Below, in pieces: positions 1 to 64,000 of a DNA stretch of 64,000 nt. The number at the start of each line of letters is the position of its first letter. Within the stretch, counting starts at the first letter, position 1. The DNA is from Phaeodactylum tricornutum CCAP 1055/1 (lineage: Eukaryota > Bacillariophyta > Bacillariophyceae > Surirellales > Neidiaceae). The stretch spans positions 1,364,001 through 1,428,000 of the forward strand of contig NC_011671.1 in the NCBI RefSeq assembly GCF_000150955.2. Direction: 5' to 3'. A program made the position numbers and the translations under genes. Below the pieces are notes generated by a model, which was not told the origin of the DNA, searched no databases, and saw only the letters and a program-made list of their open reading frames with translations.

Positions 1-661
1 AGATTTTGCCCTGAGCCTCCGAAAGGAATATCTGACCAGTGAGCTCTTACAATTCTGGTTTGACAAAGGGAAATAAAACAGATGTTGCAATCCCGAATGT
101 CCCGGCTAATCATACATTAATCCTTACATCTGATTCTTCTCGTTTCTGTGCATTATTTACTGTTGTACCATAGCGAAACTTTTATGCGCAGTTACGTAAG
201 TTTAATCACTATCTATCGTCTGTGCCGAAGTTGAATATAAATTCAGTCCTGGCATTTATTGTGAGCTCATAATTTCTCCGATTGGATTCCTTTCTACATA
301 GGAGCCTTTGTCAGAACCCGTTGGGTGGGTATTTTACAATTTGTTCATTGAAGGAGGCGGTACTGAAAGTTACTGTAGATCACATGTACGGAGTCGTTTG
401 CACTGCCTTGTCATTGACATTCCGTTGCAGCATTTCCAACGGAGGCGCGAGCCACAACTTACATTAACAGTAATCTAACCCTTTATGGATTTACTACGTA
501 CGCAGCAAGTTGGCTAACTGTAAATATGTCGAAGAGGCTATGTTTACTAGGAAGGCTAAGATGCAACAACTGCAATCATATGAAAGTCTATGCTAACGCC
601 TGTTCTCGATAAAAGAAAATCCATCATTCACGATATGTGTTGCATCTTCCCGGCCTTGTGC
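1..661. other. Intergenic, no gene seen
   Basis: This is AT-rich sequence downstream of the CCA-adding enzyme stop codon. Only short open frames without recognisable content occur. It probably holds the 3' UTR of the minus-strand gene at its right edge. I see no RNA gene or repeat in it. Confidence 0.5.
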
Positions 662-2983
662 TTAGATGTATTCCGGAAAGGTTTCTTGCAAATGCGTTTT
701 CAGAGCTGCGACGTCCGCGCCTGGGTGTGTAATGATCCAGTTTGATTGCTCGTCCATAACGTCTCGAAATGCTGGTCCTTTCGGAATACCTTTTAAAATG
801 CTCGTTTTCAAAGTATCACCGTCTAGTAGAGGCGGCTGATCCCAAATGCCTATCAATCCAGTTTGCTGTAGAGCCGTCGCAAACGCGTCATATCGTTCGA
901 TCACTCCTTGTCGTCGCTCCTCCAGTATCTCATCAAACACATCTCCTTCAATAGTGTAATCCAGTCTTGTAAATCCATCTTCCAAGGTTGCCATGGCCTC
1001 AGAAATACTCAAAAATAATGAGGCACGCCATAGTGGGCCAACCCGCTGTAAAGGTTTCGCACAAAGCATTCGGAACTCCATCGCATGTTGCCATACTGGA
1101 TCTTCTTCAACTGCACTGTCAACGAGGCGTCCATTCATTGTACCAATTAAACTTCCGGTCAGGCCCTCTGATTTGTCAAACTCGTCACAACTAGCAACGT
1201 ACGTAATCCGGACGTCGCTCAAGAGGATCATGGTAGCTGAAATGTCACAGCCAGCGTTTACTAATTGTGTAAAATCTGTGGAAGCCTTGATGATACGCTC
1301 GACAGCCTCGGCGTCTCGGGTAGGTCGCTTGAGTTTATCCACCAGCAACTTAGCAACGGCGGAACGATTCGCTTTCCTCCCTGTCAGTTTTGGGTTGGAT
1401 GCCTGTCTCACTGGCGTACGATCGTGAATTGGCTTTAGAAAAGCAGCGTACCATAACAGGCGACGAGCTTCTTCGTCTTGTAAAAGACGGTGTTCGACGG
1501 CTCCAAAGGCTGCACGGGAGTTCTTGCACCATAAAGGCGGTGACCATCGGCAATCTGCCAAATGATCATGTGAAGTAGATAACAGCTCAAGCCCTTTGTC
1601 AAATAGAGTAGCTGTAGATGTCGTTTTATCCGGTGCCAAATAGTGCTCAATCGGGAAAACTGTATCAATCAGCCTCAGATTGATCAAAAGCCGCATGGCA
1701 CCAACTGGATCGGGCGATCGCAGCATGAGATCCAGTTCTCCTCCAACTCGTTCACGTGACACTTTTTGCGCCAACGCGTTTCGCACAGATTTATCTTTGG
1801 CGGCTGCTACTAGTTCATCGTCCATGGTAAAGCGTAGACGCGCCGCAAAGCGTACCGAGCGCAAGGCTCGCAATGGATCGTCCAACAGAGTGGTAAGTGG
1901 CGGTAAGGGCGTCGCGACTACGCCTTTACGTAAATCATCAAAACCACGACCTGTCCAGTCTTCAACCTGCCCACTATTGACGTTGTAAAACAAGGCATTT
2001 ATGGTCAAATCACGGCGAAAGGCGTCTTCGGCGGCGGTACCAATTCGCATCAAATCAGGAATACGGCTAGCTTGTGTGTATTCCTCGGCGCGGAGATTAA
2101 CGAAATCTATCCAAAAGGAACCAACCTTCATAGTAGCAGTTTCTAAATGCTTCGACTTTTCGGGATTTTTTAAAACGACTCCGACCGCGATGGTATCCTG
2201 GCCTTCCATCGAAAGGTATTCATTCAAACGGTCGGCGAACTCTCGTCCCAACATATCATCCAACGCAATGTCGATATCAACAGGTTGTGCATCTTTGTCG
2301 GTATTCACCAATACTTTGGTGCCTTGCCGTCCCATGGACGGTGCCGACGGTTTTTGAAACTTTGAAGTAAGGCGTTGACTACCAACATCCAATACTTTGT
2401 GATAAGTCTGAAACTCTGGGGTTGCGAGCAGCTTGTCCCGCACCCACCCCCCAGCAACCCGTAATGTGGTATCCAATTTGGTTTCGGAACGGACTTGGCG
2501 CAGGAGGGTAAACAAAGCCCGTTCCTCTTCCGTGAGCTGAATTGATGGGCCGTAGCCCTGGCGGGGTTGTGTGGGCAACGCAGAAATCCCTGGTGCGCTA
2601 CTACTACTACTCTTCGTGTGCGTATTGCGCCGTTGTGTTTGCGGTTGCGCCTGTCTTTGTTGTGACGTTGGCGGCACGCGGCGAGAGTCTTCCGATACAC
2701 GGTAAAACGAATTCTCGTATTCGATTGCGGCGGCCGCACCAGAGGCGAGCACAGAGGCTATCGTTGAGGAAGAAGATGCAAAGCGACAGTGTGAAGTAAA
2801 TTCGGCGAACGAGCCGCTTAAGAATCGTAGTTCACGCGAATCAAGTGCCATGTTAAGGTTGGAATTCCGAAAGGCGGATCGAGCGGTGACAGTGTTCCGT
2901 ATTCGTAGAGTTTGGCAGTTCGACGATTTCCTGAGGACAACGAGTGGCGTAGGCCGAGCTACCCACGCGATAGTAGACTTCAT
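662..2983 (-). CDS. CCA-adding enzyme (tRNA nucleotidyltransferase), probably organelle-targeted or dual
   Basis: Class II tRNA nucleotidyltransferase / poly(A) polymerase family, which adds or repairs the 3' CCA end of tRNAs. The head domain shows RVAGGWVRDKLL, then the catalytic DIDIALDD aspartates, RRDLTINALFYN, and the DDPLRALRSVRFAARLRF block that links to the nucleotide-selecting helix region; a long helical body follows. I chose the ATG at 2983 (773 aa) because it opens a basic, Ser/Arg-rich leader suited to a mitochondrial presequence. The frame stays open to an ATG at 3268 (868 aa), but that extension looks unlike protein and contains the promoter-type motif near 3096-3115. The region between about 2300 and 2700 encodes a low-complexity Ser/Gln/Arg linker before the head domain. 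Family call is firm; start and cellular location are inferred. Confidence 0.93.
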   Translation of the reverse strand: MKSTIAWVARPTPLVVLRKSSNCQTLRIRNTVTARSAFRNSNLNMALDSRELRFLSGSFAEFTSHCRFASSSSTIASVLASGAAAAIEYENSFYRVSEDSRRVPPTSQQRQAQPQTQRRNTHTKSSSSSAPGISALPTQPRQGYGPSIQLTEEERALFTLLRQVRSETKLDTTLRVAGGWVRDKLLATPEFQTYHKVLDVGSQRLTSKFQKPSAPSMGRQGTKVLVNTDKDAQPVDIDIALDDMLGREFADRLNEYLSMEGQDTIAVGVVLKNPEKSKHLETATMKVGSFWIDFVNLRAEEYTQASRIPDLMRIGTAAEDAFRRDLTINALFYNVNSGQVEDWTGRGFDDLRKGVVATPLPPLTTLLDDPLRALRSVRFAARLRFTMDDELVAAAKDKSVRNALAQKVSRERVGGELDLMLRSPDPVGAMRLLINLRLIDTVFPIEHYLAPDKTTSTATLFDKGLELLSTSHDHLADCRWSPPLWCKNSRAAFGAVEHRLLQDEEARRLLWYAAFLKPIHDRTPVRQASNPKLTGRKANRSAVAKLLVDKLKRPTRDAEAVERIIKASTDFTQLVNAGCDISATMILLSDVRITYVASCDEFDKSEGLTGSLIGTMNGRLVDSAVEEDPVWQHAMEFRMLCAKPLQRVGPLWRASLFLSISEAMATLEDGFTRLDYTIEGDVFDEILEERRQGVIERYDAFATALQQTGLIGIWDQPPLLDGDTLKTSILKGIPKGPAFRDVMDEQSNWIITHPGADVAALKTHLQETFPEYI

Positions 2984-4176
2984 GGTAATTGCGTGTAGCA
3001 GTATGAGTAGATTTACTGTTAGCCCCTGTATCCACCGAACGCGAGCCAATGGCTTGGTGGCAAGACGTCTTGACTTGCTGCGGTAAGTTGCTGGGTTGAC
3101 TGTGAGTGTGAATGGATTGTTTGTTGTCGAACAATGGCACTCGGTAGTAGTCCCTCGATGGCTGGGGTAACTTCGTCTTCGATGTCGTCTTGGTCGCTGT
3201 CGATGGGATTGCGACGACAAGAAAAAGATTTCCGCGTTTGTTGTTTGGAACAAGGCCGACTTGACCATAGCACCAGGTATGTACTGACTGCAAAGGGTAA
3301 GTGAAGTACAGCAACGGAAGTCGTGCCTTGCTATGATGGGATGATCAAAACAGATTCTTCACTGGTGTTCTTGTGAATCAATTGTAAAAGTATGGTTTGG
3401 TAGACTTTGTCAGAGGACAATCAAAAGTTGTCAATCCGCCCAAGTCGAAGGACCCAAGGCGAATCGCTTTTTTGTTTGTTGTCTGCGTCTGCGTTGGCAG
3501 TTGTGGGATCGTGGGATCGTGGGTGTGGGGGTGAAGTATCTATCTATGCCTTGACGTGGGTTGGTGGAATGTTCGGTCGGAGGGCAACGAAGACGACGTG
3601 CACAGCGGTTCTGTTTACGTCAACCTTTCCGTCGCCATTGTCGTATGGGTACGTACGACACTTTACAGGTTCCTTTTACATTTACAGGTATGTTATGTTA
3701 CTGTTTGTCACTGCCGTGCGTTCGGTCCATCACGGACGTTGATTCGGATGAGCTGTTGTTATTTTCTAATTCGTGTCGTTCGCGGACGATTCACAGCTGA
3801 AAAGAGTCTCTCCTCAACGTACATTTATGTTCCTTACAAATAATAAATCTTAAAAAGCCTTTAGGTAGTATCGCTGGAAATGTTGAAATGGCCGTGTCGG
3901 AGATTCTTCAACGTTTCCGGGTGGATGGATATCTCCGGATCCCGCAAAAAGACCTTTGTTCATGAGTCCAAATTCCGGGTTGTATCGAACGATTGACAGC
4001 TATTCGGTTTCACATCGGGCGAGAGATCCACAGCGGAACTATGGCACAATTCGTTTTTTGCTTTTTTTCCAAACCAATATACTATCAAAAGGATTCAATG
4101 CAAACTCTGGTAGAGGAATGCCATTTGTACAGTAACTTTCATTGGTTGACAAAATGAAAAGCAGCAAAAGAAGAAC
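2984..4176. other. Intergenic / 5' region between CCA enzyme and tRNA-like locus
   Basis: No convincing protein gene. The stretch next to the CCA enzyme carries a TGACTGTGAGTGTGAATGG-type motif (3098-3115), which fits its promoter. Several overlapping short plus-strand frames near 3407-3843 lack any family signature. T-runs at about 4140-4170 on the minus strand could terminate a Pol III transcript from the adjacent tRNA-like locus. Confidence 0.45.
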
Positions 4177-4258
4177 TCATAAGACCCTCACTCTGACCAC
4201 TGAGTTACAAGAGCTATGGAAATGCTCAAGCAGAGGTTTGAACTCTGGACCAAGGGCT
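4177..4258 (-). tRNA. Candidate circularly permuted tRNA gene, tRNA-Ile(UAU)-like
   Basis: On the minus strand the 3' half comes first (4258 to 4223) and the 5' half second (4214 to 4177), with an 8-nt spacer TTTCCATA (4222-4215). The 3' half reads: anticodon-stem strand GCCCT, variable TGGTC, a perfect 5-bp T arm CAGAG-TTCAAAC-CTCTG, acceptor CTTGAGC, discriminator A. The 5' half reads: acceptor GCTCTTG, T8 A9, D arm ACTC-AGTGGTCA-GAGT, G26, anticodon stem AGGGT, loop CTTATGA with anticodon UAU. AGGGT pairs fully with GCCCT (one G-U). Joined at 37/38 it makes a 73-nt cloverleaf. The flanks also pair: GTTCTT after the 5' half (4176-4171) with AAGAAC before the 3' half (4270-4265), as expected for a splicing substrate. 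Oddities: two adjacent U-U mismatches (5-68, 6-67) in the acceptor stem, A10 instead of G10, and G37 instead of A37. A and B boxes are present in swapped order. It could be a decayed locus. Confidence 0.6.
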
Positions 4259-4451
4259 GCATTCGTTCTTTTCGCAACGGGGTTGCTACCTTCGCGTCCG
4301 TACTGAGTTCTACAGGTCGTTTTTTAAGTATATATTCATTAAGAAAATGGGTCTTCAGAATAAGCACGCAGCCAGCAATTTTGCGTTCAAAGTCTCATTC
4401 ACGTCAAGCTCACTGCCATCTCGATGCCAACCGCAAAGAGTACATTTGACC

Positions 4452-4881
4452 ATGGTAAGTATGGTTGTGGTAGAGGGAATGTGGTAAAGGCACAGGAAGG
4501 ATTACACGACGTTCCAACGACATGCATTCATTTTGTCGCTTCCTCTACTATCTATTGCACACTCACGGAACTTTTACTGCTTCACAGATTTTCCTTTCCT
4601 TCTTCAAAACTCTCGTCGGCAAAGAAGTCGCAGTGGAACTCAAAAACGATGTCGTCTTGACCGGGACTTTGCACAGTGTCGATCAATACCTTAATATCAA
4701 GCTTATTCACGTGCAAGTTGTACAGCCTGAAAGATACCCGCAGCTAGTAGCCCTGAAGAGCGTCTTTGTGCGAGGAAGTGTGGTCCGTTACATACAGATA
4801 GATCCGCAACACGTCGATACGGAGCTACTTCAAGACGCGGCACGGAAAGAAAATGCTCCGGCCAAGACTGCAAAAGCTTGA
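4452..4881 (+). CDS. LSM2: U6 snRNA-associated Sm-like protein LSm2
   Basis: Subunit of the LSm1-7 (cytoplasmic mRNA decay) and LSm2-8 (U6 snRNP) heptameric rings. The first coding exon is only the ATG at 4452-4454, followed at once by a GTAAGT donor. The intron runs 4455-4587 and ends TTCACAG, and exon 2 is 4588-4881. The 98-aa product begins M-IFLSFFKTLVG, which matches the usual LSm2 start. The Sm1 motif has ELKNDVVLTGTLHSVDQYLNIKL and the Sm2 motif has FVRGSVVRYIQI. Length is close to the family's usual about 95 aa. Exon 2 alone also has an in-frame ATG reading from 4522, but that adds unrelated residues. It is divergent from the minus-strand tRNA-like locus, which lies in its promoter region. 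Confidence 0.93.
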
Positions 4882-5313
4882 AATTGGAATGGAAACGATC
4901 GGTTATTGGGATGGAGAAGATGTGCACAGCCAAGCAGTCGAAGCTGATGTAGTGGCATTACCGCGAGAGCTTCGCAATCTAGTTTCTGCAGTGCTCTTCC
5001 TGCTCCTTTGTCGCGGAGTTGTTCGTTGGCTTACCAACAACGATAGTTTGAGGGTACGATTGCAGTAGTGTAATTGAAAAAAGATTACTCGTTCCCATAC
5101 TAAAGGAAGAACTAAAATTGGAAAAACAAAATGACGGAATAGACTTCTCAATCTGCTTTTGTTGTCCTGCGTGACATGAACCAATCTATCCGCCTTTCCT
5201 CTTTTCGTGTAAACTTTGTACAACCGTGTCGTGTCCTCTATATTTTATTAAGTGTATTGATGCAATAGAAATTAATGAATGCGGCAAACCGATCCAGCCG
5301 AGACTCCGCTTTG
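4882..5313. other. Intergenic between convergent genes
   Basis: Spacer between the convergent LSM2 and ATG11-like genes, presumably the two 3' UTRs. No gene, repeat or RNA feature recognised. Confidence 0.5.
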
Positions 5314-8050
5314 CTACGGCTTAGGTTGGACGACTTCGACCGTCAAAACCCAAAACTTTGTATCCACCGGCAGCCCGTATGGATTCGCATCGGTTCCTGA
5401 TTCACCTGCCACTAGCTCTTCCTTGTAAACGATCCGTCCCAAAATAAAGTTGGGCGAACCCTTTACACAATCCGAAGAAAGATAATGGTGAGGACAGCGC
5501 GTGTGAAATGCGACATACGATCGTTTTCCTCCCGAACCAAAGCCTGTTGGCATAAACAACGCGAAATCTCCAACGGAAAAGCTTGTGTGGCTGATCTTGT
5601 CGCTTAGCTTGCTGTCTGCCAAAGTTGTCCGCGTCGCATCCTTGGCCAGAAGAGCTTGAGATTTGGCATCTGCCAATTCTTTTTCGAGTTTCATTAACTT
5701 GGCTTCGTTCGCCTTGTTGGACTGGTCACCGAGCTTTGCAAGGTTCGCTTCTTCGACATAGGTTTTGGGTGGCTTGCCACCCATGCGCTCTAATGCTTGG
5801 CGAAGAACAGCATTTTCGTATGCGAGTGCCTTGGCTTCGGCTTCGGCAACAGCGCCGCCGTCCGTGCCCATGATGAAATTCGTCCCGCTCTGTTCATCTG
5901 CACTAACAATCAAATGGTCTTGCTGTTGCTGCTGTTCTTGTGACATGGGTGCGTTGCTCGATGTCATATTTACTTGTCCAGCCGGTGCCACACTGGCCAT
6001 CATAGAAGTTTCCGCAGTCAGAGACGAAGCACTACTCGCCCCCTGCTCATTCACTCCGCTCCTTTTCTGCATCAATGTGTCTGGATCCTCCGTATCATAA
6101 CCAACATCAGGCAATGTATCTAGCTCCAACATCGGCGGTAGCTGAGGAGTAAACAGCGGCGGAGGAGTTGCCAGAGTAGGCGCGAAAACTTCAAAAAAAG
6201 CAGGCATCAAGTGTCTTGCAGAGCCGCGCAAAAACTTTTCCCGGGCTTTCACTTCATTGGCTCGGATCGAGGCCACTTTTTCCATCATGGCTGCACAAGA
6301 GGACGTTACAGCTTGTCCGTAGGCTCGACGACGGCGAATTTCGGAGAGAAAATCCCGATACGAGTCGGGGAGTTCCGCAACGTGTTCTAAATGTACCATA
6401 TTCTCGACTTGCTGGGAAAGTGCATCGCGGAGAACACCAACACTGGAGAGAACTCGTTGAATCAAGGACTGAGAAACACTGACATCACGAAGGCGGACTT
6501 TCATTCGTTTCATTGTCCGCGTTTTAGACTCAGCCACTTTTTCCATCAGCATCTTCATAGCTTCATCATCGGTTATCATGGAAGGCACAATGCTTTTCGA
6601 TACATCTGACATGGCACGCAGAGGTGTAAAAGCAGCCTGTACGTCATCGTCATCGCCTGCATTGATTGCGTTCATAATCACTTTGACAACTTCGCGGTAA
6701 GAGGTTGTCAAGCCATCGAGACGACTTGCCTGTCGATTCCGAATTCCCTTTGCCTTTCCATCGACTTCTAACCAAAGATGCTGAATTTCTTCTTCAGCTT
6801 CCCGATCTTGCCGATTCTCTTCGGCTCGCGAAGCGGGGGTCCCCAAATCTCGAAAGCCAGTATCCAAATCGCCAAAGAGCGTTATCAATCGTTGGTGTGA
6901 AGTTTGACACTGCTGCGCCCATGCTCTTTCTCTTTCTACGGGTACTGTGTCCAATAGAGATTCTATGGACCGGCCCGAAGAGCGAGCTGTTGAAATCAGC
7001 GACGGATGCAATCGTATAGCATCCAAGTTCTGCAGAATGGATTCAAACCTTTGCAGCAGGGATCCGTGCGCATTTGATTTGGATTGAAACGCTGTCGTAA
7101 ATTCAGCTCGAGTACGTGATGCTGCATGATAGTGATCAGATAGATTTGAAACCGCGGCACGCAGAGCTCTTGCCACCACCGCCTGTTCCTGCACACAGTT
7201 TATACAAGCGGACAACCGCAAATCCGCACCGTCGGCCAGGACACGGCCCTGACTTAGATACAGCATAAACTGTCGTTCGTACGCTGCCAATGCCTGATGC
7301 AGTGGCGGCGACATGGTCGGATTGAGATTTAGGGGGCTTGGGCCCGGGGCTTCCTTTGGAATTTGCAGCTCCATGGGTTCCAGGTGGCAAACTGGGGATT
7401 CGGGGGCTTGCTGGGATAGCGACTGCTTCGAAAAGAGAAACAAACGACGAGCACCAGATCGTTCAGTTGAGCATAAAATATTTCGAGGCGCGTCTGTATC
7501 CTCTTGAATGGGGTTGTCTTCGGCGTCACCTAAATGTAGTGCGTTGAGGACTTCATCGGATTGAAGCGTAGAATCTTTTGGTACTTTGTAAGGTGGTCCC
7601 AGGAGCAAAATTTGGTCGGAAGTGGGAACAGCTGCGGCCAGATGCCCTCTAATATTGGCAACGCTGCGTCAGAATAACAAAAGAGTGTAAGAAAACTCGC
7701 CATTCCGAGCAAAGGATAACATTCTTTGTGGGAATTCTGTAGAACTCAGCAAGCAGTAGAATCGACTGATCAGGTACACAGTACGTAGCGCAATTTCCCC
7801 AGAGCCCCAGAGATGCCCGACCTTCCCACATGTGCGATTATCGTTTGAAAACAGTCCTCCGACTCAGTTACCCGGGCCAAAGTGAGCGCAGACTTTGACA
7901 ATACAAACGCGCACAAGTTGCAGTTTAACTCGAAATGACTCACGTAAGTTCAGATGGGTGTAAGGAAAGTTTGTAGGTCACCCCTGTTCCCGCTACAAGC
8001 ACGCGAATAGAAGTCGGCCCTACCGTCGTGCTAGGCATGTTCGAGCTCAT
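5314..8050 (-). CDS. ATG11: Autophagy scaffold ATG11 / FIP200 (RB1CC1)-like
   Basis: Likely the ATG1/ULK-complex scaffold that links selective cargo receptors to the autophagy initiation kinase. I assemble two exons: exon 1 8050-7944 (starts MSSNMPSTTVG) and exon 2 7663-5314, with a GTGAGT...CAG intron of 279 bp (7942-7664). The 818-aa product starts with a ubiquitin-like fold (about residues 14-70, including IRVLVAGTGVTYKL and the ILLLGPPYK motif split near the junction). A long helical, coiled-coil body follows. The C terminus (about 725-815) is an ATG11 C-terminal domain: FSVGDFALFMPTGF, a YVAFHTRCPHHYL block, and FILGRIVYKE. A Met/Gln/Ser-rich linker lies in the middle. The first exon is needed to complete the ubiquitin-like fold. 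Shares a divergent promoter with the NTAQ1 gene. Confidence 0.8.
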
Positions 8051-8612
8051 CTTCCCTTACTGTGGGCTTCCGCCCTTGCGTCTTCGTGCAGATCGCTTCT
8101 TTGCAACCCAAGGTAAGAATCGTGGAACAAGTCTTCCACTAAAAACTTGCTCGGGTCTGTCCACCGTAGTAAAGGATTCCAGACGTCTCGCCGTGAGGAA
8201 CTAACTCACTGACTGTCACAGTCAGACAATTTCTTTTTTTCTGTAGTCGTTCGTTTTCTTTCTGTTCCTCTTTGAGCGATTTGTGCTAGTTCTTTGTGCT
8301 GGTTTTTGCTCCTAACTGGAAGCAGCGTGCCAGGCCTTTCTGGTGCTCTACAATAAAGTTACATAAGACAGTTGGTCACTGTCAGACACTACTGAGAGAA
8401 CCCGAGCATGATTGGAAATCACTTCCGGGTTTCCAACTGCAATAAGCTTGCTGACTGTGACACATTGACACGAGTTCGTATCCTCGACCGCGTGATCTTT
8501 CACTCTCACAACGTCGAATCCATTGACGATTGAGTTCCTCACTGTCAATAGGGTATATTTCCCGCTTGGTTCCGGATGATCCACCTGTCTTCATGGCATC
8601 ATCGCTCCAGCA
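8051..8612. other. Divergent 5' region of ATG11-like and NTAQ1 genes
   Basis: About 560 bp between two divergent starts with no coding frame of substance. It holds a perfect odd-centred palindrome of the TGACTGT/ACAGTCA type at 8210-8224 and a CACTGTCAGACA copy at 8377-8388. Confidence 0.5.
8210..8224. promoter_or_regulatory. TGACTGTCACAGTCA palindrome
   Basis: A 15-nt inverted repeat with 7-nt arms around a single C, in the shared 5' region of two divergent genes. The same half-site recurs in front of many genes in this window, so a transcription-factor site is plausible, but this is inference from position and repetition only. Confidence 0.45.
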
Positions 8613-9275
8613 ATGGAAACGTGCGCACGGGAACGAGCGGAGTCGGCGAAGCAATCAGTCGCGAACGTTCAAAGCGACTATGAGTTGCGCATACCCTATT
8701 ACTGCGAAGAGAACTGCTGGAGGCTGCTACATCGCAGAACGTCCTCAGTCTCGAGTCGTTTTTACGTCGTATTCATATCCAATGCGCAAAAGACTGTGCC
8801 TGTCTTTCGTCAACGCGCAAGTGAAGATCCGCTGAAACCGTGCTACTGGGATTATCACGTAATTTTGGTCGAGATTTCTGCGGACAACAATGACAGCGTA
8901 CCCGCAAGAGTGTACGATATTGACAGTCGTTGCCGCTATCCTTGTCCGTTGCCCGAATACTTGCAGCAATCATTTCCATTCGTGCTTCCACCGCATTTTA
9001 AACCATATTTTCGGGTGGTGGATGGGGCGCTCTATCTGGAGCACTTTTCCAGCGATCGGTCGCACATGTTCAACGAATCAACACAGACTTGGAATGCTCC
9101 ACCGCCAAGCTATAGATGCATTCAATCCGGTCCCAGTAACCTTGATCGCTATCTTGATTTCTCCGCGGAACACGACGATGCGTTGGTATACGGGCGGCTA
9201 TTTACTCTTGATCAAATTGCAAACCTGGAGTTTGACACGGGAACATCAGATGCGGAACGGTTATACGGACGCTAA
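8613..9275 (+). CDS. NTAQ1: Protein N-terminal glutamine amidohydrolase
   Basis: Converts N-terminal Gln of proteins to Glu, feeding the Arg/N-degron pathway. The 220-aa single-exon protein carries the family landmarks in order: IPYYCEENCWRLL (catalytic Cys), FYVVFISNAQKTVPVFRQ, CYWDYHVILVE (catalytic His), VYDIDSRCRYPCPLPEY (third catalytic acid region), FRVVDGALYLEHFSSDRSHM, the Pro-rich WNAPPPSYRCI and a closing LFTLDQIANLEF. Length is near the animal enzyme (about 205 aa), with a slightly longer N terminus. The ATG at 8613 is the first in frame before the YCEEN block. Cytosolic or nuclear location is expected. It faces the uridine kinase gene tail to tail. Confidence 0.93.
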   Translation: METCARERAESAKQSVANVQSDYELRIPYYCEENCWRLLHRRTSSVSSRFYVVFISNAQKTVPVFRQRASEDPLKPCYWDYHVILVEISADNNDSVPARVYDIDSRCRYPCPLPEYLQQSFPFVLPPHFKPYFRVVDGALYLEHFSSDRSHMFNESTQTWNAPPPSYRCIQSGPSNLDRYLDFSAEHDDALVYGRLFTLDQIANLEFDTGTSDAERLYGR

Positions 9276-9456
9276 CAAAATCATGCATACGACGGCTCTG
9301 GCGTTAGCGATACATTATTTACAGTCAGCACTTCAAGAGATGAATATTTTGAATTCACAGCTAGAGAATAAGCCACAAAAAAGTCACGATGTGCAAGCCA
9401 AATTATCTAAGTTGTTTATAGTTACTGTAATAGTTGTATTCCCAAGGAAGCAAAAA

Positions 9457-10181
9457 TCATGCTGAAATGTTAGCCTTGCATCTTAAATGATTGGTCAACA
9501 TGTCGACTGCTACTACCATCGAATGACCGTTTGAATGCACAATCAAGTCCGCTACCTTTTTCGACGGCTCCACCCACTCTTCGTGCATCGGTCGTACCGT
9601 CTTTTGGTACTGAGCAATGACTTCCTCAAATGTGCGTCCGCGCTCTTTGGTATCTCGTTGCAAGCGTCTTGCTAAACGAATGTCAGCGTCGGCATCCTAT
9701 GACAACAGGTAGAACAGAGTAAACAAAAGGTTAGATAACTGTAAACGTCAACGGAAACCAGAGGGATGCTCCGAATTGTCGTGGCACATACCACAAACAC
9801 TTTAACGTCCATTTCTTTGGCTAAGACCGGGTGGCAAAATAACAAAATGCCTTCGATCAGAATGATTTTTCGGGTAACCATGGGTTTGGTTTCGTCGGTT
9901 CGAGAATGCGTGGTAAAATCATAGGTCGGGACATCACAGGTCACCCCTTGCTTTAGACACCGTACGTGTTCAATGAGGAGGTCCGTGTCCAATGCTTCTG
10001 GATGATCAAAATTTGTCTTGGCCCGCTCTTCGATCGATTTGTGTTTCAGGCATTTGTAATAAGAATCATGAATGAGGTAATTTACGTTCTCTTCGCCGCC
10101 CAGAGCCTCGAAGAGCTTTCTTGCCAGAGTGGTTTTTCCCGCACCCGTGCCTCCTGCAATACCTATTGTGATTGGAATCAT
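9457..10181 (-). CDS. Uridine kinase
   Basis: Phosphorylates uridine and cytidine to UMP and CMP in pyrimidine salvage. Two exons: 10181-9792 and 9696-9457, with a GTATGT...ATAG intron of 95 bp, phase 0. The product is 209 aa, a single kinase domain without the extra uracil phosphoribosyltransferase domain of plant forms. Visible motifs: P-loop GIAGGTGAGKTTLARKL near the N terminus, YLIHDSYYK (substrate-binding Asp/Tyr), FDHPEALDTDLL, VPTYDFTTHSR, ILIEGILLF, and in exon 2 DADIRLARRLQRDTKERGR (lid) and VEPSKKVADLIV. The ATG at 10181 places the P-loop a few residues from the start, as in bacterial Udk. Confidence 0.92.
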
Positions 10182-10325
10182 GAGGAATGGCAGCAATGGT
10201 ATGATGACATTTAGGTTCCAACGCCTCTCGAATTAAAAGTCTCGGCTGGATGCCAACAATATTCTCATGGTTGGGTAGTCTCCTCTGGGAGGTGGAGGAA
10301 GAGATGATAGTGACGGTGTTAGTGG

Positions 10326-10374
10326 CTGACAGTGACAACGAATTTTTCATTCACAGTCACTGTCAGTCACTATC
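10326..10374. promoter_or_regulatory. Cluster of CACTGTCA / TGACAGTG motifs
   Basis: In the roughly 450-bp gap between the divergent uridine kinase and lipase genes lie CTGACAGTGACA (10326-10337) and, 14 nt on, a run of overlapping copies of the same sequence in both orientations ending TCACTATCA (10351-10374). Dense clustering at a divergent promoter makes a binding-site array plausible. Confidence 0.45.
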
Positions 10375-10630
10375 ATTTTTCTTTTCATTGTGTCACAAAC
10401 CAGAAGCATTTTTAAAGTTTAAATTCAATATATTCACGGCGAACGGATGTTCTGTGAGGCATCCAAGGCACGGCGGCCGGCCAAGGAGAGCTTTTCATGC
10501 ACAATGGAGATTCATTCTTGCGGAACGGTTGTCACGGAAGTTCAACCCGGATAAAATGACGACAGCGACAGAGAAAGCGCATGATCTCGCTTTCCATTTC
10601 TAGAACCAACCGCGTAATCAGAATTGCATA

Positions 10631-13212
10631 ATGCCCGCAATTTACTTGTTTCACCGAAGAACGATCGTAGGAGGTGATGACCTCCAACCGGCGGCATTCC
10701 TCACGGCTTCTCTACGCTGTGTTCAACTTGTTTGTCTGCTAGGTCCAATCTTGGCGCACATCCATGACGAAAGCTCGAGAAATGGCGGCCTTTTTCACTA
10801 CATCATGTACGACCCAAGCGACGATGTTTCATGTCGACACTCGAACCTTTTTCCTACGCTTTTGACGCTATACGCCGTTGCGTCGGTTGTTTACTCATTT
10901 GCTTCCATTGCGTTGGAGTGGAGACTCGCGCACTGGTCAAGCATAGGGTCACCAACCGAGACAGAGCCACGTAGCTCCAAAGTCCGTCACCTTTTGGAAC
11001 TCAAACTCGTTCCGTTTTCGATCCTTTTGCTTCTCGTTTGGATGTCAGGATTGAGCGCCGTCGCCTTTGCCCCGCTTTACAACTACTGCGTCGACCTAAC
11101 CCAGCAGAACAACTCTGAGATTCAACGAGAGATGGCAGATGATATTGACAAATATTCGGTTGAGGTGTTTACCCCGCTCCGAGTGCATTTATGGTGGCTA
11201 GCGCTTGCAATCCTGCTGGTCGGTCAGCTTTCCGAAGTACTCGTGTCGTTCGCCTTTTTATGGCATTTGTGTAAGCAACCTATGCAGGCTCATATACTCG
11301 AAAATCCAGAACTTATGGAAGTAACGCTACCGTCCCATCGCATGATCGAAGAAATGTGGGCTGATCGATGCGCTGCGGCCTGTCAGTGTTTAGGCTCCGC
11401 CAGTTGCTTTATGTTTGGTGGTCGGGAGCTTTTGGGCCAGGCCGAGTTTGGGGATGTCGCTCGGGCCTTGGCGGACTATTTGGATACGGGAGGGATACTG
11501 GACGTTGTGCCCTCCGACATTGTAACGGGATTCATGCTTTTACAACGGATACAACGACAACGAATATATAGGGCGCGAGAAGAAGTACTGCAGCATGTGG
11601 AAGTGGCGGCGCGCCTGGAGGGACAAAGTGTACAGGATAACGCCGGCGACGAGCTCATGGTACCACTGGACTCCCTACAATCTACCAGCTACCTGCCATC
11701 ATCATCGACAACGTGTCGTGTCGGTGGGAGACAATCCTCAGTGTTTCGATTTGATCCTGATGGGACCTACGAGCGGCGAAATCGAGCCTTATTTGAAAGG
11801 CACAACGTTGACGAAATGAGTGTGCTCGAAGAAGGAACCCGTTACGCAAAGTATGCACTGGCAATCTACACTTGGGTTCTTTATTTGTACGTCCACCCAT
11901 GTTCAGGAATACCTAGGCTTTTCGCTAAGTCTGGGCGTCTCTGTTGTCGCTCCTCCAAAACCGATCGAAGGGGAGAATCGTCTGTAATACCCCAGCTTGC
12001 AGCAAACCTGATCGATCAACATGGTCGTATTGAAGGTGACAATCTATGCGAAACCAATAAAGCTGCGCTTTTGCTCACAGTGGGACTGATGGAAGCCGAT
12101 TTGATCTACGCTCAGCTGCGAAGCGGCTTTGCTGACACTCCTTACGCAATTCTTGTCGACCATGGTAGGTAAACAAGTGCCATTTGTACAAAGTGTGACT
12201 AGCTCCGAACTGGTGACTAACTCTGTATGCTTTCCCAGAATGGAAGTCGATCGTTGTATCGATACGAGGGACTTTTAGCCTTGAGGACTGCGTAACGGAC
12301 GTCCTCATTGATCCGGAACCGCTTGAACAGCTTGGAGTCGACTTCGGTTTCGACGCTAAGGATCAATACTGCCATGGTGGAGTATTGACATGTGTCCGTA
12401 ATGTATACCGCGACTTGCAGCGTCACGGCATACTGGACCGACTCCTTCTAGGGGAGCATGCTCGCTTCCCAGAGTATCGGCTGCGATTGGTGGGGCACAG
12501 CCTGGGAGCATCAACATGTACACTTCTATCGTACATGTTGCGGGGAAAGTTTGCATCGATTCGATGCGTCAACTACAGTCCGCCGGGTCACAGTCTGACA
12601 TGGAATCTTGCAGTGAGTTGTCATGAATGGTGCAACTCCTTTGTTTTAGATTCAGATCTTGTTCCTCGTCTCTCATTCAATGCAATGGAAATTCTGAGAA
12701 ATGAGATTCTTTCTCTGATTGGTCGTATCAAGGTACCCAAGATCGAAGTCGCGAGTAGAGTTGTGAGTGGATCTGGACTTTCCAATTGTCGTTTTTGTCT
12801 GGATCAAGATCCCGACGAGCACGCCAATATACTCGAAGATATCAATGAGATGCTCTATGCTCCAACGGAACTACCCGAGTCTGAGTACCAACATCAACTT
12901 GAAAGGTTTCAAACCGTACAGGAAGAACGACGACGAAGTCGTGGACATTTACGCTCACTGCAACTGTATCCTCCTGGTAAATTGGTGCACTTGGTCAAAA
13001 TTGGCGAAAGGAAATCGTGTCTTCATGGTCTTGCTAAGTGCTTAACATGTTGTACAACAAATGCAGGTTCAAAGTATCAGCCTGTCTGGATAGGCAATGA
13101 CGATCTGAACGAGATTGTGGTGAGCCCTACCATGGCAACGGACCATTTCCCTAATCGACTTTGTGATTTGCTGCAAACAGTTGCTCGGGAGTATAAGGTC
13201 AAAACAAGTTGA
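10631..13212 (+). CDS. sn-1-specific diacylglycerol lipase (DAGL-like class 3 lipase)
   Basis: Would hydrolyse diacylglycerol to monoacylglycerol at a membrane. Two exons: 10631-12164 and 12239-13212, with a GTAGGT...CCAG intron of 74 bp; product 835 aa. The N terminus starts MPAIYLFHRRTIVGGDDL, closely resembling the MPGIVVFRRRWSVGSDDL start of animal DAGL. Four hydrophobic segments follow (about residues 23-45, 75-100, 133-155, 185-215). The lipase domain lies mainly in exon 2: VVSIRGTFSLEDCVTDVL (oxyanion side), the nucleophile elbow VGHSLGAS with Ser near 599, the acid in VLDSDLVPRLS, and a candidate His in ATDHFPNRLCDLL near the C terminus. The Cys-rich insert before the end is poorly conserved. 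Assignment is strong on both topology and catalytic order. Confidence 0.9.
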
Positions 13213-14002
13213 TAAGGTTTTATCGATAAAACAGCCATCTAAACTGTCTCAAATATCGCTTCCAGGCTAGTGGGCTTTGATTGTAAAAAGTCTGTTGCTA
13301 TATGAATACGCGAAAGCGTTGTAATGGTGCTCCATGGCGAATGACGAACCCGTCTCTTGACGATCTACTGGTTGAGCATGCGGCGTTAGATTGCCGTCGG
13401 ATCTTGTCTTTGAGTATGGCCGTGAGTTCGAAGGGAGGGTCGGGAAGCTTCCTTGGGGAAGGAAATACCGTGAACTGTAATTATGGGTCGAGTTTTTGCT
13501 GCGATCCCTTTTGCAAAGTGGCGAGAAATTCATTTCGTAGCTCTGCATAGGCTCGAAAGGAAAATCACTGATTAGCAAGTATTCGATTTGAGTGGGCGGC
13601 AACAGTCTTACATTAGCGTTACTTTAGATGAAGGAAATCTTTCGAAATTCTGTGAAAATGTAATTTGAGAAAGAAACGCATTGATCAAACAGGACAAATG
13701 AAGCGTATGAAGGTGATACTGGTACTTCGTTTGCGAAACGGCGCGCTTGTGGCTTGAGCGATGCGAACATAAATAACTCTTCATAGGTTGTGTCAATGAC
13801 TCTTTGTCACGGTCATGCGACAATGTTACTGGTGAGTTCACTGGCATCCGTTTGTTAGAATCGATGACAGAATAGGTCATAATGACCTTGTGGACTGTGA
13901 CCAGTATTCGGCAAGTCGCTTCATGAACGACCCACAAAAATATCCGAACCCGATTCGATCACTGTTCTTTCGCTGTCAATCAGTATACATCGACAAAGCA
14001 CC
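13213..14002. other. Intergenic, no gene supported
   Basis: About 790 bp with two open minus-strand frames (13267-13602 and 13608-13937) that lack known motifs; the first opens without an ATG. Probably 3' UTR of the lipase and upstream sequence of the next small gene. Confidence 0.4.
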
Positions 14003-14407
14003 ATGACAATTGCAAAGACTGCGCCATTTCCATCAGTATTGAAGAGCAGCAAAAAAAGTCTCAAACGTCGATCCTCTGATTCGTTTGGAAGTTTTGTAAA
14101 ATTCGAAACTCCCAGTATATGTGCAAAACCCTTGAACGATTCGTCGCTGCAGTCAACGGATAAAAAGCGTCGCTACATGAGGAGAGGATCAAAGTCTCCA
14201 AGCATGCTGACCTTATCTTTTAAGCTCGAATGCTTAGACAGCGACTTCTCAGAGACGAAAGAAAATATTGCGTTATCTCCGCAGCGACGAAGACTGAGTT
14301 TAATGTCGGCGCTTAAATTGTCCTTTGAGCAGACAATGATTGCCCCGGACAATGGCGAATCATCAATGTCCAGTCTATCAACATATGAGCTGTTATCCCA
14401 AGTGTAA
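14003..14407 (+). CDS. Small unknown protein, Ser/Lys-rich
   Basis: A 134-aa open frame starting at ATG 14003 that I do not recognise. Composition is coherent for a real protein: clusters of basic and Ser residues (LKSSKKSLKRRSSDSFGSF, KKRRYMRRGSKSPS, RRRLSLMSALKLSFEQ), several of them RRxS-type phosphorylation contexts, and no hydrophobic segment. A nuclear or regulatory role is conceivable but not shown. It could also be a chance frame. Confidence 0.45.
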   Translation: MTIAKTAPFPSVLKSSKKSLKRRSSDSFGSFVKFETPSICAKPLNDSSLQSTDKKRRYMRRGSKSPSMLTLSFKLECLDSDFSETKENIALSPQRRRLSLMSALKLSFEQTMIAPDNGESSMSSLSTYELLSQV

Positions 14408-16106
14408 AATAAATCGCTAATCTCTGTACAATCATTTCCATATTTCTTCAGTCTCGTAATTACAACAGCTGAGGGGGTAATGGACGTTGTGAGACTGCTA
14501 CATGAGAGCTGATATGATAGTGAACGTCTAGGTAGAAAACTCCTTGTGTATGTTGCTATTCTTACTATTTTTATGCCTATGGCGGATAGCTCAGGTTTTT
14601 CATGCGTTCATTGGGAACCGCACTCTGCTTTAGTGTCAGGCTCAGGTGTTTGCGGGAATCAGGAAGCACGGGAAGTCGTGTGAAGGCACAAACTTTCGTC
14701 GATGCATGAACCTTGTGGGAGTGGGAGTGAGTAAGTGACGTTGTGGACGTACTTGTCTGTGAAGCGTGACTGGTTATTCCAATGACCCTTTCGTATCGTC
14801 CAGTCTGTCGAAGCATCCTACTTTTTAAGCGGGAGTTCGTTAAGATAAATTCTGCGTCCCTGCTTCTCTGTTGGACTGGTAGATGGAAATTGATACATCT
14901 ACTGTTATTCAAAGGCTGTCACTTGACAACCTAATGACCGGTCTAGAACAAACAAAATGGCGAATGTCTGTGTATAAACTTAGCAACACGGGAAAAGACC
15001 CGCTTGTTATATGTTATTATTTTGGGGGGGGGGGGGGGGTATCCATCATTCACAGTCAGTCGATGACCTTCTTGCCTATCACAAAGTCTAATTTGTGAGA
15101 TGCTTTGTCCCAATACTGGGTCTGCATTTGGAGACGGTCTTAAAGACGAAATTATCAGTAAGACTAAAGGAACGGGATTTCGCTAAGGTGCGGTGGGGTT
15201 TCTTACCATTTGTGCTTCTCAAAAGCATCTTAGTCGATTCGTGCTTCTTGTTTCCCGGGTGCCGCTTTGCAATGCAAAGTTCACGATTTGAGTACAATTA
15301 GAGTGAATCACTGAAAAGCATGACCCCTCGGTCCGTTGGGAAAGCGACTGTACGGTGCAAATCAGTCATCGAGGGACAGACTTGAGTGGCCTGTGAAGAG
15401 GGCGACCCCGAAACAATTCACAGTCTGCGCTAACATGACAAGGCAGTGGGCACGGGACGATTGTAGATTACCCTGTGTTACTTTTGATGGTATGCAATCT
15501 CTGTGGGGCAAGTATTTAATAAAGGGTTTCCCTCGTTGGAGTCGATGACTCGACACGCATGATCGGCATTTCAACGCTCAAAAATAGTACGGGATCAAGT
15601 CCCGGCGATCTCCCTCTGTGGACCCGTCGGAAGCCAACGGACATCCTCGAGAAACAGCGTACGTCCTTCCATACGGCGAAAGACATTGGGTTGATCCGTG
15701 GGTTTCGTGTTTGACGCATGCATTTGATTGGTCCATGTCGTCGACGTCGTCGTCACGTTTGACAGCGAAGCCATCAACGAGAAAATGGTGACAAGCAAGA
15801 GCACGGAAGAACGGCTTACGGTAGAAACCAAATCTCCGGTCAGTCAAAGACCGATACACCAATTCTCACAACAGTAAAGATCGTCACTGACATCTAAGAA
15901 TCATTGCCCCACATTTACTTTCTCTCTCCCAGACAACGTACAAATACAATTAGTTTTAGCCGTGGAAGATTCCTCAGATGCTTAGCTTGCCATCCGCGCT
16001 ATTCCCTCTAGCAGATAGTCAGTGAAGAGTGATTGGTCGGGTAAAACCGCCGACGAGTCGAATCTTCGCACGATTCTATTCGTAACTAGCAATTCGCAGG
16101 GCACTC
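14408..16106. other. Long intergenic stretch with a G16 tract
   Basis: About 1.7 kb with only short frames. It contains a run of 16 G (15024-15039) followed closely by a TTCACAGTCAGTCG motif (15049-15062). A minus-strand frame at 15595-15831 with a hydrophobic start lacks an ATG and is not supported. No tRNA or repeat family recognised. Confidence 0.45.
15024..15039 (+). repeat. G16 homopolymer
   Basis: An uninterrupted run of 16 G in intergenic DNA, the longest homopolymer I noticed in the window. Runs like this are prone to length variation and sequencing error. Confidence 0.8.
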
Positions 16107-16664
16107 ATGGGTCGCCTAACGAGCTTGGCAATTGCGTCACTGGCGGTCGTCGTTGCCGTTTTGGGGACGACGTTGTCGTCAGTGGGACGGAACACGGCAC
16201 CGCTCGTTGGGTTACCGGAATCTTCGTTGTTAATGTCGCCGCCTTCGATGCTCTACGTATCGATGATTGCCGCCACGACAACGACCAACCAGATTTCGCT
16301 GATGTTAAAGCCAGTCTTGGTGGAATTGGGGGCGGTGTTGTTGGTACAGGCTGTAGGTCTCCCAGTGATTGCCAAACTTGCCTTTGCGGCACGCAAGATT
16401 CGTTGGCTGCAAGTGTCTCGGAATCTACGGTTATCCGGATCGGCCATCAAGAGGCTGAGTGCGGCTTGGCGCAGCAGCACCCGGGTTTGGAGCACACTGG
16501 GTCACGTTTACAAAAAGACGTCGGCTTCCAAAGTTGTCCGAGAAACCAAACGTCTCGTCAAGGTCTTTGCCCACCATCATGAATACGGTACAGTCGACCA
16601 AGTTTCCACTACGAACGAGGCGACTGTCTCCCAAGAGTTGAAATACCCCCAACCTTTAGAATAG
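16107..16664 (+). CDS. Unknown protein with N-terminal signal/anchor and one membrane segment
   Basis: A 185-aa single-exon frame from ATG 16107. The N terminus (MGRLTSLAIASLAVVVAVLG) looks like a signal peptide or anchor. A second hydrophobic stretch lies at about residues 68-92 (LVELGAVLLVQAVGLPVIAKLA), followed by a basic helical region (AARKIRWLQVSRNLRLSG) and an acidic-to-neutral tail. No domain recognised. The gene ends 120 bp from the convergent ClpP gene. I believe it is expressed because the hydrophobic and basic pattern is ordered, but function is unknown. Confidence 0.6.
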   Translation: MGRLTSLAIASLAVVVAVLGTTLSSVGRNTAPLVGLPESSLLMSPPSMLYVSMIAATTTTNQISLMLKPVLVELGAVLLVQAVGLPVIAKLAFAARKIRWLQVSRNLRLSGSAIKRLSAAWRSSTRVWSTLGHVYKKTSASKVVRETKRLVKVFAHHHEYGTVDQVSTTNEATVSQELKYPQPLE

Positions 16665-16784
16665 AAAGTAGAGAAATATACCATCCATACGATAGATACG
16701 ATAGCAGCAACTAGATTTTCACTACCTGTCTAAATCGTTGTTTATTAGGCTCACTGTAAGTGTAAACCAGCCTGGCTACCTACA

Positions 16785-17483
16785 TTAGGCAGCACTCTCA
16801 TTTTCTGGAGCCGCGTCTTCCGCATCCCGATGGCGTTTGTCCAGAACTTGATCAATCACCCCAAACTTTTTGGCTTGGTGGACATCCAGAAAGTAATCCC
16901 GATCCATGACTCGTTCAATTTCGGACAATTCCTGCCCCGTGTGGTGCACATAGAGTCGGTTGAGGTTGGCCCGGGTCCTCAAAATTTCGCGGGCTTGGAT
17001 GTCAATGTCCGCAGCCATTCCCTGGGCCCCACCCGATGGCTGATGCAACATGATCCGAGAATTGGGCAAGGCGAAACGACATCCCGGTGTGCCCCCCGCC
17101 AGTAAAAGACTTCCCATGGACGCCGCTTGTCCCATGCAAATGGTGTGTACATCCGGGCGAATGTATTGCATGGTATCGTACATGGCCATGCCGGCCGTGA
17201 CGAGTCCACCGGGACTGTTAATGTACATGTAGACGGGCTTTTCGGGGTGTTCCGCTTCGAGAAAGAGCAACTGTGCCGTCACGAGCGACGCCATGTGATC
17301 CGAAACTTCGCCGTGGACGCAAATGATACGCTCCCGAAGGAGACGCGAGTAAATGTCGAAGGACCGTTCGCCCAACGCCCCACTTTCCAGCACGATCGGA
17401 ACCGTGTAGGCACGTTGGACCGACCGACGGGGGACGGTACGGGCGAAACATCGCATCGACGATATTTGCAGAGTGCTCCACAT
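16785..17483 (-). CDS. CLPP: ATP-dependent Clp protease proteolytic subunit, mitochondrial type
   Basis: Serine protease subunit of the ClpXP complex. The 232-aa single-exon product has a basic presequence ([17 protein letters not shown]) followed by the ClpP core: [34 protein letters not shown] oxyanion loop, [17 protein letters not shown] with the catalytic Ser, and [17 protein letters not shown] with the catalytic His. The Asp lies in the [23 protein letters not shown] block. The presequence favours the mitochondrial matrix; plastid ClpP in diatoms normally needs a bipartite signal, which is absent here. Divergent from the aminotransferase gene, with ATTGACTGTGAAGG at 17575-17588 in the shared 5' region. 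Confidence 0.95.
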
Positions 17484-18027
17484 GGCAATTCTGTCTGCTT
17501 CCAGGGGAATTGGATGTAACGCGCTTTGTGTGGATGTGGATATCTATCGGTATAGTGAAGACAATGAGCTTTACATTGACTGTGAAGGTGTTCTTCCTTG
17601 GGTAGAATGGAACGGTAAGATACACCAACAGCGCAGACAAAGAACGCGCCGCCTTGTATATTATGTTACGTTAGGTTAATCATTTTTATGTCTCCTGTCC
17701 ATCTGATAACCGTCCGATGTTTTCTTCTTTATTATGATTCGATATCCTAAAATATTGGTAAATAGGCAGGTTGAAGCGATTTAAAATGTAAGTATCCATA
17801 CCAATTCCTTTGGCTTTTGCCTTTACAGCTAAGGCTACTAACTGCAAAAATTAACATATTACCTGAGGGCTGTGGTAAATGCGAGGAAGCCTCGAGGTTT
17901 CTTTCCCTAATTCTCTGCTCGAGGTTCCCATTCGACTCGGAAACAAAACGTTCTGTACAGTAATCACTGTGCAATCGAACCGTTCAGCCTCACTCCGAAC
18001 GAGTACGACGGTTCGACTGTGTAAGAC
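17484..18027. other. Divergent 5' region of ClpP and aminotransferase
   Basis: About 540 bp without a gene. Contains one TGACTGTGAA motif (17577-17586) on the ClpP side. Confidence 0.45.
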
Positions 18028-19509
18028 ATGCGGCCTTGGGAACCTTTCGTGTTGATTCCCTGTCCGTTTTGCAAAACTATCCTCATGTTGTTGTTGTTGT
18101 TGGCGTGTTTCGCACGCCGTACTTCGTCACTGACGAGACCCTGCTCCGCCCGATTGCAACGGTCGGCCTTGTTGTCGTCGACAGCGACTGCCGATGAGGC
18201 GGCATCCTCGACCAACTTTCGATTGGCGGCACGTCTACAAGGCCTCGACAAACCCACCGTGTGGCAGGAATTCTCCCCACTCGCTGTCGAACATCAGGCG
18301 GTGAATCTCGGTCAAGGCTTTCCGGACTGGGACCCCCCGCTCTTTGTACAACAAGCCATGCGCAATGCCATTGATCCGGCACAAGCCCGACACGCCAATC
18401 AGTACGCCCGTCCCAACGCGCACTTGCCACTCGCAACCGTCCTGGCCGAAGACTACAGTTCTCGGTGGCCACAAGTAGATCTAAATCCCGCTACGCAAGT
18501 CGCAACGGCGGTAGGCTGTACCAACGTCCTCTATTGCACCTTGCAAGCATTGGTGGGGGTCGGAGATCAAGTCATTCTCCTCGAACCAGCCTTTGATATT
18601 TATGCATCGCAAGTGCGCATGGCGGGTGGGACACCAGTCTACGTGCCACTACGACCTACCGGACACGTTCACGAGGGTGCCAGCCAGGCCTTTTCCCTCG
18701 ACTTGAACGAATTGGAAGCCGCCGTTACTCCCAACACCAAGGTACTCATTCTCAATACTCCACACAATCCTACCGGAAAAATATTTTCCCGCGACGAGCT
18801 CGAAGGCATTGCCGCTATTGTACAGAAACATCCGCAATTGACCATTATATCTGACGAAGTGTACGAGCACATTTTGTTCGATCCGGCACACGAGCCGCAC
18901 ATTTCCATGGCCACGATACTCTTTGATCAGACGCTCACTTTGAGTTCATCGGGAAAAACTTTTTCGTGCACGGGGTGGAAGGTGGGTTGGGCGGTGGGAC
19001 CTCCGCATCTGGTCCAAGCCGTGGTGGCAGTACAGCAGTGGGTCAACTTTTCTGCACCAACCCCCAATCAAGACGCCATTGCCCAAGCGCTAGTGGAAGC
19101 CCGTCAGCCCTTTCAGGGATACGACTCATATTACGCCTACTTGGCCGACGAGTATTTGCGCAAACGAGGTATTCTAGTGGAAGCGCTCGAGGCGGCGGGC
19201 ATGACACCCATTGTCCCACCCGGCGGCTTTTTCATCATGGCCGATACGAGTTCGATCAGTGACTCGTTCGTCCCGGAATCCTACCGCAAGGAAGTTACCG
19301 CCGCCATGCCGACCAATCCAATGCCGCGCGATTGGGCCCTTTCCCGATGGCTCACCAAGGAGGTGGGGGTGACGGCCATTCCCCCTTCGGCTTTTTACAG
19401 TGAAGAAAACGTTCCCCTGGCTCAGAATTTGCTGCGGTTTGCCTTTTGCAAAGGCGACGATACTTTACGGGAGGCACAGACCCGATTAGCCACATATTTT
19501 CAAAGGTGA
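18028..19509 (+). CDS. Class I/II aminotransferase, kynurenine-oxoglutarate / glutamine transaminase K type
   Basis: PLP enzyme that probably transaminates kynurenine, glutamine or related amino acids. The 493-aa single exon opens with a hydrophobic leader (ILMLLLLLACFARR), suggesting entry to the secretory route or an organelle. The catalytic fold shows AVNLGQGFPDWDPP at its start, NQYARPNAHLPLA, AVGCTNVLY, LNTPHNPTGKIFSRDEL, ISDEVYEHILFD, then SSSGKTFSCTGWKVGWAVGP with the PLP-binding Lys, and PPGGFFIMADTS. The DEVY and GKTFSxTGWKxGW motifs are those of KAT/CCBL enzymes. Exact substrate cannot be read from sequence. Confidence 0.9.
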   Translation: MRPWEPFVLIPCPFCKTILMLLLLLACFARRTSSLTRPCSARLQRSALLSSTATADEAASSTNFRLAARLQGLDKPTVWQEFSPLAVEHQAVNLGQGFPDWDPPLFVQQAMRNAIDPAQARHANQYARPNAHLPLATVLAEDYSSRWPQVDLNPATQVATAVGCTNVLYCTLQALVGVGDQVILLEPAFDIYASQVRMAGGTPVYVPLRPTGHVHEGASQAFSLDLNELEAAVTPNTKVLILNTPHNPTGKIFSRDELEGIAAIVQKHPQLTIISDEVYEHILFDPAHEPHISMATILFDQTLTLSSSGKTFSCTGWKVGWAVGPPHLVQAVVAVQQWVNFSAPTPNQDAIAQALVEARQPFQGYDSYYAYLADEYLRKRGILVEALEAAGMTPIVPPGGFFIMADTSSISDSFVPESYRKEVTAAMPTNPMPRDWALSRWLTKEVGVTAIPPSAFYSEENVPLAQNLLRFAFCKGDDTLREAQTRLATYFQR

Positions 19510-19655
19510 CCCGGGTTGCGTACCGTACACCTATTGTCGAACGACAGAGAAAAACGTACCCGTCTCGACTGGAAGGAAGGCTACCCTTTCCACAGCGGGG
19601 GCCGACAAAAGTATCACTTTCTTAAAGTCAAATACTACATGGTTAGTGAACTTCT

Positions 19656-20749
19656 CTAGACAGTCGACGCTACGGGATCCGTTGCATCCTGCGTTTCAGA
19701 CTGCTTCTGGACCTTTTTCTTTTTCGAGTGAACGTCGTGGTTCTTCACATCCTGATCGTGAGCACTTTTGATTTTCTGTTGTTGCGCTTGCACCTGCTCC
19801 TTATCCGCGTGCAGTCGACTCATGAGTGCCTGGCGAACATGCTGCATCTCTTCCACACGATCGTTAGCCTCCCGTTCGGTGATAAAGCGTCCGTTGTAGT
19901 CCATAAATTCTTTGAATCCGATGACGCCCAACAGAATGGAAATAGTGGCGAATTGACCAAAGACACGCGTGTGCATCAATTTGACGGAAAAGTCCAAATG
20001 CTGCTTACCGGTGTTGCCGTAAAAGATCCACGCCACGGAGGGCAAGGCCAGTGTTGCGAGGACCTTGATCGGATTGGCCGCTGTGTAATTGGCAATTCGG
20101 TGATGTATACCAAGCTGATCACCGGGGACTATATTCACGCCGGAATCTTTCACCGACTTTTGGTACAATTTGAGCAAGTGTTCTTCGGTTTCTCGATGAT
20201 TCATAACGGGTGCATCAATATGTTCGAGGGCATCTTCGGCCCAGCGGACCGTTTCGGAACTGTGCTTGGTTTCATTGGCAATTTCTCGCATTTTGCCGAG
20301 ATGCCGCGATTCCCCACTGAAGGAGAACATGAAGAGTGTGGGCATCTGTGCGTCACGAGAGAAGAAACAAAAAACGGGCAAGGTTAGCAAGGGGGGCAGG
20401 GATGGAAGGAACATGGGACCTTGCGGTGGCTATGTCAATCAAATCCGCGACGACTAGTCGAACGTACCACAACCAAGGCGGTTCGTGATTGCCAATTAGT
20501 CCACTTGACGAAACGAGGATCTCGCATGGCAATCATGACCGCACCGGCAGCCGGCACCATCGTAAAAAAGGCGTGTATCAGACCTTCATTGCTAGCTTCT
20601 TCCGTGGCCTCGTCGGACCGACTCGCTGGAGTCAAAATGCCGGGTTCGGACTGCATGATTGCGTGTTTGAGCAAATGCTTCTGGGTCGACGATGTGTTCT
20701 TGCTTTCGGCAACGGACGATTCCAGAGTGGAAGTATTTGTGGGTGACAT
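19656..20749 (-). CDS. HIG1-domain-like membrane protein
   Basis: Two exons: 20749-20468 and 20345-19656, with a GTACGT...CAG intron of 122 bp, phase 0; product 323 aa. Exon 1 has a Ser/Thr-rich soluble start and a membrane segment (GLIHAFFTMVPAAGAVMIAM) followed by RDPRFVKWTNWQSR. Exon 2 continues MPTLFMFSFSGESRHL, then a helical stretch, a second segment (PIKVLATLALPSVAWIFYG) and a third (FGQFATISILLGVIGFKEF) followed by DYNGRFITEREAN and a charged coiled-coil tail. The last segment has the arginine-flanked look of HIG1 proteins that sit in the mitochondrial inner membrane near respiratory supercomplexes. HIG1 assignment is tentative; the multi-pass topology is clear. Confidence 0.65.
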
Positions 20750-21621
20750 GGGGAGAAGGAAGCGAACCCCAACGCGTAGAGTCTAGAAGAACCGAGAGCG
20801 GGGTATCTACCTATTCACAGGCCCCTTCTTACTACCTCTACGAGTCGGCCAAAAGAAAGGCCTGGAAAGATTGGAATGGGACCGGATGCGAACACTGGGA
20901 AAGTCTTCCCTTGGATCAGCGTTCTTTGCCAACCGCGACGGTAGGTTTCTCGTATGCAGGGCAGACGGTTGCGGAATACGGGTTGGGCCTCTCTGCGAAA
21001 CAAACAGCATCCAACAAAACTAGTTGCTTGTACTTCGGATCGGTGCATTTTGTCATTTTCACAAAAAATTACGTGCCATGGAATTGAACCAGGTAACTCA
21101 CGCAAAAGTCATGTCTTCGGACCGTAACATGTAAGGTAACTCAAGCATATGTACACAAATTCATATCCTGACATCCTCGCTGCTTGTTATTTTCTTGCCA
21201 CTCAGCCATCCAACACAGGAAATGACCGCAACCACTCGTTGATTTACTCACCCGAGTCAGGTGTGGACAACACATGTTGTCAAACATAGAAAGCCAAATG
21301 TCCAGCACTTGTGGAGATGACCCCTGTAGAAAATCACGCTCTGTGAATTTCCTACCCCTTCATATTTAGCCACCAGGGTTTGGTGTCGGCATATCAAGAC
21401 TTTCCATACATCGGGTCTCGAACCCGGTGCCGCTACGTCGTACGTTGACATTTCCTGGAGATGAATCACAAGGCACTATCCCCCAACGCACCATTTGGAA
21501 AACGGGGATTTCCAAATATATATATAGCTCAGTTTTTCAACTTCATAATTCTTACCGCTATAAGTTGGGCTTTGAATAATTTGCTAAAGCTAAATTGTAA
21601 AGAACAAGCATAAAAGTATCA
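20750..21621. other. Intergenic, no gene supported
   Basis: About 870 bp upstream of the HIG1-like gene and next to the transposon. Two isolated T-arm-like sequences on the minus strand (near 21075-21095 and 21405-21425) are not part of recognisable cloverleaves. Confidence 0.4.
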
Positions 21622-21789
21622 GGGGCGTGCCTCATTAAGTCGCAATCCCGGGAAAACAAAAATACGATATTTTGCATTTCGAGCTTTAAATGCCAGTAGT
21701 GCGCCAGGCGGGCTTTCCCAACGGACGCTAAAAATGACTGATACATCTAAGTTGAGCGTTGGGTTTTGAAAAAGACTCTAAAAATTTGG

Positions 21790-21990
21790 CCGGACTTTTG
21801 AAACGGACTCTAATTTAGAGTCGGATTTCGAAACCGACTCTATTTAGAGTCGGATTCAGAAACCGACTCTAAATCCGACTCTAATTTAGGGTCGGTTTTT
21901 CAAATAGAGTCGGATTTAGGGTCGGATTTAGAGTCGGATTTAGGGTCGGATTTAGAGTCGGATTTCGCAAGCGACTCAAGTTTTTAGAGT
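21790..21990. repeat. Left block of TTTAGAGTCGGATTT-type repeats
   Basis: Roughly eleven clear and three variant copies of GAGTCGG or GGGTCGG, in both orientations, spaced by A/T-rich ATTT or GAAA units, so that neighbouring copies form small hairpins. The central part is a direct array alternating AGAGTCGG and AGGGTCGG. It mirrors the block at the right end of the element. Confidence 0.8.
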
Positions 21991-22580
21991 CGCATTTTCA
22001 TTTTTGCTTCGATTTCCAGAGCCATATCTACTAGTAGATCTACTCACAGTCTATAGTAAAGTTGTCTTGTTTCTGCCCAATGAACAGTCATTTGGTTGCG
22101 GTGGTAGCGGAACGAGACAGAAGCCAAACATCAATCGGATTCCTAATTTCAACGCGATACCTTCGGGAGCAGATAATAGTTAAGAGTAGCAGCTTATTAC
22201 ATTTGTCGAAGGATATCCAGGATGAAGAAGTCACACAGGAGAAGTGAAAGGTAGTAAGAGGGCTACTTGAAGAAGCGTTGTTAGCAGAAGAAATCCCAAT
22301 TGCATGAATGGAATTGTGACCAAAGGTAGTCGTCGACAACCCAGCATTCAATGGTATCCCCCATGGTGACAAATTCACTTGAATACTAAGACTGCTTCGC
22401 AAGAAGCACATGAAGGGTGATCTTCAGAAGAAAGAAAAGCCTAAGGTGATTGAGTGGAGCAAGTCAGCAGCAAAACAAGTCTCGAAGCAATAGTTTCGAG
22501 AGGAAACGATTTCATCCAACTACCAAGATGCAAAACTAGTATGGAGGGACCATTGCAAGGACAACTGTGCTTTCAAAAGG

Positions 22581-22868
22581 ATGCAGTGTGATACTGCCTT
22601 TGTTTGGCGTCTTAAAACTGACCAAGATGACTACTTGAAAAAAGTCGAGAGGTGCCAAAAAAACCTTTTAGTATATCGAGAGCACCACGACAGCTATACT
22701 CAGTGTAAAATTGAGCTCGAAAGCAAATTTAGAGGCATTGAGGAGACCAAAAGTGAAACAATGGGTGACAAGGGGGCACATCTGAAGCGCAGCTTTGATG
22801 ATACTGACTCTTTAGACTCTGATGATATGCACGATCTTGTGGCTGCTGTCAATTCTAGCATTTACTAG
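22581..22868 (+). CDS. Unknown 95-aa frame inside the transposon
   Basis: Open frame in the middle of the TIR element, with a charged helical sequence (LKTDQDDYLKKVERCQKN, DDTDSLDSDDMHDLV). It may extend upstream in the same frame, but a stop lies about 70 codons before. No catalytic motif of a known transposase is visible. It could be a remnant or a small element-encoded protein. Confidence 0.3.
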   Translation: MQCDTAFVWRLKTDQDDYLKKVERCQKNLLVYREHHDSYTQCKIELESKFRGIEETKSETMGDKGAHLKRSFDDTDSLDSDDMHDLVAAVNSSIY

Positions 22869-23257
22869 CTGTCAACGAAAAAGGCAACCAATTGTAAAAA
22901 GTATACAAAGCAGCCAATTGTGAAGCACTAAATTAATTAGGAAACTTTCAACAGAACATCTCCTTGCACTATAAAGAAGCTACAGGAGTAGTAATTCTGC
23001 CAACCACCCTTTAGAACGAGAAGTCGAGAAAATGGGTTCATTGTCCACCATCCCTGAAAAAACAGTAGTGAGTCTACCAAATGTGTTGGCAACGGTGTTT
23101 CTTGGGGGTAGAAGAAACCGTCGGGTTACCGGGAAGATCATGCACTTGACCCAGAGGTCAATAGACGCGACAAGTAGAACTCGTTTTATGATCGAAATGA
23201 GCTCGAAAATTGCAAAATATGGCATCGATCCGGATACTCGCGATGCGAGGAAAAATT

Positions 23258-23440
23258 GAGTCGCTTTAAAATCCGACTCTAAATCCGACCCTAATTTAGA
23301 GTCGGATTTTGATTTAGAGTCGGATTTCGAAAGCGACTCTAAAAATAGGGTCGGATTTCAGAAAGCGACCCTATTTTAGAGTCGGATTAGAAATCGGCCG
23401 ATTTAATTAGGGTCGGGTTTCGAAAGCGGCTATAAAATTT
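23258..23440. repeat. Right block of GAGTCGG-type repeats
   Basis: About seven clear and several variant copies of GAGTCGG/GGGTCGG and complements, for example TTTAGAGTCGG and ATCCGACTC, in the same style as the left block. Confidence 0.8.
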
Positions 23441-23647
23441 TCTTTTTATAAATCAACGTATACGTAAAACGCCAGCCAGTATGAATGATACTTTTATCAT
23501 GACAGAGTTAAGTGAAAATGTCTTCTAATTTTTTATTTCGTTTTTTATATTCGAGAGATTTGAGGCACGCCCCAGAGCTTCACGTAACCTAGCAAAACCC
23601 TTTTCCGTTATATCTAACTGTAGCCGATGAAAAATAGAATATAGAAA

Positions 23648-25507
23648 TTAGTTGCCAAATCCGTATGTTGACAAGCTCGGAGTGTGAATTGGGAACCGAC
23701 ACAACTCGGTACAGGCCCCGTCGTATTCGCATTGCTGCACCATACCTCTCTGTATCCGCGCATCGTAGTCCATCACAACATCCTGATCCGAACGTTTTTT
23801 GAGTGGTCGGCTAAATACACAGCGGTTTAATTGCGCTTGTATCTTGATCCAGACCGGACCACCTTCGCCCAGCACTTGGGCGCCGGTGGACGAAAAGGTG
23901 AAACTCATCGTGGTGGCGTCGGGATCGGATCCTTGACGACCTTTCCAAGCAACGTATTCCACTTGCGACGAAGGTTCTAATAAGGCAGTCTTTAAGGAGC
24001 TCGTCAAAGAGAACGTTCGCCATTGCGTATCCGCGTACGTAGTGCTGTGGTGCCTGACTCTGGCGTCGAGTATGGCTGACAGGTCTTTTTGTGTCAATGG
24101 AAAGAACGGCACAATTGCTGGCCATTCAAGTGCACGCCCGCCAAGATGACGCATTAATTCATGGCCAACATCAAGGACAAGTGAGGCTTGCGAATAAATC
24201 TCGGACGTTCCGTGAGTTCGGATGCTCTGCGTAATCGCCATGCGTCCAATTTCGGTTGACGTGAACATTATGACGCTTTGACGACAGTGCTTCCTGAGTT
24301 GCCAAGTGGATGTCTGCAAATCGTTGTAGCCAGTCTCTCCCAATTCATGCAAAAGCCAAGATAGCAATGAAGGTTCCATATGCTCCACGTTTTTTAAGAG
24401 AATGATACTCCCTTCCTGCATTTTTTTCACATGTCGCAGTATACGGGTCGCGAGCTTGGCTTGAAGTGTCTCACGCAGTGCTTCATGGTCAACGAGAAAG
24501 TCTTGACCGTCCAACAGTAATAAGACGGCCTCGGATTGGGCCTCGCTCGAATGTTCCACGGCATTGAAACAGTGGGGCATTAAGACGTGACGAGCCAAAT
24601 GGATGAGCGCAGTTTGTTTGCCTTCCCCTATTCCTCCGGTCGCGAAGAATAGCAAGGGACTGTCGCGGTTCCATGTTTGAACCCGTTCCGTTAGTATCTG
24701 CACCGCCAAAGGTTGTCCCACCATGGACGATTCGAACGCTTTCCACAAGTTTATGTCGGACGAGATCCGTAGAGAGCAGGGCCGCGGACGAGAATTCCAC
24801 CGAGAGGTCCCGCGATAGTCTTGGTATAGATCACGTAGCTCGGTATGTATGTGCATCCAACCCCAACCGGCTAGGTGCAGCGGTGTGTCGAAGAACAGAG
24901 CCCGCGTGGATTGCCACAGCTGGAAGCCGTGAAGCGACACATAATCGTTCCATGTTGTTGGCTCCGTGTCGGTGATCGTACTATCGTCTGCAATGGTATT
25001 TGGTAGTGGCGGAGCGGGAGGCCCGTAGCGACTGCTTCCAAACAAGGCCAGCTGCACCACCATTGCGAGTAGAATCGTTCGTACCCATGTGGGTATCCAG
25101 ACGGATCCCGGATATGTTCTTCTCCAAAGTGTTGGATCCTGGTTGTTGCTATAATCATCGCACCATTCCGAACCATCTCCCTCCGCTATTGACTGCGATT
25201 GTGGCAGGACTATGAAGGTGGGTCGAGTGTTGGAAAACAGTGGGTTGTGATTGCTCTCGGACGGTCCAAACGGATTGTTTTCCATGTTCGCCGAATTAGA
25301 CGTCGACTCGACCCTTGCGGTCCGTTGATCAATATCTCGAGATACGAGAGCACCCTGTTCACTCACTCCTTGAGCAACAAACTCCCATTCTGGGTTGCTG
25401 CGCCAGGATTTTGAACTGCCAATGGTACGACTTTGTTCCGTGCGGAACTGATCCTCTTCCCCATCGTTGGCACCGTCGTCCTCTTCATGGTATCGAAAGC
25501 GTCCCAT
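23648..25507 (-). CDS. Membrane-anchored torsin-like AAA+ protein, catalytic motifs altered
   Basis: A 619-aa single exon that I place near the torsin/Clp branch of AAA+ proteins. Residues 1-140 are polar and low in order; a membrane segment lies at about 144-157 (ILLAMVVQLALFG). The AAA+ region starts near 260 with MVGQPLAVQILTERVQTW, like the GQHLAKK start of torsins. The P-loop is GGIGEGKQ (291-298): Lys is kept but the following Thr/Ser/Asn is Gln. The place of Walker B reads SIILLKNVEHM (367-377), with Lys-Asn where torsins have Asp-Glu. The small-domain motif IVPFFPLTQKDLSAIL resembles the torsin FLPLEYKHL block. The protein may bind but not hydrolyse ATP. Torsin placement is moderately sure; loss of activity is inferred. 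Confidence 0.6.
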   Translation of the reverse strand: MGRFRYHEEDDGANDGEEDQFRTEQSRTIGSSKSWRSNPEWEFVAQGVSEQGALVSRDIDQRTARVESTSNSANMENNPFGPSESNHNPLFSNTRPTFIVLPQSQSIAEGDGSEWCDDYSNNQDPTLWRRTYPGSVWIPTWVRTILLAMVVQLALFGSSRYGPPAPPLPNTIADDSTITDTEPTTWNDYVSLHGFQLWQSTRALFFDTPLHLAGWGWMHIHTELRDLYQDYRGTSRWNSRPRPCSLRISSDINLWKAFESSMVGQPLAVQILTERVQTWNRDSPLLFFATGGIGEGKQTALIHLARHVLMPHCFNAVEHSSEAQSEAVLLLLDGQDFLVDHEALRETLQAKLATRILRHVKKMQEGSIILLKNVEHMEPSLLSWLLHELGETGYNDLQTSTWQLRKHCRQSVIMFTSTEIGRMAITQSIRTHGTSEIYSQASLVLDVGHELMRHLGGRALEWPAIVPFFPLTQKDLSAILDARVRHHSTTYADTQWRTFSLTSSLKTALLEPSSQVEYVAWKGRQGSDPDATTMSFTFSSTGAQVLGEGGPVWIKIQAQLNRCVFSRPLKKRSDQDVVMDYDARIQRGMVQQCEYDGACTELCRFPIHTPSLSTYGFGN

Positions 25508-25823
25508 ACCTCTGTGTGCGTACGTAAAAGTTTACAGGCTCATGTGTGATGCATAGACATACGCAAGCAATCTTGCACGGCAAAAACTAAACCTATCCTT
25601 GTACATACTCAGCGATTGAGAGTTGCAACAGCAAAACAGACCCAACGAGTACGGGAACGTTTTTGCAGTGAATGAAAGAGAGTAGCTTTTCTCGGCGTCC
25701 CTCGTGTTTTTTTTCCCTAACCCTACCCTACGTTAAATGTGGGACCTTGGCTCGACGTACCGAACTTTCTGTTTGGAAATAGAAGATGGCCATAATCTGC
25801 CATAGTCAGAGTGTCAGGAAACC
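25508..25823. other. Divergent 5' region, no gene
   Basis: About 316 bp between the divergent torsin-like gene and helicase gene. Contains a T8 run and A/T-rich sequence; no motif I would name. Confidence 0.4.
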
Positions 25824-28791
25824 ATGTCTGTGGACGAACACGATGAGGATCCGTTGTTTCCTACGGGATCAACGGTTCCCTTCCCCTACGATAAGCCCTA
25901 TCCACAGCAAGTTGCCCTGATGGATACTATGTTACAAGCTTTGAAGCTTCGACGACAAGAGCAACGACGGCAAGACTCATCACGGGACCCATCGGCAAAG
26001 CCGTCGTCAGCCGCGGGAGGAAGCGCCACCGTACTGCTGCTGGAATCGCCTACAGGTACCGGCAAATCCCTCAGTCTGGCGTGTGCCGCACTTGCTTGGC
26101 TCAAGTATGTCGAACAGGAAGATCTCCGTGCAAACGAGACACAGTCAAGCACGAATGGAACCAAAACGAGCTTTGTTTTCCCCGACGAACGAGAATCCAC
26201 CAACTTCGATCGACTCTGCGACTCATACAACAACGACAACAGCAGTAGCAACGACGACGACGTCTACCGGATTGGATTGGTTGGATTCGTGGGTTCCACC
26301 CGATCAGCTCGAACGTAAGCGAAGCCAAGACCAGTCACGTCGGCAAGCAAAAGTGAGTCGCGAAGCGCTTGATCAGGAACTAGACTTGATTCGTCAAAGA
26401 TTCCGGCCCAGCGAATCATCAAATGCCCAGAACGGTACAGCTTCCTTGTCTCACCTAAAGGGTAAGCGAGAGAATGCTCTGCGCTTGGCAATTACCGCTG
26501 TCAAACTTCAGTCTCGACGTGCCGACAAGCGCCGCGGTCAGAAACGACCCCGTACGGTAACTCCCACCAAAGTCGACGACCTTTGCTTGGATGCGTACCG
26601 TTCCGACGACGAAGACAATCATTATCAGCCAACATCGCATCATTCAACAGGGACCGAGCATCTTTCATTTTCGGCCGGCCGCTTGCTGAACGGTGCCGCC
26701 CTGGATGGCTCACTCAATAATGGTGTGAATTCAGGCTCGGAGACCAGTACGGCGAGAGGCATACATTCACGAGCGGTCGGTGGTGTCCAACCGGGAAGTG
26801 GTGTCCGCAAAATCATTTACGCCGCACGTACGCATTCGCAGCTTTCGCAGTTTGTGGGAGAATTGCGTCGGACTGCGTGGGGGGATCACGTCAGGGTCGT
26901 GGCACTCGGTGGTCGCAAAGCTCTCTGTGGAAATGCGGCGGTCGCTCGATTGAAATCGGAAGCGGCCGTGAACGAAGCCTGCTTGGATTTGCAAAAGGCC
27001 AAAAGCTGTAACTGCCCCTTGCTGGCATCCAAAGACACGGTTGACACCCTAGCCATGCATACCCTCGCTTCCGTGACTGATATTGAACAAGCTTCACAGT
27101 TGGGAAAAGCCTCGCAAACGTGTGCCTACTATGCCTCTCGGACCGCCCTGGCTGCGGCCGAAGTCGTGGTGTTGCCGTACAGCATGCTTTTGTCTCCGCA
27201 AACACGTTCTGCAGTAGGGCTGTCTTTAAAGGAGTCGCTCGTTATTGTGGATGAAGCTCACAATTTACCCGAAGCTTTACGATCCTTGCATTCGTGTTCC
27301 TTGTCCCTGCCCGTCGTCATGGCGAGTCTAGAGCAACTGGCCTTGTGCACGACCAAGTATGCTTCTCGACTGGCCGGGCGCAATATATACTATCTCGGAC
27401 AAATAAGGAAAGTGTTGGTCACTTTTCGCAAACATTTTGAATGCACCACACCCAATCACAAGCTGGAAGAACGGATGGTAAGCCCTGGGGAGTTGTTAAT
27501 TGAACTGAAATTGGACTCTGTTAATTTGTTCAAGATTTTGCGCTACTTGGAGCGGTCTCGACTTGCGCAAAAATTGCTTGGCTTTACTAGTCTGGTGTCG
27601 ACTGAAGTTCAGGCAAAGACTGGAGATGAGGGGGATGATGCGCAAGAAACTACAACAGGGATTTCAAAGCATGTATCAGCGATGTCGCTGGTACAAAACT
27701 TCTTGGAAAAGCTATCGTTGACTGGCCAAGAAGGAAAGATTGTAACTGATCGACCAGGGATCAGCCCCAATCCAGATCACAACCCTCGCGTCCGCCAAAG
27801 GCAGCATCCCGCCTTTCGATATGTTCTCCTACAGCCTGCCGTGTTCTTTGAAAACGTTCTGACAGAGGCGCATGCCTTAGCGTTGGTGGGAGGGACACTG
27901 CGTCCATTTGTTCACGTGGCTGCCGAACTTCTTGGAAATCAGAGTCTCTTACACGAAGCCGCTCTCGCGGACGAGGCCATGCGGACCCAGCAACTTTCCA
28001 ATAAAAATTCTACGCATGCAATAGTCTCGTCAAGTTTCGCCGCGTTTTCCTGTGATCATGTCGTATCGCCCAATAATGTTCTTTTGCAGTGTCATTTGAA
28101 GGGTCCGACCGGAAAGAGTTTGGATTTTCGCCACCAGCAGCGCAAGACGGCAACGGCGTGCAATGAGCTCGGGGCAACATTATTGCATCTGTGTCGTAGT
28201 GTACCAAGTGGAATGGTCGTTTTTTTGCCGAGCTACTCTTATGAAGCTCACTTAGTCCAGCACTGGAAACGCTCCGGGATCTGGAACGATTTGCAAAAGA
28301 TCAAGAGCATATATAGGGAACCAAAACAATCTAGCCAACTGGATACTACCCTTCAAGCTTATTCTCGCGATGCGCTCAAAGGTGCGCTTTTGTTTTCCGT
28401 TATCGGCGGCAAAATGTCGGAAGGTATCAATTTTTCCAACGACATGGCGCGATGCGTTGTGGTTGTTGGTTTACCTTATCCAGATATTACGGACCCTGAG
28501 CTACTGGAGAAAATGGCTATGATGGATCGCGCCCCGGACAAAACAATATCCGGCCGGGCCTACTATCAGAATCTTTGCATGCGAGCTGTCAATCAATCGG
28601 TAGGCCGCGCGATTCGTCACGCTGACGACTACGCTGCGGTTGTGCTCTGCGATCAACGGTATAGCGAAGAGCGTATTTGGTCTGCATTGCCGGGCTGGTT
28701 AAAAAGGGGTTCGAGGGCATCTCCGCAACAAACTACTGATTTTCAGGCTCAAGACCAAGAGTTGAGATCATTCTTTTCTGGCCGCAGTTAG
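25824..28791 (+). CDS. CHL1: DDX11/CHL1-type Fe-S DNA helicase, with an unresolved frame change near the start
   Basis: XPD-family 5'-3' helicase that in other eukaryotes acts in sister-chromatid cohesion. The first frame (from ATG 25824) carries the Q-motif-like FPYDKPYPQQ and the Walker A ESPTGTGKSLSLACAALAWL. The second frame carries LDWLDSWVPPDQLERKR, IIYAARTHSQLSQF (motif Ia), four Fe-S cysteine positions (LCGN, NEACLDL, SCNCPLL, TCAYY), DEAH box VIVDEAHNLPE, and the C-terminal GGKMSEGINFSND, VGLPYPDITDPEL and QSVGRAIRHADDYA. The two frames differ by one base and must be joined between about 26128 and 26275. A weak-donor intron (GTGCAA at 26128 to an AG at 26242-26248) would restore phase; an assembly error or indel in the ACAACGACAACAG-type low-complexity run is equally possible. 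Confidence 0.9.
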
Positions 28792-29007
28792 TTTGCCGAC
28801 AGCAAACTTCTGTAATCCCACAGCTCAGGAATGTCACTCCAGTGGAGATGCCATCACGACTGCCCTCGGTTTCTCTATTGCAAGACAGCTGGCGAAAGAT
28901 TCTATTCGCGAAACGGTTGTAGACATGTGTGGGTGGCATAAGCTATACCTACCAATATAATATACTATGAACCTTGGATGTAACAACGTGCTTTGAAGCC
29001 ATTTCCC

Positions 29008-30430
29008 TTAGCTCTTTTTTGCCCGTGATGGTGAAGGCCCACCGAAAGCTGACTCATTGTTGGCTGCTCGTTTTAAGGAGCCTTCGCGGTTTGATGTGAC
29101 TGGCGGCATGATGAGTGTGGTGGTGTTTGTGGGCCCTCCCGTATGAGAGGCCGACGGAGCCCTTAGGTGGTTCTGCAAACTTACTGCGGCTTGACTCAAT
29201 GAATGCAACAAGTCTGGGACCTGCGACGCACTGGAAGACGCAGTCGCTGAGGATGCAGCCAAAATGCTGTCACGAGGTGTAATGGCGGAATGAACTAAGG
29301 CGGCCAACTTGTCGTACTCGGCATTCATCGCAGTTATGCGTCGGTTGCACTCATAGGAAAGCTCCGCGAGTTTTTGGTCGTATTGAGCCGCAGTCAAGCT
29401 CAGTGTTTCCTTCAGCTTAGCTACATCATGTTTCAAAGATTCAACTTCATCTTTGGACTGCTGATCAGTCTTAGTGGCTCGTTTAATTTGATGCAATAGC
29501 TGTGGCTTGTCCTTTTGAAATTTTTCGTGATAGAATCGTACGAAACATGCGGTGTGTGGATCCACATCCGAAGTCAAGATTGGGTCGGTCCTTAGCTTTC
29601 GAAAGCCGTAGAAATTCAGTTGACGAGCAAAGCTCGAAAAGTTGGAATGCTTGAAATAGCGAGGAAGGACGCTCTGTTGTTCGACGGAAAGTAGTGGTGC
29701 TAATGAGCAAAAAGTTACGTTTTCCGATTCTTACAGTAGCTGATGACAGTGAATACGTTTCATTGCTACTTACGCTCGCGAACTTTTCGGTATTCTTCAC
29801 AACAAAATTATCACCCGCTTCTGACCAAGTAGCGATCTCTGAATCGCATCGGTCAATCATATGATAAGTCTCTGGAATGAGATAAAATCAAGGTCCAGAA
29901 AGAGGTGAGTCGCAAATTGAAAAAGTGCAGTCAACATTCCGGAATATTTCCGACATTTTCAAAGCACGAGTTCCAGGTTCCCTCAAAAATTAGGAAATTC
30001 GATCTATTGGGGGGGAATTTTTCAGATGTTCGGTGCATGTTCGAAAAAGTCTTGCAGCACCGGGACAGCAAATACAAAAGAATCGATTGCGAACAAATCG
30101 ATACGAAAACTTACTACTGAGGAACATGGGTAGCTGAAATTGTTTGCTAGCACAAGTCTTGCTATTCCTTCTCTTAGAGGAATCGTGGGAAAATTCACAG
30201 GAATCCTCCGATTTTACGGAGGCTGAAGCGTGTGGTTGTGAAGTCGCTGCCGAAGAACTCAAAGAACAAAGAACGTCACATGTCATCTGTGTAGCTTCCT
30301 TGTCGTCCTCGTGCTCAAAAGACGTTGGGGAGCAGCAAGGTCCCTCCTCCGCATGGACTCCTAGGAAGCACTCTTCGGAGTTGGTCATTGTGGGGGAAGG
30401 TAGTCGGCTAGCTTTTGGATGAGCAAACAT
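29008..30430 (-). CDS. HSF: Heat shock transcription factor
   Basis: DNA-binding regulator with a winged-helix HSF domain. I assemble three exons: 30430-30115, 29871-29774 and 29673-29008, with introns of 243 bp (GTAAGT...CCAG) and 100 bp (GTAAGT...CAG); product 359 aa. The DNA-binding domain spans about residues 97-195 and reads across the junctions as FLSKTYHMIDR, ATWSEAGDNFVVKN, then SVLPRYFKHSNFSSFARQL, NFYGFRKLR and the end block CFVRFYHEKF. A heptad-repeat region follows (TDQQSKDEVESLKHDVAKLKETL and onward) for oligomerisation, then a Ser/Thr-rich tail with a basic end. The N-terminal 95 residues are acidic and Ser-rich with a basic patch (SSKRRNSK). Diatoms have an expanded HSF family, so the target programme cannot be named. 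Confidence 0.92.
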
Positions 30431-31524
30431 CGCAATAAGTGTATCGCAGCGTCTCTACTGTGAGTGGGAACACGATCGGCGTTCGAAGAAGCAGCGAGGA
30501 GTGCTGAGAGAGTGTCCCTCCGTGCCGCTCTTTGAAGTTCTGATTGGTTCCTTTCGACCCTGACAAACCAACCAACCGAAGGAAGCCTCCAGAAGATTCT
30601 GGAGAAGTGACTATGAAGACGATTGCTCTTCAAGTTGCCCTGTCACGGTATAATTCAGTCTGTCCGTGATTCTGTCTTTTCATAATCGTGGCATTATCTA
30701 CAGTCGGTCATCATTTTTGAATGAAGACAAATCTGTTTTCCAAGTTTCAGATGCCCTCCAGTAAACAGACATGTCATCCGATCATTGACTGTGCAGCTCA
30801 AACCAAACGGCACGAGCCACAACTTCAATTAACTAGCATCACCAACCATGATCAAGCTTAGTTCCCATACTAGCGTGTCCATGGAACTTCGTTTTCGAAG
30901 AGATAACTTACGAGACCGCGCTGGTCGAGAGGACCCTCGAAAAGGATTTGGTCCGGCGATTCTACTGTTCTTTCGGGAGCAAATAGTAAATTTGGAGAAA
31001 AACGACGACATACACATGCATCGTATTTGACACACAAAAGGAGATCAAGAGAGCAACGTTGGCGCTTTCGTCGACGAAAGCATTGTATGGATGCTGAGAA
31101 AAAATGCTCTGCGAATAGAATCATGCTTCCAACTAATTCTCTCGGAAACGTGCCTAGTTTAGTCTGCTCTGTCTCTTGGCAGTCGCACCTCTGGTCGCGT
31201 ATCGACTCGATGCTTTTGGAACACGGCTAGCTTTAAGAGCTTTATATTCGGCACACTTCAACCGCATGCGCATATCGCGGTTGTTTCTTATAGTTGGTCG
31301 GGATTCTTCTGTGAATGGGGAGACATGTTCGTCACTCACAGTCAAGACACTTTCCGGAACGGAAAGCGATTCTGTACCGCCAACACAAATACCAGAATTA
31401 CCATCTTTTCAGCCGAAATCCGGCGAAATGCATAATAGAACAATTCAAGCTGACAGCTATAGACCTGGTGACGGTACACTTCTGCATGTTTAATTAATAA
31501 TCTGAGCATTCCACTTCTTGCGAA
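30431..31524. other. Intergenic, no gene supported
   Basis: About 1.1 kb between the divergently placed HSF start and the 3' end of the TLDc gene. A plus-strand frame at 31176-31493 (105 aa) starts without an ATG and shows no family. No repeat or RNA recognised. Confidence 0.4.
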
Positions 31525-34089
31525 TCAGTGCCTATGTTGTTGTAAAAACAATTTTCCGAGTTCCAACTTTTCTGCATCCTCCAATCGGGTACAGGGTGTC
31601 AACGTCCATAATTCCATGTTGATGATTTCAAAGATTGATCCGTCCGAGTGCTCTGCTGACAAAGATGGACTCCCAAACGTAACACACGGAGAAGTGGTTC
31701 CCGTCAGCATGTCGGATTGTACGGTTAACCCGAAACCCCATTCGTGCTCCTTGATTGGTTCACCATGGTTCAGAGTAGAAATACTCGCTGTATCGGGCGA
31801 TAAAGTATTGCCTGCACCCCCACCAATGCCAATCTTATCATACGTGCACAGTTGAATGCATTGATTCTTACCTGTGTAAGGAAAGACATCCACTTCGCTT
31901 TCTATTTGCGCTTGGTCGATAATTGAATGCGTCTTCTCTTGTCGAGTATGGCGCATCCGCCATAGAAACGAATCACTCGACCCGAAATAATTCCAGTTCC
32001 TGCGCCACGCTTTTGCAGTAAAGGCACCAAATACCTCGCCATCGACCGTCTCAATGGCTAGAAGGGAGTGTTGCGCTCCTCGCGCGTACTGCAAAAACGT
32101 TAGCATGTTGGCACCGTCGCGGACCAAGGAATATTTCATCCAAAAGTTTTCCCTGGCCCTACTAATGGGAAGAAAAGGTTGCAAGCTTTCCATTAGCGGT
32201 GGGCTTAATACGTGCGGTTGGGCGTCAATGTCTTCGGCTGATGTGCCAAGGATATGAAAAGGTAGAGTGCCTCCGCCGCCATAACCATTCTCGTACTCAT
32301 CTTGAATGACCATCCAGGAGTCATAATAATCCAAATCATCATCGTCATCAATTTTCCAGGAATCATCTTGGTCATAAATCGGCGCAAGTTCTTGAGTGCT
32401 GCTTGTTGTAGCGGTGTCGTGCAAGAGTTTCCGCGTTCCACCAAGAAAAACTCCATTCACTTCTTCATCCGACAAACTTCGAATCAGCGCCTGAGAATTG
32501 CGTCGAAAGACGTTGTTGAGTCGGTCAAAGCTTATGGTTTCGTCAAACGAGTTGCTCGAAATGACACTGGTATTACCGTCGTTAAAGGATACCATACTGT
32601 CGAAACGACGTGCCACGTTGAGTGCATCCATGGAAAACGACTCCAAGCTGCCACGAGTACTCTCCCAATCGGCCACTTCAATACCCTGGCCTTCGTAATT
32701 ACTAACGGACGCATCCCTCAGCAAGACATGATGAGACAACGAATCTGTATCCGTGTGATGGGACAAGAGTTTGATGTTGTCTTGAATCATCCTGCTCCCG
32801 TCGATAGTTGGTTTAATTTCGACTTTGGTGGGAACGGGAGAGGTCCAATCGGCTAGCTGATCCAATTTCTTTTCATCGTCAGCTGTGATTGACGGATTGC
32901 GGTCTTCTGTTCGACTCCACTCCGTTGTAATATCAGAAAAGCCGGCAGACGAGCGTACGGATGCATCGGAGTGCACATGATGAGCTTTGTGAAGTGAAGG
33001 AATGCTCTTAAAACTTCTGTCTGAAGGCGAGGAATTTAGAATTGTATGTCCTTGATGGAGAGTGGGAATGGAATTTGAGGAATCAGAACGAATTGGAGCC
33101 GCTTTTCGCAGAGCGGTTATGCTAAAGTCATCCGATTCCGCCCGAGATTGACGAGGTGACGGCAGTTCCCCAAACGTGACCGATTTGCGACTACTTTCGG
33201 AAGTGAGTCGACGCAATTGTGGTCGAGATGGAATACGTGACTGTCGGAGTGAGCCCCGTCGATTGTTGTCAGATTTGTTGTCGTTCATAAATAAATTCGT
33301 TCGTGCTTCTTGTTCTGGTCGCGATGTGGAACTGGAGGTAGAAGTCGTGTTTTCACGAGCATTGGTCGCTCGAAAGATGTCGCCGAGTCGTTGGGATTTC
33401 TGCAAAACATTCCGACGGGAAGAGTTTGTAAAACTGTTGCGCCGGGACAACAAAAGGCGTCGCGAGGAAGTGTCCGTGACAGCCAACCCGCTTTCGTGTG
33501 CCTTCCATATTTTCCCAAAAAGTAAACTTTTTCGACGGCCTTGGAGAAGTTCTTGTCGACGGGCAGATCCTACGTTAAAAGAACAAGATGAACCGGCGGA
33601 TTGGCTACGCGGTCGATCGTCGTTGCGCATTGGTATGACATCGACCATAGATCCGGTCGTAATTGTTCCTCGTGGTGACACCCGGTCCGACAAGCAAACA
33701 TTTGGCAGAGCCTCTTTGCTGCTTCGTTCGCGACTCAAAGAAAATGCGTCAGAGCCGGACCATTCATTGACGTTGGCTGAATCGTCGTGATGCTCGAAGA
33801 AGAGATCATCGTCGAGTAGCTTGCTATGTGCGAGCTTGACTTCAATTTCGTTGCCTTTAATGCAGAGTTCTTCCAAAAAGACATTTTCTTGAGGCGTCAG
33901 ACTCGTACGGCGGCGACTGATCGACTCGCGTAGAGACTCGCGAGACTTTTCCGAAGCACCGTTTATCGAAACGCCTGTTCTAAAAACTATTCCGTGGTCG
34001 TTGTTGCCGGTGCTAATGGCATTGACGCTCGCGCTCCTATCAGAGCTTCCAAAGGGTATCTGCGGGGGCGTCTTGGGGGGTCGAGACAT
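31525..34089 (-). CDS. Large low-complexity protein with C-terminal TLDc domain
   Basis: TLDc proteins (OXR1, NCOA7, TBC1D24 kin) guard against oxidative stress and several bind the V-ATPase. The 854-aa product starts at ATG 34089 (MSRPPKTPPQIPFG); the frame is open upstream to 34380 but without an ATG. The first 600 residues are Ser/Arg-rich with repeated RRxS-type phosphosites (RRRTSLTPQENVFLEEL, GRRKSLLFGKIW, RKSVTFGELPSPRQSR) and an acidic stretch (DDSWKIDDDDDLDYYDSW). The TLDc domain covers about the last 200 residues: FWMKYSLVRDGANMLTFL, SLLAIETVDGEVFGAF, WNYFGSSDSFLWRM, YTGKNQCIQLCTYDKIGIGGG, FGLTVQSDMLTGTTSPCVTFGSPSL and EIINMELWTL. An upstream TTCACTGTGAATG palindrome (34376-34388) marks the likely promoter. 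Confidence 0.85.
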   Translation of the reverse strand: MSRPPKTPPQIPFGSSDRSASVNAISTGNNDHGIVFRTGVSINGASEKSRESLRESISRRRTSLTPQENVFLEELCIKGNEIEVKLAHSKLLDDDLFFEHHDDSANVNEWSGSDAFSLSRERSSKEALPNVCLSDRVSPRGTITTGSMVDVIPMRNDDRPRSQSAGSSCSFNVGSARRQELLQGRRKSLLFGKIWKAHESGLAVTDTSSRRLLLSRRNSFTNSSRRNVLQKSQRLGDIFRATNARENTTSTSSSTSRPEQEARTNLFMNDNKSDNNRRGSLRQSRIPSRPQLRRLTSESSRKSVTFGELPSPRQSRAESDDFSITALRKAAPIRSDSSNSIPTLHQGHTILNSSPSDRSFKSIPSLHKAHHVHSDASVRSSAGFSDITTEWSRTEDRNPSITADDEKKLDQLADWTSPVPTKVEIKPTIDGSRMIQDNIKLLSHHTDTDSLSHHVLLRDASVSNYEGQGIEVADWESTRGSLESFSMDALNVARRFDSMVSFNDGNTSVISSNSFDETISFDRLNNVFRRNSQALIRSLSDEEVNGVFLGGTRKLLHDTATTSSTQELAPIYDQDDSWKIDDDDDLDYYDSWMVIQDEYENGYGGGGTLPFHILGTSAEDIDAQPHVLSPPLMESLQPFLPISRARENFWMKYSLVRDGANMLTFLQYARGAQHSLLAIETVDGEVFGAFTAKAWRRNWNYFGSSDSFLWRMRHTRQEKTHSIIDQAQIESEVDVFPYTGKNQCIQLCTYDKIGIGGGAGNTLSPDTASISTLNHGEPIKEHEWGFGLTVQSDMLTGTTSPCVTFGSPSLSAEHSDGSIFEIINMELWTLTPCTRLEDAEKLELGKLFLQQHRH

Positions 34090-34375
34090 GCTTGCCTCGT
34101 TTGCTTGTCCTAATGAAAATGTAGCGAAGGATGCGCAGGCTTGGACGCGTTGACAGTAAATTCCTTTTGCTTTTCTCGCGCACCTTCCGCTATGACGAGC
34201 ACTCACACTCAATCCAAGCACGATAAATGCGCGGAGTGATTGCTGGAAGCTGATTGGGTTTTGATAAATTACAGTTGCGTACTTGATCGATTTCTGGCAA
34301 GATAATGGTGCAATCGCCACGAGCGCGGGAGATGATTGATTGTCAAACGTGTGAATGAGTCGAGTCGTTGGTGCG

Positions 34376-34388
34376 TTCACTGTGAATG
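34376..34388. promoter_or_regulatory. TTCACTGTGAATG palindrome
   Basis: An odd-centred inverted repeat TTCAC-T-GTGAA about 290 bp upstream of the TLDc start codon, of the same half-site type seen at other gene starts in the window. Function is inferred from recurrence. Confidence 0.4.
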
Positions 34389-34994
34389 CGGAAGAGATGA
34401 GGATGTGAGCACGACCAAAAGATTTCCCCTAACCGAAGGGATCGTGTCATCGCCATCTCCGCTAAAACGGCTCCCTACCCGAACCTCCCACGATATCGGC
34501 GAGAGCACAAAAACACCCGGACATTCCATCTATTTTTAACAAAGTATCGCGCGCGAGGTCGGCTTTTTCATTGTATGTATTAAAATAACCATCTCCGTTG
34601 AATCAGTGTTACCTAGCGAGGCAATTCACAATAGTATGTCGAGAATCCATATTTCACGCCTGTCGACACAGACAGACTCACAAACGTCTTCACACACAAC
34701 CGTGACAGAATCGTTGCAACACTCTCTGGACTATCACACATACGAACTGAGTCGGATAGCCAGAACCATGCTCTTCCAACGAGACCACTCCGCGAGACCT
34801 TTCGGCGTGAAGAAGTTTATAATTTGCACTTCTTCCCGTACCTGTTTGTTCCCCGACCTCCAGCAGTGTGGTATGTTGTTTCTAGTCGTTCTGATTACAC
34901 AGCCGATTGTTGGCCTAACGTATCTCATTTTTTTTTGTTCTGCTCACACATAAGGTAGCACTCTTACATAAAATTCCGAGTTACATTTAGTTTT
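34389..34994. other. Divergent 5' region
   Basis: About 600 bp between the TLDc and metallopeptidase genes. A plus-strand frame at 34606-34953 starts without an ATG and looks like chance. No other feature recognised. Confidence 0.4.
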
Positions 34995-36952
34995 ATGAAC
35001 GTTACGCCGCTGTTCCTCCTCGTCTGCCACTTGCTGTCGGCGAAGGTTCGGGGAGAATCGTCTATTCGAGGAACGCAGAAAGAGGAGCAACACACTGTCG
35101 GAAAGCTACAAGAGCAGTCTGTTGTTTGTATGGTGGAGCAGGTGGATGTCAAATTTTCCAATTATGAACCCTCACCCAGTAACGATGCGGCGAGTACGGC
35201 GAACGACAGCGACTCGGCATTCCTTTGTGTGACGGACCAGGACAACGCGGCTGATCAATCGTTCGTCATTGACTTGCCACCTTTGGTCTTGGAGAACATG
35301 ACGCATCACGAGCATCCCGTTCTATCCATTTCCGACGCGGTTCTGGATAATGAAGCGGTTCAGCTTTCGGTCATCAAGGACGCCTCTATTGATATTGATG
35401 ATTCACCATCCCAACACCGTTCTCTGGCGTCGGCAACGGGTACTGGCCAAGTCCTGGTCTTACGGATCACTTATCGTGGCATATCCCCCTCTCTGTCGGC
35501 CGATCAACTGGCCTCACGTGTTTTTGGCTTGGGTAACAATCCGGAACGTCACAGTCTTTCCAGCCAAATCGATGCTTGTTCATTTAGGCAGTTACAACTG
35601 AGACCAGCAGAGGGCGATGACATTGTAAATGGCATTGCTGAAATTTCCATTGACAAGCGAGTAGCTGGCTCGAACTCGGTGCTGGCTTTGGATAATCTAG
35701 TGGTCGCTAACGCCACGCGACGGTTTGGTCGATTGAGTACCCAGTTCGCTCATGTCTTATTTGTCTTCCCAAGCGCTGGGCTTTTGTTTGGTGGACGTGG
35801 ATGGTTGGCCTATGCCTATTTCAACGGGTGGCGCTCCGTCTACAACGACAAATGGGGTGGTAGCTTGTCCGCCTTGATGCATGAAGTAGGGCACAATCTT
35901 AACTTGAACCACGCCGGACGAGGTAGCCAAAACTATGGCGATGTCACAGGTAGGTGCCTCAAGAAGGCTTTCCATGTACTATTTCATCCCGATTAACTTA
36001 TCGCGATGTGTTTTGAACGCATGGCGACGGTAACTAGGCAGAGCTCATTGATTTTGTTTCCTTCTTATGCGGATTAGGTTACATGGGATGGGGAACTTCT
36101 AAGATTGGTGCTCCCACAAGCTGCTTTAATGCACAAAAGAGCTGGGCACTGGGATGGTACAAAGATCGTTCCCTTTCACTCTCTCTCCCAGATTTCCCTT
36201 GGGGAGGACAGGTTGCCTTCTTCGGGGAGTACGACAAGACAACGCCGGATCAACCTGTTATTCTAAGTCTTGAAGACGGCAGCAAGCGATTTTTTTTACA
36301 GTACAACCGCGCCAAAGGTATGAACGAGCAAACCCGAGAATTTCCCAACCAGGTTGTCCTTGTCAGTGACGAAGGCCCGGGAGACGGAAGGTGGGGTCCG
36401 CAATCCCGGCTGGAAGGAGCTATCGGCTTGAACGAGCAAAGCACTCGACGAAACTTTCGAATCCAAAACTTTGAAGCATCGGGCTTTCCTCTCTTTATCC
36501 GAGTTTGTGATGAGGTGGAGGGCCCTCCCGACTTGGTACGTCTCAGCATTCACTTGGAAGATGGAACGCAGAGTGACACTTGCAATTTAAATATAGAGGC
36601 TTCAGCGCAGACCACGCCTTGCGATGACGACTTCTCGGCAGTGTTCTTCGTAGACCCCAATCGTGGGTACAAAGACTGCGGCTGGCTGGCTCGAGTGATG
36701 GCAAAAAGTGATTTTTGGTCTGAGGCTTTGTGTCAAGAGGGCCACGAAGCCTACAATGCATGCGCGGAGACATGTGGCAAATGTACAGACAAATGCGAAG
36801 ACACCACCGGAGCTTTTTTCTATGTCAATGCTCGTCATGGAAACAAGGATTGTGAGTGGCTTTCGACGAGAACTCCTTGGCGTGAAAAATTATGTCATGA
36901 AGGCAACGCCGCATACGCTTACTGCCAAGAATCCTGCAACGTCTGCGACTAA
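34995..36952 (+). CDS. Secreted M11 (gametolysin-like) metallopeptidase with two C-terminal Cys-rich repeats
   Basis: Zinc peptidase of the gametolysin family, which in green algae degrades cell wall glycoproteins. Two exons: 34995-35949 and 36078-36952, with a GTAGGT...ATTAG intron of 128 bp; product 609 aa. A signal peptide (MNVTPLFLLVCHLLSAKV) is followed by a propeptide-like region. The catalytic site is HEVGHNLNLNH (His296, Glu297, His300, His306), and the Met-turn GYMG falls right after the intron junction. Near the C terminus are two tandem about 48-residue Cys-rich units, FFVDPNRGYKDCGWLARV...CGKC and FYVNARHGNKDCEWLSTR...CNVC, resembling ShK-type modules. Expected to act outside the cell. 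Confidence 0.9.
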
Positions 36953-37275
36953 CAAATATTTTAAAGCCAATTACAACGTCAAGAAACATTTTTTCAACAC
37001 ACATAGACGAAAAAAGAAGAAATTCGGATTGTCATCGTGTCGACTACAACGGCAATTTGCTCCAAGTGCCAAAAGGCCATAAAAGCATCCGACAATGCGG
37101 AAGTGACTGCTCAAGATTCTCGCACTTTCTTGCGTTCACCTCCCCCTTTATCTTGGTGATACAGATGTCCATAAGCTTGCATTTTGGATATATTCGGTGA
37201 TGTAGGAAGGCAAGGCTCCGCCTCTAGAACGCGTTACGTAAGTAAGCATATTAAGATTTATTTTTTATGCACTAT
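36953..37275. other. Intergenic between convergent genes
   Basis: About 320 bp, A/T-rich on the peptidase side, presumably two 3' UTRs. No feature recognised. Confidence 0.45.
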
Positions 37276-40200
37276 CTACTCTCCTTCGATGAGAGTTTTT
37301 GACTTGGCAGCCCGACTTTTATCTACCATTGCACGGAACAAGCTAGTCTCTTTCGCCAACAAAGCCTCTGGGGTATCAAACTCGGCTATCCTTCCGTCAT
37401 CTAACACCAACACGCGGTCGCTGTCCATAATCGTATTCAAGCGATGAGCGATCGTTAACACTGTTGTATTCTCAAAATTTTCACGAATCATTCGCTGAAT
37501 TGCCGAGTCCGTAGCGTTGTCGATACTCGCCGTCGCTTCGTCCATTACTAAAATCTTGGGCTTACGAATCAACGATCGCGCAATACATAAAAGCTGGCGC
37601 TGTCCCTGCGAAAAATTTTCTCCTCCCTCCGAAACTTGCTCGCTGAGTCCATTTGGTAACTCCGCGATAGTGTCAGCCATTTGCACCTTCGTCAAAGATT
37701 CCCACACTTCTTCGTCTGTTGCTGCTGAGAACGGATCCAGATTATAACGAACGGTGTTGGAAAATATCACAGGGTCCTGAGGAATGATGGAAAGATTTAA
37801 ACGCAAAGCTGAAGTTCCAATTTCGGAAGCGTCAATCCCATCAATCAAGATTTTTCCGCCATCATCTTCCAGTTCTGCGATACGGAACAAACATATCATA
37901 AGACTACTTTTACCGCTTCCTGTACGCCCACAAACTCCCACACGCTCGCCGGCTTTGACCTTTAGCGATAAGTCCTTCAAAACTAGTGGTCCATCGCGAT
38001 ACCGCATGGAGGCGTGGCTGAGCTCGATCTCGCCATTGATCGGCCATACACCAGGTTCAGGATCACATTCCGGGATAAACTCAGGTGCCTCCGCTTTTAT
38101 GTTGTTGGTGTAGAAGAGAATACGTTCGACAGAATTCATTTGCGCCTCGATTGTAGCAATCATACGAACTCCATGCTTGAGGTAATTTGTCATTTCAATG
38201 CTGTACGACAGGGCGAGACCAAGCCACCCTGCTGAAATGAAACCAGACGACGAAGTAGCAACAGCGACTCCTCCAATAAAGGCCCCCATAAGTCCTCCCA
38301 AGACATCAAGACGAAGTCCAAGCCAGTAATTGACTAACTGAACGAGGATGTATGATGTGTTCATGTTGTCGAAAGACTTCTTGCACTGGATGAAAAACCG
38401 CTTTTCTTCGCCGTAGGCTCGAATCGTCGAAGTACCGGAGAGGGTTTGAGAAAAATCAGCAAATATAGGAGAATTTGCGATGCTGTTGATGCGCTGCAGC
38501 TCAGTTGATGTCTTTCGAAACCACTTCTGGATCAGGTAGTACAAATAGCCGATAGGAATCAATGGAACTAGAAATGTGCCGTTTGTGGCAGCGATAATTG
38601 CCCCAATTGCTCCGAGAACACTGAAGACAGTTGACACTCCCTGTGAAAGGCTCTGCGTCAGCTCGAGATCGACCTTGTCCATGTCGGCCGCAAAACGATT
38701 GAGAATCCGTCCAGTAGGGGTGATGTCAAAGAAAGAAACAGGTGCACGTAAGATACTCTCGGTCAAGTCATCATGCATCTTCTTTGAAGCCCGAAGGCGG
38801 TGAACCGCAACAATGATGGCGCGCGCGGTAAGCCCTATGACACCGCCCAGACCAAACAAAGCGTACACACCAAGATATCGATTTGTTGTAGTCTGCGAGA
38901 ACGGATCTCCACTCAACGATGCTTCAAGACTGCGCTCTGCCCACAAGGCCAGCCAGAACCCAGCAGTCACTTCTGAGGCTCGACCGAGCGCCTGAATGAC
39001 AAAAACGGATGCCGCCGTCAACAATCCACCGGCTCTAGCGTAATGCATATAAGCCGAGCCGTCAACACTTCCTTCTTCGCGCTCTTCGTCCCTCACAAGC
39101 TTTTTCCCGCTCTTCTTTAGAGCTGCTTTCTTCTCAGCCGACAGCTCGACCTCCTTTTGGGCTGTAACTTCGTCGTCAAATTTTTCAGGCTCCTGCTTTG
39201 AGGCTGCCTTGATTTTTGAGACGTCCACCGCGCCCGCAAAGTCAACACCGGCGGCCACCAAATCTCTGTACCGGCCCTGGTGCTTGATACGGCCGTGCTC
39301 CATAACAATGACGTCATCACATCGTGACAGCAAGTGAACGTGATGTGTGACTAACAATCGAGTTATTCCTTTGGCCATGTCTCCGGCTATAGCGTTAGAA
39401 AATATGTGCTCTCCAACATGTGCATCCACCGCCGACAAGGGATCGTCCATGAGCATCAGACGAGTCTCGTCGGAGTACAAAGCCCGGGCTAACGCAACAC
39501 GGGCCTTTTGACCACCCGACAAATTGATGCCTCGTTCGCCAATTTCCGTCAAATCACCGGCAGGTAAAATAGCGAGATCGTCCACTAACGCACACGCCTC
39601 CAGAACGCGTTCATATCGTTCTTGATTGAAATCACGTCCAAACAGAACATTTCCTCTCAAAGTGTCGTTGACGACCCACGGGGTCTGCGTACAGTAAGAC
39701 ACAAAGCCTGTTGGCGCATCTACAGGACGCGGCATGTAAACTTTGCATCCCTTGACGGGTTCCATTTCACCTAAGATAGCGGACAGAAAGCTAGATTTGC
39801 CCGAACCAACGGCACCGACAATTGCGACTAGCTTACCGGTTTGAATTGTGCATGTCAATTCTTGCAGCGTGATGGGAGGAGTTTTCTGGGTACTCTCAGT
39901 CAAGACGCTGCTACCCGCGACTGAACTGTGGTTACTCGCCATCATGTCAACATCCGAGGTCTCGTCGCCTTTGGTACGCTTCGACTTCCGGCGTTCCTTT
40001 TTCGGCTCTTCGTCTTGAATCGGGCGGATTTCTTTACCTTCCGGATCCATCCACGCAAAGCTACCATTCAGTATTGTGACGCTACCGTATTGCGCCTCGG
40101 CTGCGTCCATACTCGCAGACGGAGGCGGCGTATGCTCGACGTATTCGTCCAATTCCGGCAAGGCCAGGTAACGCTCCAGACGTTTTAAAGAAATCTTGCT

Positions 40201-41723
40201 CTGAATATATTGCAAGAGTCCCATGGGCATAAAAGCGAACGGAAAGCGCATAATGTTGAAAAGTGCGACTGTAGTAAAGGCTGTAGCCGCGTCGAGCGGT
40301 TCGTTTTGGATAGACACGTAGGTTAAGAACACTAGAATGGGTTGTATCAGAGGCGCTGACATGAGGATGAGCGAAAATCCGATGGCCGAGGTATAAGCAA
40401 GTTTAGTCAAGGCCTTTAGTTCGGAGCCACGAATACGCCCGACCTCTTTTCCGAACGGCCGCTCCCAGGCGTAGAATTTGATAATTCGAATACCGGCAAG
40501 AATTTCGTTCATCATCTTGACGCGCAAATCGGAATATTTGAGTACCTTGCGACGTTGCTTGGATACTATGGAGAAGACAACGGTATTAATGGGTGCCAAG
40601 GCAAACATGAATCCAACACCAACCCAAGTGGCGTTTCCGACCTGTCCGAGAAAGACAATGAAAAGAACAGAATTTCAAAGTGAGAAAGAACATCCATGGA
40701 CAAGATTTTCGAGGACAATTAACTGTAACACAGAGCGAAACGTACTTGTTGAAAAATCAGAACCAAGGCGATAATGATCTGCAAGGGGGCGACCAAAGTC
40801 ATACCGACGAACTGCAAGAATCGCTGCAACTGTGCCGTGTCGTTGCTCATCATGTTGACTACTTGTCCGGTGGAGGTTTTGGCCCGACCGGAAGCGGATA
40901 CTCGTAGCGCTTTGCGATACAACATAGTACTGACAGAAGTGCGGACAAAAACGGCACAGTGTGCCATGGTGGTTGAATGTCGGGTCTGCAGGAGCGAAAT
41001 GAGAAAGGGCAGGACGCCGAGGGCCGCAACTTGCAGCCAAGGGTCAAAGCGACCCTGGTATTCGTCAATATCGACACCGGATTCGAAAAATTGGACGAGT
41101 TCGTTCAATATCAGGACGGGCACGAATCCGAGCAAGGCCGAAACGACATAATAAAAGATGGCGAGTAAAATTTGTCCAACCCCGAAACCTTTCAAAAGGG
41201 CCAAGGCAATGCTGGGCTCCACCAGTTCCAAAGGCTTGACCTTTTTCCGCTCTTGTTCGTTTTTGCAAGCGTCCAATTGTGCTTGATGCCTTGCTTTGAG
41301 TTTTTCGTTGGTAGCATCTGCCTTTGCCGATTGTACTTTCCAAGCTTCCATGGCGACTTGATGCGCCCGATCCGCCCTGTCGTCCTTGGAAGGGACACCA
41401 ATATCGTCCTCATCGAGTACTTTGCGCGATCCCAAGCTCAATAAGGGAGTCAGGTAGGACAGCATCCAGCGAGACAAAATATTCGCTCGGTCTTCTAGAG
41501 AAGATTCCCAAACGCCCAAGTCTCGCCCCGACTGAGGCTTGCTGCCCTTCCAGCAACCGGTTGACATTGAAGTGTCCGGCCTAGTGGTTCCTTTGGGTTC
41601 CGGAGTTCCTTCCGAATCTGACGTGTCCGACAAAGGCCTGCCACCGCCAGTGACGACAACGGTATCACCGTTGTCCTGATTCTCTGTTATCGGAATGTCT
41701 TTCATGGCACCGCTTCCGTTCAT
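37276..41723 (-). CDS. ABC transporter, ABCC (multidrug resistance-associated) subfamily
   Basis: Full-length exporter with two membrane and two nucleotide-binding domains, likely for conjugates or organic anions across plasma membrane or vacuole. Two exons: 41723-40746 and 40641-37276, with a GTACGT...ACAG intron of 104 bp, phase 0; product 1447 aa. The N-terminal soluble part ends at [18 protein letters not shown], typical of ABCC without a TMD0. NBD1: Walker [15 protein letters not shown], signature [16 protein letters not shown], Walker [15 protein letters not shown], and the H-loop LLVTHH. NBD2: [52 protein letters not shown]. The Asp after Walker B of NBD1 (DD instead of DE) is the usual ABCC asymmetry. 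The R-region linker is rich in Lys and Glu. Exon 1 contains the first two or three membrane spans. Confidence 0.95.
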
Positions 41724-42811
41724 CTTTGCACCAGCCGTTTCTTAGCACCCTTTGGAATCGTACCGGGAATGGACAGTTGACGATCGATTTCGTCTCGTTT
41801 CGCTGTTCGCTGCAGTCTCACAGTCAGATAATGCGAGTACCCAAAGTCAAGAGAAACGAAATATTACCTGTCCGCTGTCGTAGCAATCCTTTCGTAAGCT
41901 GTTCTGCCCTTTGTTTGTTGGTTTGCGTTTGTAATCACAGTCAATAGTCGACAAGGTAGTAGTTATTATCGATAACTTGTTAACTATCCAATCTTACCAC
42001 CCACACTCGATGCGAACGTTGTCTTTTTCCCGCTGTGCTGTTGTGCGATGCCGTGTTGGCATGTTTCTATCTACTACTGTCAGTGGAGGAGAGTAGTTAG
42101 TGCGAAACTCACAACGTGGTAGGAAAAACAAGAAGGTGTCGTGCCGTGATCGCGGACTGACGCGGCCGAGAAATTTGCCGAATACGGGACAGCAAACGAA
42201 ATCCTAAACAGTCAGCAGAAAAAAAGCCGGAAACGTAATTGGATTGTGACGTTTTACCCCAAAATCAAAAACTGTAAGTGCCTTCTACTGTTTAGTGCTT
42301 GTTAATGGATTTTCCTGTAGGTTGCTAGAATCGGTTGCCGATTGTTTTCCTCTAATTGGAACTCGATTTATGGAATAAAACGAATTTTCCATAACTACAT
42401 TGGATTCAATTTTGTCCCATATCAGTTTTCCACTTATTGTTAGTTCTAGTCAAGTCATCCATCAACAACAACCTACAAAAAGTCGCACTAATTACATGAG
42501 TAACAGCCCAACGTGAGAAAGATGGGCGCTTGATTTACATCGTCGTCACTGGGCCGAACCTGTTGAAACCTGACCCTAGCGTCTGTCGAGAACGATGGGT
42601 TTGCCGTCGCTAACAGTCGCTTACATTGCTGTTACTGCCACCATGAGGATTTCCGGATTTCGGATTCACGGTTCACGGATCGATACATCTTGGTCTACTA
42701 CGTGCCCGGCATCGAAACCACAAAGCCATTTCCAAGCACAGTAATTGCTACTTCGTCACCTTAACACAGTCTCTACAAGAACCAGACAGAAAGACTCTGC
42801 TCGTCGTAATC
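41724..42811. other. Divergent 5' region, no gene
   Basis: About 1.1 kb between the ABCC and MIOS starts. Holds CTCACAGTCAGATA (41818-41831), AATCACAGTCAATAG (41934-41948) and a CTACTGTCAGTGG copy near 42075. No open frame of interest. Confidence 0.45.
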
Positions 42812-45800
42812 ATGTCGGAAGAACCGCCTGCCGATTGGAGGGAGAACTCCACCGGGGGATTGGCGGATCCCAACGTCCCCGTCGCTCCGTATCCACCGAT
42901 GATTTCCGCACGTTTTCCTTCCCATCATCTTCGCTCTTCCCTTTCCCATTCTCCACACTACACGTCTCCCACTCCTAGTTTTATCGGCAGTCGCGCCGAA
43001 TCCAATGTGAGTGGGACTAGCAGTCTTTTCCCCGGATACGCCACGAACGTCGGAGGAGCCTCCACCGCGACGAGTTTGGAAGACGGCGGCACGGCGGATG
43101 AAGCTTCTCGGCAGACCAACGCATTCGCAGTAACCGACGATTCCGCGGCAATCGCAAACATTGAATTTTGTCGACCGGATCTCCTAGCTTGTATTAATTG
43201 TGTTTCCTCCTCTAGCAATACCCACACCACGTCCAACACTCCAACGTCACTCAACAGCGCCAAATTCGCAGATTCTACCACCCCGGCGCGCAGCAATCGC
43301 AAAATGGGACCTGTTCTCTTGGAGCTCCGAAAACTTCAGCTTAACGAAGGAACTCACGGAAATCATGATTTCTTTACGACATCACAAATTTCCGTATCGA
43401 GAGGTAACCCCTCACTGGGCATGAGCATGTCGAGCACCTGCTTGCATGTATCGCCACAGGCAATGCGGACCGGCGAAAACGCACTGCACAGACCACCACC
43501 GCCAATTGCGACGGGACTAACGACCGGAGCCTTATGTATTCACACTTTTGTCATAAAGTCGGATGGCGACAATGAAAACAATCAGGATTGGACGCCCAAC
43601 GTGGAGTACTACCATACACCACGACATCATCGTGCCTCCACTGCAGTACAGTGGTGTCCAACGACGGTGCGTCCTCAGCATGTAGCAATTGGTTTACTTT
43701 CTGCTTCTTCCAGTGGTAGTCACCCTACCACAAACAGTGTCGTACCCGGACGGCGAGGCGTCTCGGGTGGTGGTGTGGCCGCTAGTGTGGGACTAGGCGC
43801 CCGATCGGCTAGTACTGGCGACAAGGATTATTGTTGTTTCGTATGGGATGTTGAGCACCAAAGCGCTTCTCGACGGACGAAGACATCGCCGATTTACAAA
43901 CTAAGTCATCAGTCCGGCGTTGCTTCATTAGGTTGGCTCATGGGCGGGGAAACCTTGGCCATAGGCGGACAATTGCGTCATGTTCAATTGTACGACTTGC
44001 GCGAAGCCACGACGTCGGCACCCATGACTGTTATGGCCCACAATTTTGCCGTACACGGAATTGTCCCCGACCCTCACAAGTCCTGGCAATTTGCTACTTA
44101 CAGTCGGGTATCGAACGAGCCCGTAAAAATCTGGGATTGTCGAAGAATGGACACCAACTTGACGGAAATCAAAATTCCTTCCCAGTCAATATCTCCTTCG
44201 TCAGTATCGGGTGTGACACCTCCCGTCTCGCAAGTGCACTGGTCACCACTAGAAGCAGGCTTCTTGTCAGTAGCGGTTGGAGACGCCATCTACGAATTCG
44301 ATACAACGACGCCGGCCTCACGACCGATTCATGTCAATACGATGTATGCTCGGGGATCGGTTCTCGACGTGGCATTGTACCCGTTTGTGGCGGAGATGGG
44401 GACCGCCAAGGAAGCGAGTGTGCATAAACTCAAGGCTGAACAACGTATTCCAACTTTATTGATCCAAGAAGATGCGATGGAAGCAAAGCACCTGGAGGAG
44501 ATGAAGCTCAATCATTTTCTGGAAAAACGTTCGGTACGTAGCAACCAACGCATTCTTGGAGAACTCTACCCCAATCGTATGATGGTAGTCTATACAGACA
44601 GATCTCTACACGATTTTCCACGCCATACCATTGCTCCGTTGGCAGTGTCCAGCAGGGATGGCAGGTTGGTGCACTCCATCGGACGTACGCTATGGGTAGG
44701 GTCCAGCAGGCAAGGACCGGCTGCCATTGAACGTCTTACCGCAGCGCAAGATGAGGATGTATCCGCCGTAATGTTGCGCCGGGCGCGCTGCATACAGTCC
44801 ATCAATTATTCTATGGATCCATCAGCCAATATTCAAATCCTTGCGCATGATGGGAGCGGAGTCGACTCGCTGTTACGGCTATGGAGTTGGATTGAACGAG
44901 TGGAAGTCTTGTGCTCCAGTACAGAAACAGACGATGGATGGGATGATGGCATGTCATGGCCGGCGAAGACTTTGATGGACGCGGGTGCTTGGCGCCTGTT
45001 GCATATTGCCGGATGTGGCGAGGGGGAAATACGGGGCTTTTCTGAACATTCCTGCTGCTCAATTTATGATAGTCCAGGCCGCCGGTAAGGAAAAGTGAAT
45101 GAAAAGATCCTTTACATTGTGTGGCCATATCATTTCTAAACTACATGAGACTTTTCTATGCAGTGCGGCGTTAACTTCATGCGGGTGGGCGGGAAGGTTT
45201 GATCTCTCGACGGTTATGGGGGAATGTGAGGAGCTCGGTGAGTACGAAAGGTCGGCGGCTCTGGCCGTATGGCACGACGACATCGGGGCCGCAGTTGACT
45301 GCCTGCAGCGTGGAGCCTCGGTGATCAGGCAACAAATGAAGAGGGGTGGAGAAAGTGTTAATATGTATTGCTCCTCCGAGCATGCCGAAACGCTGGATCT
45401 CGTTTCTTTCTGTGTAGCTGGTCATCGGGGTGACAGCATGGATTCACCGGCTTCCGGAATCTGGAGAAGAACGTGCGCGACTTTGATGAAACGAAGCAGC
45501 TTTTCTGGCCAATCCCGATGTTTTGCCTACGTTCGTGGAATGCTCAAATTTCTCATGACCTCGGGGTCGGACCAAGGGCATGACGAGGTTCTCTTGTGCG
45601 ATGATTTGAGTCTTTGCGATCGCGTTGGCTTTGCTTGTCGCTTTCTCTCCTGGAACGAGCTTCTGCAATACTTGGAAACGTGCATCGTCAATTGTCAAAG
45701 ATCAGGTGACATCGAGGGTATGATAATTACAGGGCTCGAAAAGGAAGGTATTAAAATCTTGCAATCCTTTGTGGATCGAACTGCTGATGTGCAAAGCGCT

Positions 45801-46580
45801 GCTTTAATAACGAGTCGAGTCATTTTTCCCGTTGGTTGGAATGGTGAACGTCGAGCCAGTATAGAGTGGTTGGAATCTTACCGATCACTGTTAAATACTT
45901 GGCAAATGTGGCAGTCTCGCGCCTTGTTTGATGTCGATCGTGCGGACCTTTTACGCAAGGTAAAGTCGCGTCAATTTGATGCGTCCGGCAAATTTGGCAG
46001 CGTTCCCATTAGTCGTCGGCAAGTGTCTGCTGGTGGTAAACCAGGGCTGCGCCAACCCGATCCGGACATTCAAGCCACCATTCCGGCACAGCTTGACGCC
46101 CGCTGTAACTACTGCTCCGCTCCATTGAGCTTGAAGCTAAAAGACACGCACGCCAATCAATGGCTGTCCAAAATGAAACCGGTGCTACCATGCTGTGCAC
46201 AATGTCGCAAGCCGCTTCCGCATTGCGCTATTTGCATGTTATCAATGGGTACCTTAAATCCATACATGGAATTGACGAAAGACCGATCAGGGCGGTCGTC
46301 CCGTAGTGGCCTTTCGTCGCTGCAGACCGCGGATGACATGTCGTCTTTGGGGAATTTGCCCTTTGCAGAATGGTTCACTTGGTGTCTACGATGCAAGCAT
46401 GGCGGCCACGCCCACCATTTGGTGGGATGGTTTGCGAAACATGAAGTATGCCCCGTGAGCGGGTGTGACTGTCATTGTCAATTCGACGGAATTCATGAGT
46501 TGAATCGATATAAGCAATCTTCAGAGAGAGTAACAAACGAAAACGAGCAGGACACGACAAGCAACACCGAGGCCGACTAA
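42812..46580 (+). CDS. MIOS: MIOS / SEA4 homologue, GATOR2 (SEACAT) complex subunit
   Basis: Scaffold of the GATOR2/SEACAT complex that relays amino acid status to TORC1. Two exons: 42812-45084 and 45164-46580, with a GTAAGG...GCAG intron of 79 bp; product 1229 aa. The N-terminal third is a Ser/Thr-rich lead-in and then a WD40 propeller (STAVQWCPTTVRPQHVAIGL, YCCFVWDVEHQSA, VASLGWLMGGETLAIGG, PVKIWDCRRMD, VSQVHWSPLEAGFLSVAVGD). Exon 2 begins inside the family block AALTSCGWAG, continues with an alpha-solenoid and ends in the zinc module CNYCSAPLSLKL, PVLPCCAQCRKPLPHCAICM, WCLRCKHGGHAHHLVGWF and CPVSGCDCHC. The order WD40 - solenoid - RING-like zinc end is that of MIOS/SEA4. About 30 percent longer than the human protein because of low-complexity inserts. 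Confidence 0.9.
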
Positions 46581-47218
46581 GCAACCGTAAGCCACCAGCC
46601 ATCACTATGTGAAACAGAGCACAGTCTGAGTCAGCATGGATGCATTCAACGCTCCTGTGCAGTGCACTTTGCCAATCCTTTTGTTGCTGTCTAGGTTGCA
46701 AGATTGTTCCCTTTACAGTTACAGAGGACGCGAACCTACTACAACAAGAGAGAGGTAGAATAGACCCTTACCGAACCAATCAGGATTATGTGCTTGGTAG
46801 AAATTTGGTCCTTTACGGTATTCACAATCAAATCCAGCGTGACCATAATTTTTGACATAACTGTAAATTACTCCTTGCAAAACTCTCCGGGTGTTCCTAG
46901 GAATTCGCGCGACTTCTTGCGCGTTCGAGTAAAACCCGGAAAACCAACCTTATGGAGTTAGAGAACCCAATACCATATACCCGCGTATTCTGGTGTATCT
47001 CGGCATAAAACGCAGACGTACCGACAACCGTACATCCCTCATTCGTTCGTGGGCAGGAAAGTTGGCTTACGTTTTTCTCGGCTTGACGGACGTGAACGAC
47101 ACGAAATCTAATTGTAATCAAAGAGTATAAAGCAGATCTCGTTGCTACGATCATCTGACGCCCTGGGATTGATCCTATCTTCGAATTAAACTACGGATTT
47201 ACTCTTCACCTCCTCATC
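46581..47218. other. Intergenic, no gene supported
   Basis: About 640 bp between MIOS and the APS reductase gene. Contains CCTTTACAGTTACAGAG (46709-46725) as the only motif-like sequence. Confidence 0.4.
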
Positions 47219-48722
47219 ATGAAGTATCTCGTGGCTGTGACGACACTATTGAGCACCGTGTCGGTGTCGGCTTTTGTGCCTCAAAAAGCGGCCTTTGGCG
47301 CCTTGACTCCTTTTGGATCTCGCACTGGAGTGAAAATGGCCGATACGGAAACGATCTTTGACCAGGAACAGTACATTGCCGAATCCAAAGAAATGCGGCT
47401 CAAACATTTGGAGGAGCAGGCCATGTTTGCTCTCAAGATTGCTGTGGAGAATTACGGTATGTTCCTTGGAAGGTGTCCTTGTTGGATCTGGCCAGGGAGG
47501 ATCACGAGATTTTGGATAAGGGGATCGCAATCCTGTGCACAATTTGCTCTGTCCGACGTTGTCTCGTATATGTCTCCAAATGTTTGTGTTATTTGATGTA
47601 GGTGCCATTTGCTAACCAAGCCCTTTCTTGTAACCCTTCTCTCCAGGCAACGCGGTCTTTCCCAACGCCATGATTGCGGGCGATGTTGTTATTACTCACC
47701 TCTTGTCGCGTCTCGGATACCTGGAAAACGGCAAAGCCAAAATTATGGTTGTCGATACCTTCCATCTCTTCCCCGAAACGATGGAGTTTCTTGAGAAATT
47801 GGAAGAGCACTACAATTTCAAGGCCGACGTCTTCTGCGCCGACAAGATACCCGTTGGCGACAAGGATGCCTTCGACAAGCGCTACGGTGCCAATCTTTGG
47901 AAGGAAGATATAGACGAGTATGACCGCGTTTGCAAGGTGGAGCCTTTCCAGCGAGGTCTCAAAACACTCAAGACTGACTGCATGATCAACGGACGTACCC
48001 GATGGCAAGGATTCGAACGCGCCTGGATTGATTTGTTCGAAAACGCTCCCATTGGTGGCGGACTCGCCAAATGCAACCCCATTGCCTACTGGACTTTGGA
48101 AGATACCTTTGACTATATTGCCAAATACGATGTCCCGTACCACCCGCTCCACGAAAAGGGATACCCCAGTATTGGTGACGCCAAGGACACTATTCCGGTT
48201 CCGGAAGACGGCTCGGTTCGATTTGTAGATTTTAAGTTTGAAGGCGATAAAACCGTATGGTTAGATTACGCCAAAGAACGGGTGGGCCGCTTCGTCGGAT
48301 TAGCAACCAAGGATGGCAAAACCAAGACGGAATGCGGTATTCACGTGGACGGAGCCGAGCGTACCTGGGACCGGGATTTGTGGGAGGAAGAGAATAGTGT
48401 GGTCAAGAAAATCTCGTCGTCCGCGGATGCTTTGGAAATCAAAAAGTCGGGCAAGCCCGCCGTAATTGCCGTCTATGCACCCTGGTGTCAATTCAGCCAG
48501 GCTATGGAGGATCAATTTGAGGAATTTGCGAAAGCAGTAGGAGACGATGTCGACGTTTACAGTTTCCGCGGAGACGAAGAACGAGAGTTTGTCATGGCTA
48601 ACTTGAACACCAACTCGTTCCCGACCGTCAATGTGATCAAGGCAGACGGTACCGCAGTGAAGTACGAGTCGGAGGAACGTACTGTCGAAGCTTTTAAAAA
48701 GTTCATGGAAAAGACACTTTAG
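47219..48722 (+). CDS. APR: Plastid APS reductase with thioredoxin-like domain, no Fe-S ligands (APR-B type)
   Basis: Reduces adenosine 5'-phosphosulfate to sulfite in plastid sulfate assimilation. Two exons: 47219-47456 and 47647-48722, with a GTATGT...CCAG intron of 190 bp; product 437 aa. The leader MKYLVAVTTLLSTVSVSA|FVP is a diatom plastid bipartite signal with Phe at the transit start. The reductase domain shows MVVDTFHLFPETMEFL, KTDCMINGRTRWQG and the catalytic TECGIHVDGA (Cys309). The CC and CxxC pairs that bind the 4Fe-4S cluster of plant APR are missing: only RVCKVEPF stands at the first site. The C-terminal domain has the thioredoxin-like APWCQFSQAMEDQF with CxxS (Cys360, Ser363) instead of CxxC. 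This matches the cluster-free form known from a moss and some algae. Confidence 0.93.
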
Positions 48723-48800
48723 ACTGGATACTGGTGCAAGTACATCTCGAAGACAAAGATTTAAGTAATTCTCTATAGTCATGCTTATTTGACGGAATAC

Positions 48801-50555
48801 TTAGCGGTTGCTGGTGCTGTTGTATGTATGTATGTATGTGCGCATCGGTATGCCTCCCATGGTAGTTTCTTTCTTGATGACAAACCCTTGCGAAGGATAA
48901 AATGCATTAGCTTCTTTCAAAAACACCGGCGTGGTAGCAACGAAAGAAACACCCGTGCTCGATGTTGTCGATGAAAATCCGTCTTGCTGCATTACCAAGC
49001 CTTTGGCAAAGTTCCAAAGTTCGTTTCCGACGCCGCATGCGCGCATATGTGGGTCAACAAAGAAACGAGTAATCTCGTACATGTTTGAACCCTCTATACT
49101 TTTCTTTCCTTCGGCATAGCGTCGCAAGCCTATGCATCCAACAATTTTTCGCTGGACAGTGTCGCTCATATCGTGGCACTCAGTGGCAACTAGGAAAAAG
49201 CCACCCATGTCCCGAAATCTTTGCGCAATATCGGAAATAGAATCTCCGTCCTTGCCGACCGTCGCTAGCAAATCCTTTTTGAGAACCGATTTGACCATTC
49301 TATGAACGCCCGGGTACATTTCAAATAAATGCTCGTATGTACCTTCAAAAAGCGTGCGGACTTGATTCTCGTCACAACGTTCTATTGCTGACAACCAACC
49401 GATGCTGCCCCCACGTACTCGATCTAATTGGAATCGAGATGGGCGAACTCCTGTCACCCAAGGGCAAAGAGTACGCTCCAAAATCAGATTTGTGATATGT
49501 CGTGACGGAGAAAAAGCTACAGCCAGAGCATAGGAACGCAAATGAAGATCTAAAGCCATATGTTCGTCAAACATTTCCAAGGGGGTCAGCATGGCGCCGT
49601 GCGCTCTTGCGTACAGTGCTGCAGTTCCCACATCGATAATTCTCGGGAAAGCAAAACCGTACTGCAGGAGTCGTGTCGTCACCGCTTCGCACGACGCGCC
49701 GACAGGTGCCAGGACGGAATGGTGTTGTCCTGTTTCCGACTCACCCCGTTCTAACTTGGCCTTGAAGTGAGCGTAGTAGCATCTCTGGTAAGCACTTAGT
49801 ACGGACCGATCGTATTCGACTGGTTTGAGTGGTTCGTACAAAATCATGGCGCTTTCGCGGTTTTCGCAAAGGGTGGATGCACAAAACTGTAACAGAGTCT
49901 GGCAGACAACCTCGCCCAAGTATGCAACCACGAGTTCTGAGACAACGAGAGTCGCAACGTTTGGGTGAGCCGCACCAGCAATGTTTCCATACTTGCTTGC
50001 TTTCCGTAGGTCCGCAGCGACCAATGTAAATGTGGTCAACGACGAGCCATTAACGGAATAGCAGACGACATCCTCACCTGCGTTGTCGTCTGCCCTCGTC
50101 CATTTAAGGTTTCTTTCCAAAAAGTCACGTTTGGCGTTGACAACGTCCGGAAAGTCAACTTCAAGAACGTGAATATCTACATTACCAGGATCAGATAGCA
50201 AAGCAGCCCAGATTCCTGTCACATCCAAACCAGCACCGAGAAAAATGAGTTGCTTTCGGTTCCTGTTTGTAGATTTCGTGTCCTCAATATCATACGAATG
50301 TCTATGTAAAACCGGCAGCCTCAAAAAGGAACCAACTTGATCTAGAATAACAGCTATTCGCACTGCATATCCAGCATTGATGAGCGGCGTCTGGCGTCGA
50401 TTTTGACCTATAAGCGCGGTCGCAGCCTGTTCCAATAGAGATCCGTAGGAATGTGTGTCCTTTTCATCGTGACACGACGACCGATAGCCGGCGCGATATG
50501 CCGATGCTTTGGCTTGTAGTGCGTCCTTGGCAGTTTTTGTGACGGAAGATTCCAT
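48801..50555 (-). CDS. Fusion: LCM-family (leucine carboxyl) methyltransferase plus GNAT acetyltransferase
   Basis: A 584-aa single exon. Residues 1-390 are of the LCMT1/TYW4 SAM-dependent methyltransferase family: DALQAKASAYRAGY, TPLINAGYAVRI, then the SAM-binding LIFLGAGLDVTGIWAAL, VHVLEVDFPDVVNAKRDFL-like acid loop (IHVLEVDFP), and LVVSELVVAYLG. Residues about 420-584 form a GNAT domain: GGFFLVATECH, KIVGCIGLRRY, MYEITRFFVDPHMRACGVGNELW (acetyl-CoA loop, R-x-x-G-x-G variant), TTPVFLKEANAFYPSQGF. There is no stop or intron between them. A GTATGTATGTATGTATGT tetranucleotide run at 48823-48840 codes for the very C terminus. Substrates of either half are unknown; PP2A tail or tRNA wybutosine methylation are family options. 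Confidence 0.8.
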   Translation of the reverse strand: MESSVTKTAKDALQAKASAYRAGYRSSCHDEKDTHSYGSLLEQAATALIGQNRRQTPLINAGYAVRIAVILDQVGSFLRLPVLHRHSYDIEDTKSTNRNRKQLIFLGAGLDVTGIWAALLSDPGNVDIHVLEVDFPDVVNAKRDFLERNLKWTRADDNAGEDVVCYSVNGSSLTTFTLVAADLRKASKYGNIAGAAHPNVATLVVSELVVAYLGEVVCQTLLQFCASTLCENRESAMILYEPLKPVEYDRSVLSAYQRCYYAHFKAKLERGESETGQHHSVLAPVGASCEAVTTRLLQYGFAFPRIIDVGTAALYARAHGAMLTPLEMFDEHMALDLHLRSYALAVAFSPSRHITNLILERTLCPWVTGVRPSRFQLDRVRGGSIGWLSAIERCDENQVRTLFEGTYEHLFEMYPGVHRMVKSVLKKDLLATVGKDGDSISDIAQRFRDMGGFFLVATECHDMSDTVQRKIVGCIGLRRYAEGKKSIEGSNMYEITRFFVDPHMRACGVGNELWNFAKGLVMQQDGFSSTTSSTGVSFVATTPVFLKEANAFYPSQGFVIKKETTMGGIPMRTYIHTYNSTSNR

Positions 50556-51509
50556 ATTCGAAGAATGCTTTCCTGAAACAAGAACTACCTATTCATTCGC
50601 GGCGCTTCGCGACTACTTAGAACCGCAAGTCAGTTTTCGCAATGAACTGCCATGGTGGTAGTTGCATGATTGCCTATATTCTGTGTAGCAATTTTTCACA
50701 TACAATAAATCGGTATCGGGTAAAAAGTCGCTCAGCCATATGAAAGAGATAAATTATCCAACCAATTCACTGTTTAGAACGTACATGGCATGGACAATTT
50801 TCAAATTTTTAAGGCTTAATAAATTAAACAGTCGGCTTCGCAGTCACATCATTTCGATGATGTATCGCTATCACTTACAGTTACGAGCACTAAACAGAGA
50901 CCTTCCAATAGTCTGAATCTGATATGGAAGCTTACATAACTGCATTTACAGTCAAAGCCATTGACTGCACCTCTCGTTGCTTTTACTGTCAATTGATCCT
51001 GTAACCACAAAAGTCGTAAGCTCTGTGAGAAATAGCAAAAAAACAATGTTATCACCTTCATTTACCAGTCAAGTCTCGTCATGGCACAAGATCGGCTCAG
51101 ATAGGGCCTTTTTATTTTAGCAAGATATTGTGTTTCTAATTGGAGGCAGCAAAGCGTGAATCGCACTTCGACACCGCTGCGTCTTGCGTTGACGTAACTT
51201 CTTGACGACTGCGTTGCACTCACCATTTGGATCCCTGTCGCCAACGATACATTAAGGAAGGAAAGCAGAAAGTAATCAGAAATGTTTTCTCAATCTATAC
51301 CGCGGCTGCGATAGAAACGCAACACCGGCTCAAACAGAGCGTTGTCAATCTTTGCAAGTTTTCAAAAAAGGAGGCGATGGACCGTTGAAGAGCGAACCAT
51401 CACCGCTGCGACCTGCAAGCTTTCACAAAACAAAGCCAAGCAACACGTACCTATTTAAATCTGCGATCGACAGAATTGCAGCAATATCGCTTCTGTCCGA
51501 AGCCTAAGA
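50556..51509. other. Intergenic, no gene supported
   Basis: About 950 bp. Several TTTACAGTCAA/TTTACTGTCAA copies lie at about 50940-51000, in keeping with a promoter for the minus or plus side, but no coding frame is convincing. Confidence 0.4.
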
Positions 51510-54426
51510 CTAAGCCCCGTACACTTTACGCTGGAGCCCTTGTGGAAACGTAGCAACAACACTCATCCACGGTTGTTCGACTACCACCATTTCGTTCTCA
51601 TCGACGAAGTCCACGAAGAGCATGCTATTGTACCGCAAACAGCAAGTGCAAGCTGCTGCACTCTGATCAACTTCATCTGAACTTGTTACGGACAGGGATC
51701 GCTTGCGTTTGCGCCCACGAACATGTATCTCTGGAACGTTTCGACAAAACTTGGGATAGCTCTTGTCCATGGACATTGTCACGAAAGCACCGAAAGAGCC
51801 CTTCAAAACATGTTTGAAAATAAGCCGCGTGTTAGAGATATAAATGTATCCCATTACTATACCATTGAAACCGCATCAAGTGTCGTTTAAATGGGCGAAA
51901 CAGGGCAATATGCTCTTGCAAGAAAGACAACCAACTCGCGATCGTATCGTTGCAGCGAGCTGGAATAACAAGTATCTTGCTCCAGATTCATCTATTTCTA
52001 TTTGTACGTACCACGAGAAATTGGGATGCTGAGGTGGGGTTGACGGCAAGGCGCACGGGAAAATCGTTTCGATTTGAGAGTTCCAGTGGCATCGCCTTAT
52101 CCAGAGGATAGCCAGCTTCTTCGCTCCAAGGGCTAAGGCGGCGATCATGTATGTTGAAGACGTACGTTGCGTAGTTACAGCATGCCACCACCAACACTGG
52201 AGAGTCAATGCTCAAAAATGCAATAGCAGAAACAGCGGTATCCAACGGAGGAATTGTCCACCAATGGCTGAAGCTTTCTCTCGGGCTGCTGCTGTGATAA
52301 AGTGATATACGGTCTTCGCCACAAAGACCACTCTGCATGGTAGCCATCCATCGACCATCAACAGAAATTTCCAAGGATTCCACGGATAGCGAGTTTTGCG
52401 AGGCTTGCGTGATTATGGTCTGTTTCACCGCGTCTCTCGTTTCGTACATCGATTCTGTCGCTGAAGCTGCCATATTTGGCGTGAAAGGAAGATTTTGAAT
52501 CTTCCCGTCGGCTGTGGCCACTACAAGATCGTTAGTTGGAGTAAAGCGAACTGCGTTGCATGGCCCAAGAAAAGAAAAGTCCTGTGGTATTCTTGTCGGT
52601 GTCATAGTACCTTGTTCGCTAAATGCGATCCGGAAGACAAGGAGAGACACAGCGTTGCATATCGCCAAAAGTGAGCCGTCGTTGCTAATCGCCGTGCACG
52701 CCAAATTCGACGGCGTCTTCACTTGCACACTTCCCACCAGCGTTTCTTCTTCAGGCACGAGAACTGGGGTATTCAAATCACCTGTTTGTTGAGGGCCTAA
52801 GCGATACAGATCAACTCGATCTTCACGTCTCATCAAAAGCAAGCGAGCTTGCTTTGCCAACATGATTGGACTCGACGACGGCCAAGGATATAATGTTAGT
52901 GGCCGTCGAGTAGGAAACTCACGCACCTGATATAAGCAGACTTTCGTATCCATACCCCCACTGCAAAGAAGATCAACCGTTATTGTTTTCAGTTTTCCTT
53001 CCCTTTCAATAGCCTTGTGTTGCTGGCAAACAGTCATGCACTTGACATCATGTGTATGAGGCCGATGAGCATGTGTTAAGGTCCATTTCCGACCCGCCAG
53101 ACCATCGCCACCCGGAGTCATCGGCGGCCTTTCAATACAAACAACACGTGAATCAATCCCACTGGCAAATACTTTGTCCTCGTCCTGAGATACGGCCATG
53201 CATAGAACGTCCGCCTTCTCATCATTTTGGATAAAGGTTTGCTGGAGAGAACCGCTGTCGCCGTCCCAGAACTGAACGTGTCCGAGTGAGTCTCCCGATA
53301 CGACTGTACCATCCTTTAGAATGGATATACTCCATACTCGTGTTGGGATGTTGCGACCAAAATTCTCCACCGTCATGCGTAGTGTCGACTTCCAAGAAAT
53401 CCGGGACGAATTGTTCTTGTTGGTGCCTTCGGTGGAGACACAATCGTACCGTCGAATTGTCCCATCGGCGACTCCAGCAAAAATGGTTGTACCGGCCATT
53501 GAATTGTTTCTGGCCGCATTTATTCCTCGATGCCAGGCCAATGCCAAGACTGCCGCCCCGGTTGAAGGCATTGTGGACAGGAGTACCGGCTTATCGGACA
53601 CGTCGTATATACGGATGGATCCATCCTCGCAGCCTGCGGCTACAAAACTGGAATATGGACCGAGAGTTGCTAGACAAAAAATACCACCTCCTCCACTCGA
53701 AATCGTATTGCTCAATTGTCCTGTTGTAAAGTCAATGAAGAATAGAGATCCATCTCTGGAGGCGCCGACCAGTTTTGGCAACGAGGCCGGGTTCGGAGAC
53801 GACTCTTCGCCGCAATCGTGTACCCACGTCATAACGGTAACGATTCGACTCGGAAATCCGGCGATCGTTGCAATGGTACGAAACTTTTGCTGCACGGACT
53901 TGAGCTCCACCGAGCCGTTGTCGCGGGCGATTGCCAGGTAGGATTCGGAAACGGACGGCGGCGTTGCCGCCATCGCGACAATCGGCTTGGGGTGGTAGCC
54001 CAAATGCCGTAGACGATGCACCTGTACGTCGAGTGTAGGGGGAGCCTTGACTCCAATCACGGTATTGGTGGGTGGTGAAGTTTTCTTCCTTCGGGAAGTG
54101 CTCGATTTTGACTTGGTTGCGCTCGATTTGCTTGGGGTAGCAATTGCTAGCGTTTCCGGAGTTTGCATTTTCTGGGTTTTGTGTTGTTCAACGTTGACCT
54201 GCGGGCTCTTGCGCTTGGAATTTTTGCATGAATTTGAAGATTCGAGCTTTTTAGATGCTCGAGTTGGCGTTTTAGTCGGGTTGGAGGCATCCGTAGTGGC
54301 GTCACTGTTACGCCGTTTCCTGTCCTGGCGAGTTGTTCGAGATCCGGCCGACGCCACCGACTCTTCCCCTATGGATTCCTTGCGTGGGGTCACCGACTTG
54401 CGGCTCTTCTTTTTCGCACTTGCCAT
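51510..54426 (-). CDS. UTP4: U3 snoRNP / t-UTP component UTP4 (cirhin)
   Basis: WD-repeat protein of the small-subunit processome needed for pre-18S rRNA processing. Two exons: 54426-52008 and 51856-51510, product 921 aa. The ATG at 54426 starts MASAKKKSRKS; the frame is open beyond without an ATG. A basic Ser/Thr-rich N terminus leads to tandem WD40 propellers beginning VHRLRHLGYHPKPIVAMA and SYLAIARDNGSVEL. The second exon supplies the conserved end: RGRKRKRSLS, NSMLFVDFVDENEMVVVEQP and FPQGLQRKVYGA, matching the MLFMDLLDE/AVERP end of cirhin. The 151-bp intron between needs phase 1; the only donor that fits is a GTACAA at 52007, next to a better-looking GTACGT that would break the frame. 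The C-terminal match makes the join convincing even if the exact donor is uncertain. Confidence 0.88.
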
Positions 54427-54940
54427 GATTCTCAACTCTTTTGCTACGAGACAGCCACGAAGCCCGTCAATGGATATAGACAACGAACGTGTGTCCAACT
54501 GAATGCTTCGTCGCTCGACTTGATTTACTCAAACACTCGTTACCCCTGCTGGCCATTGACTTGGAGATATCGACAAGCTTTTTTTTTGCTTGGATGCCAG
54601 GGTAATTCACACGTACGTATACCAGACGGTATCCTACTTTACAGTTATACGGCGGATAGTTCTTTGATGAGAAGAATGCCCCCCGCCCCATTCTGGAAGA
54701 TTCTTCCTTCCTCGAAGATACACTCGGATTTCGTTTCTCGTTGTCAACCCAAAACTGCCTTTCCCTACAGTGAATACCTCTGCTTGCTTACTAGCCAACT
54801 TCCCATTCTTACTTGCCTCAAATACAAGTTTATCCTGTCTTGCGTGAAAAGTGGCTTTTTTGAACGGACCGTGTGTTTGCCCTTGCTGATTTATTTAGTA
54901 TTGGTCGGCGTCAGCTGTTGTTGTTGTAGTTTTCGTTGCA
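54427..54940. other. Divergent 5' region
   Basis: About 510 bp between the UTP4 and oxidoreductase starts. No coding frame or known motif supported. Confidence 0.4.
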
Positions 54941-56301
54941 ATGCGTAGCGAACGAAGTTCCCCTTCCGGCTCTAAGGAATCAACATCTCAAGATGTTGCC
55001 GATGTAGCGGTGATTGGAGCCGGCTGGTGGTCACAAGGATGGCATATACCACAGTTGAGTCGGAACACTCGGGCCAATCTCGTAGGAATTGTCGATTCTG
55101 CCTCTCAGCCCCGATCGAATCTCAATCCTCATCTCGAGTCGCTCGAAGCGCTGGCACGAAAGTACGACACTGCCGTATTTTCCTCCGTGTCGGACCTTCT
55201 GGCGAACACACCCACTTTGGACGGTGTAATTGTGGCAACGCCGCATTCGACTCACTACAACATTGGTAAAGAAATCTACGACGCCAACAGGAACAGGGAA
55301 AAACCAATCCATATTCTCATGGAAAAGCCCATGACAACCAACATAGAGGAAGCCTACCAGCTGCACCAACTGGTGGCGTCCCGTCCGGAGGTTTCCTTCC
55401 TAATCAACCATTCGGCCAACTACCGTTCGCAAACAAAGGCAGCACATCAAGCTGTCCCCCAACTAGGGAGTTTGCGGCATGGCTCGATCTTCATGGCGTC
55501 TGCTCTGAGTTGGATCTTTGTACGTCCATGGAATGTTGGCTAGCGTTGTGATGCGACTCGAGGGCTTGAATGTGAGCCATATCTTCTCGGGGTTTGCATT
55601 GTCATTGCGAGCTTCTGTTACTTTGGTCACTCACTGTCCTATGTTTTATTCCTTCTTTGGCTCGTTCACGCATCTAGGAAGACCCTTCGAACACTGGTTG
55701 GAACGTTCCGGGGCCTGACATGCTGGGGAACGGCTTTGCGTGGGGTCAATCGTCGCACGTCTTGGCTTGGGTGTTCTACGTATGCCCGCAACTTAGCCCT
55801 ATCGAGGTATACTGCCGCATGACGCATTCTGCCGCCACTGGAGCTGATGTTGCACTTTCTGGAACGATCATTTGCCGAGATTGCCACTCCGACAATGAAG
55901 TCATCCTTTCCGTTGCCGGTACCAGTTTACTTCCGGGCAATGAGCACTCGGACCCTCCGGTTGGCAAACAAATTCAATTCAAACTCTACGGCGAAGACGG
56001 TGCTATTATCTACTGCGGCGATACACGGGATGAGAACACCGGAAATCTGGAACTGCGCCGCGTGTCGATGGATGGTGTCGTGGAGTTGCCTGTTGGTCCG
56101 GGATTTGCCTTTGAGAATTTAGAAACAGAACATGATGGGCCTGAGTCATTGCAGGCTTTCTTGGATGCTTGTGTAGGAAAATCAACGCATGTGGGGGCCG
56201 ACAGTTTGGTTGGACTCAAAACGGTTCAAGTATTGGATGCCATGTACCGCAGCCACGCTTCCGGTCAATCCGAACCTGTACGGCATGCGGATGCGGAATA
56301 A
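54941..56301 (+). CDS. Gfo/Idh/MocA family NAD(P)-dependent oxidoreductase
   Basis: Sugar- or polyol-type dehydrogenase family; substrate unknown. Two exons: 54941-55519 and 55678-56301, with a GTACGT...TCTAG intron of 158 bp, phase 0; product 400 aa. The Rossmann start is VADVAVIGAGWWSQGWHIPQL, followed by LVGIVDSASQ, VIVATPHSTHYNI and the family motif ILMEKPMTT (residues about 127-135). The C-terminal half carries the mixed-sheet substrate domain, beginning with EDPSNTGWNVPGPDMLGNGF and GWGQSSHVLAW-like HVL, and ends with SLVGLKTVQVLDAMYRSH, the usual final helix. No targeting signal is evident, so the cytosol is likely. Confidence 0.88.
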
Positions 56302-56560
56302 AATTTGCTTTTTACACGGAAATTATTTAGCCGAGCGTAGCATTACCGAATAGGCATGCCCCGTCGAATCAATAGTTACGGTTAAGCAGTGAATGATGAA
56401 CACGAAGCTACTACCAATTGGAACAGATCAGACGGGATCTGTTCCCGACAGTTTTGTCCATTCTATTTCTCGCTTGATCAGGCTGCAGAGCAAGATCACA
56501 TTGGAATGCACGAGATGATTCTCTTACTTTCAACAACGTCGTCACTTTTATATACTACTC
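56302..56560. other. Intergenic between convergent genes
   Basis: Short spacer; no feature recognised. Confidence 0.4.
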
Positions 56561-57505
56561 TTATAGATATCGTTTGACCGATGACCAGGGGTCAAAATCT
56601 TCGCCGCCTCCCAGAGCATCGTTTTCGTTCGCGTGGGCGGGATTCTTCAAGTCTGCATCACGGTCGACTTGAGCCAGCAGTGACACAATTTCCAAAGCTC
56701 GCTGTCTGGCGCCGGGGCTTTTTCCAATATCGCTGACCGAACGTGAAGCGTAATTTTCCATGCACCGGTCGATCGAAGATACATGCGTTGCCATGTCTTT
56801 TTGCAAACTTTCCACTGGACGGAATCCTCGCTCTTCCAATAGTATCCCCGAGACCAAAGTTGCCTTGGTACGTATGGCTTTTTCAAACCGTTTTTCGGTT
56901 TGCAAATAAAACCGGAGTAAGGCATCGATTCCAGATGAAAGAGCTTCAGTGTGCTCTGACCCCCCGTCACATGCTTGATCCGTGTTTTCTTTTTTCAATA
57001 CACAGCGCATGCTATCGAGCACCCAACAGGTCTCAAAATCGGGTGACGGACGCAAACGTGCTACCGCCACGGGAGTTTTCGCAAGGACCGATGCGTCACT
57101 CGTTTCAAATGAATTGCGTACTTTGACGTCGGTGGATGTCGGAGCGGATACGGTTGCCGTGTCGACGGCGGCTCGCATGGCTAGCAGAAAATCGTCTTTG
57201 ATCATGACCGAGGGCTTGTTGTTGCTAGATCGGAACACCGCTACCCAAACACAGTTTGCATCGTCATCGTCGTCTACCAGTGTCGAATCGAAACGCCTAA
57301 CGGATGCAAGATCGGCAGGGCAGATTGGTTGGAACCGATCAAACAAGGTAAAGGAAGCCGGGTTTTCCGAGGGCGACGACGAAGCGAGGGAATGAACTAA
57401 GGTGGTTTGTATTACAAAGCCTAGTAGCGCAAATGCATACGCTAGCCTCCTTCCTGTACTATCGTACTTTATTACAATCCGAGTAGCGTTGTCGTTGGTA
57501 TTCAT
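56561..57505 (-). CDS. Unknown protein with N-terminal hydrophobic leader
   Basis: A 314-aa frame that I do not recognise. The ATG at 57505 puts a hydrophobic leader (LAYAFALLGFVIQTTLVHS) close to the N terminus with an LASSS stretch behind it, which suits a signal peptide; the frame also opens at an ATG at 57571 (336 aa). The mature part has FQPICPADLASVRRFDSTL, CVWVAVFRSSNNKPSVMIKDDF, VAVARLRPSPDFETCWVLDSMRCVLKKE, a helical region (LLRFYLQTEKRFEKAIRTKATLVSGILLEERGF) and ends DPWSSVKRYL. The ordered alternation of strands and helices suggests a folded soluble domain, possibly in an organelle. No catalytic motif seen. Confidence 0.7.
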   Translation of the reverse strand: MNTNDNATRIVIKYDSTGRRLAYAFALLGFVIQTTLVHSLASSSPSENPASFTLFDRFQPICPADLASVRRFDSTLVDDDDDANCVWVAVFRSSNNKPSVMIKDDFLLAMRAAVDTATVSAPTSTDVKVRNSFETSDASVLAKTPVAVARLRPSPDFETCWVLDSMRCVLKKENTDQACDGGSEHTEALSSGIDALLRFYLQTEKRFEKAIRTKATLVSGILLEERGFRPVESLQKDMATHVSSIDRCMENYASRSVSDIGKSPGARQRALEIVSLLAQVDRDADLKNPAHANENDALGGGEDFDPWSSVKRYL

Positions 57506-57948
57506 AATCGACACGGCAAGGCCAACATGAAAAATGGTCACGTCCTCTTGGTGGTGGAATGGAAGATGCATCCCAATATTTCCTGTTTTTCTCGATCCGG
57601 ATCTCCCCTTGATTGCCCATTGCCGTCTGAATGTCGTGCGTTTTTTCTTTCTTACTGTTACAGTTACTGTTCAGTTGTTTGTTGGACTGTCATTGCCGCT
57701 AGTCTGTCAATCGCTCGCTGTCCCAGCACAAAATCGACTCATTCTGAATCCGGGTTCTGTCAGACGGAAAGATAGCTACAGGCCATCAACTTTCGACGAT
57801 TCCAAGGCAATGGCGAACTTCTCTCGAATGCAATCTCGCGTACCTACGTGCCACCGTCCTTTGTGGAATTCACACTCCCCTGCTGCGAATAGCAACTTTT
57901 GCAACATCGTGAAGTAAACTAGCTTGTTGGCTAGTAACGAAAGGAGCA
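57506..57948. other. Divergent 5' region
   Basis: About 440 bp with a TACTGTTACAGTTACTGTTC cluster at 57654-57673 as the only motif-like sequence. Confidence 0.4.
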
Positions 57949-60825
57949 ATGTTGGAATTCCATAGGCGGCAACTTTACTGGTATTTGCTCTGCACCTTCT
58001 GGTCGAGTGGCGCCGCGTTTCGAATCCACTTGGCAACGTCTACTACCATAGCGGCAACGACAAGGACGACCTCGACCGCACGTGTACTCCCGTGTTCAAT
58101 CAAGGCCTTGTCTCTGTTGCCCCAACCTGCACGAAAGTCTCGTTCACAGTCAATCGATCATGGAATCACGTTGCAAGCGCGGTGCCGCGTGAGACTAGCG
58201 TCGACCCCGGACGACGATCCGGAAATGATCGAGGAAGAAGAGTTCAGCTACGCACCAACAACAGAACGTGATACCTACGTCTCCGAAGGGGAACAGGCGG
58301 AACAGGCGAACGCCTTGGCAGCAGTCGGGCCGGCCATTGAACTGCACACGGAAATATCCAACTCGTTCATGCAATACGCGCTTTCGATCATCATGGGTCG
58401 AGCCATTCCCGACGCACGCGACGGTCTCAAGCCCGTACATCGCCGAATATTGTATGCCATGGACCAGCTTTCCCTCTACCCAAATACAGGACACCGAAAA
58501 TGCGCGCGTGTTGTTGGGGAAGTCCTGGGCAAGTTTCATCCGCACGGAGACATGGCTGTCTACGATGCTTTGGTTCGCTTGGCGCAACACTTTAGTACGG
58601 CCTATCCATTGATCGACGGACACGGAAACTTTGGGTCCATCGACGCGGACCCCGCTGCTGCTATGCGTTACACCGAATGTCGCCTGACAAAATTGTCGCA
58701 AGCGGCTTTACTAGAAGATTTACAAGATGATACGGTAGACTTTTTACCCAATTTTGACGGAAACGAAATAGAACCCGCAGTTTTACCGGCCAAGCTCCCG
58801 ATTCTGCTACTCAACGGTTCGTCGGGCATTGCGGTTGGCATGGCTACCAACATTCCACCGCACAACCTCAACGAGATTATGACGGCCTGTACCGCCTTGG
58901 TAAAGGCGCGCCAAGGGGGCGCGGCAGTGACGGACAAGAAGCTCTTGCAAATGGTCCCTGGACCTGACTTTCCCACCGGGGCGTCGATTCTTAGTACCGG
59001 CGGTACTGAGAAATTGTACACAACAGGCAATGGTGGGATTGTCATGCGGGCAGTGACCAAAATCGAAAAAATTACGACCGGCCGCAAAAGTTCCATCACA
59101 CGAACGGCCATAATTGTTACCGAGCTACCGTACCAGGTCAACAAGGCGGCATTGTTGGAAAAGATTGCGGGACTAGTCAATGAAAAAAAGCTGGACGGTA
59201 TTGCGGATCTACGCGATGAATCCGATCGTGATGGAATTCGGGTCGTCATTGAGCTCAAACGAGACGCCGTCGCGGCCGTAGTCTTGAACAACTTGTACAA
59301 AAAGACACCCTTGCAGACAACTTTCTCTGGGAACTTTTTGGCGCTGATGACGGCGAATCGTGACAGTAGCAGCAGCCTAGTACCACAACGATTCACTCTT
59401 CGCCAAGCCATGGACTGCTTTCTTGACTTTCGCTTTGAAACGATTCGTCGCAAGTCACAATTCCAATTGACCAAAGTCAACGCCCGTTCCCATATTGTTG
59501 CAGGCTTGTTGATGGCACTGGACAAGGTCGATATGGTCATTCAGATTGTTCGTGCTTCTGCGGATCAGCAGGCTGCTCGAGAAGCTTTATACATTGAGCT
59601 CGGCACTTCATCAGAACAAACTGACGCTATTTTAAAATTGCAACTTGGGCAACTTACTCGATTGAACAAGGGCAAGCTCGAGTCGGAAAAGGCCGACCTC
59701 GAAGAATCTCGTGAAAGTTTAACACATCTCCTGGAAGTTGATGATGCGGTTTACGATGTCATGAGGGAAGAGTTCATTGACATGATGAAGAGATTTGGCG
59801 GTGAACGAAAGTCAAGCATCATTGTTGAAGATGACGGCGATTTTTGCGATATGGACCTTATCGAAAACTCGAGATCGGTTATTGTTGTCACTCGTGGTGG
59901 CTACATCAAACGCATGCCGTTGAAGACATTCGAGAGTCAAGGAAGAGGCACTCGCGGCAAACGCGGCACTTCCGATGGTGGAGAGTCAGCTGACAGTGAA
60001 GTGGCACATTGCTTCACGTGCAACGACCACGACACGCTCTTAATGGTTACCCAGAATGGTATTGCCTACGGGTTACGGGCGTACCAAGTTCCTATCGCGG
60101 GCCGTACGGCAAAGGGACAGCCCATTCCATCCGTATTGCCAGTTCGCGGTGACGAAGTTATTACGGCGATCCTCCCGGTGTCCGAGTTCTCTGACGAAGA
60201 ATACGTTGTTCTGACAACAGAACAAGGCTGGATTAAACGAACACCGTTGGATGCTTTCGAAAAATTGTCGAGCCGTGGCTTGACCATCGCTACTTTGGAA
60301 GATGGTGATCGCTTGAAGTGGTGTCATCGAGTTCGAAACGAGGATGACATCTTAATCGGCACTGTAGGTGGGATGGCGACTCGATTCGGAGCTGCCAAGC
60401 TACGACCCACTGGTCGAACGAGTCGAGGCGTGAGGGCGATGAAGCTCCGGGAGGGCGACACAATTGCAGATATGAATGTACTCAGTGGCAAGAACAAGGA
60501 GTACATTTTAACAGTAACTGCACAAGGCTACGGAAAGCGTATTGCGACGAGCGAGTTCCGGGCCCAGGCTCGTGGCGGAGTTGGTGTAATTGCCATTAAG
60601 TTTAAAAGAGGGCAGGAGGAGGACAAGGTAAGCTGCCTCCGAATTGTAAAGGACGACGAGGAAATATTGGTTATTACAGCAAGAGGGATAATGGTCCGAC
60701 AGAAAGCGTCCGATATTCCGTCACAAGGTCGATCTGCGACTGGCGTTATGGTACAGCGCGTGGACGATGGAGACCACATATCTAGTGTGAGCATCGTACC
60801 ACAATACGAAGAAATTGACGGCTAA
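57949..60825 (+). CDS. GYRA: DNA gyrase subunit A, organelle-targeted
   Basis: Type IIA topoisomerase subunit that cuts and rejoins DNA, here probably for the plastid (and maybe mitochondrion). The 958-aa single exon begins with a hydrophobic leader ([19 protein letters not shown]), whose GAA|FR resembles a plastid signal junction. The breakage-reunion domain has [65 protein letters not shown] and [12 protein letters not shown] with active-site Tyr241. The C terminus is a six-bladed GyrA propeller (for example [23 protein letters not shown] as the GyrA-box like motif, [43 protein letters not shown]). The gyrase-type C-terminal domain separates it from nuclear topoisomerase II. Confidence 0.95.
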
Positions 60826-61293
60826 TTGAAAAATAGATGTTTCTTCAGTAGCAACGAATTGCGGGAGGAAGTTTTTCTTGGCCAATGGATCTACCAATGC
60901 TAAAGGCAAAAGTTTTATATCTGGTGCACAAAACACTTAGCCCGATTGGTTGATACAGAATGTGAGGGTAGAAGAAATCCAATTTCTCGGTTATTCACTG
61001 TTAACGATTGTAGTTTTCCTTCGTCGTTTGTGAACCTGTACTTATTGTGACATGTACTTGGGACATACAGATTTATTCAATACGATATCGACACTCACAA
61101 ATCCCCGCGGATTTGGCCGGCCATGATGGATAGCTGCGAGCAGCGGGAAAATGATGGTGTTTTAAGCGCAGGTAGATTGTTTTGCCTTCATCGCACTTCC
61201 TGTACTACTCTTGAACACTCAACTCATCAATGAAAAGCTTTTGCGATACCTCGTGTCTTTTCTAGAGGCTGTTTCAAGCTTTCGGGCTTAAAA
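60826..61293. other. Intergenic, no gene
   Basis: About 470 bp between two plus-strand genes, with a TTATTCACTGTTAACG sequence near 60993. Nothing else recognised. Confidence 0.4.
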
Positions 61294-62949
61294 ATGGCGA
61301 ACTCGTACAACTTCGATTTTCTTCGGAATGAACATCTCGATGATAGTGCCAAGGCTGATGGCCCGTCGTCGTCCTCGGCGGATACCGTTACCCCGACACC
61401 TACAGTCTCGTCTTTCGCAACTCCGAAAGACTTTGCAGCGGCGGCCAACAAACCAGATCTTGAAAAACAGTTCGACATCCTAGCCTTCTTGCAGGCCCAT
61501 CGTGGGTCTGGATGCATTGCGCCATCGGTTATTTACCGAAGCACCGGTATCGATCTCGATGTCGATACGCAGGTCGCCGACATGCTGCAGCGAAATCCTA
61601 AAGTCAAAGTAGAAATGATTCCGGATCCCGAGAATCCTGCCCTCTTACTCGCAACGTATGCTTACCAAGCAAAATTTGCAACGGTGCGCGACCGGACCTC
61701 TCTATTGGCACAAATTAATCGGATGACTTCGGGAGTCTCGATGCGCGATCTTCTAGATTCGTATCTAAATGTCGAGAAAGACCTTCAGGGCCTCATTACA
61801 GCGGGCGATGTAATTGCTGTACAAAATACGGAAGATAAAGACAAAATCTTGTTTCCTCGAGGTGAACCATTTCTAGTAGAGTTGGATGGTATCGTATCGT
61901 TGCCGCCGCCGAAACCCATCAAGAACGGTACAAGCCAGGAGCCGACGGCAAACGGAGCAACATTCGCGTCCGAACACCAATACCCGATCACTGAAATAGA
62001 AAAAAACGGAGAGCCCGACCCGGACGAAAGCACCTCGGCATCAAATGGATCGGTGCTACCGCCGCCAATCAAAACGATGGAGTCTCAAATCACTAATGTT
62101 GAAACAGATCTCGATCCGTGCTCTCAGATTCGGCGTGGCGAAGCAATTCAGATTGGAGGTCAATGGTTTCGTGTCTCGTCGGCCGTCAAAGAAGGCGTCC
62201 CACTTTCGGAACAACCAGCTCGAGCGCAGGCACCGCTCTCGGTGGTGTCGTTTACCGATCTTAGCAAACGCAATGAAGTCGACGGGTATATTCGAAGGTT
62301 CTCTAACAAGGAAATTCCAACAGATGTGGCACTGACAGGAGCGGCCCAACGGAATCTAAGACAAGCTAAAGCTGCCCGAGAAAAATTTATTAAACTTGCT
62401 CACGGACGAAGCGGTGGGGTTGCTTCACAACTTCTTGGATCGCACGCCCACGCCTCAAATCCTACGACGTTGGCATCCTCGTTTGCTGGAAGCACATCGT
62501 CCATGCGAAAGCGTCCGGCTAGACCAACCATGGCCAGCGCAAATTCGTCGTCCCACATAAATGGGACTTCTGCCAAGGAAGACTTGGAAAAGGTTGCTTC
62601 CGATCCAGCCTTGGCTCTTTACACACATGCCCGTCGTCACGGATGTACGCTAGACGTCCGAGATATGTATTTGGCAACCCGCACAGTTGTTGCCGAGTCA
62701 GATCGCGATTTGAAGCAAATCCTGTTGAAACACAAACTTCTAGATCCAAGCGAGCAGTTGCGCAGACCACGACTCGCCAAGTCTACCAACGTCGATAACG
62801 ACGGTAAGCCTAAGAAGCGTCGTTACTACGAACGGAAAAATCAGAGAATGACCAACACACACTTAGAAGGAACTGAAATTGGAGCCGTCTTAGCTAGGGC
62901 GGCAGAAAAGCAGAAGCAAGGTAAATCCGTTGGAGACGGAGGTATGTAG
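61294..62949 (+). CDS. TFA2: Transcription initiation factor TFIIE subunit beta
   Basis: Small subunit of TFIIE, a Pol II preinitiation factor that helps load TFIIH. The 551-aa single exon has a winged-helix region at about residues 60-180: EKQFDILAFLQAHRGSGCIAP, VADMLQRNPKVKVEMIPDP, ATYAYQAKFATVRDRTSLLAQI, MRDLLDSYLNVEKDLQGLITAGDVIAVQN and ILFPRGEPFLVELD. The C terminus carries the conserved basic block KKRRYYERKNQRMTNTHLEG and TEIGAVLARA. A long Ser/Pro/Ala-rich insert between the two makes it nearly twice the human length (291 aa). Single ATG at 61294 fits the context. Confidence 0.88.
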   Translation: MANSYNFDFLRNEHLDDSAKADGPSSSSADTVTPTPTVSSFATPKDFAAAANKPDLEKQFDILAFLQAHRGSGCIAPSVIYRSTGIDLDVDTQVADMLQRNPKVKVEMIPDPENPALLLATYAYQAKFATVRDRTSLLAQINRMTSGVSMRDLLDSYLNVEKDLQGLITAGDVIAVQNTEDKDKILFPRGEPFLVELDGIVSLPPPKPIKNGTSQEPTANGATFASEHQYPITEIEKNGEPDPDESTSASNGSVLPPPIKTMESQITNVETDLDPCSQIRRGEAIQIGGQWFRVSSAVKEGVPLSEQPARAQAPLSVVSFTDLSKRNEVDGYIRRFSNKEIPTDVALTGAAQRNLRQAKAAREKFIKLAHGRSGGVASQLLGSHAHASNPTTLASSFAGSTSSMRKRPARPTMASANSSSHINGTSAKEDLEKVASDPALALYTHARRHGCTLDVRDMYLATRTVVAESDRDLKQILLKHKLLDPSEQLRRPRLAKSTNVDNDGKPKKRRYYERKNQRMTNTHLEGTEIGAVLARAAEKQKQGKSVGDGGM

Positions 62950-63267
62950 AGTACATCTCTATTTTAAACTAAATTCTTTTTTCGTCGCGAGTACGGGAAT
63001 TTTTTGTTTTTCTAGTGATGCTAGCAGAGACATATTATGTAGTTTTTAAAAAGGTTGCTCATAGTCAATCTTCCTTGTTTCACTATCGTCCTCACCCTAG
63101 TTATAGAACTGACTGTGAGCCTTATTTTTCTCCACGGCCAAGAATGTCTCGTGCGTGAAAATTATCATCTACCGCAGAGTGCCTTTGCTCTCAAAATCAG
63201 CGTTTCGCCCCTTTCCGTTGTATCTTTTACTGGCAGCCTTGACTCTCTCTCTCTTCAAAATTATTCC
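62950..63267. other. 5' region of the MoaC gene
   Basis: About 320 bp with AACTGACTGTGAGCC at 63107-63121; the upstream open frame lacks an ATG. Nothing else recognised. Confidence 0.4.
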
Positions 63268-64000
63268 ATGTATCGTTTGACTTCATCTTTGATAGGCTGT
63301 TCCGCGTCCCGAGTTAGGATAGATGCTCGCGAATGCCGTCGCATGCAAGCAATGTCATCTCCGTACCGTCGAGGCCAGTGCATGGCCCGGTGCTTTTCAG
63401 CCCGGGACGGATCAAAAAATTCTGACAGCGAGGAGCAACATCGATTGTACCAAGAACAAATGCAAGACTTGAAAGACGAACGTGAAGCTTTGTTTGGCTT
63501 CACTGAGGACGAGCGGAATGCCTGGTCCAATGCAACTGAACATAAACATGAGTTCTCTTTTCTCGATAAAATTGAGCAAGCGCGAGCGCAACAAATGAGT
63601 CAAAAAAAGGATCATATTGCTGAATTGAGTAGTAGAGTTAACGGGCCGCCGGAGGCTGAACTTCCGTATAGAGGCCTGTCGCATTTATCGAAGGACGGAA
63701 CTTCGATCCATATGGTGGATGTGGGTAGGAAGACTGTAAGTCGGCGTACGGCTACGGCTCAATCAAGAGTTGTGCTGCCCTTGGAAGTCATTGAGGCTTT
63801 TGCAGTTGATGAAAGAGGTAATATGGATTTGGTGGGGCCCAAAGGGCCAATATTTGCGACTGCGAAATTGGCTGGAATCATGGCTGCCAAGTAAGTACGA
63901 CGTTTATGACTGTGAATCCAGCTATCGCGCTAGCTATAATTAGCCTACAATCTCAGAGACTGACTCAGCTCTCTTCTTCCAGGAAAACGAGCGACTTGAT
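63268..64000 (+). CDS. CNX3: Molybdenum cofactor biosynthesis protein MoaC / CNX3, partial
   Basis: Cyclic pyranopterin monophosphate synthase, the second half of step one of molybdenum cofactor synthesis, mitochondrial in plants. Exon 1 runs 63268-63890 from MYRLTSSLIGCSASRVR, a basic mitochondrial-type leader. Exon 2 begins at 63983 after a GTAAGT...CCAG intron of 92 bp and runs off the window. The MoaC core is recognised from HLSKDGTSIHMVDVGRKTVSRRTATAQSRVVLP and GPIFATAKLAGIMAAK, which continues across the junction as KTSDLI, matching the family's IAGIMAAKRTSDLIPLCHP. Residues between the leader and the core (about 40-135) are charged and helical and not usual for bacterial MoaC. The rest of the gene lies outside the window. 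Confidence 0.9.

Follow-up and report, generated by a model that had tools for sequence, protein, structure and literature searches.

A candidate circularly permuted tRNA-Ile(UAU) gene in the nuclear genome of the diatom Phaeodactylum tricornutum and a second gene of like architecture

Organization of the tRNA-Ile(UAU) locus

The window, i.e., the whole stretch of DNA analyzed, comprises 64 kb (C3:1364001-1428000) of the Phaeodactylum tricornutum genome, which was searched over 27,450,724 bases in 88 contigs. On its minus strand, the 3′ half of a tRNA precedes the 5′ half, with a short spacer between the two (Table 1). The pieces were placed with longer strings, each unique on the minus strand of the window. 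Joining the halves at 37/38 gave a 73-nt tRNA with the anticodon UAU, which ARAGORN called tRNA-Ile(tat), in agreement with the cloverleaf length and the identity given in the original prediction. That prediction was also right about the two halves, their order, their strand, and the 8-nt spacer, and was off by one base at the end of the 5′ half, which is 4178 (G37) rather than 4177. Position 4177, the first base past the junction, is an A, the same as A38, so that cuts at 37/38 or at 38/39 would yield an identical product.

Table 1. Features of the Ile(UAU) locus (positions in the window) and of the Arg(ACG) locus (positions on C30).
Feature	Position	Strand	Remarks
Ile(UAU), TATA-like element TATATA	4334-4329	minus	76 nt upstream of 3′ half; candidate external pol III promoter element
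Ile(UAU), AAGAAC	4270-4265	minus	outer helix, upstream strand; precursor only; pairs over 6 bp with GTTCTT (MFE fold, fixed register)
Ile(UAU), GAATGC	4264-4259	minus	6 nt, outer helix to A38; its AUG predicted to pair with anticodon UAU
Ile(UAU), tRNA 3′ half, positions 38-73	4258-4223	minus	anticodon 3′ strand, variable loop, T arm, acceptor 3′ strand, A73
Ile(UAU), spacer TTTCCATA	4222-4215	minus	8 nt, between halves; would be trimmed from mature ends
Ile(UAU), tRNA 5′ half, positions 1-37	4214-4178	minus	acceptor 5′ strand, D arm, anticodon 5′ strand, UAU, G37
Ile(UAU), GTTCTT	4176-4171	minus	outer helix, downstream strand; begins 1 nt past G37
Ile(UAU), TTTT run	4169-4166	minus	candidate pol III terminator, 8 nt past 5′ half
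Arg(ACG), tRNA 3′ half	79326-79291	minus	
Arg(ACG), spacer		minus	18 nt, between halves
Arg(ACG), tRNA 5′ half	79272-79237	minus	

The anticodon stem of the joined molecule pairs at 5/5 positions, as predicted (one pair, 31-39, is G-U), the D stem at 4/4, the T stem at 5/5, and the acceptor stem at 5/7. The landmarks U8, A14, G15/C48, G18G19, U33, U54U55C56, A58, and C61 are all present. The closest of the genome's own tRNAs compared is Ile(AAT), with 69% identity. The sequence has UAU and A73 but carries G at position 37, and its acceptor stem contains the adjacent mismatches U5-U68 and U6-U67. These mismatches and G37 had been raised as cautions, and they proved to be real departures: an acceptor mismatch was found in 1/27 own class-I reference tRNAs (Thr(TGT), a single U6-U67), and A37 follows U36 in every one of the 10 own reference tRNAs that carry U36. 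A37 (t6A) is the rule in tRNA-Ile(UAU), and G37 is the most worrying base of the candidate. The yeast tRNA-Ile(UAU) has a single U6-U67 mismatch; its sequence is identical to the candidate at 49/73 positions.

The TATA-like element of the Ile locus has a counterpart at -60 from the 3′ half of the second gene, tRNA-Arg(ACG), described below. TATA-like words were present upstream of both permuted genes and in 12 of the 24 own conventional upstream regions (110 nt) that had flanks long enough to be counted; among 5000 110-mers drawn at random from the window, 3.7% contained such a word. The TTTT run downstream of the Ile 5′ half has no equivalent inside the gene, and a TTTT as near was found at 5.1% of random places. 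Hence, the putative pol III signals appear to flank the Ile halves rather than separate them.

The locus sits between a frame resembling a CCA-adding enzyme and, upstream on the opposite strand, an LSm2-like frame. The former (PolyA_pol domains; window 662-3268, minus strand) starts ∼0.9 kb downstream of the permuted tRNA on the same strand. Enzymes of the CCA-adding class finish tRNA 3′ ends; the proximity is probably a coincidence. The named relatives of this protein belong to Fistulifera, Seminavis, Cylindrotheca, and Nitzschia among the 120 of 1822 matches listed, most of which are unnamed; these being diatoms, an organellar or bacterial origin of the window was rejected, and the diatom host originally assumed was upheld within the same set of matches. 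Coding sequence at the Ile(UAU) locus was likewise rejected, as the overlapping open frames are short.

Model scores and the tRNA set of the genome

A covariance model of permuted tRNAs (A1/R1) was built from 27 conventional class-I tRNAs of the genome permuted at 37/38, with the candidate left out; neither this model nor the profile described below was trained on 12 further loci, which have long variable arms or parse oddly. A permuted-aware scan had been proposed together with the original prediction, and it placed the Ile(UAU) locus at the top of the window with 63.2 bits (E 5.5e-23 over 64 kb, E-values of this model being rough owing to a short calibration), followed by a runner-up at 9.8 bits. 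At 56 other loci, mostly with conventional tRNAs, the best score was 34.9 bits. With a simple structure-aware profile, the joined Ile(UAU) scored 55 bits, ranking 27th of 28 against 47.8–81.6 bits for the 27 own tRNAs scored by leave-one-out. Exchange of halves among the genome's own tRNAs, always across isotypes and with 35 of the 39 parsed sequences (4 loci being omitted), produced an anticodon stem of 5/5 together with an acceptor stem of at least 5/7 in 4/1132 combinations. A chance arrangement of tRNA-like words, favored by nothing more than the outer helix, whose weight in isolation is modest, is therefore negligibly probable in view of the E-value, the distance to the next match, and the rarity of swapped halves that pair equally well.

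ARAGORN and Rfam (gathering cut-off) detected no tRNA anywhere in the window, which is expected for a permuted gene. It was observed that three tandem-tRNA junctions in viral contigs scored 45–50.6 bits with the permuted model, level with the 50.7 bits of the Arg gene. The model alone thus does not separate a permuted gene from a tandem junction, and the absence of neighboring tRNAs is essential to the case. Tandem tRNAs at the Ile(UAU) locus were rejected, since ARAGORN and Rfam showed no adjoining tRNA and the DNA search returned only these halves genome-wide. Two neighboring tRNAs with long introns were also rejected, neither half having a second copy by the genome DNA search.

A conventional tRNA-Ile(UAU) gene elsewhere had been named as a finding that would count against permutation. 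None was found by the genome DNA search with the joined tRNA, in which only the two halves matched, or by the Rfam scan, a family scan known to miss other tRNAs. The genome scan with RF00005 gave at least 51 matches (63/882 first-look candidates scored); a conventional Ile(AAT) gene is present in the genome, and Ile(UAU), Arg(ACG), and Cys are absent from the 51 matches. The scan missed Pro(AGG), recovered by DNA search (labeled Leu by ARAGORN, the anticodon AGG being a manual reading), as well as Glu(CTC) and Leu(CAG), recovered at B-box sites. The Sec tRNA, which belongs to a different Rfam family, was found later. ARAGORN, run on 50 of the 51 RF00005 loci, returned nothing in one and mislabeled at least two; Arg(TCT) (L049), Pro(TGG) (L050), and Arg(CCT) (L040) are manual readings, and the 51st locus is Pro(CGG). 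The PlantRNA database reportedly holds curated P. tricornutum tRNAs.

Three B-box patterns gave 233, 68, and 83 sites, against 177, 48, and 23 in the respective reversed controls. Regions with unassigned B-box sites, 140 in all (60 + 80), were scanned; 100 of the 233 sites of the first pattern were listed, the others being covered only where one of the two narrower patterns matched them, and all but a few of the listed sites were included. In the later 80 regions, matches to the permuted model reached at most 14.6 bits, and ARAGORN returned a Leu(AAG) that had been identified before and one implausible prediction. The tRNA-Cys was not found by the Rfam scan, the DNA search, or the B-box region searches of the genome; its gene may have a disrupted or permuted form that escapes these searches. 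Sequences of tRNA-Cys and of yeast Ile(UAU), used as DNA queries, gave no genome match, an empty result that is uninformative.

Three further tRNA genes, whose isoacceptors are manual readings, are interrupted between positions 7 and 8: tRNA-Pro(CGG) (L053, C23:271424 region, minus strand), tRNA-Pro(TGG) (L054, C23:291835 region, plus strand), and tRNA-Arg(TCT) (L055, C4:636333 region, minus strand). The inserts (86, 75, and 80 nt, respectively) start with GTAAGT or GTGAGT and end with AG, similar to spliceosomal introns, and their removal results in a 7-bp acceptor stem in each case; at L054, ARAGORN instead picks a nearer GTCCGGG with three G-U pairs. Introns of the mRNA type are not known to occur in tRNA genes, and no title on this subject was present among the literature matches listed.

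A tRNA-Arg(ACG) gene of like architecture and the predicted precursor folds

The B-box-seeded search, among its first 60 regions, led to a second permuted gene, tRNA-Arg(ACG), at C30:79326-79237 on the minus strand (50.7 bits with the permuted model). The joined halves make a tRNA-Arg(ACG), ARAGORN concurring, with an acceptor stem of 7/7 (two G-U), an anticodon stem of 5/5, and one C-A at the D-stem pair 13-22. It carries U73 in place of the A73 seen in the own Arg(TCG) and Arg(CCG). In the landmark comparison with this gene, the structure-aware profile contained fewer references, owing to two pairs with a shared name. No tRNA was detected in the surrounding region (L104, C30:78900-79700) by Rfam (gathering cut-off) or ARAGORN, and no other copy of Arg(ACG) was found by the genome DNA search. 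As no tRNA was found beside either the Ile or the Arg locus, a tandem pair was excluded. Arg(ACG), via inosine, is the usual reader of CGT and CGC codons, which make up 251/554 Arg codons in ten long ORFs of the window; hence, without a conventional gene, the permuted Arg(ACG) would be important. A sub-threshold Rfam match to YrlA (Y RNA-like) also lies over this gene (L104 442-325, minus strand; 29.4 bits, cut-off 69) and perhaps reflects a shared tRNA-like shape.

The flanks of both genes pair as an outer helix, of 6 bp in Ile and 9 bp in Arg, in an identical register, 1 nt after G37 and 6 nt before A38. At this fixed register (200,000 trials), 0.037% of random places reached at least 6 bp and 0.0015% reached 8 bp; in any register (30,000 trials), the corresponding values were 1.9% and 0.15%. 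The 6-bp pairing of the Ile flanks had been part of the original prediction, and the pairs themselves stand. Taken alone, they are only moderate evidence, since 1.9% of random places do as well in any register and the same flanks give 7 bp in an alternative register; with G-U allowed, 6.4% of random places match the Ile outer helix.

The MFE fold of the 107-nt Ile precursor was predicted to contain the outer helix, a 3-bp helix between anticodon and intron, and 2-nt loops at both cut sites. The isolated arm folded into a different outer register, with the GAATGC stretch paired differently. Compared with shuffled sequences, the Ile folds showed no added stability (precursor z -0.54, joined z -0.21), and the Arg precursor was more stable (z -2.46). 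In the best fold of the Arg precursor, only the outer helix, the anticodon stem, and the T arm survive; the spacer takes up the acceptor 3′ strand, and the D arm adopts a different pairing. There is a 2-nt loop at the 3′ site, and the 5′ site shows an isolated G37-C pair flanked by 1-nt loops. For the joined Arg tRNA, the predicted fold is a cloverleaf. In the MFE folds of both genes, the anticodon bases face the same intron positions (34 with -2, 35 with -3). A strict 4-bp central helix is absent from both precursor folds, and the predicted junction motif is at best a relaxed bulge-helix-bulge.

Interpretation and comparison with known permuted tRNA genes

On the basis of the arrangement, the model score, and the second gene, the Ile(UAU) locus is very probably a functional type II (37/38) circularly permuted nuclear tRNA gene whose product would mature through a circle, its expression being a prediction. 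The permutation at 37/38 originally proposed thus gains from both the 63.2-bit match and a second gene of like architecture, and the latter makes it likely that such genes also serve a diatom. By analogy with Cyanidioschyzon, pol III would read the 3′ half, the spacer, and the 5′ half as a single RNA. A cloverleaf would form in which the spacer loops across the acceptor end and the flanks pair as the outer helix; the tRNA splicing endonuclease would then cut after G37 and before A38, and a ligase would close the RNA into a circle by joining 37 to 38. The 8-nt spacer would be excised by RNase P and RNase Z, and addition of CCA would complete a linear tRNA reading AUA, a codon that accounts for 67/390 Ile codons in ten long window ORFs. 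Transcription, cutting, circle formation, ligation, charging, and decoding are all inferred for Ile(UAU) by such analogy. As for the machinery, PF01974 (tRNA-splicing endonuclease) has two matches in the genome, one of them in a frame with a stop, and no match to RtcB was found in the genome; Trl1 ligase homologs are reported to occur in diatoms (PMC4090602).

The strongest rival, which we regard as unlikely, holds that the locus is the decayed remnant of a tandem pair of tRNA-Ile(UAU) genes, whose outer halves were lost and whose inner part is not processed into a tRNA, AUA being read by inosine-34 of tRNA-Ile(AAU). Such a history would account for the U-U mismatches and G37, would be tolerable given the conventional Ile(AAT) gene, and would leave a junction that the permuted model does not distinguish. 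Against it, the separated anticodon strands still pair at 5/5, although two tRNA copies would match initially without selection; the register of the outer helix is common to Ile and Arg(ACG), no conventional copy of either was found, and the T-run and the TATA-like element are in place. It is more improbable still that the permuted gene is transcribed and processed into a non-standard product, e.g., a tRNA-like RNA that is stable as a circle, or a minor form with a regulatory role. G37 and a weakened acceptor stem, unlike the other tRNAs of the genome, would suit such a product, whereas the retention of the general tRNA landmarks and the steady use of AUA codons speak against it.

The functional permuted gene, taken together with the Arg(ACG) gene, leads to a broader proposal, which in our estimate is evenly poised between true and false: that two or more tRNAs of the diatom nucleus, namely Ile(UAU) and the decoding-critical Arg(ACG), come exclusively from permuted, circle-matured genes, and that these genes belong to a larger set of disrupted tRNA genes, which includes mRNA-type GT-AG introns at 7/8 of tRNA-Pro and tRNA-Arg. 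If true, permutation would have reached a stramenopile, via either an independent origin or the red-algal endosymbiont. A diatom with two permuted tRNA genes would extend such genes to the stramenopiles and is a warning that the number of tRNAs in a diatom genome can be underestimated by standard scans. Phaeodactylum tricornutum is a genetically tractable model, and a tractable host would allow tests of how permuted genes arose, whether they are needed, and how they are processed.

Permuted tRNA genes of type II (37/38) are described for Cyanidioschyzon merolae, Ostreococcus, Micromonas, and the Bigelowiella natans nucleomorph in a 2014 review, which counts 34 permuted tRNA genes in six algae and one archaeon, lists spacers of 1-74 bp for all types in its Table 1, and describes TATA-like elements upstream and a T-stretch downstream of the C. 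merolae permuted genes (PMC3978253). Permuted tRNA genes of Auxenochlorella were described in 2025 (PMC12636532). The known hosts are a red alga, prasinophytes, Auxenochlorella, a nucleomorph, and an archaeon. The genes described here are similar to the type II genes of the review in having the 3′ half first, a 37/38 junction, a short spacer (here 8 and 18), and no encoded CCA, and to those of C. merolae in the T-run after the 5′ half and the TATA-like element upstream of the 3′ half. They deviate from the former in their diatom nuclear location, in being known here from sequence alone, in the isoacceptors Ile(UAU) and Arg(ACG), which are missing from the table of the review, and, for Ile, in the two U-U acceptor mismatches and G37 (PMC3978253). 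In Auxenochlorella, too, permuted genes were found because the tRNA set looked incomplete; that host, in contrast, is a green alga, and the comparison is one by description (PMC12636532). The tRNA-Ile(UAU) gene of C. merolae, with three introns, is a disrupted algal gene for the same isoacceptor, but as described its introns are in normal order with no permutation (PMC9602550).

In the small-RNA study of Phaeodactylum, tRNA genes were reannotated with tRNAscan, and the word "permuted" is absent from that paper (PMC4247016). The original prediction knew of no permuted tRNA gene described in diatoms; in agreement with this, none was found reported in the openly licensed literature searched, as far as its accessible text goes (including PMC13353863, PMC8450103, PMC9602550, PMC4090602, and PMC4929541), which does not prove priority.

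Apart from the diatom genes, a permuted tRNA-Lys(CUU)-like arrangement with an encoded CCA was observed in the viral contig IMGVR_UViG_3300019709_000001 (L205 1226-1141, minus strand), the isoacceptor being a manual reading. A closely matching pattern was found only in this contig. The arrangement has an acceptor stem of 7/7, an anticodon stem of 5/5, and the outer helix TTATTTGTC/GACAAATAA, and it scored 49.7 bits with the permuted model, with a fold z of -3.32.
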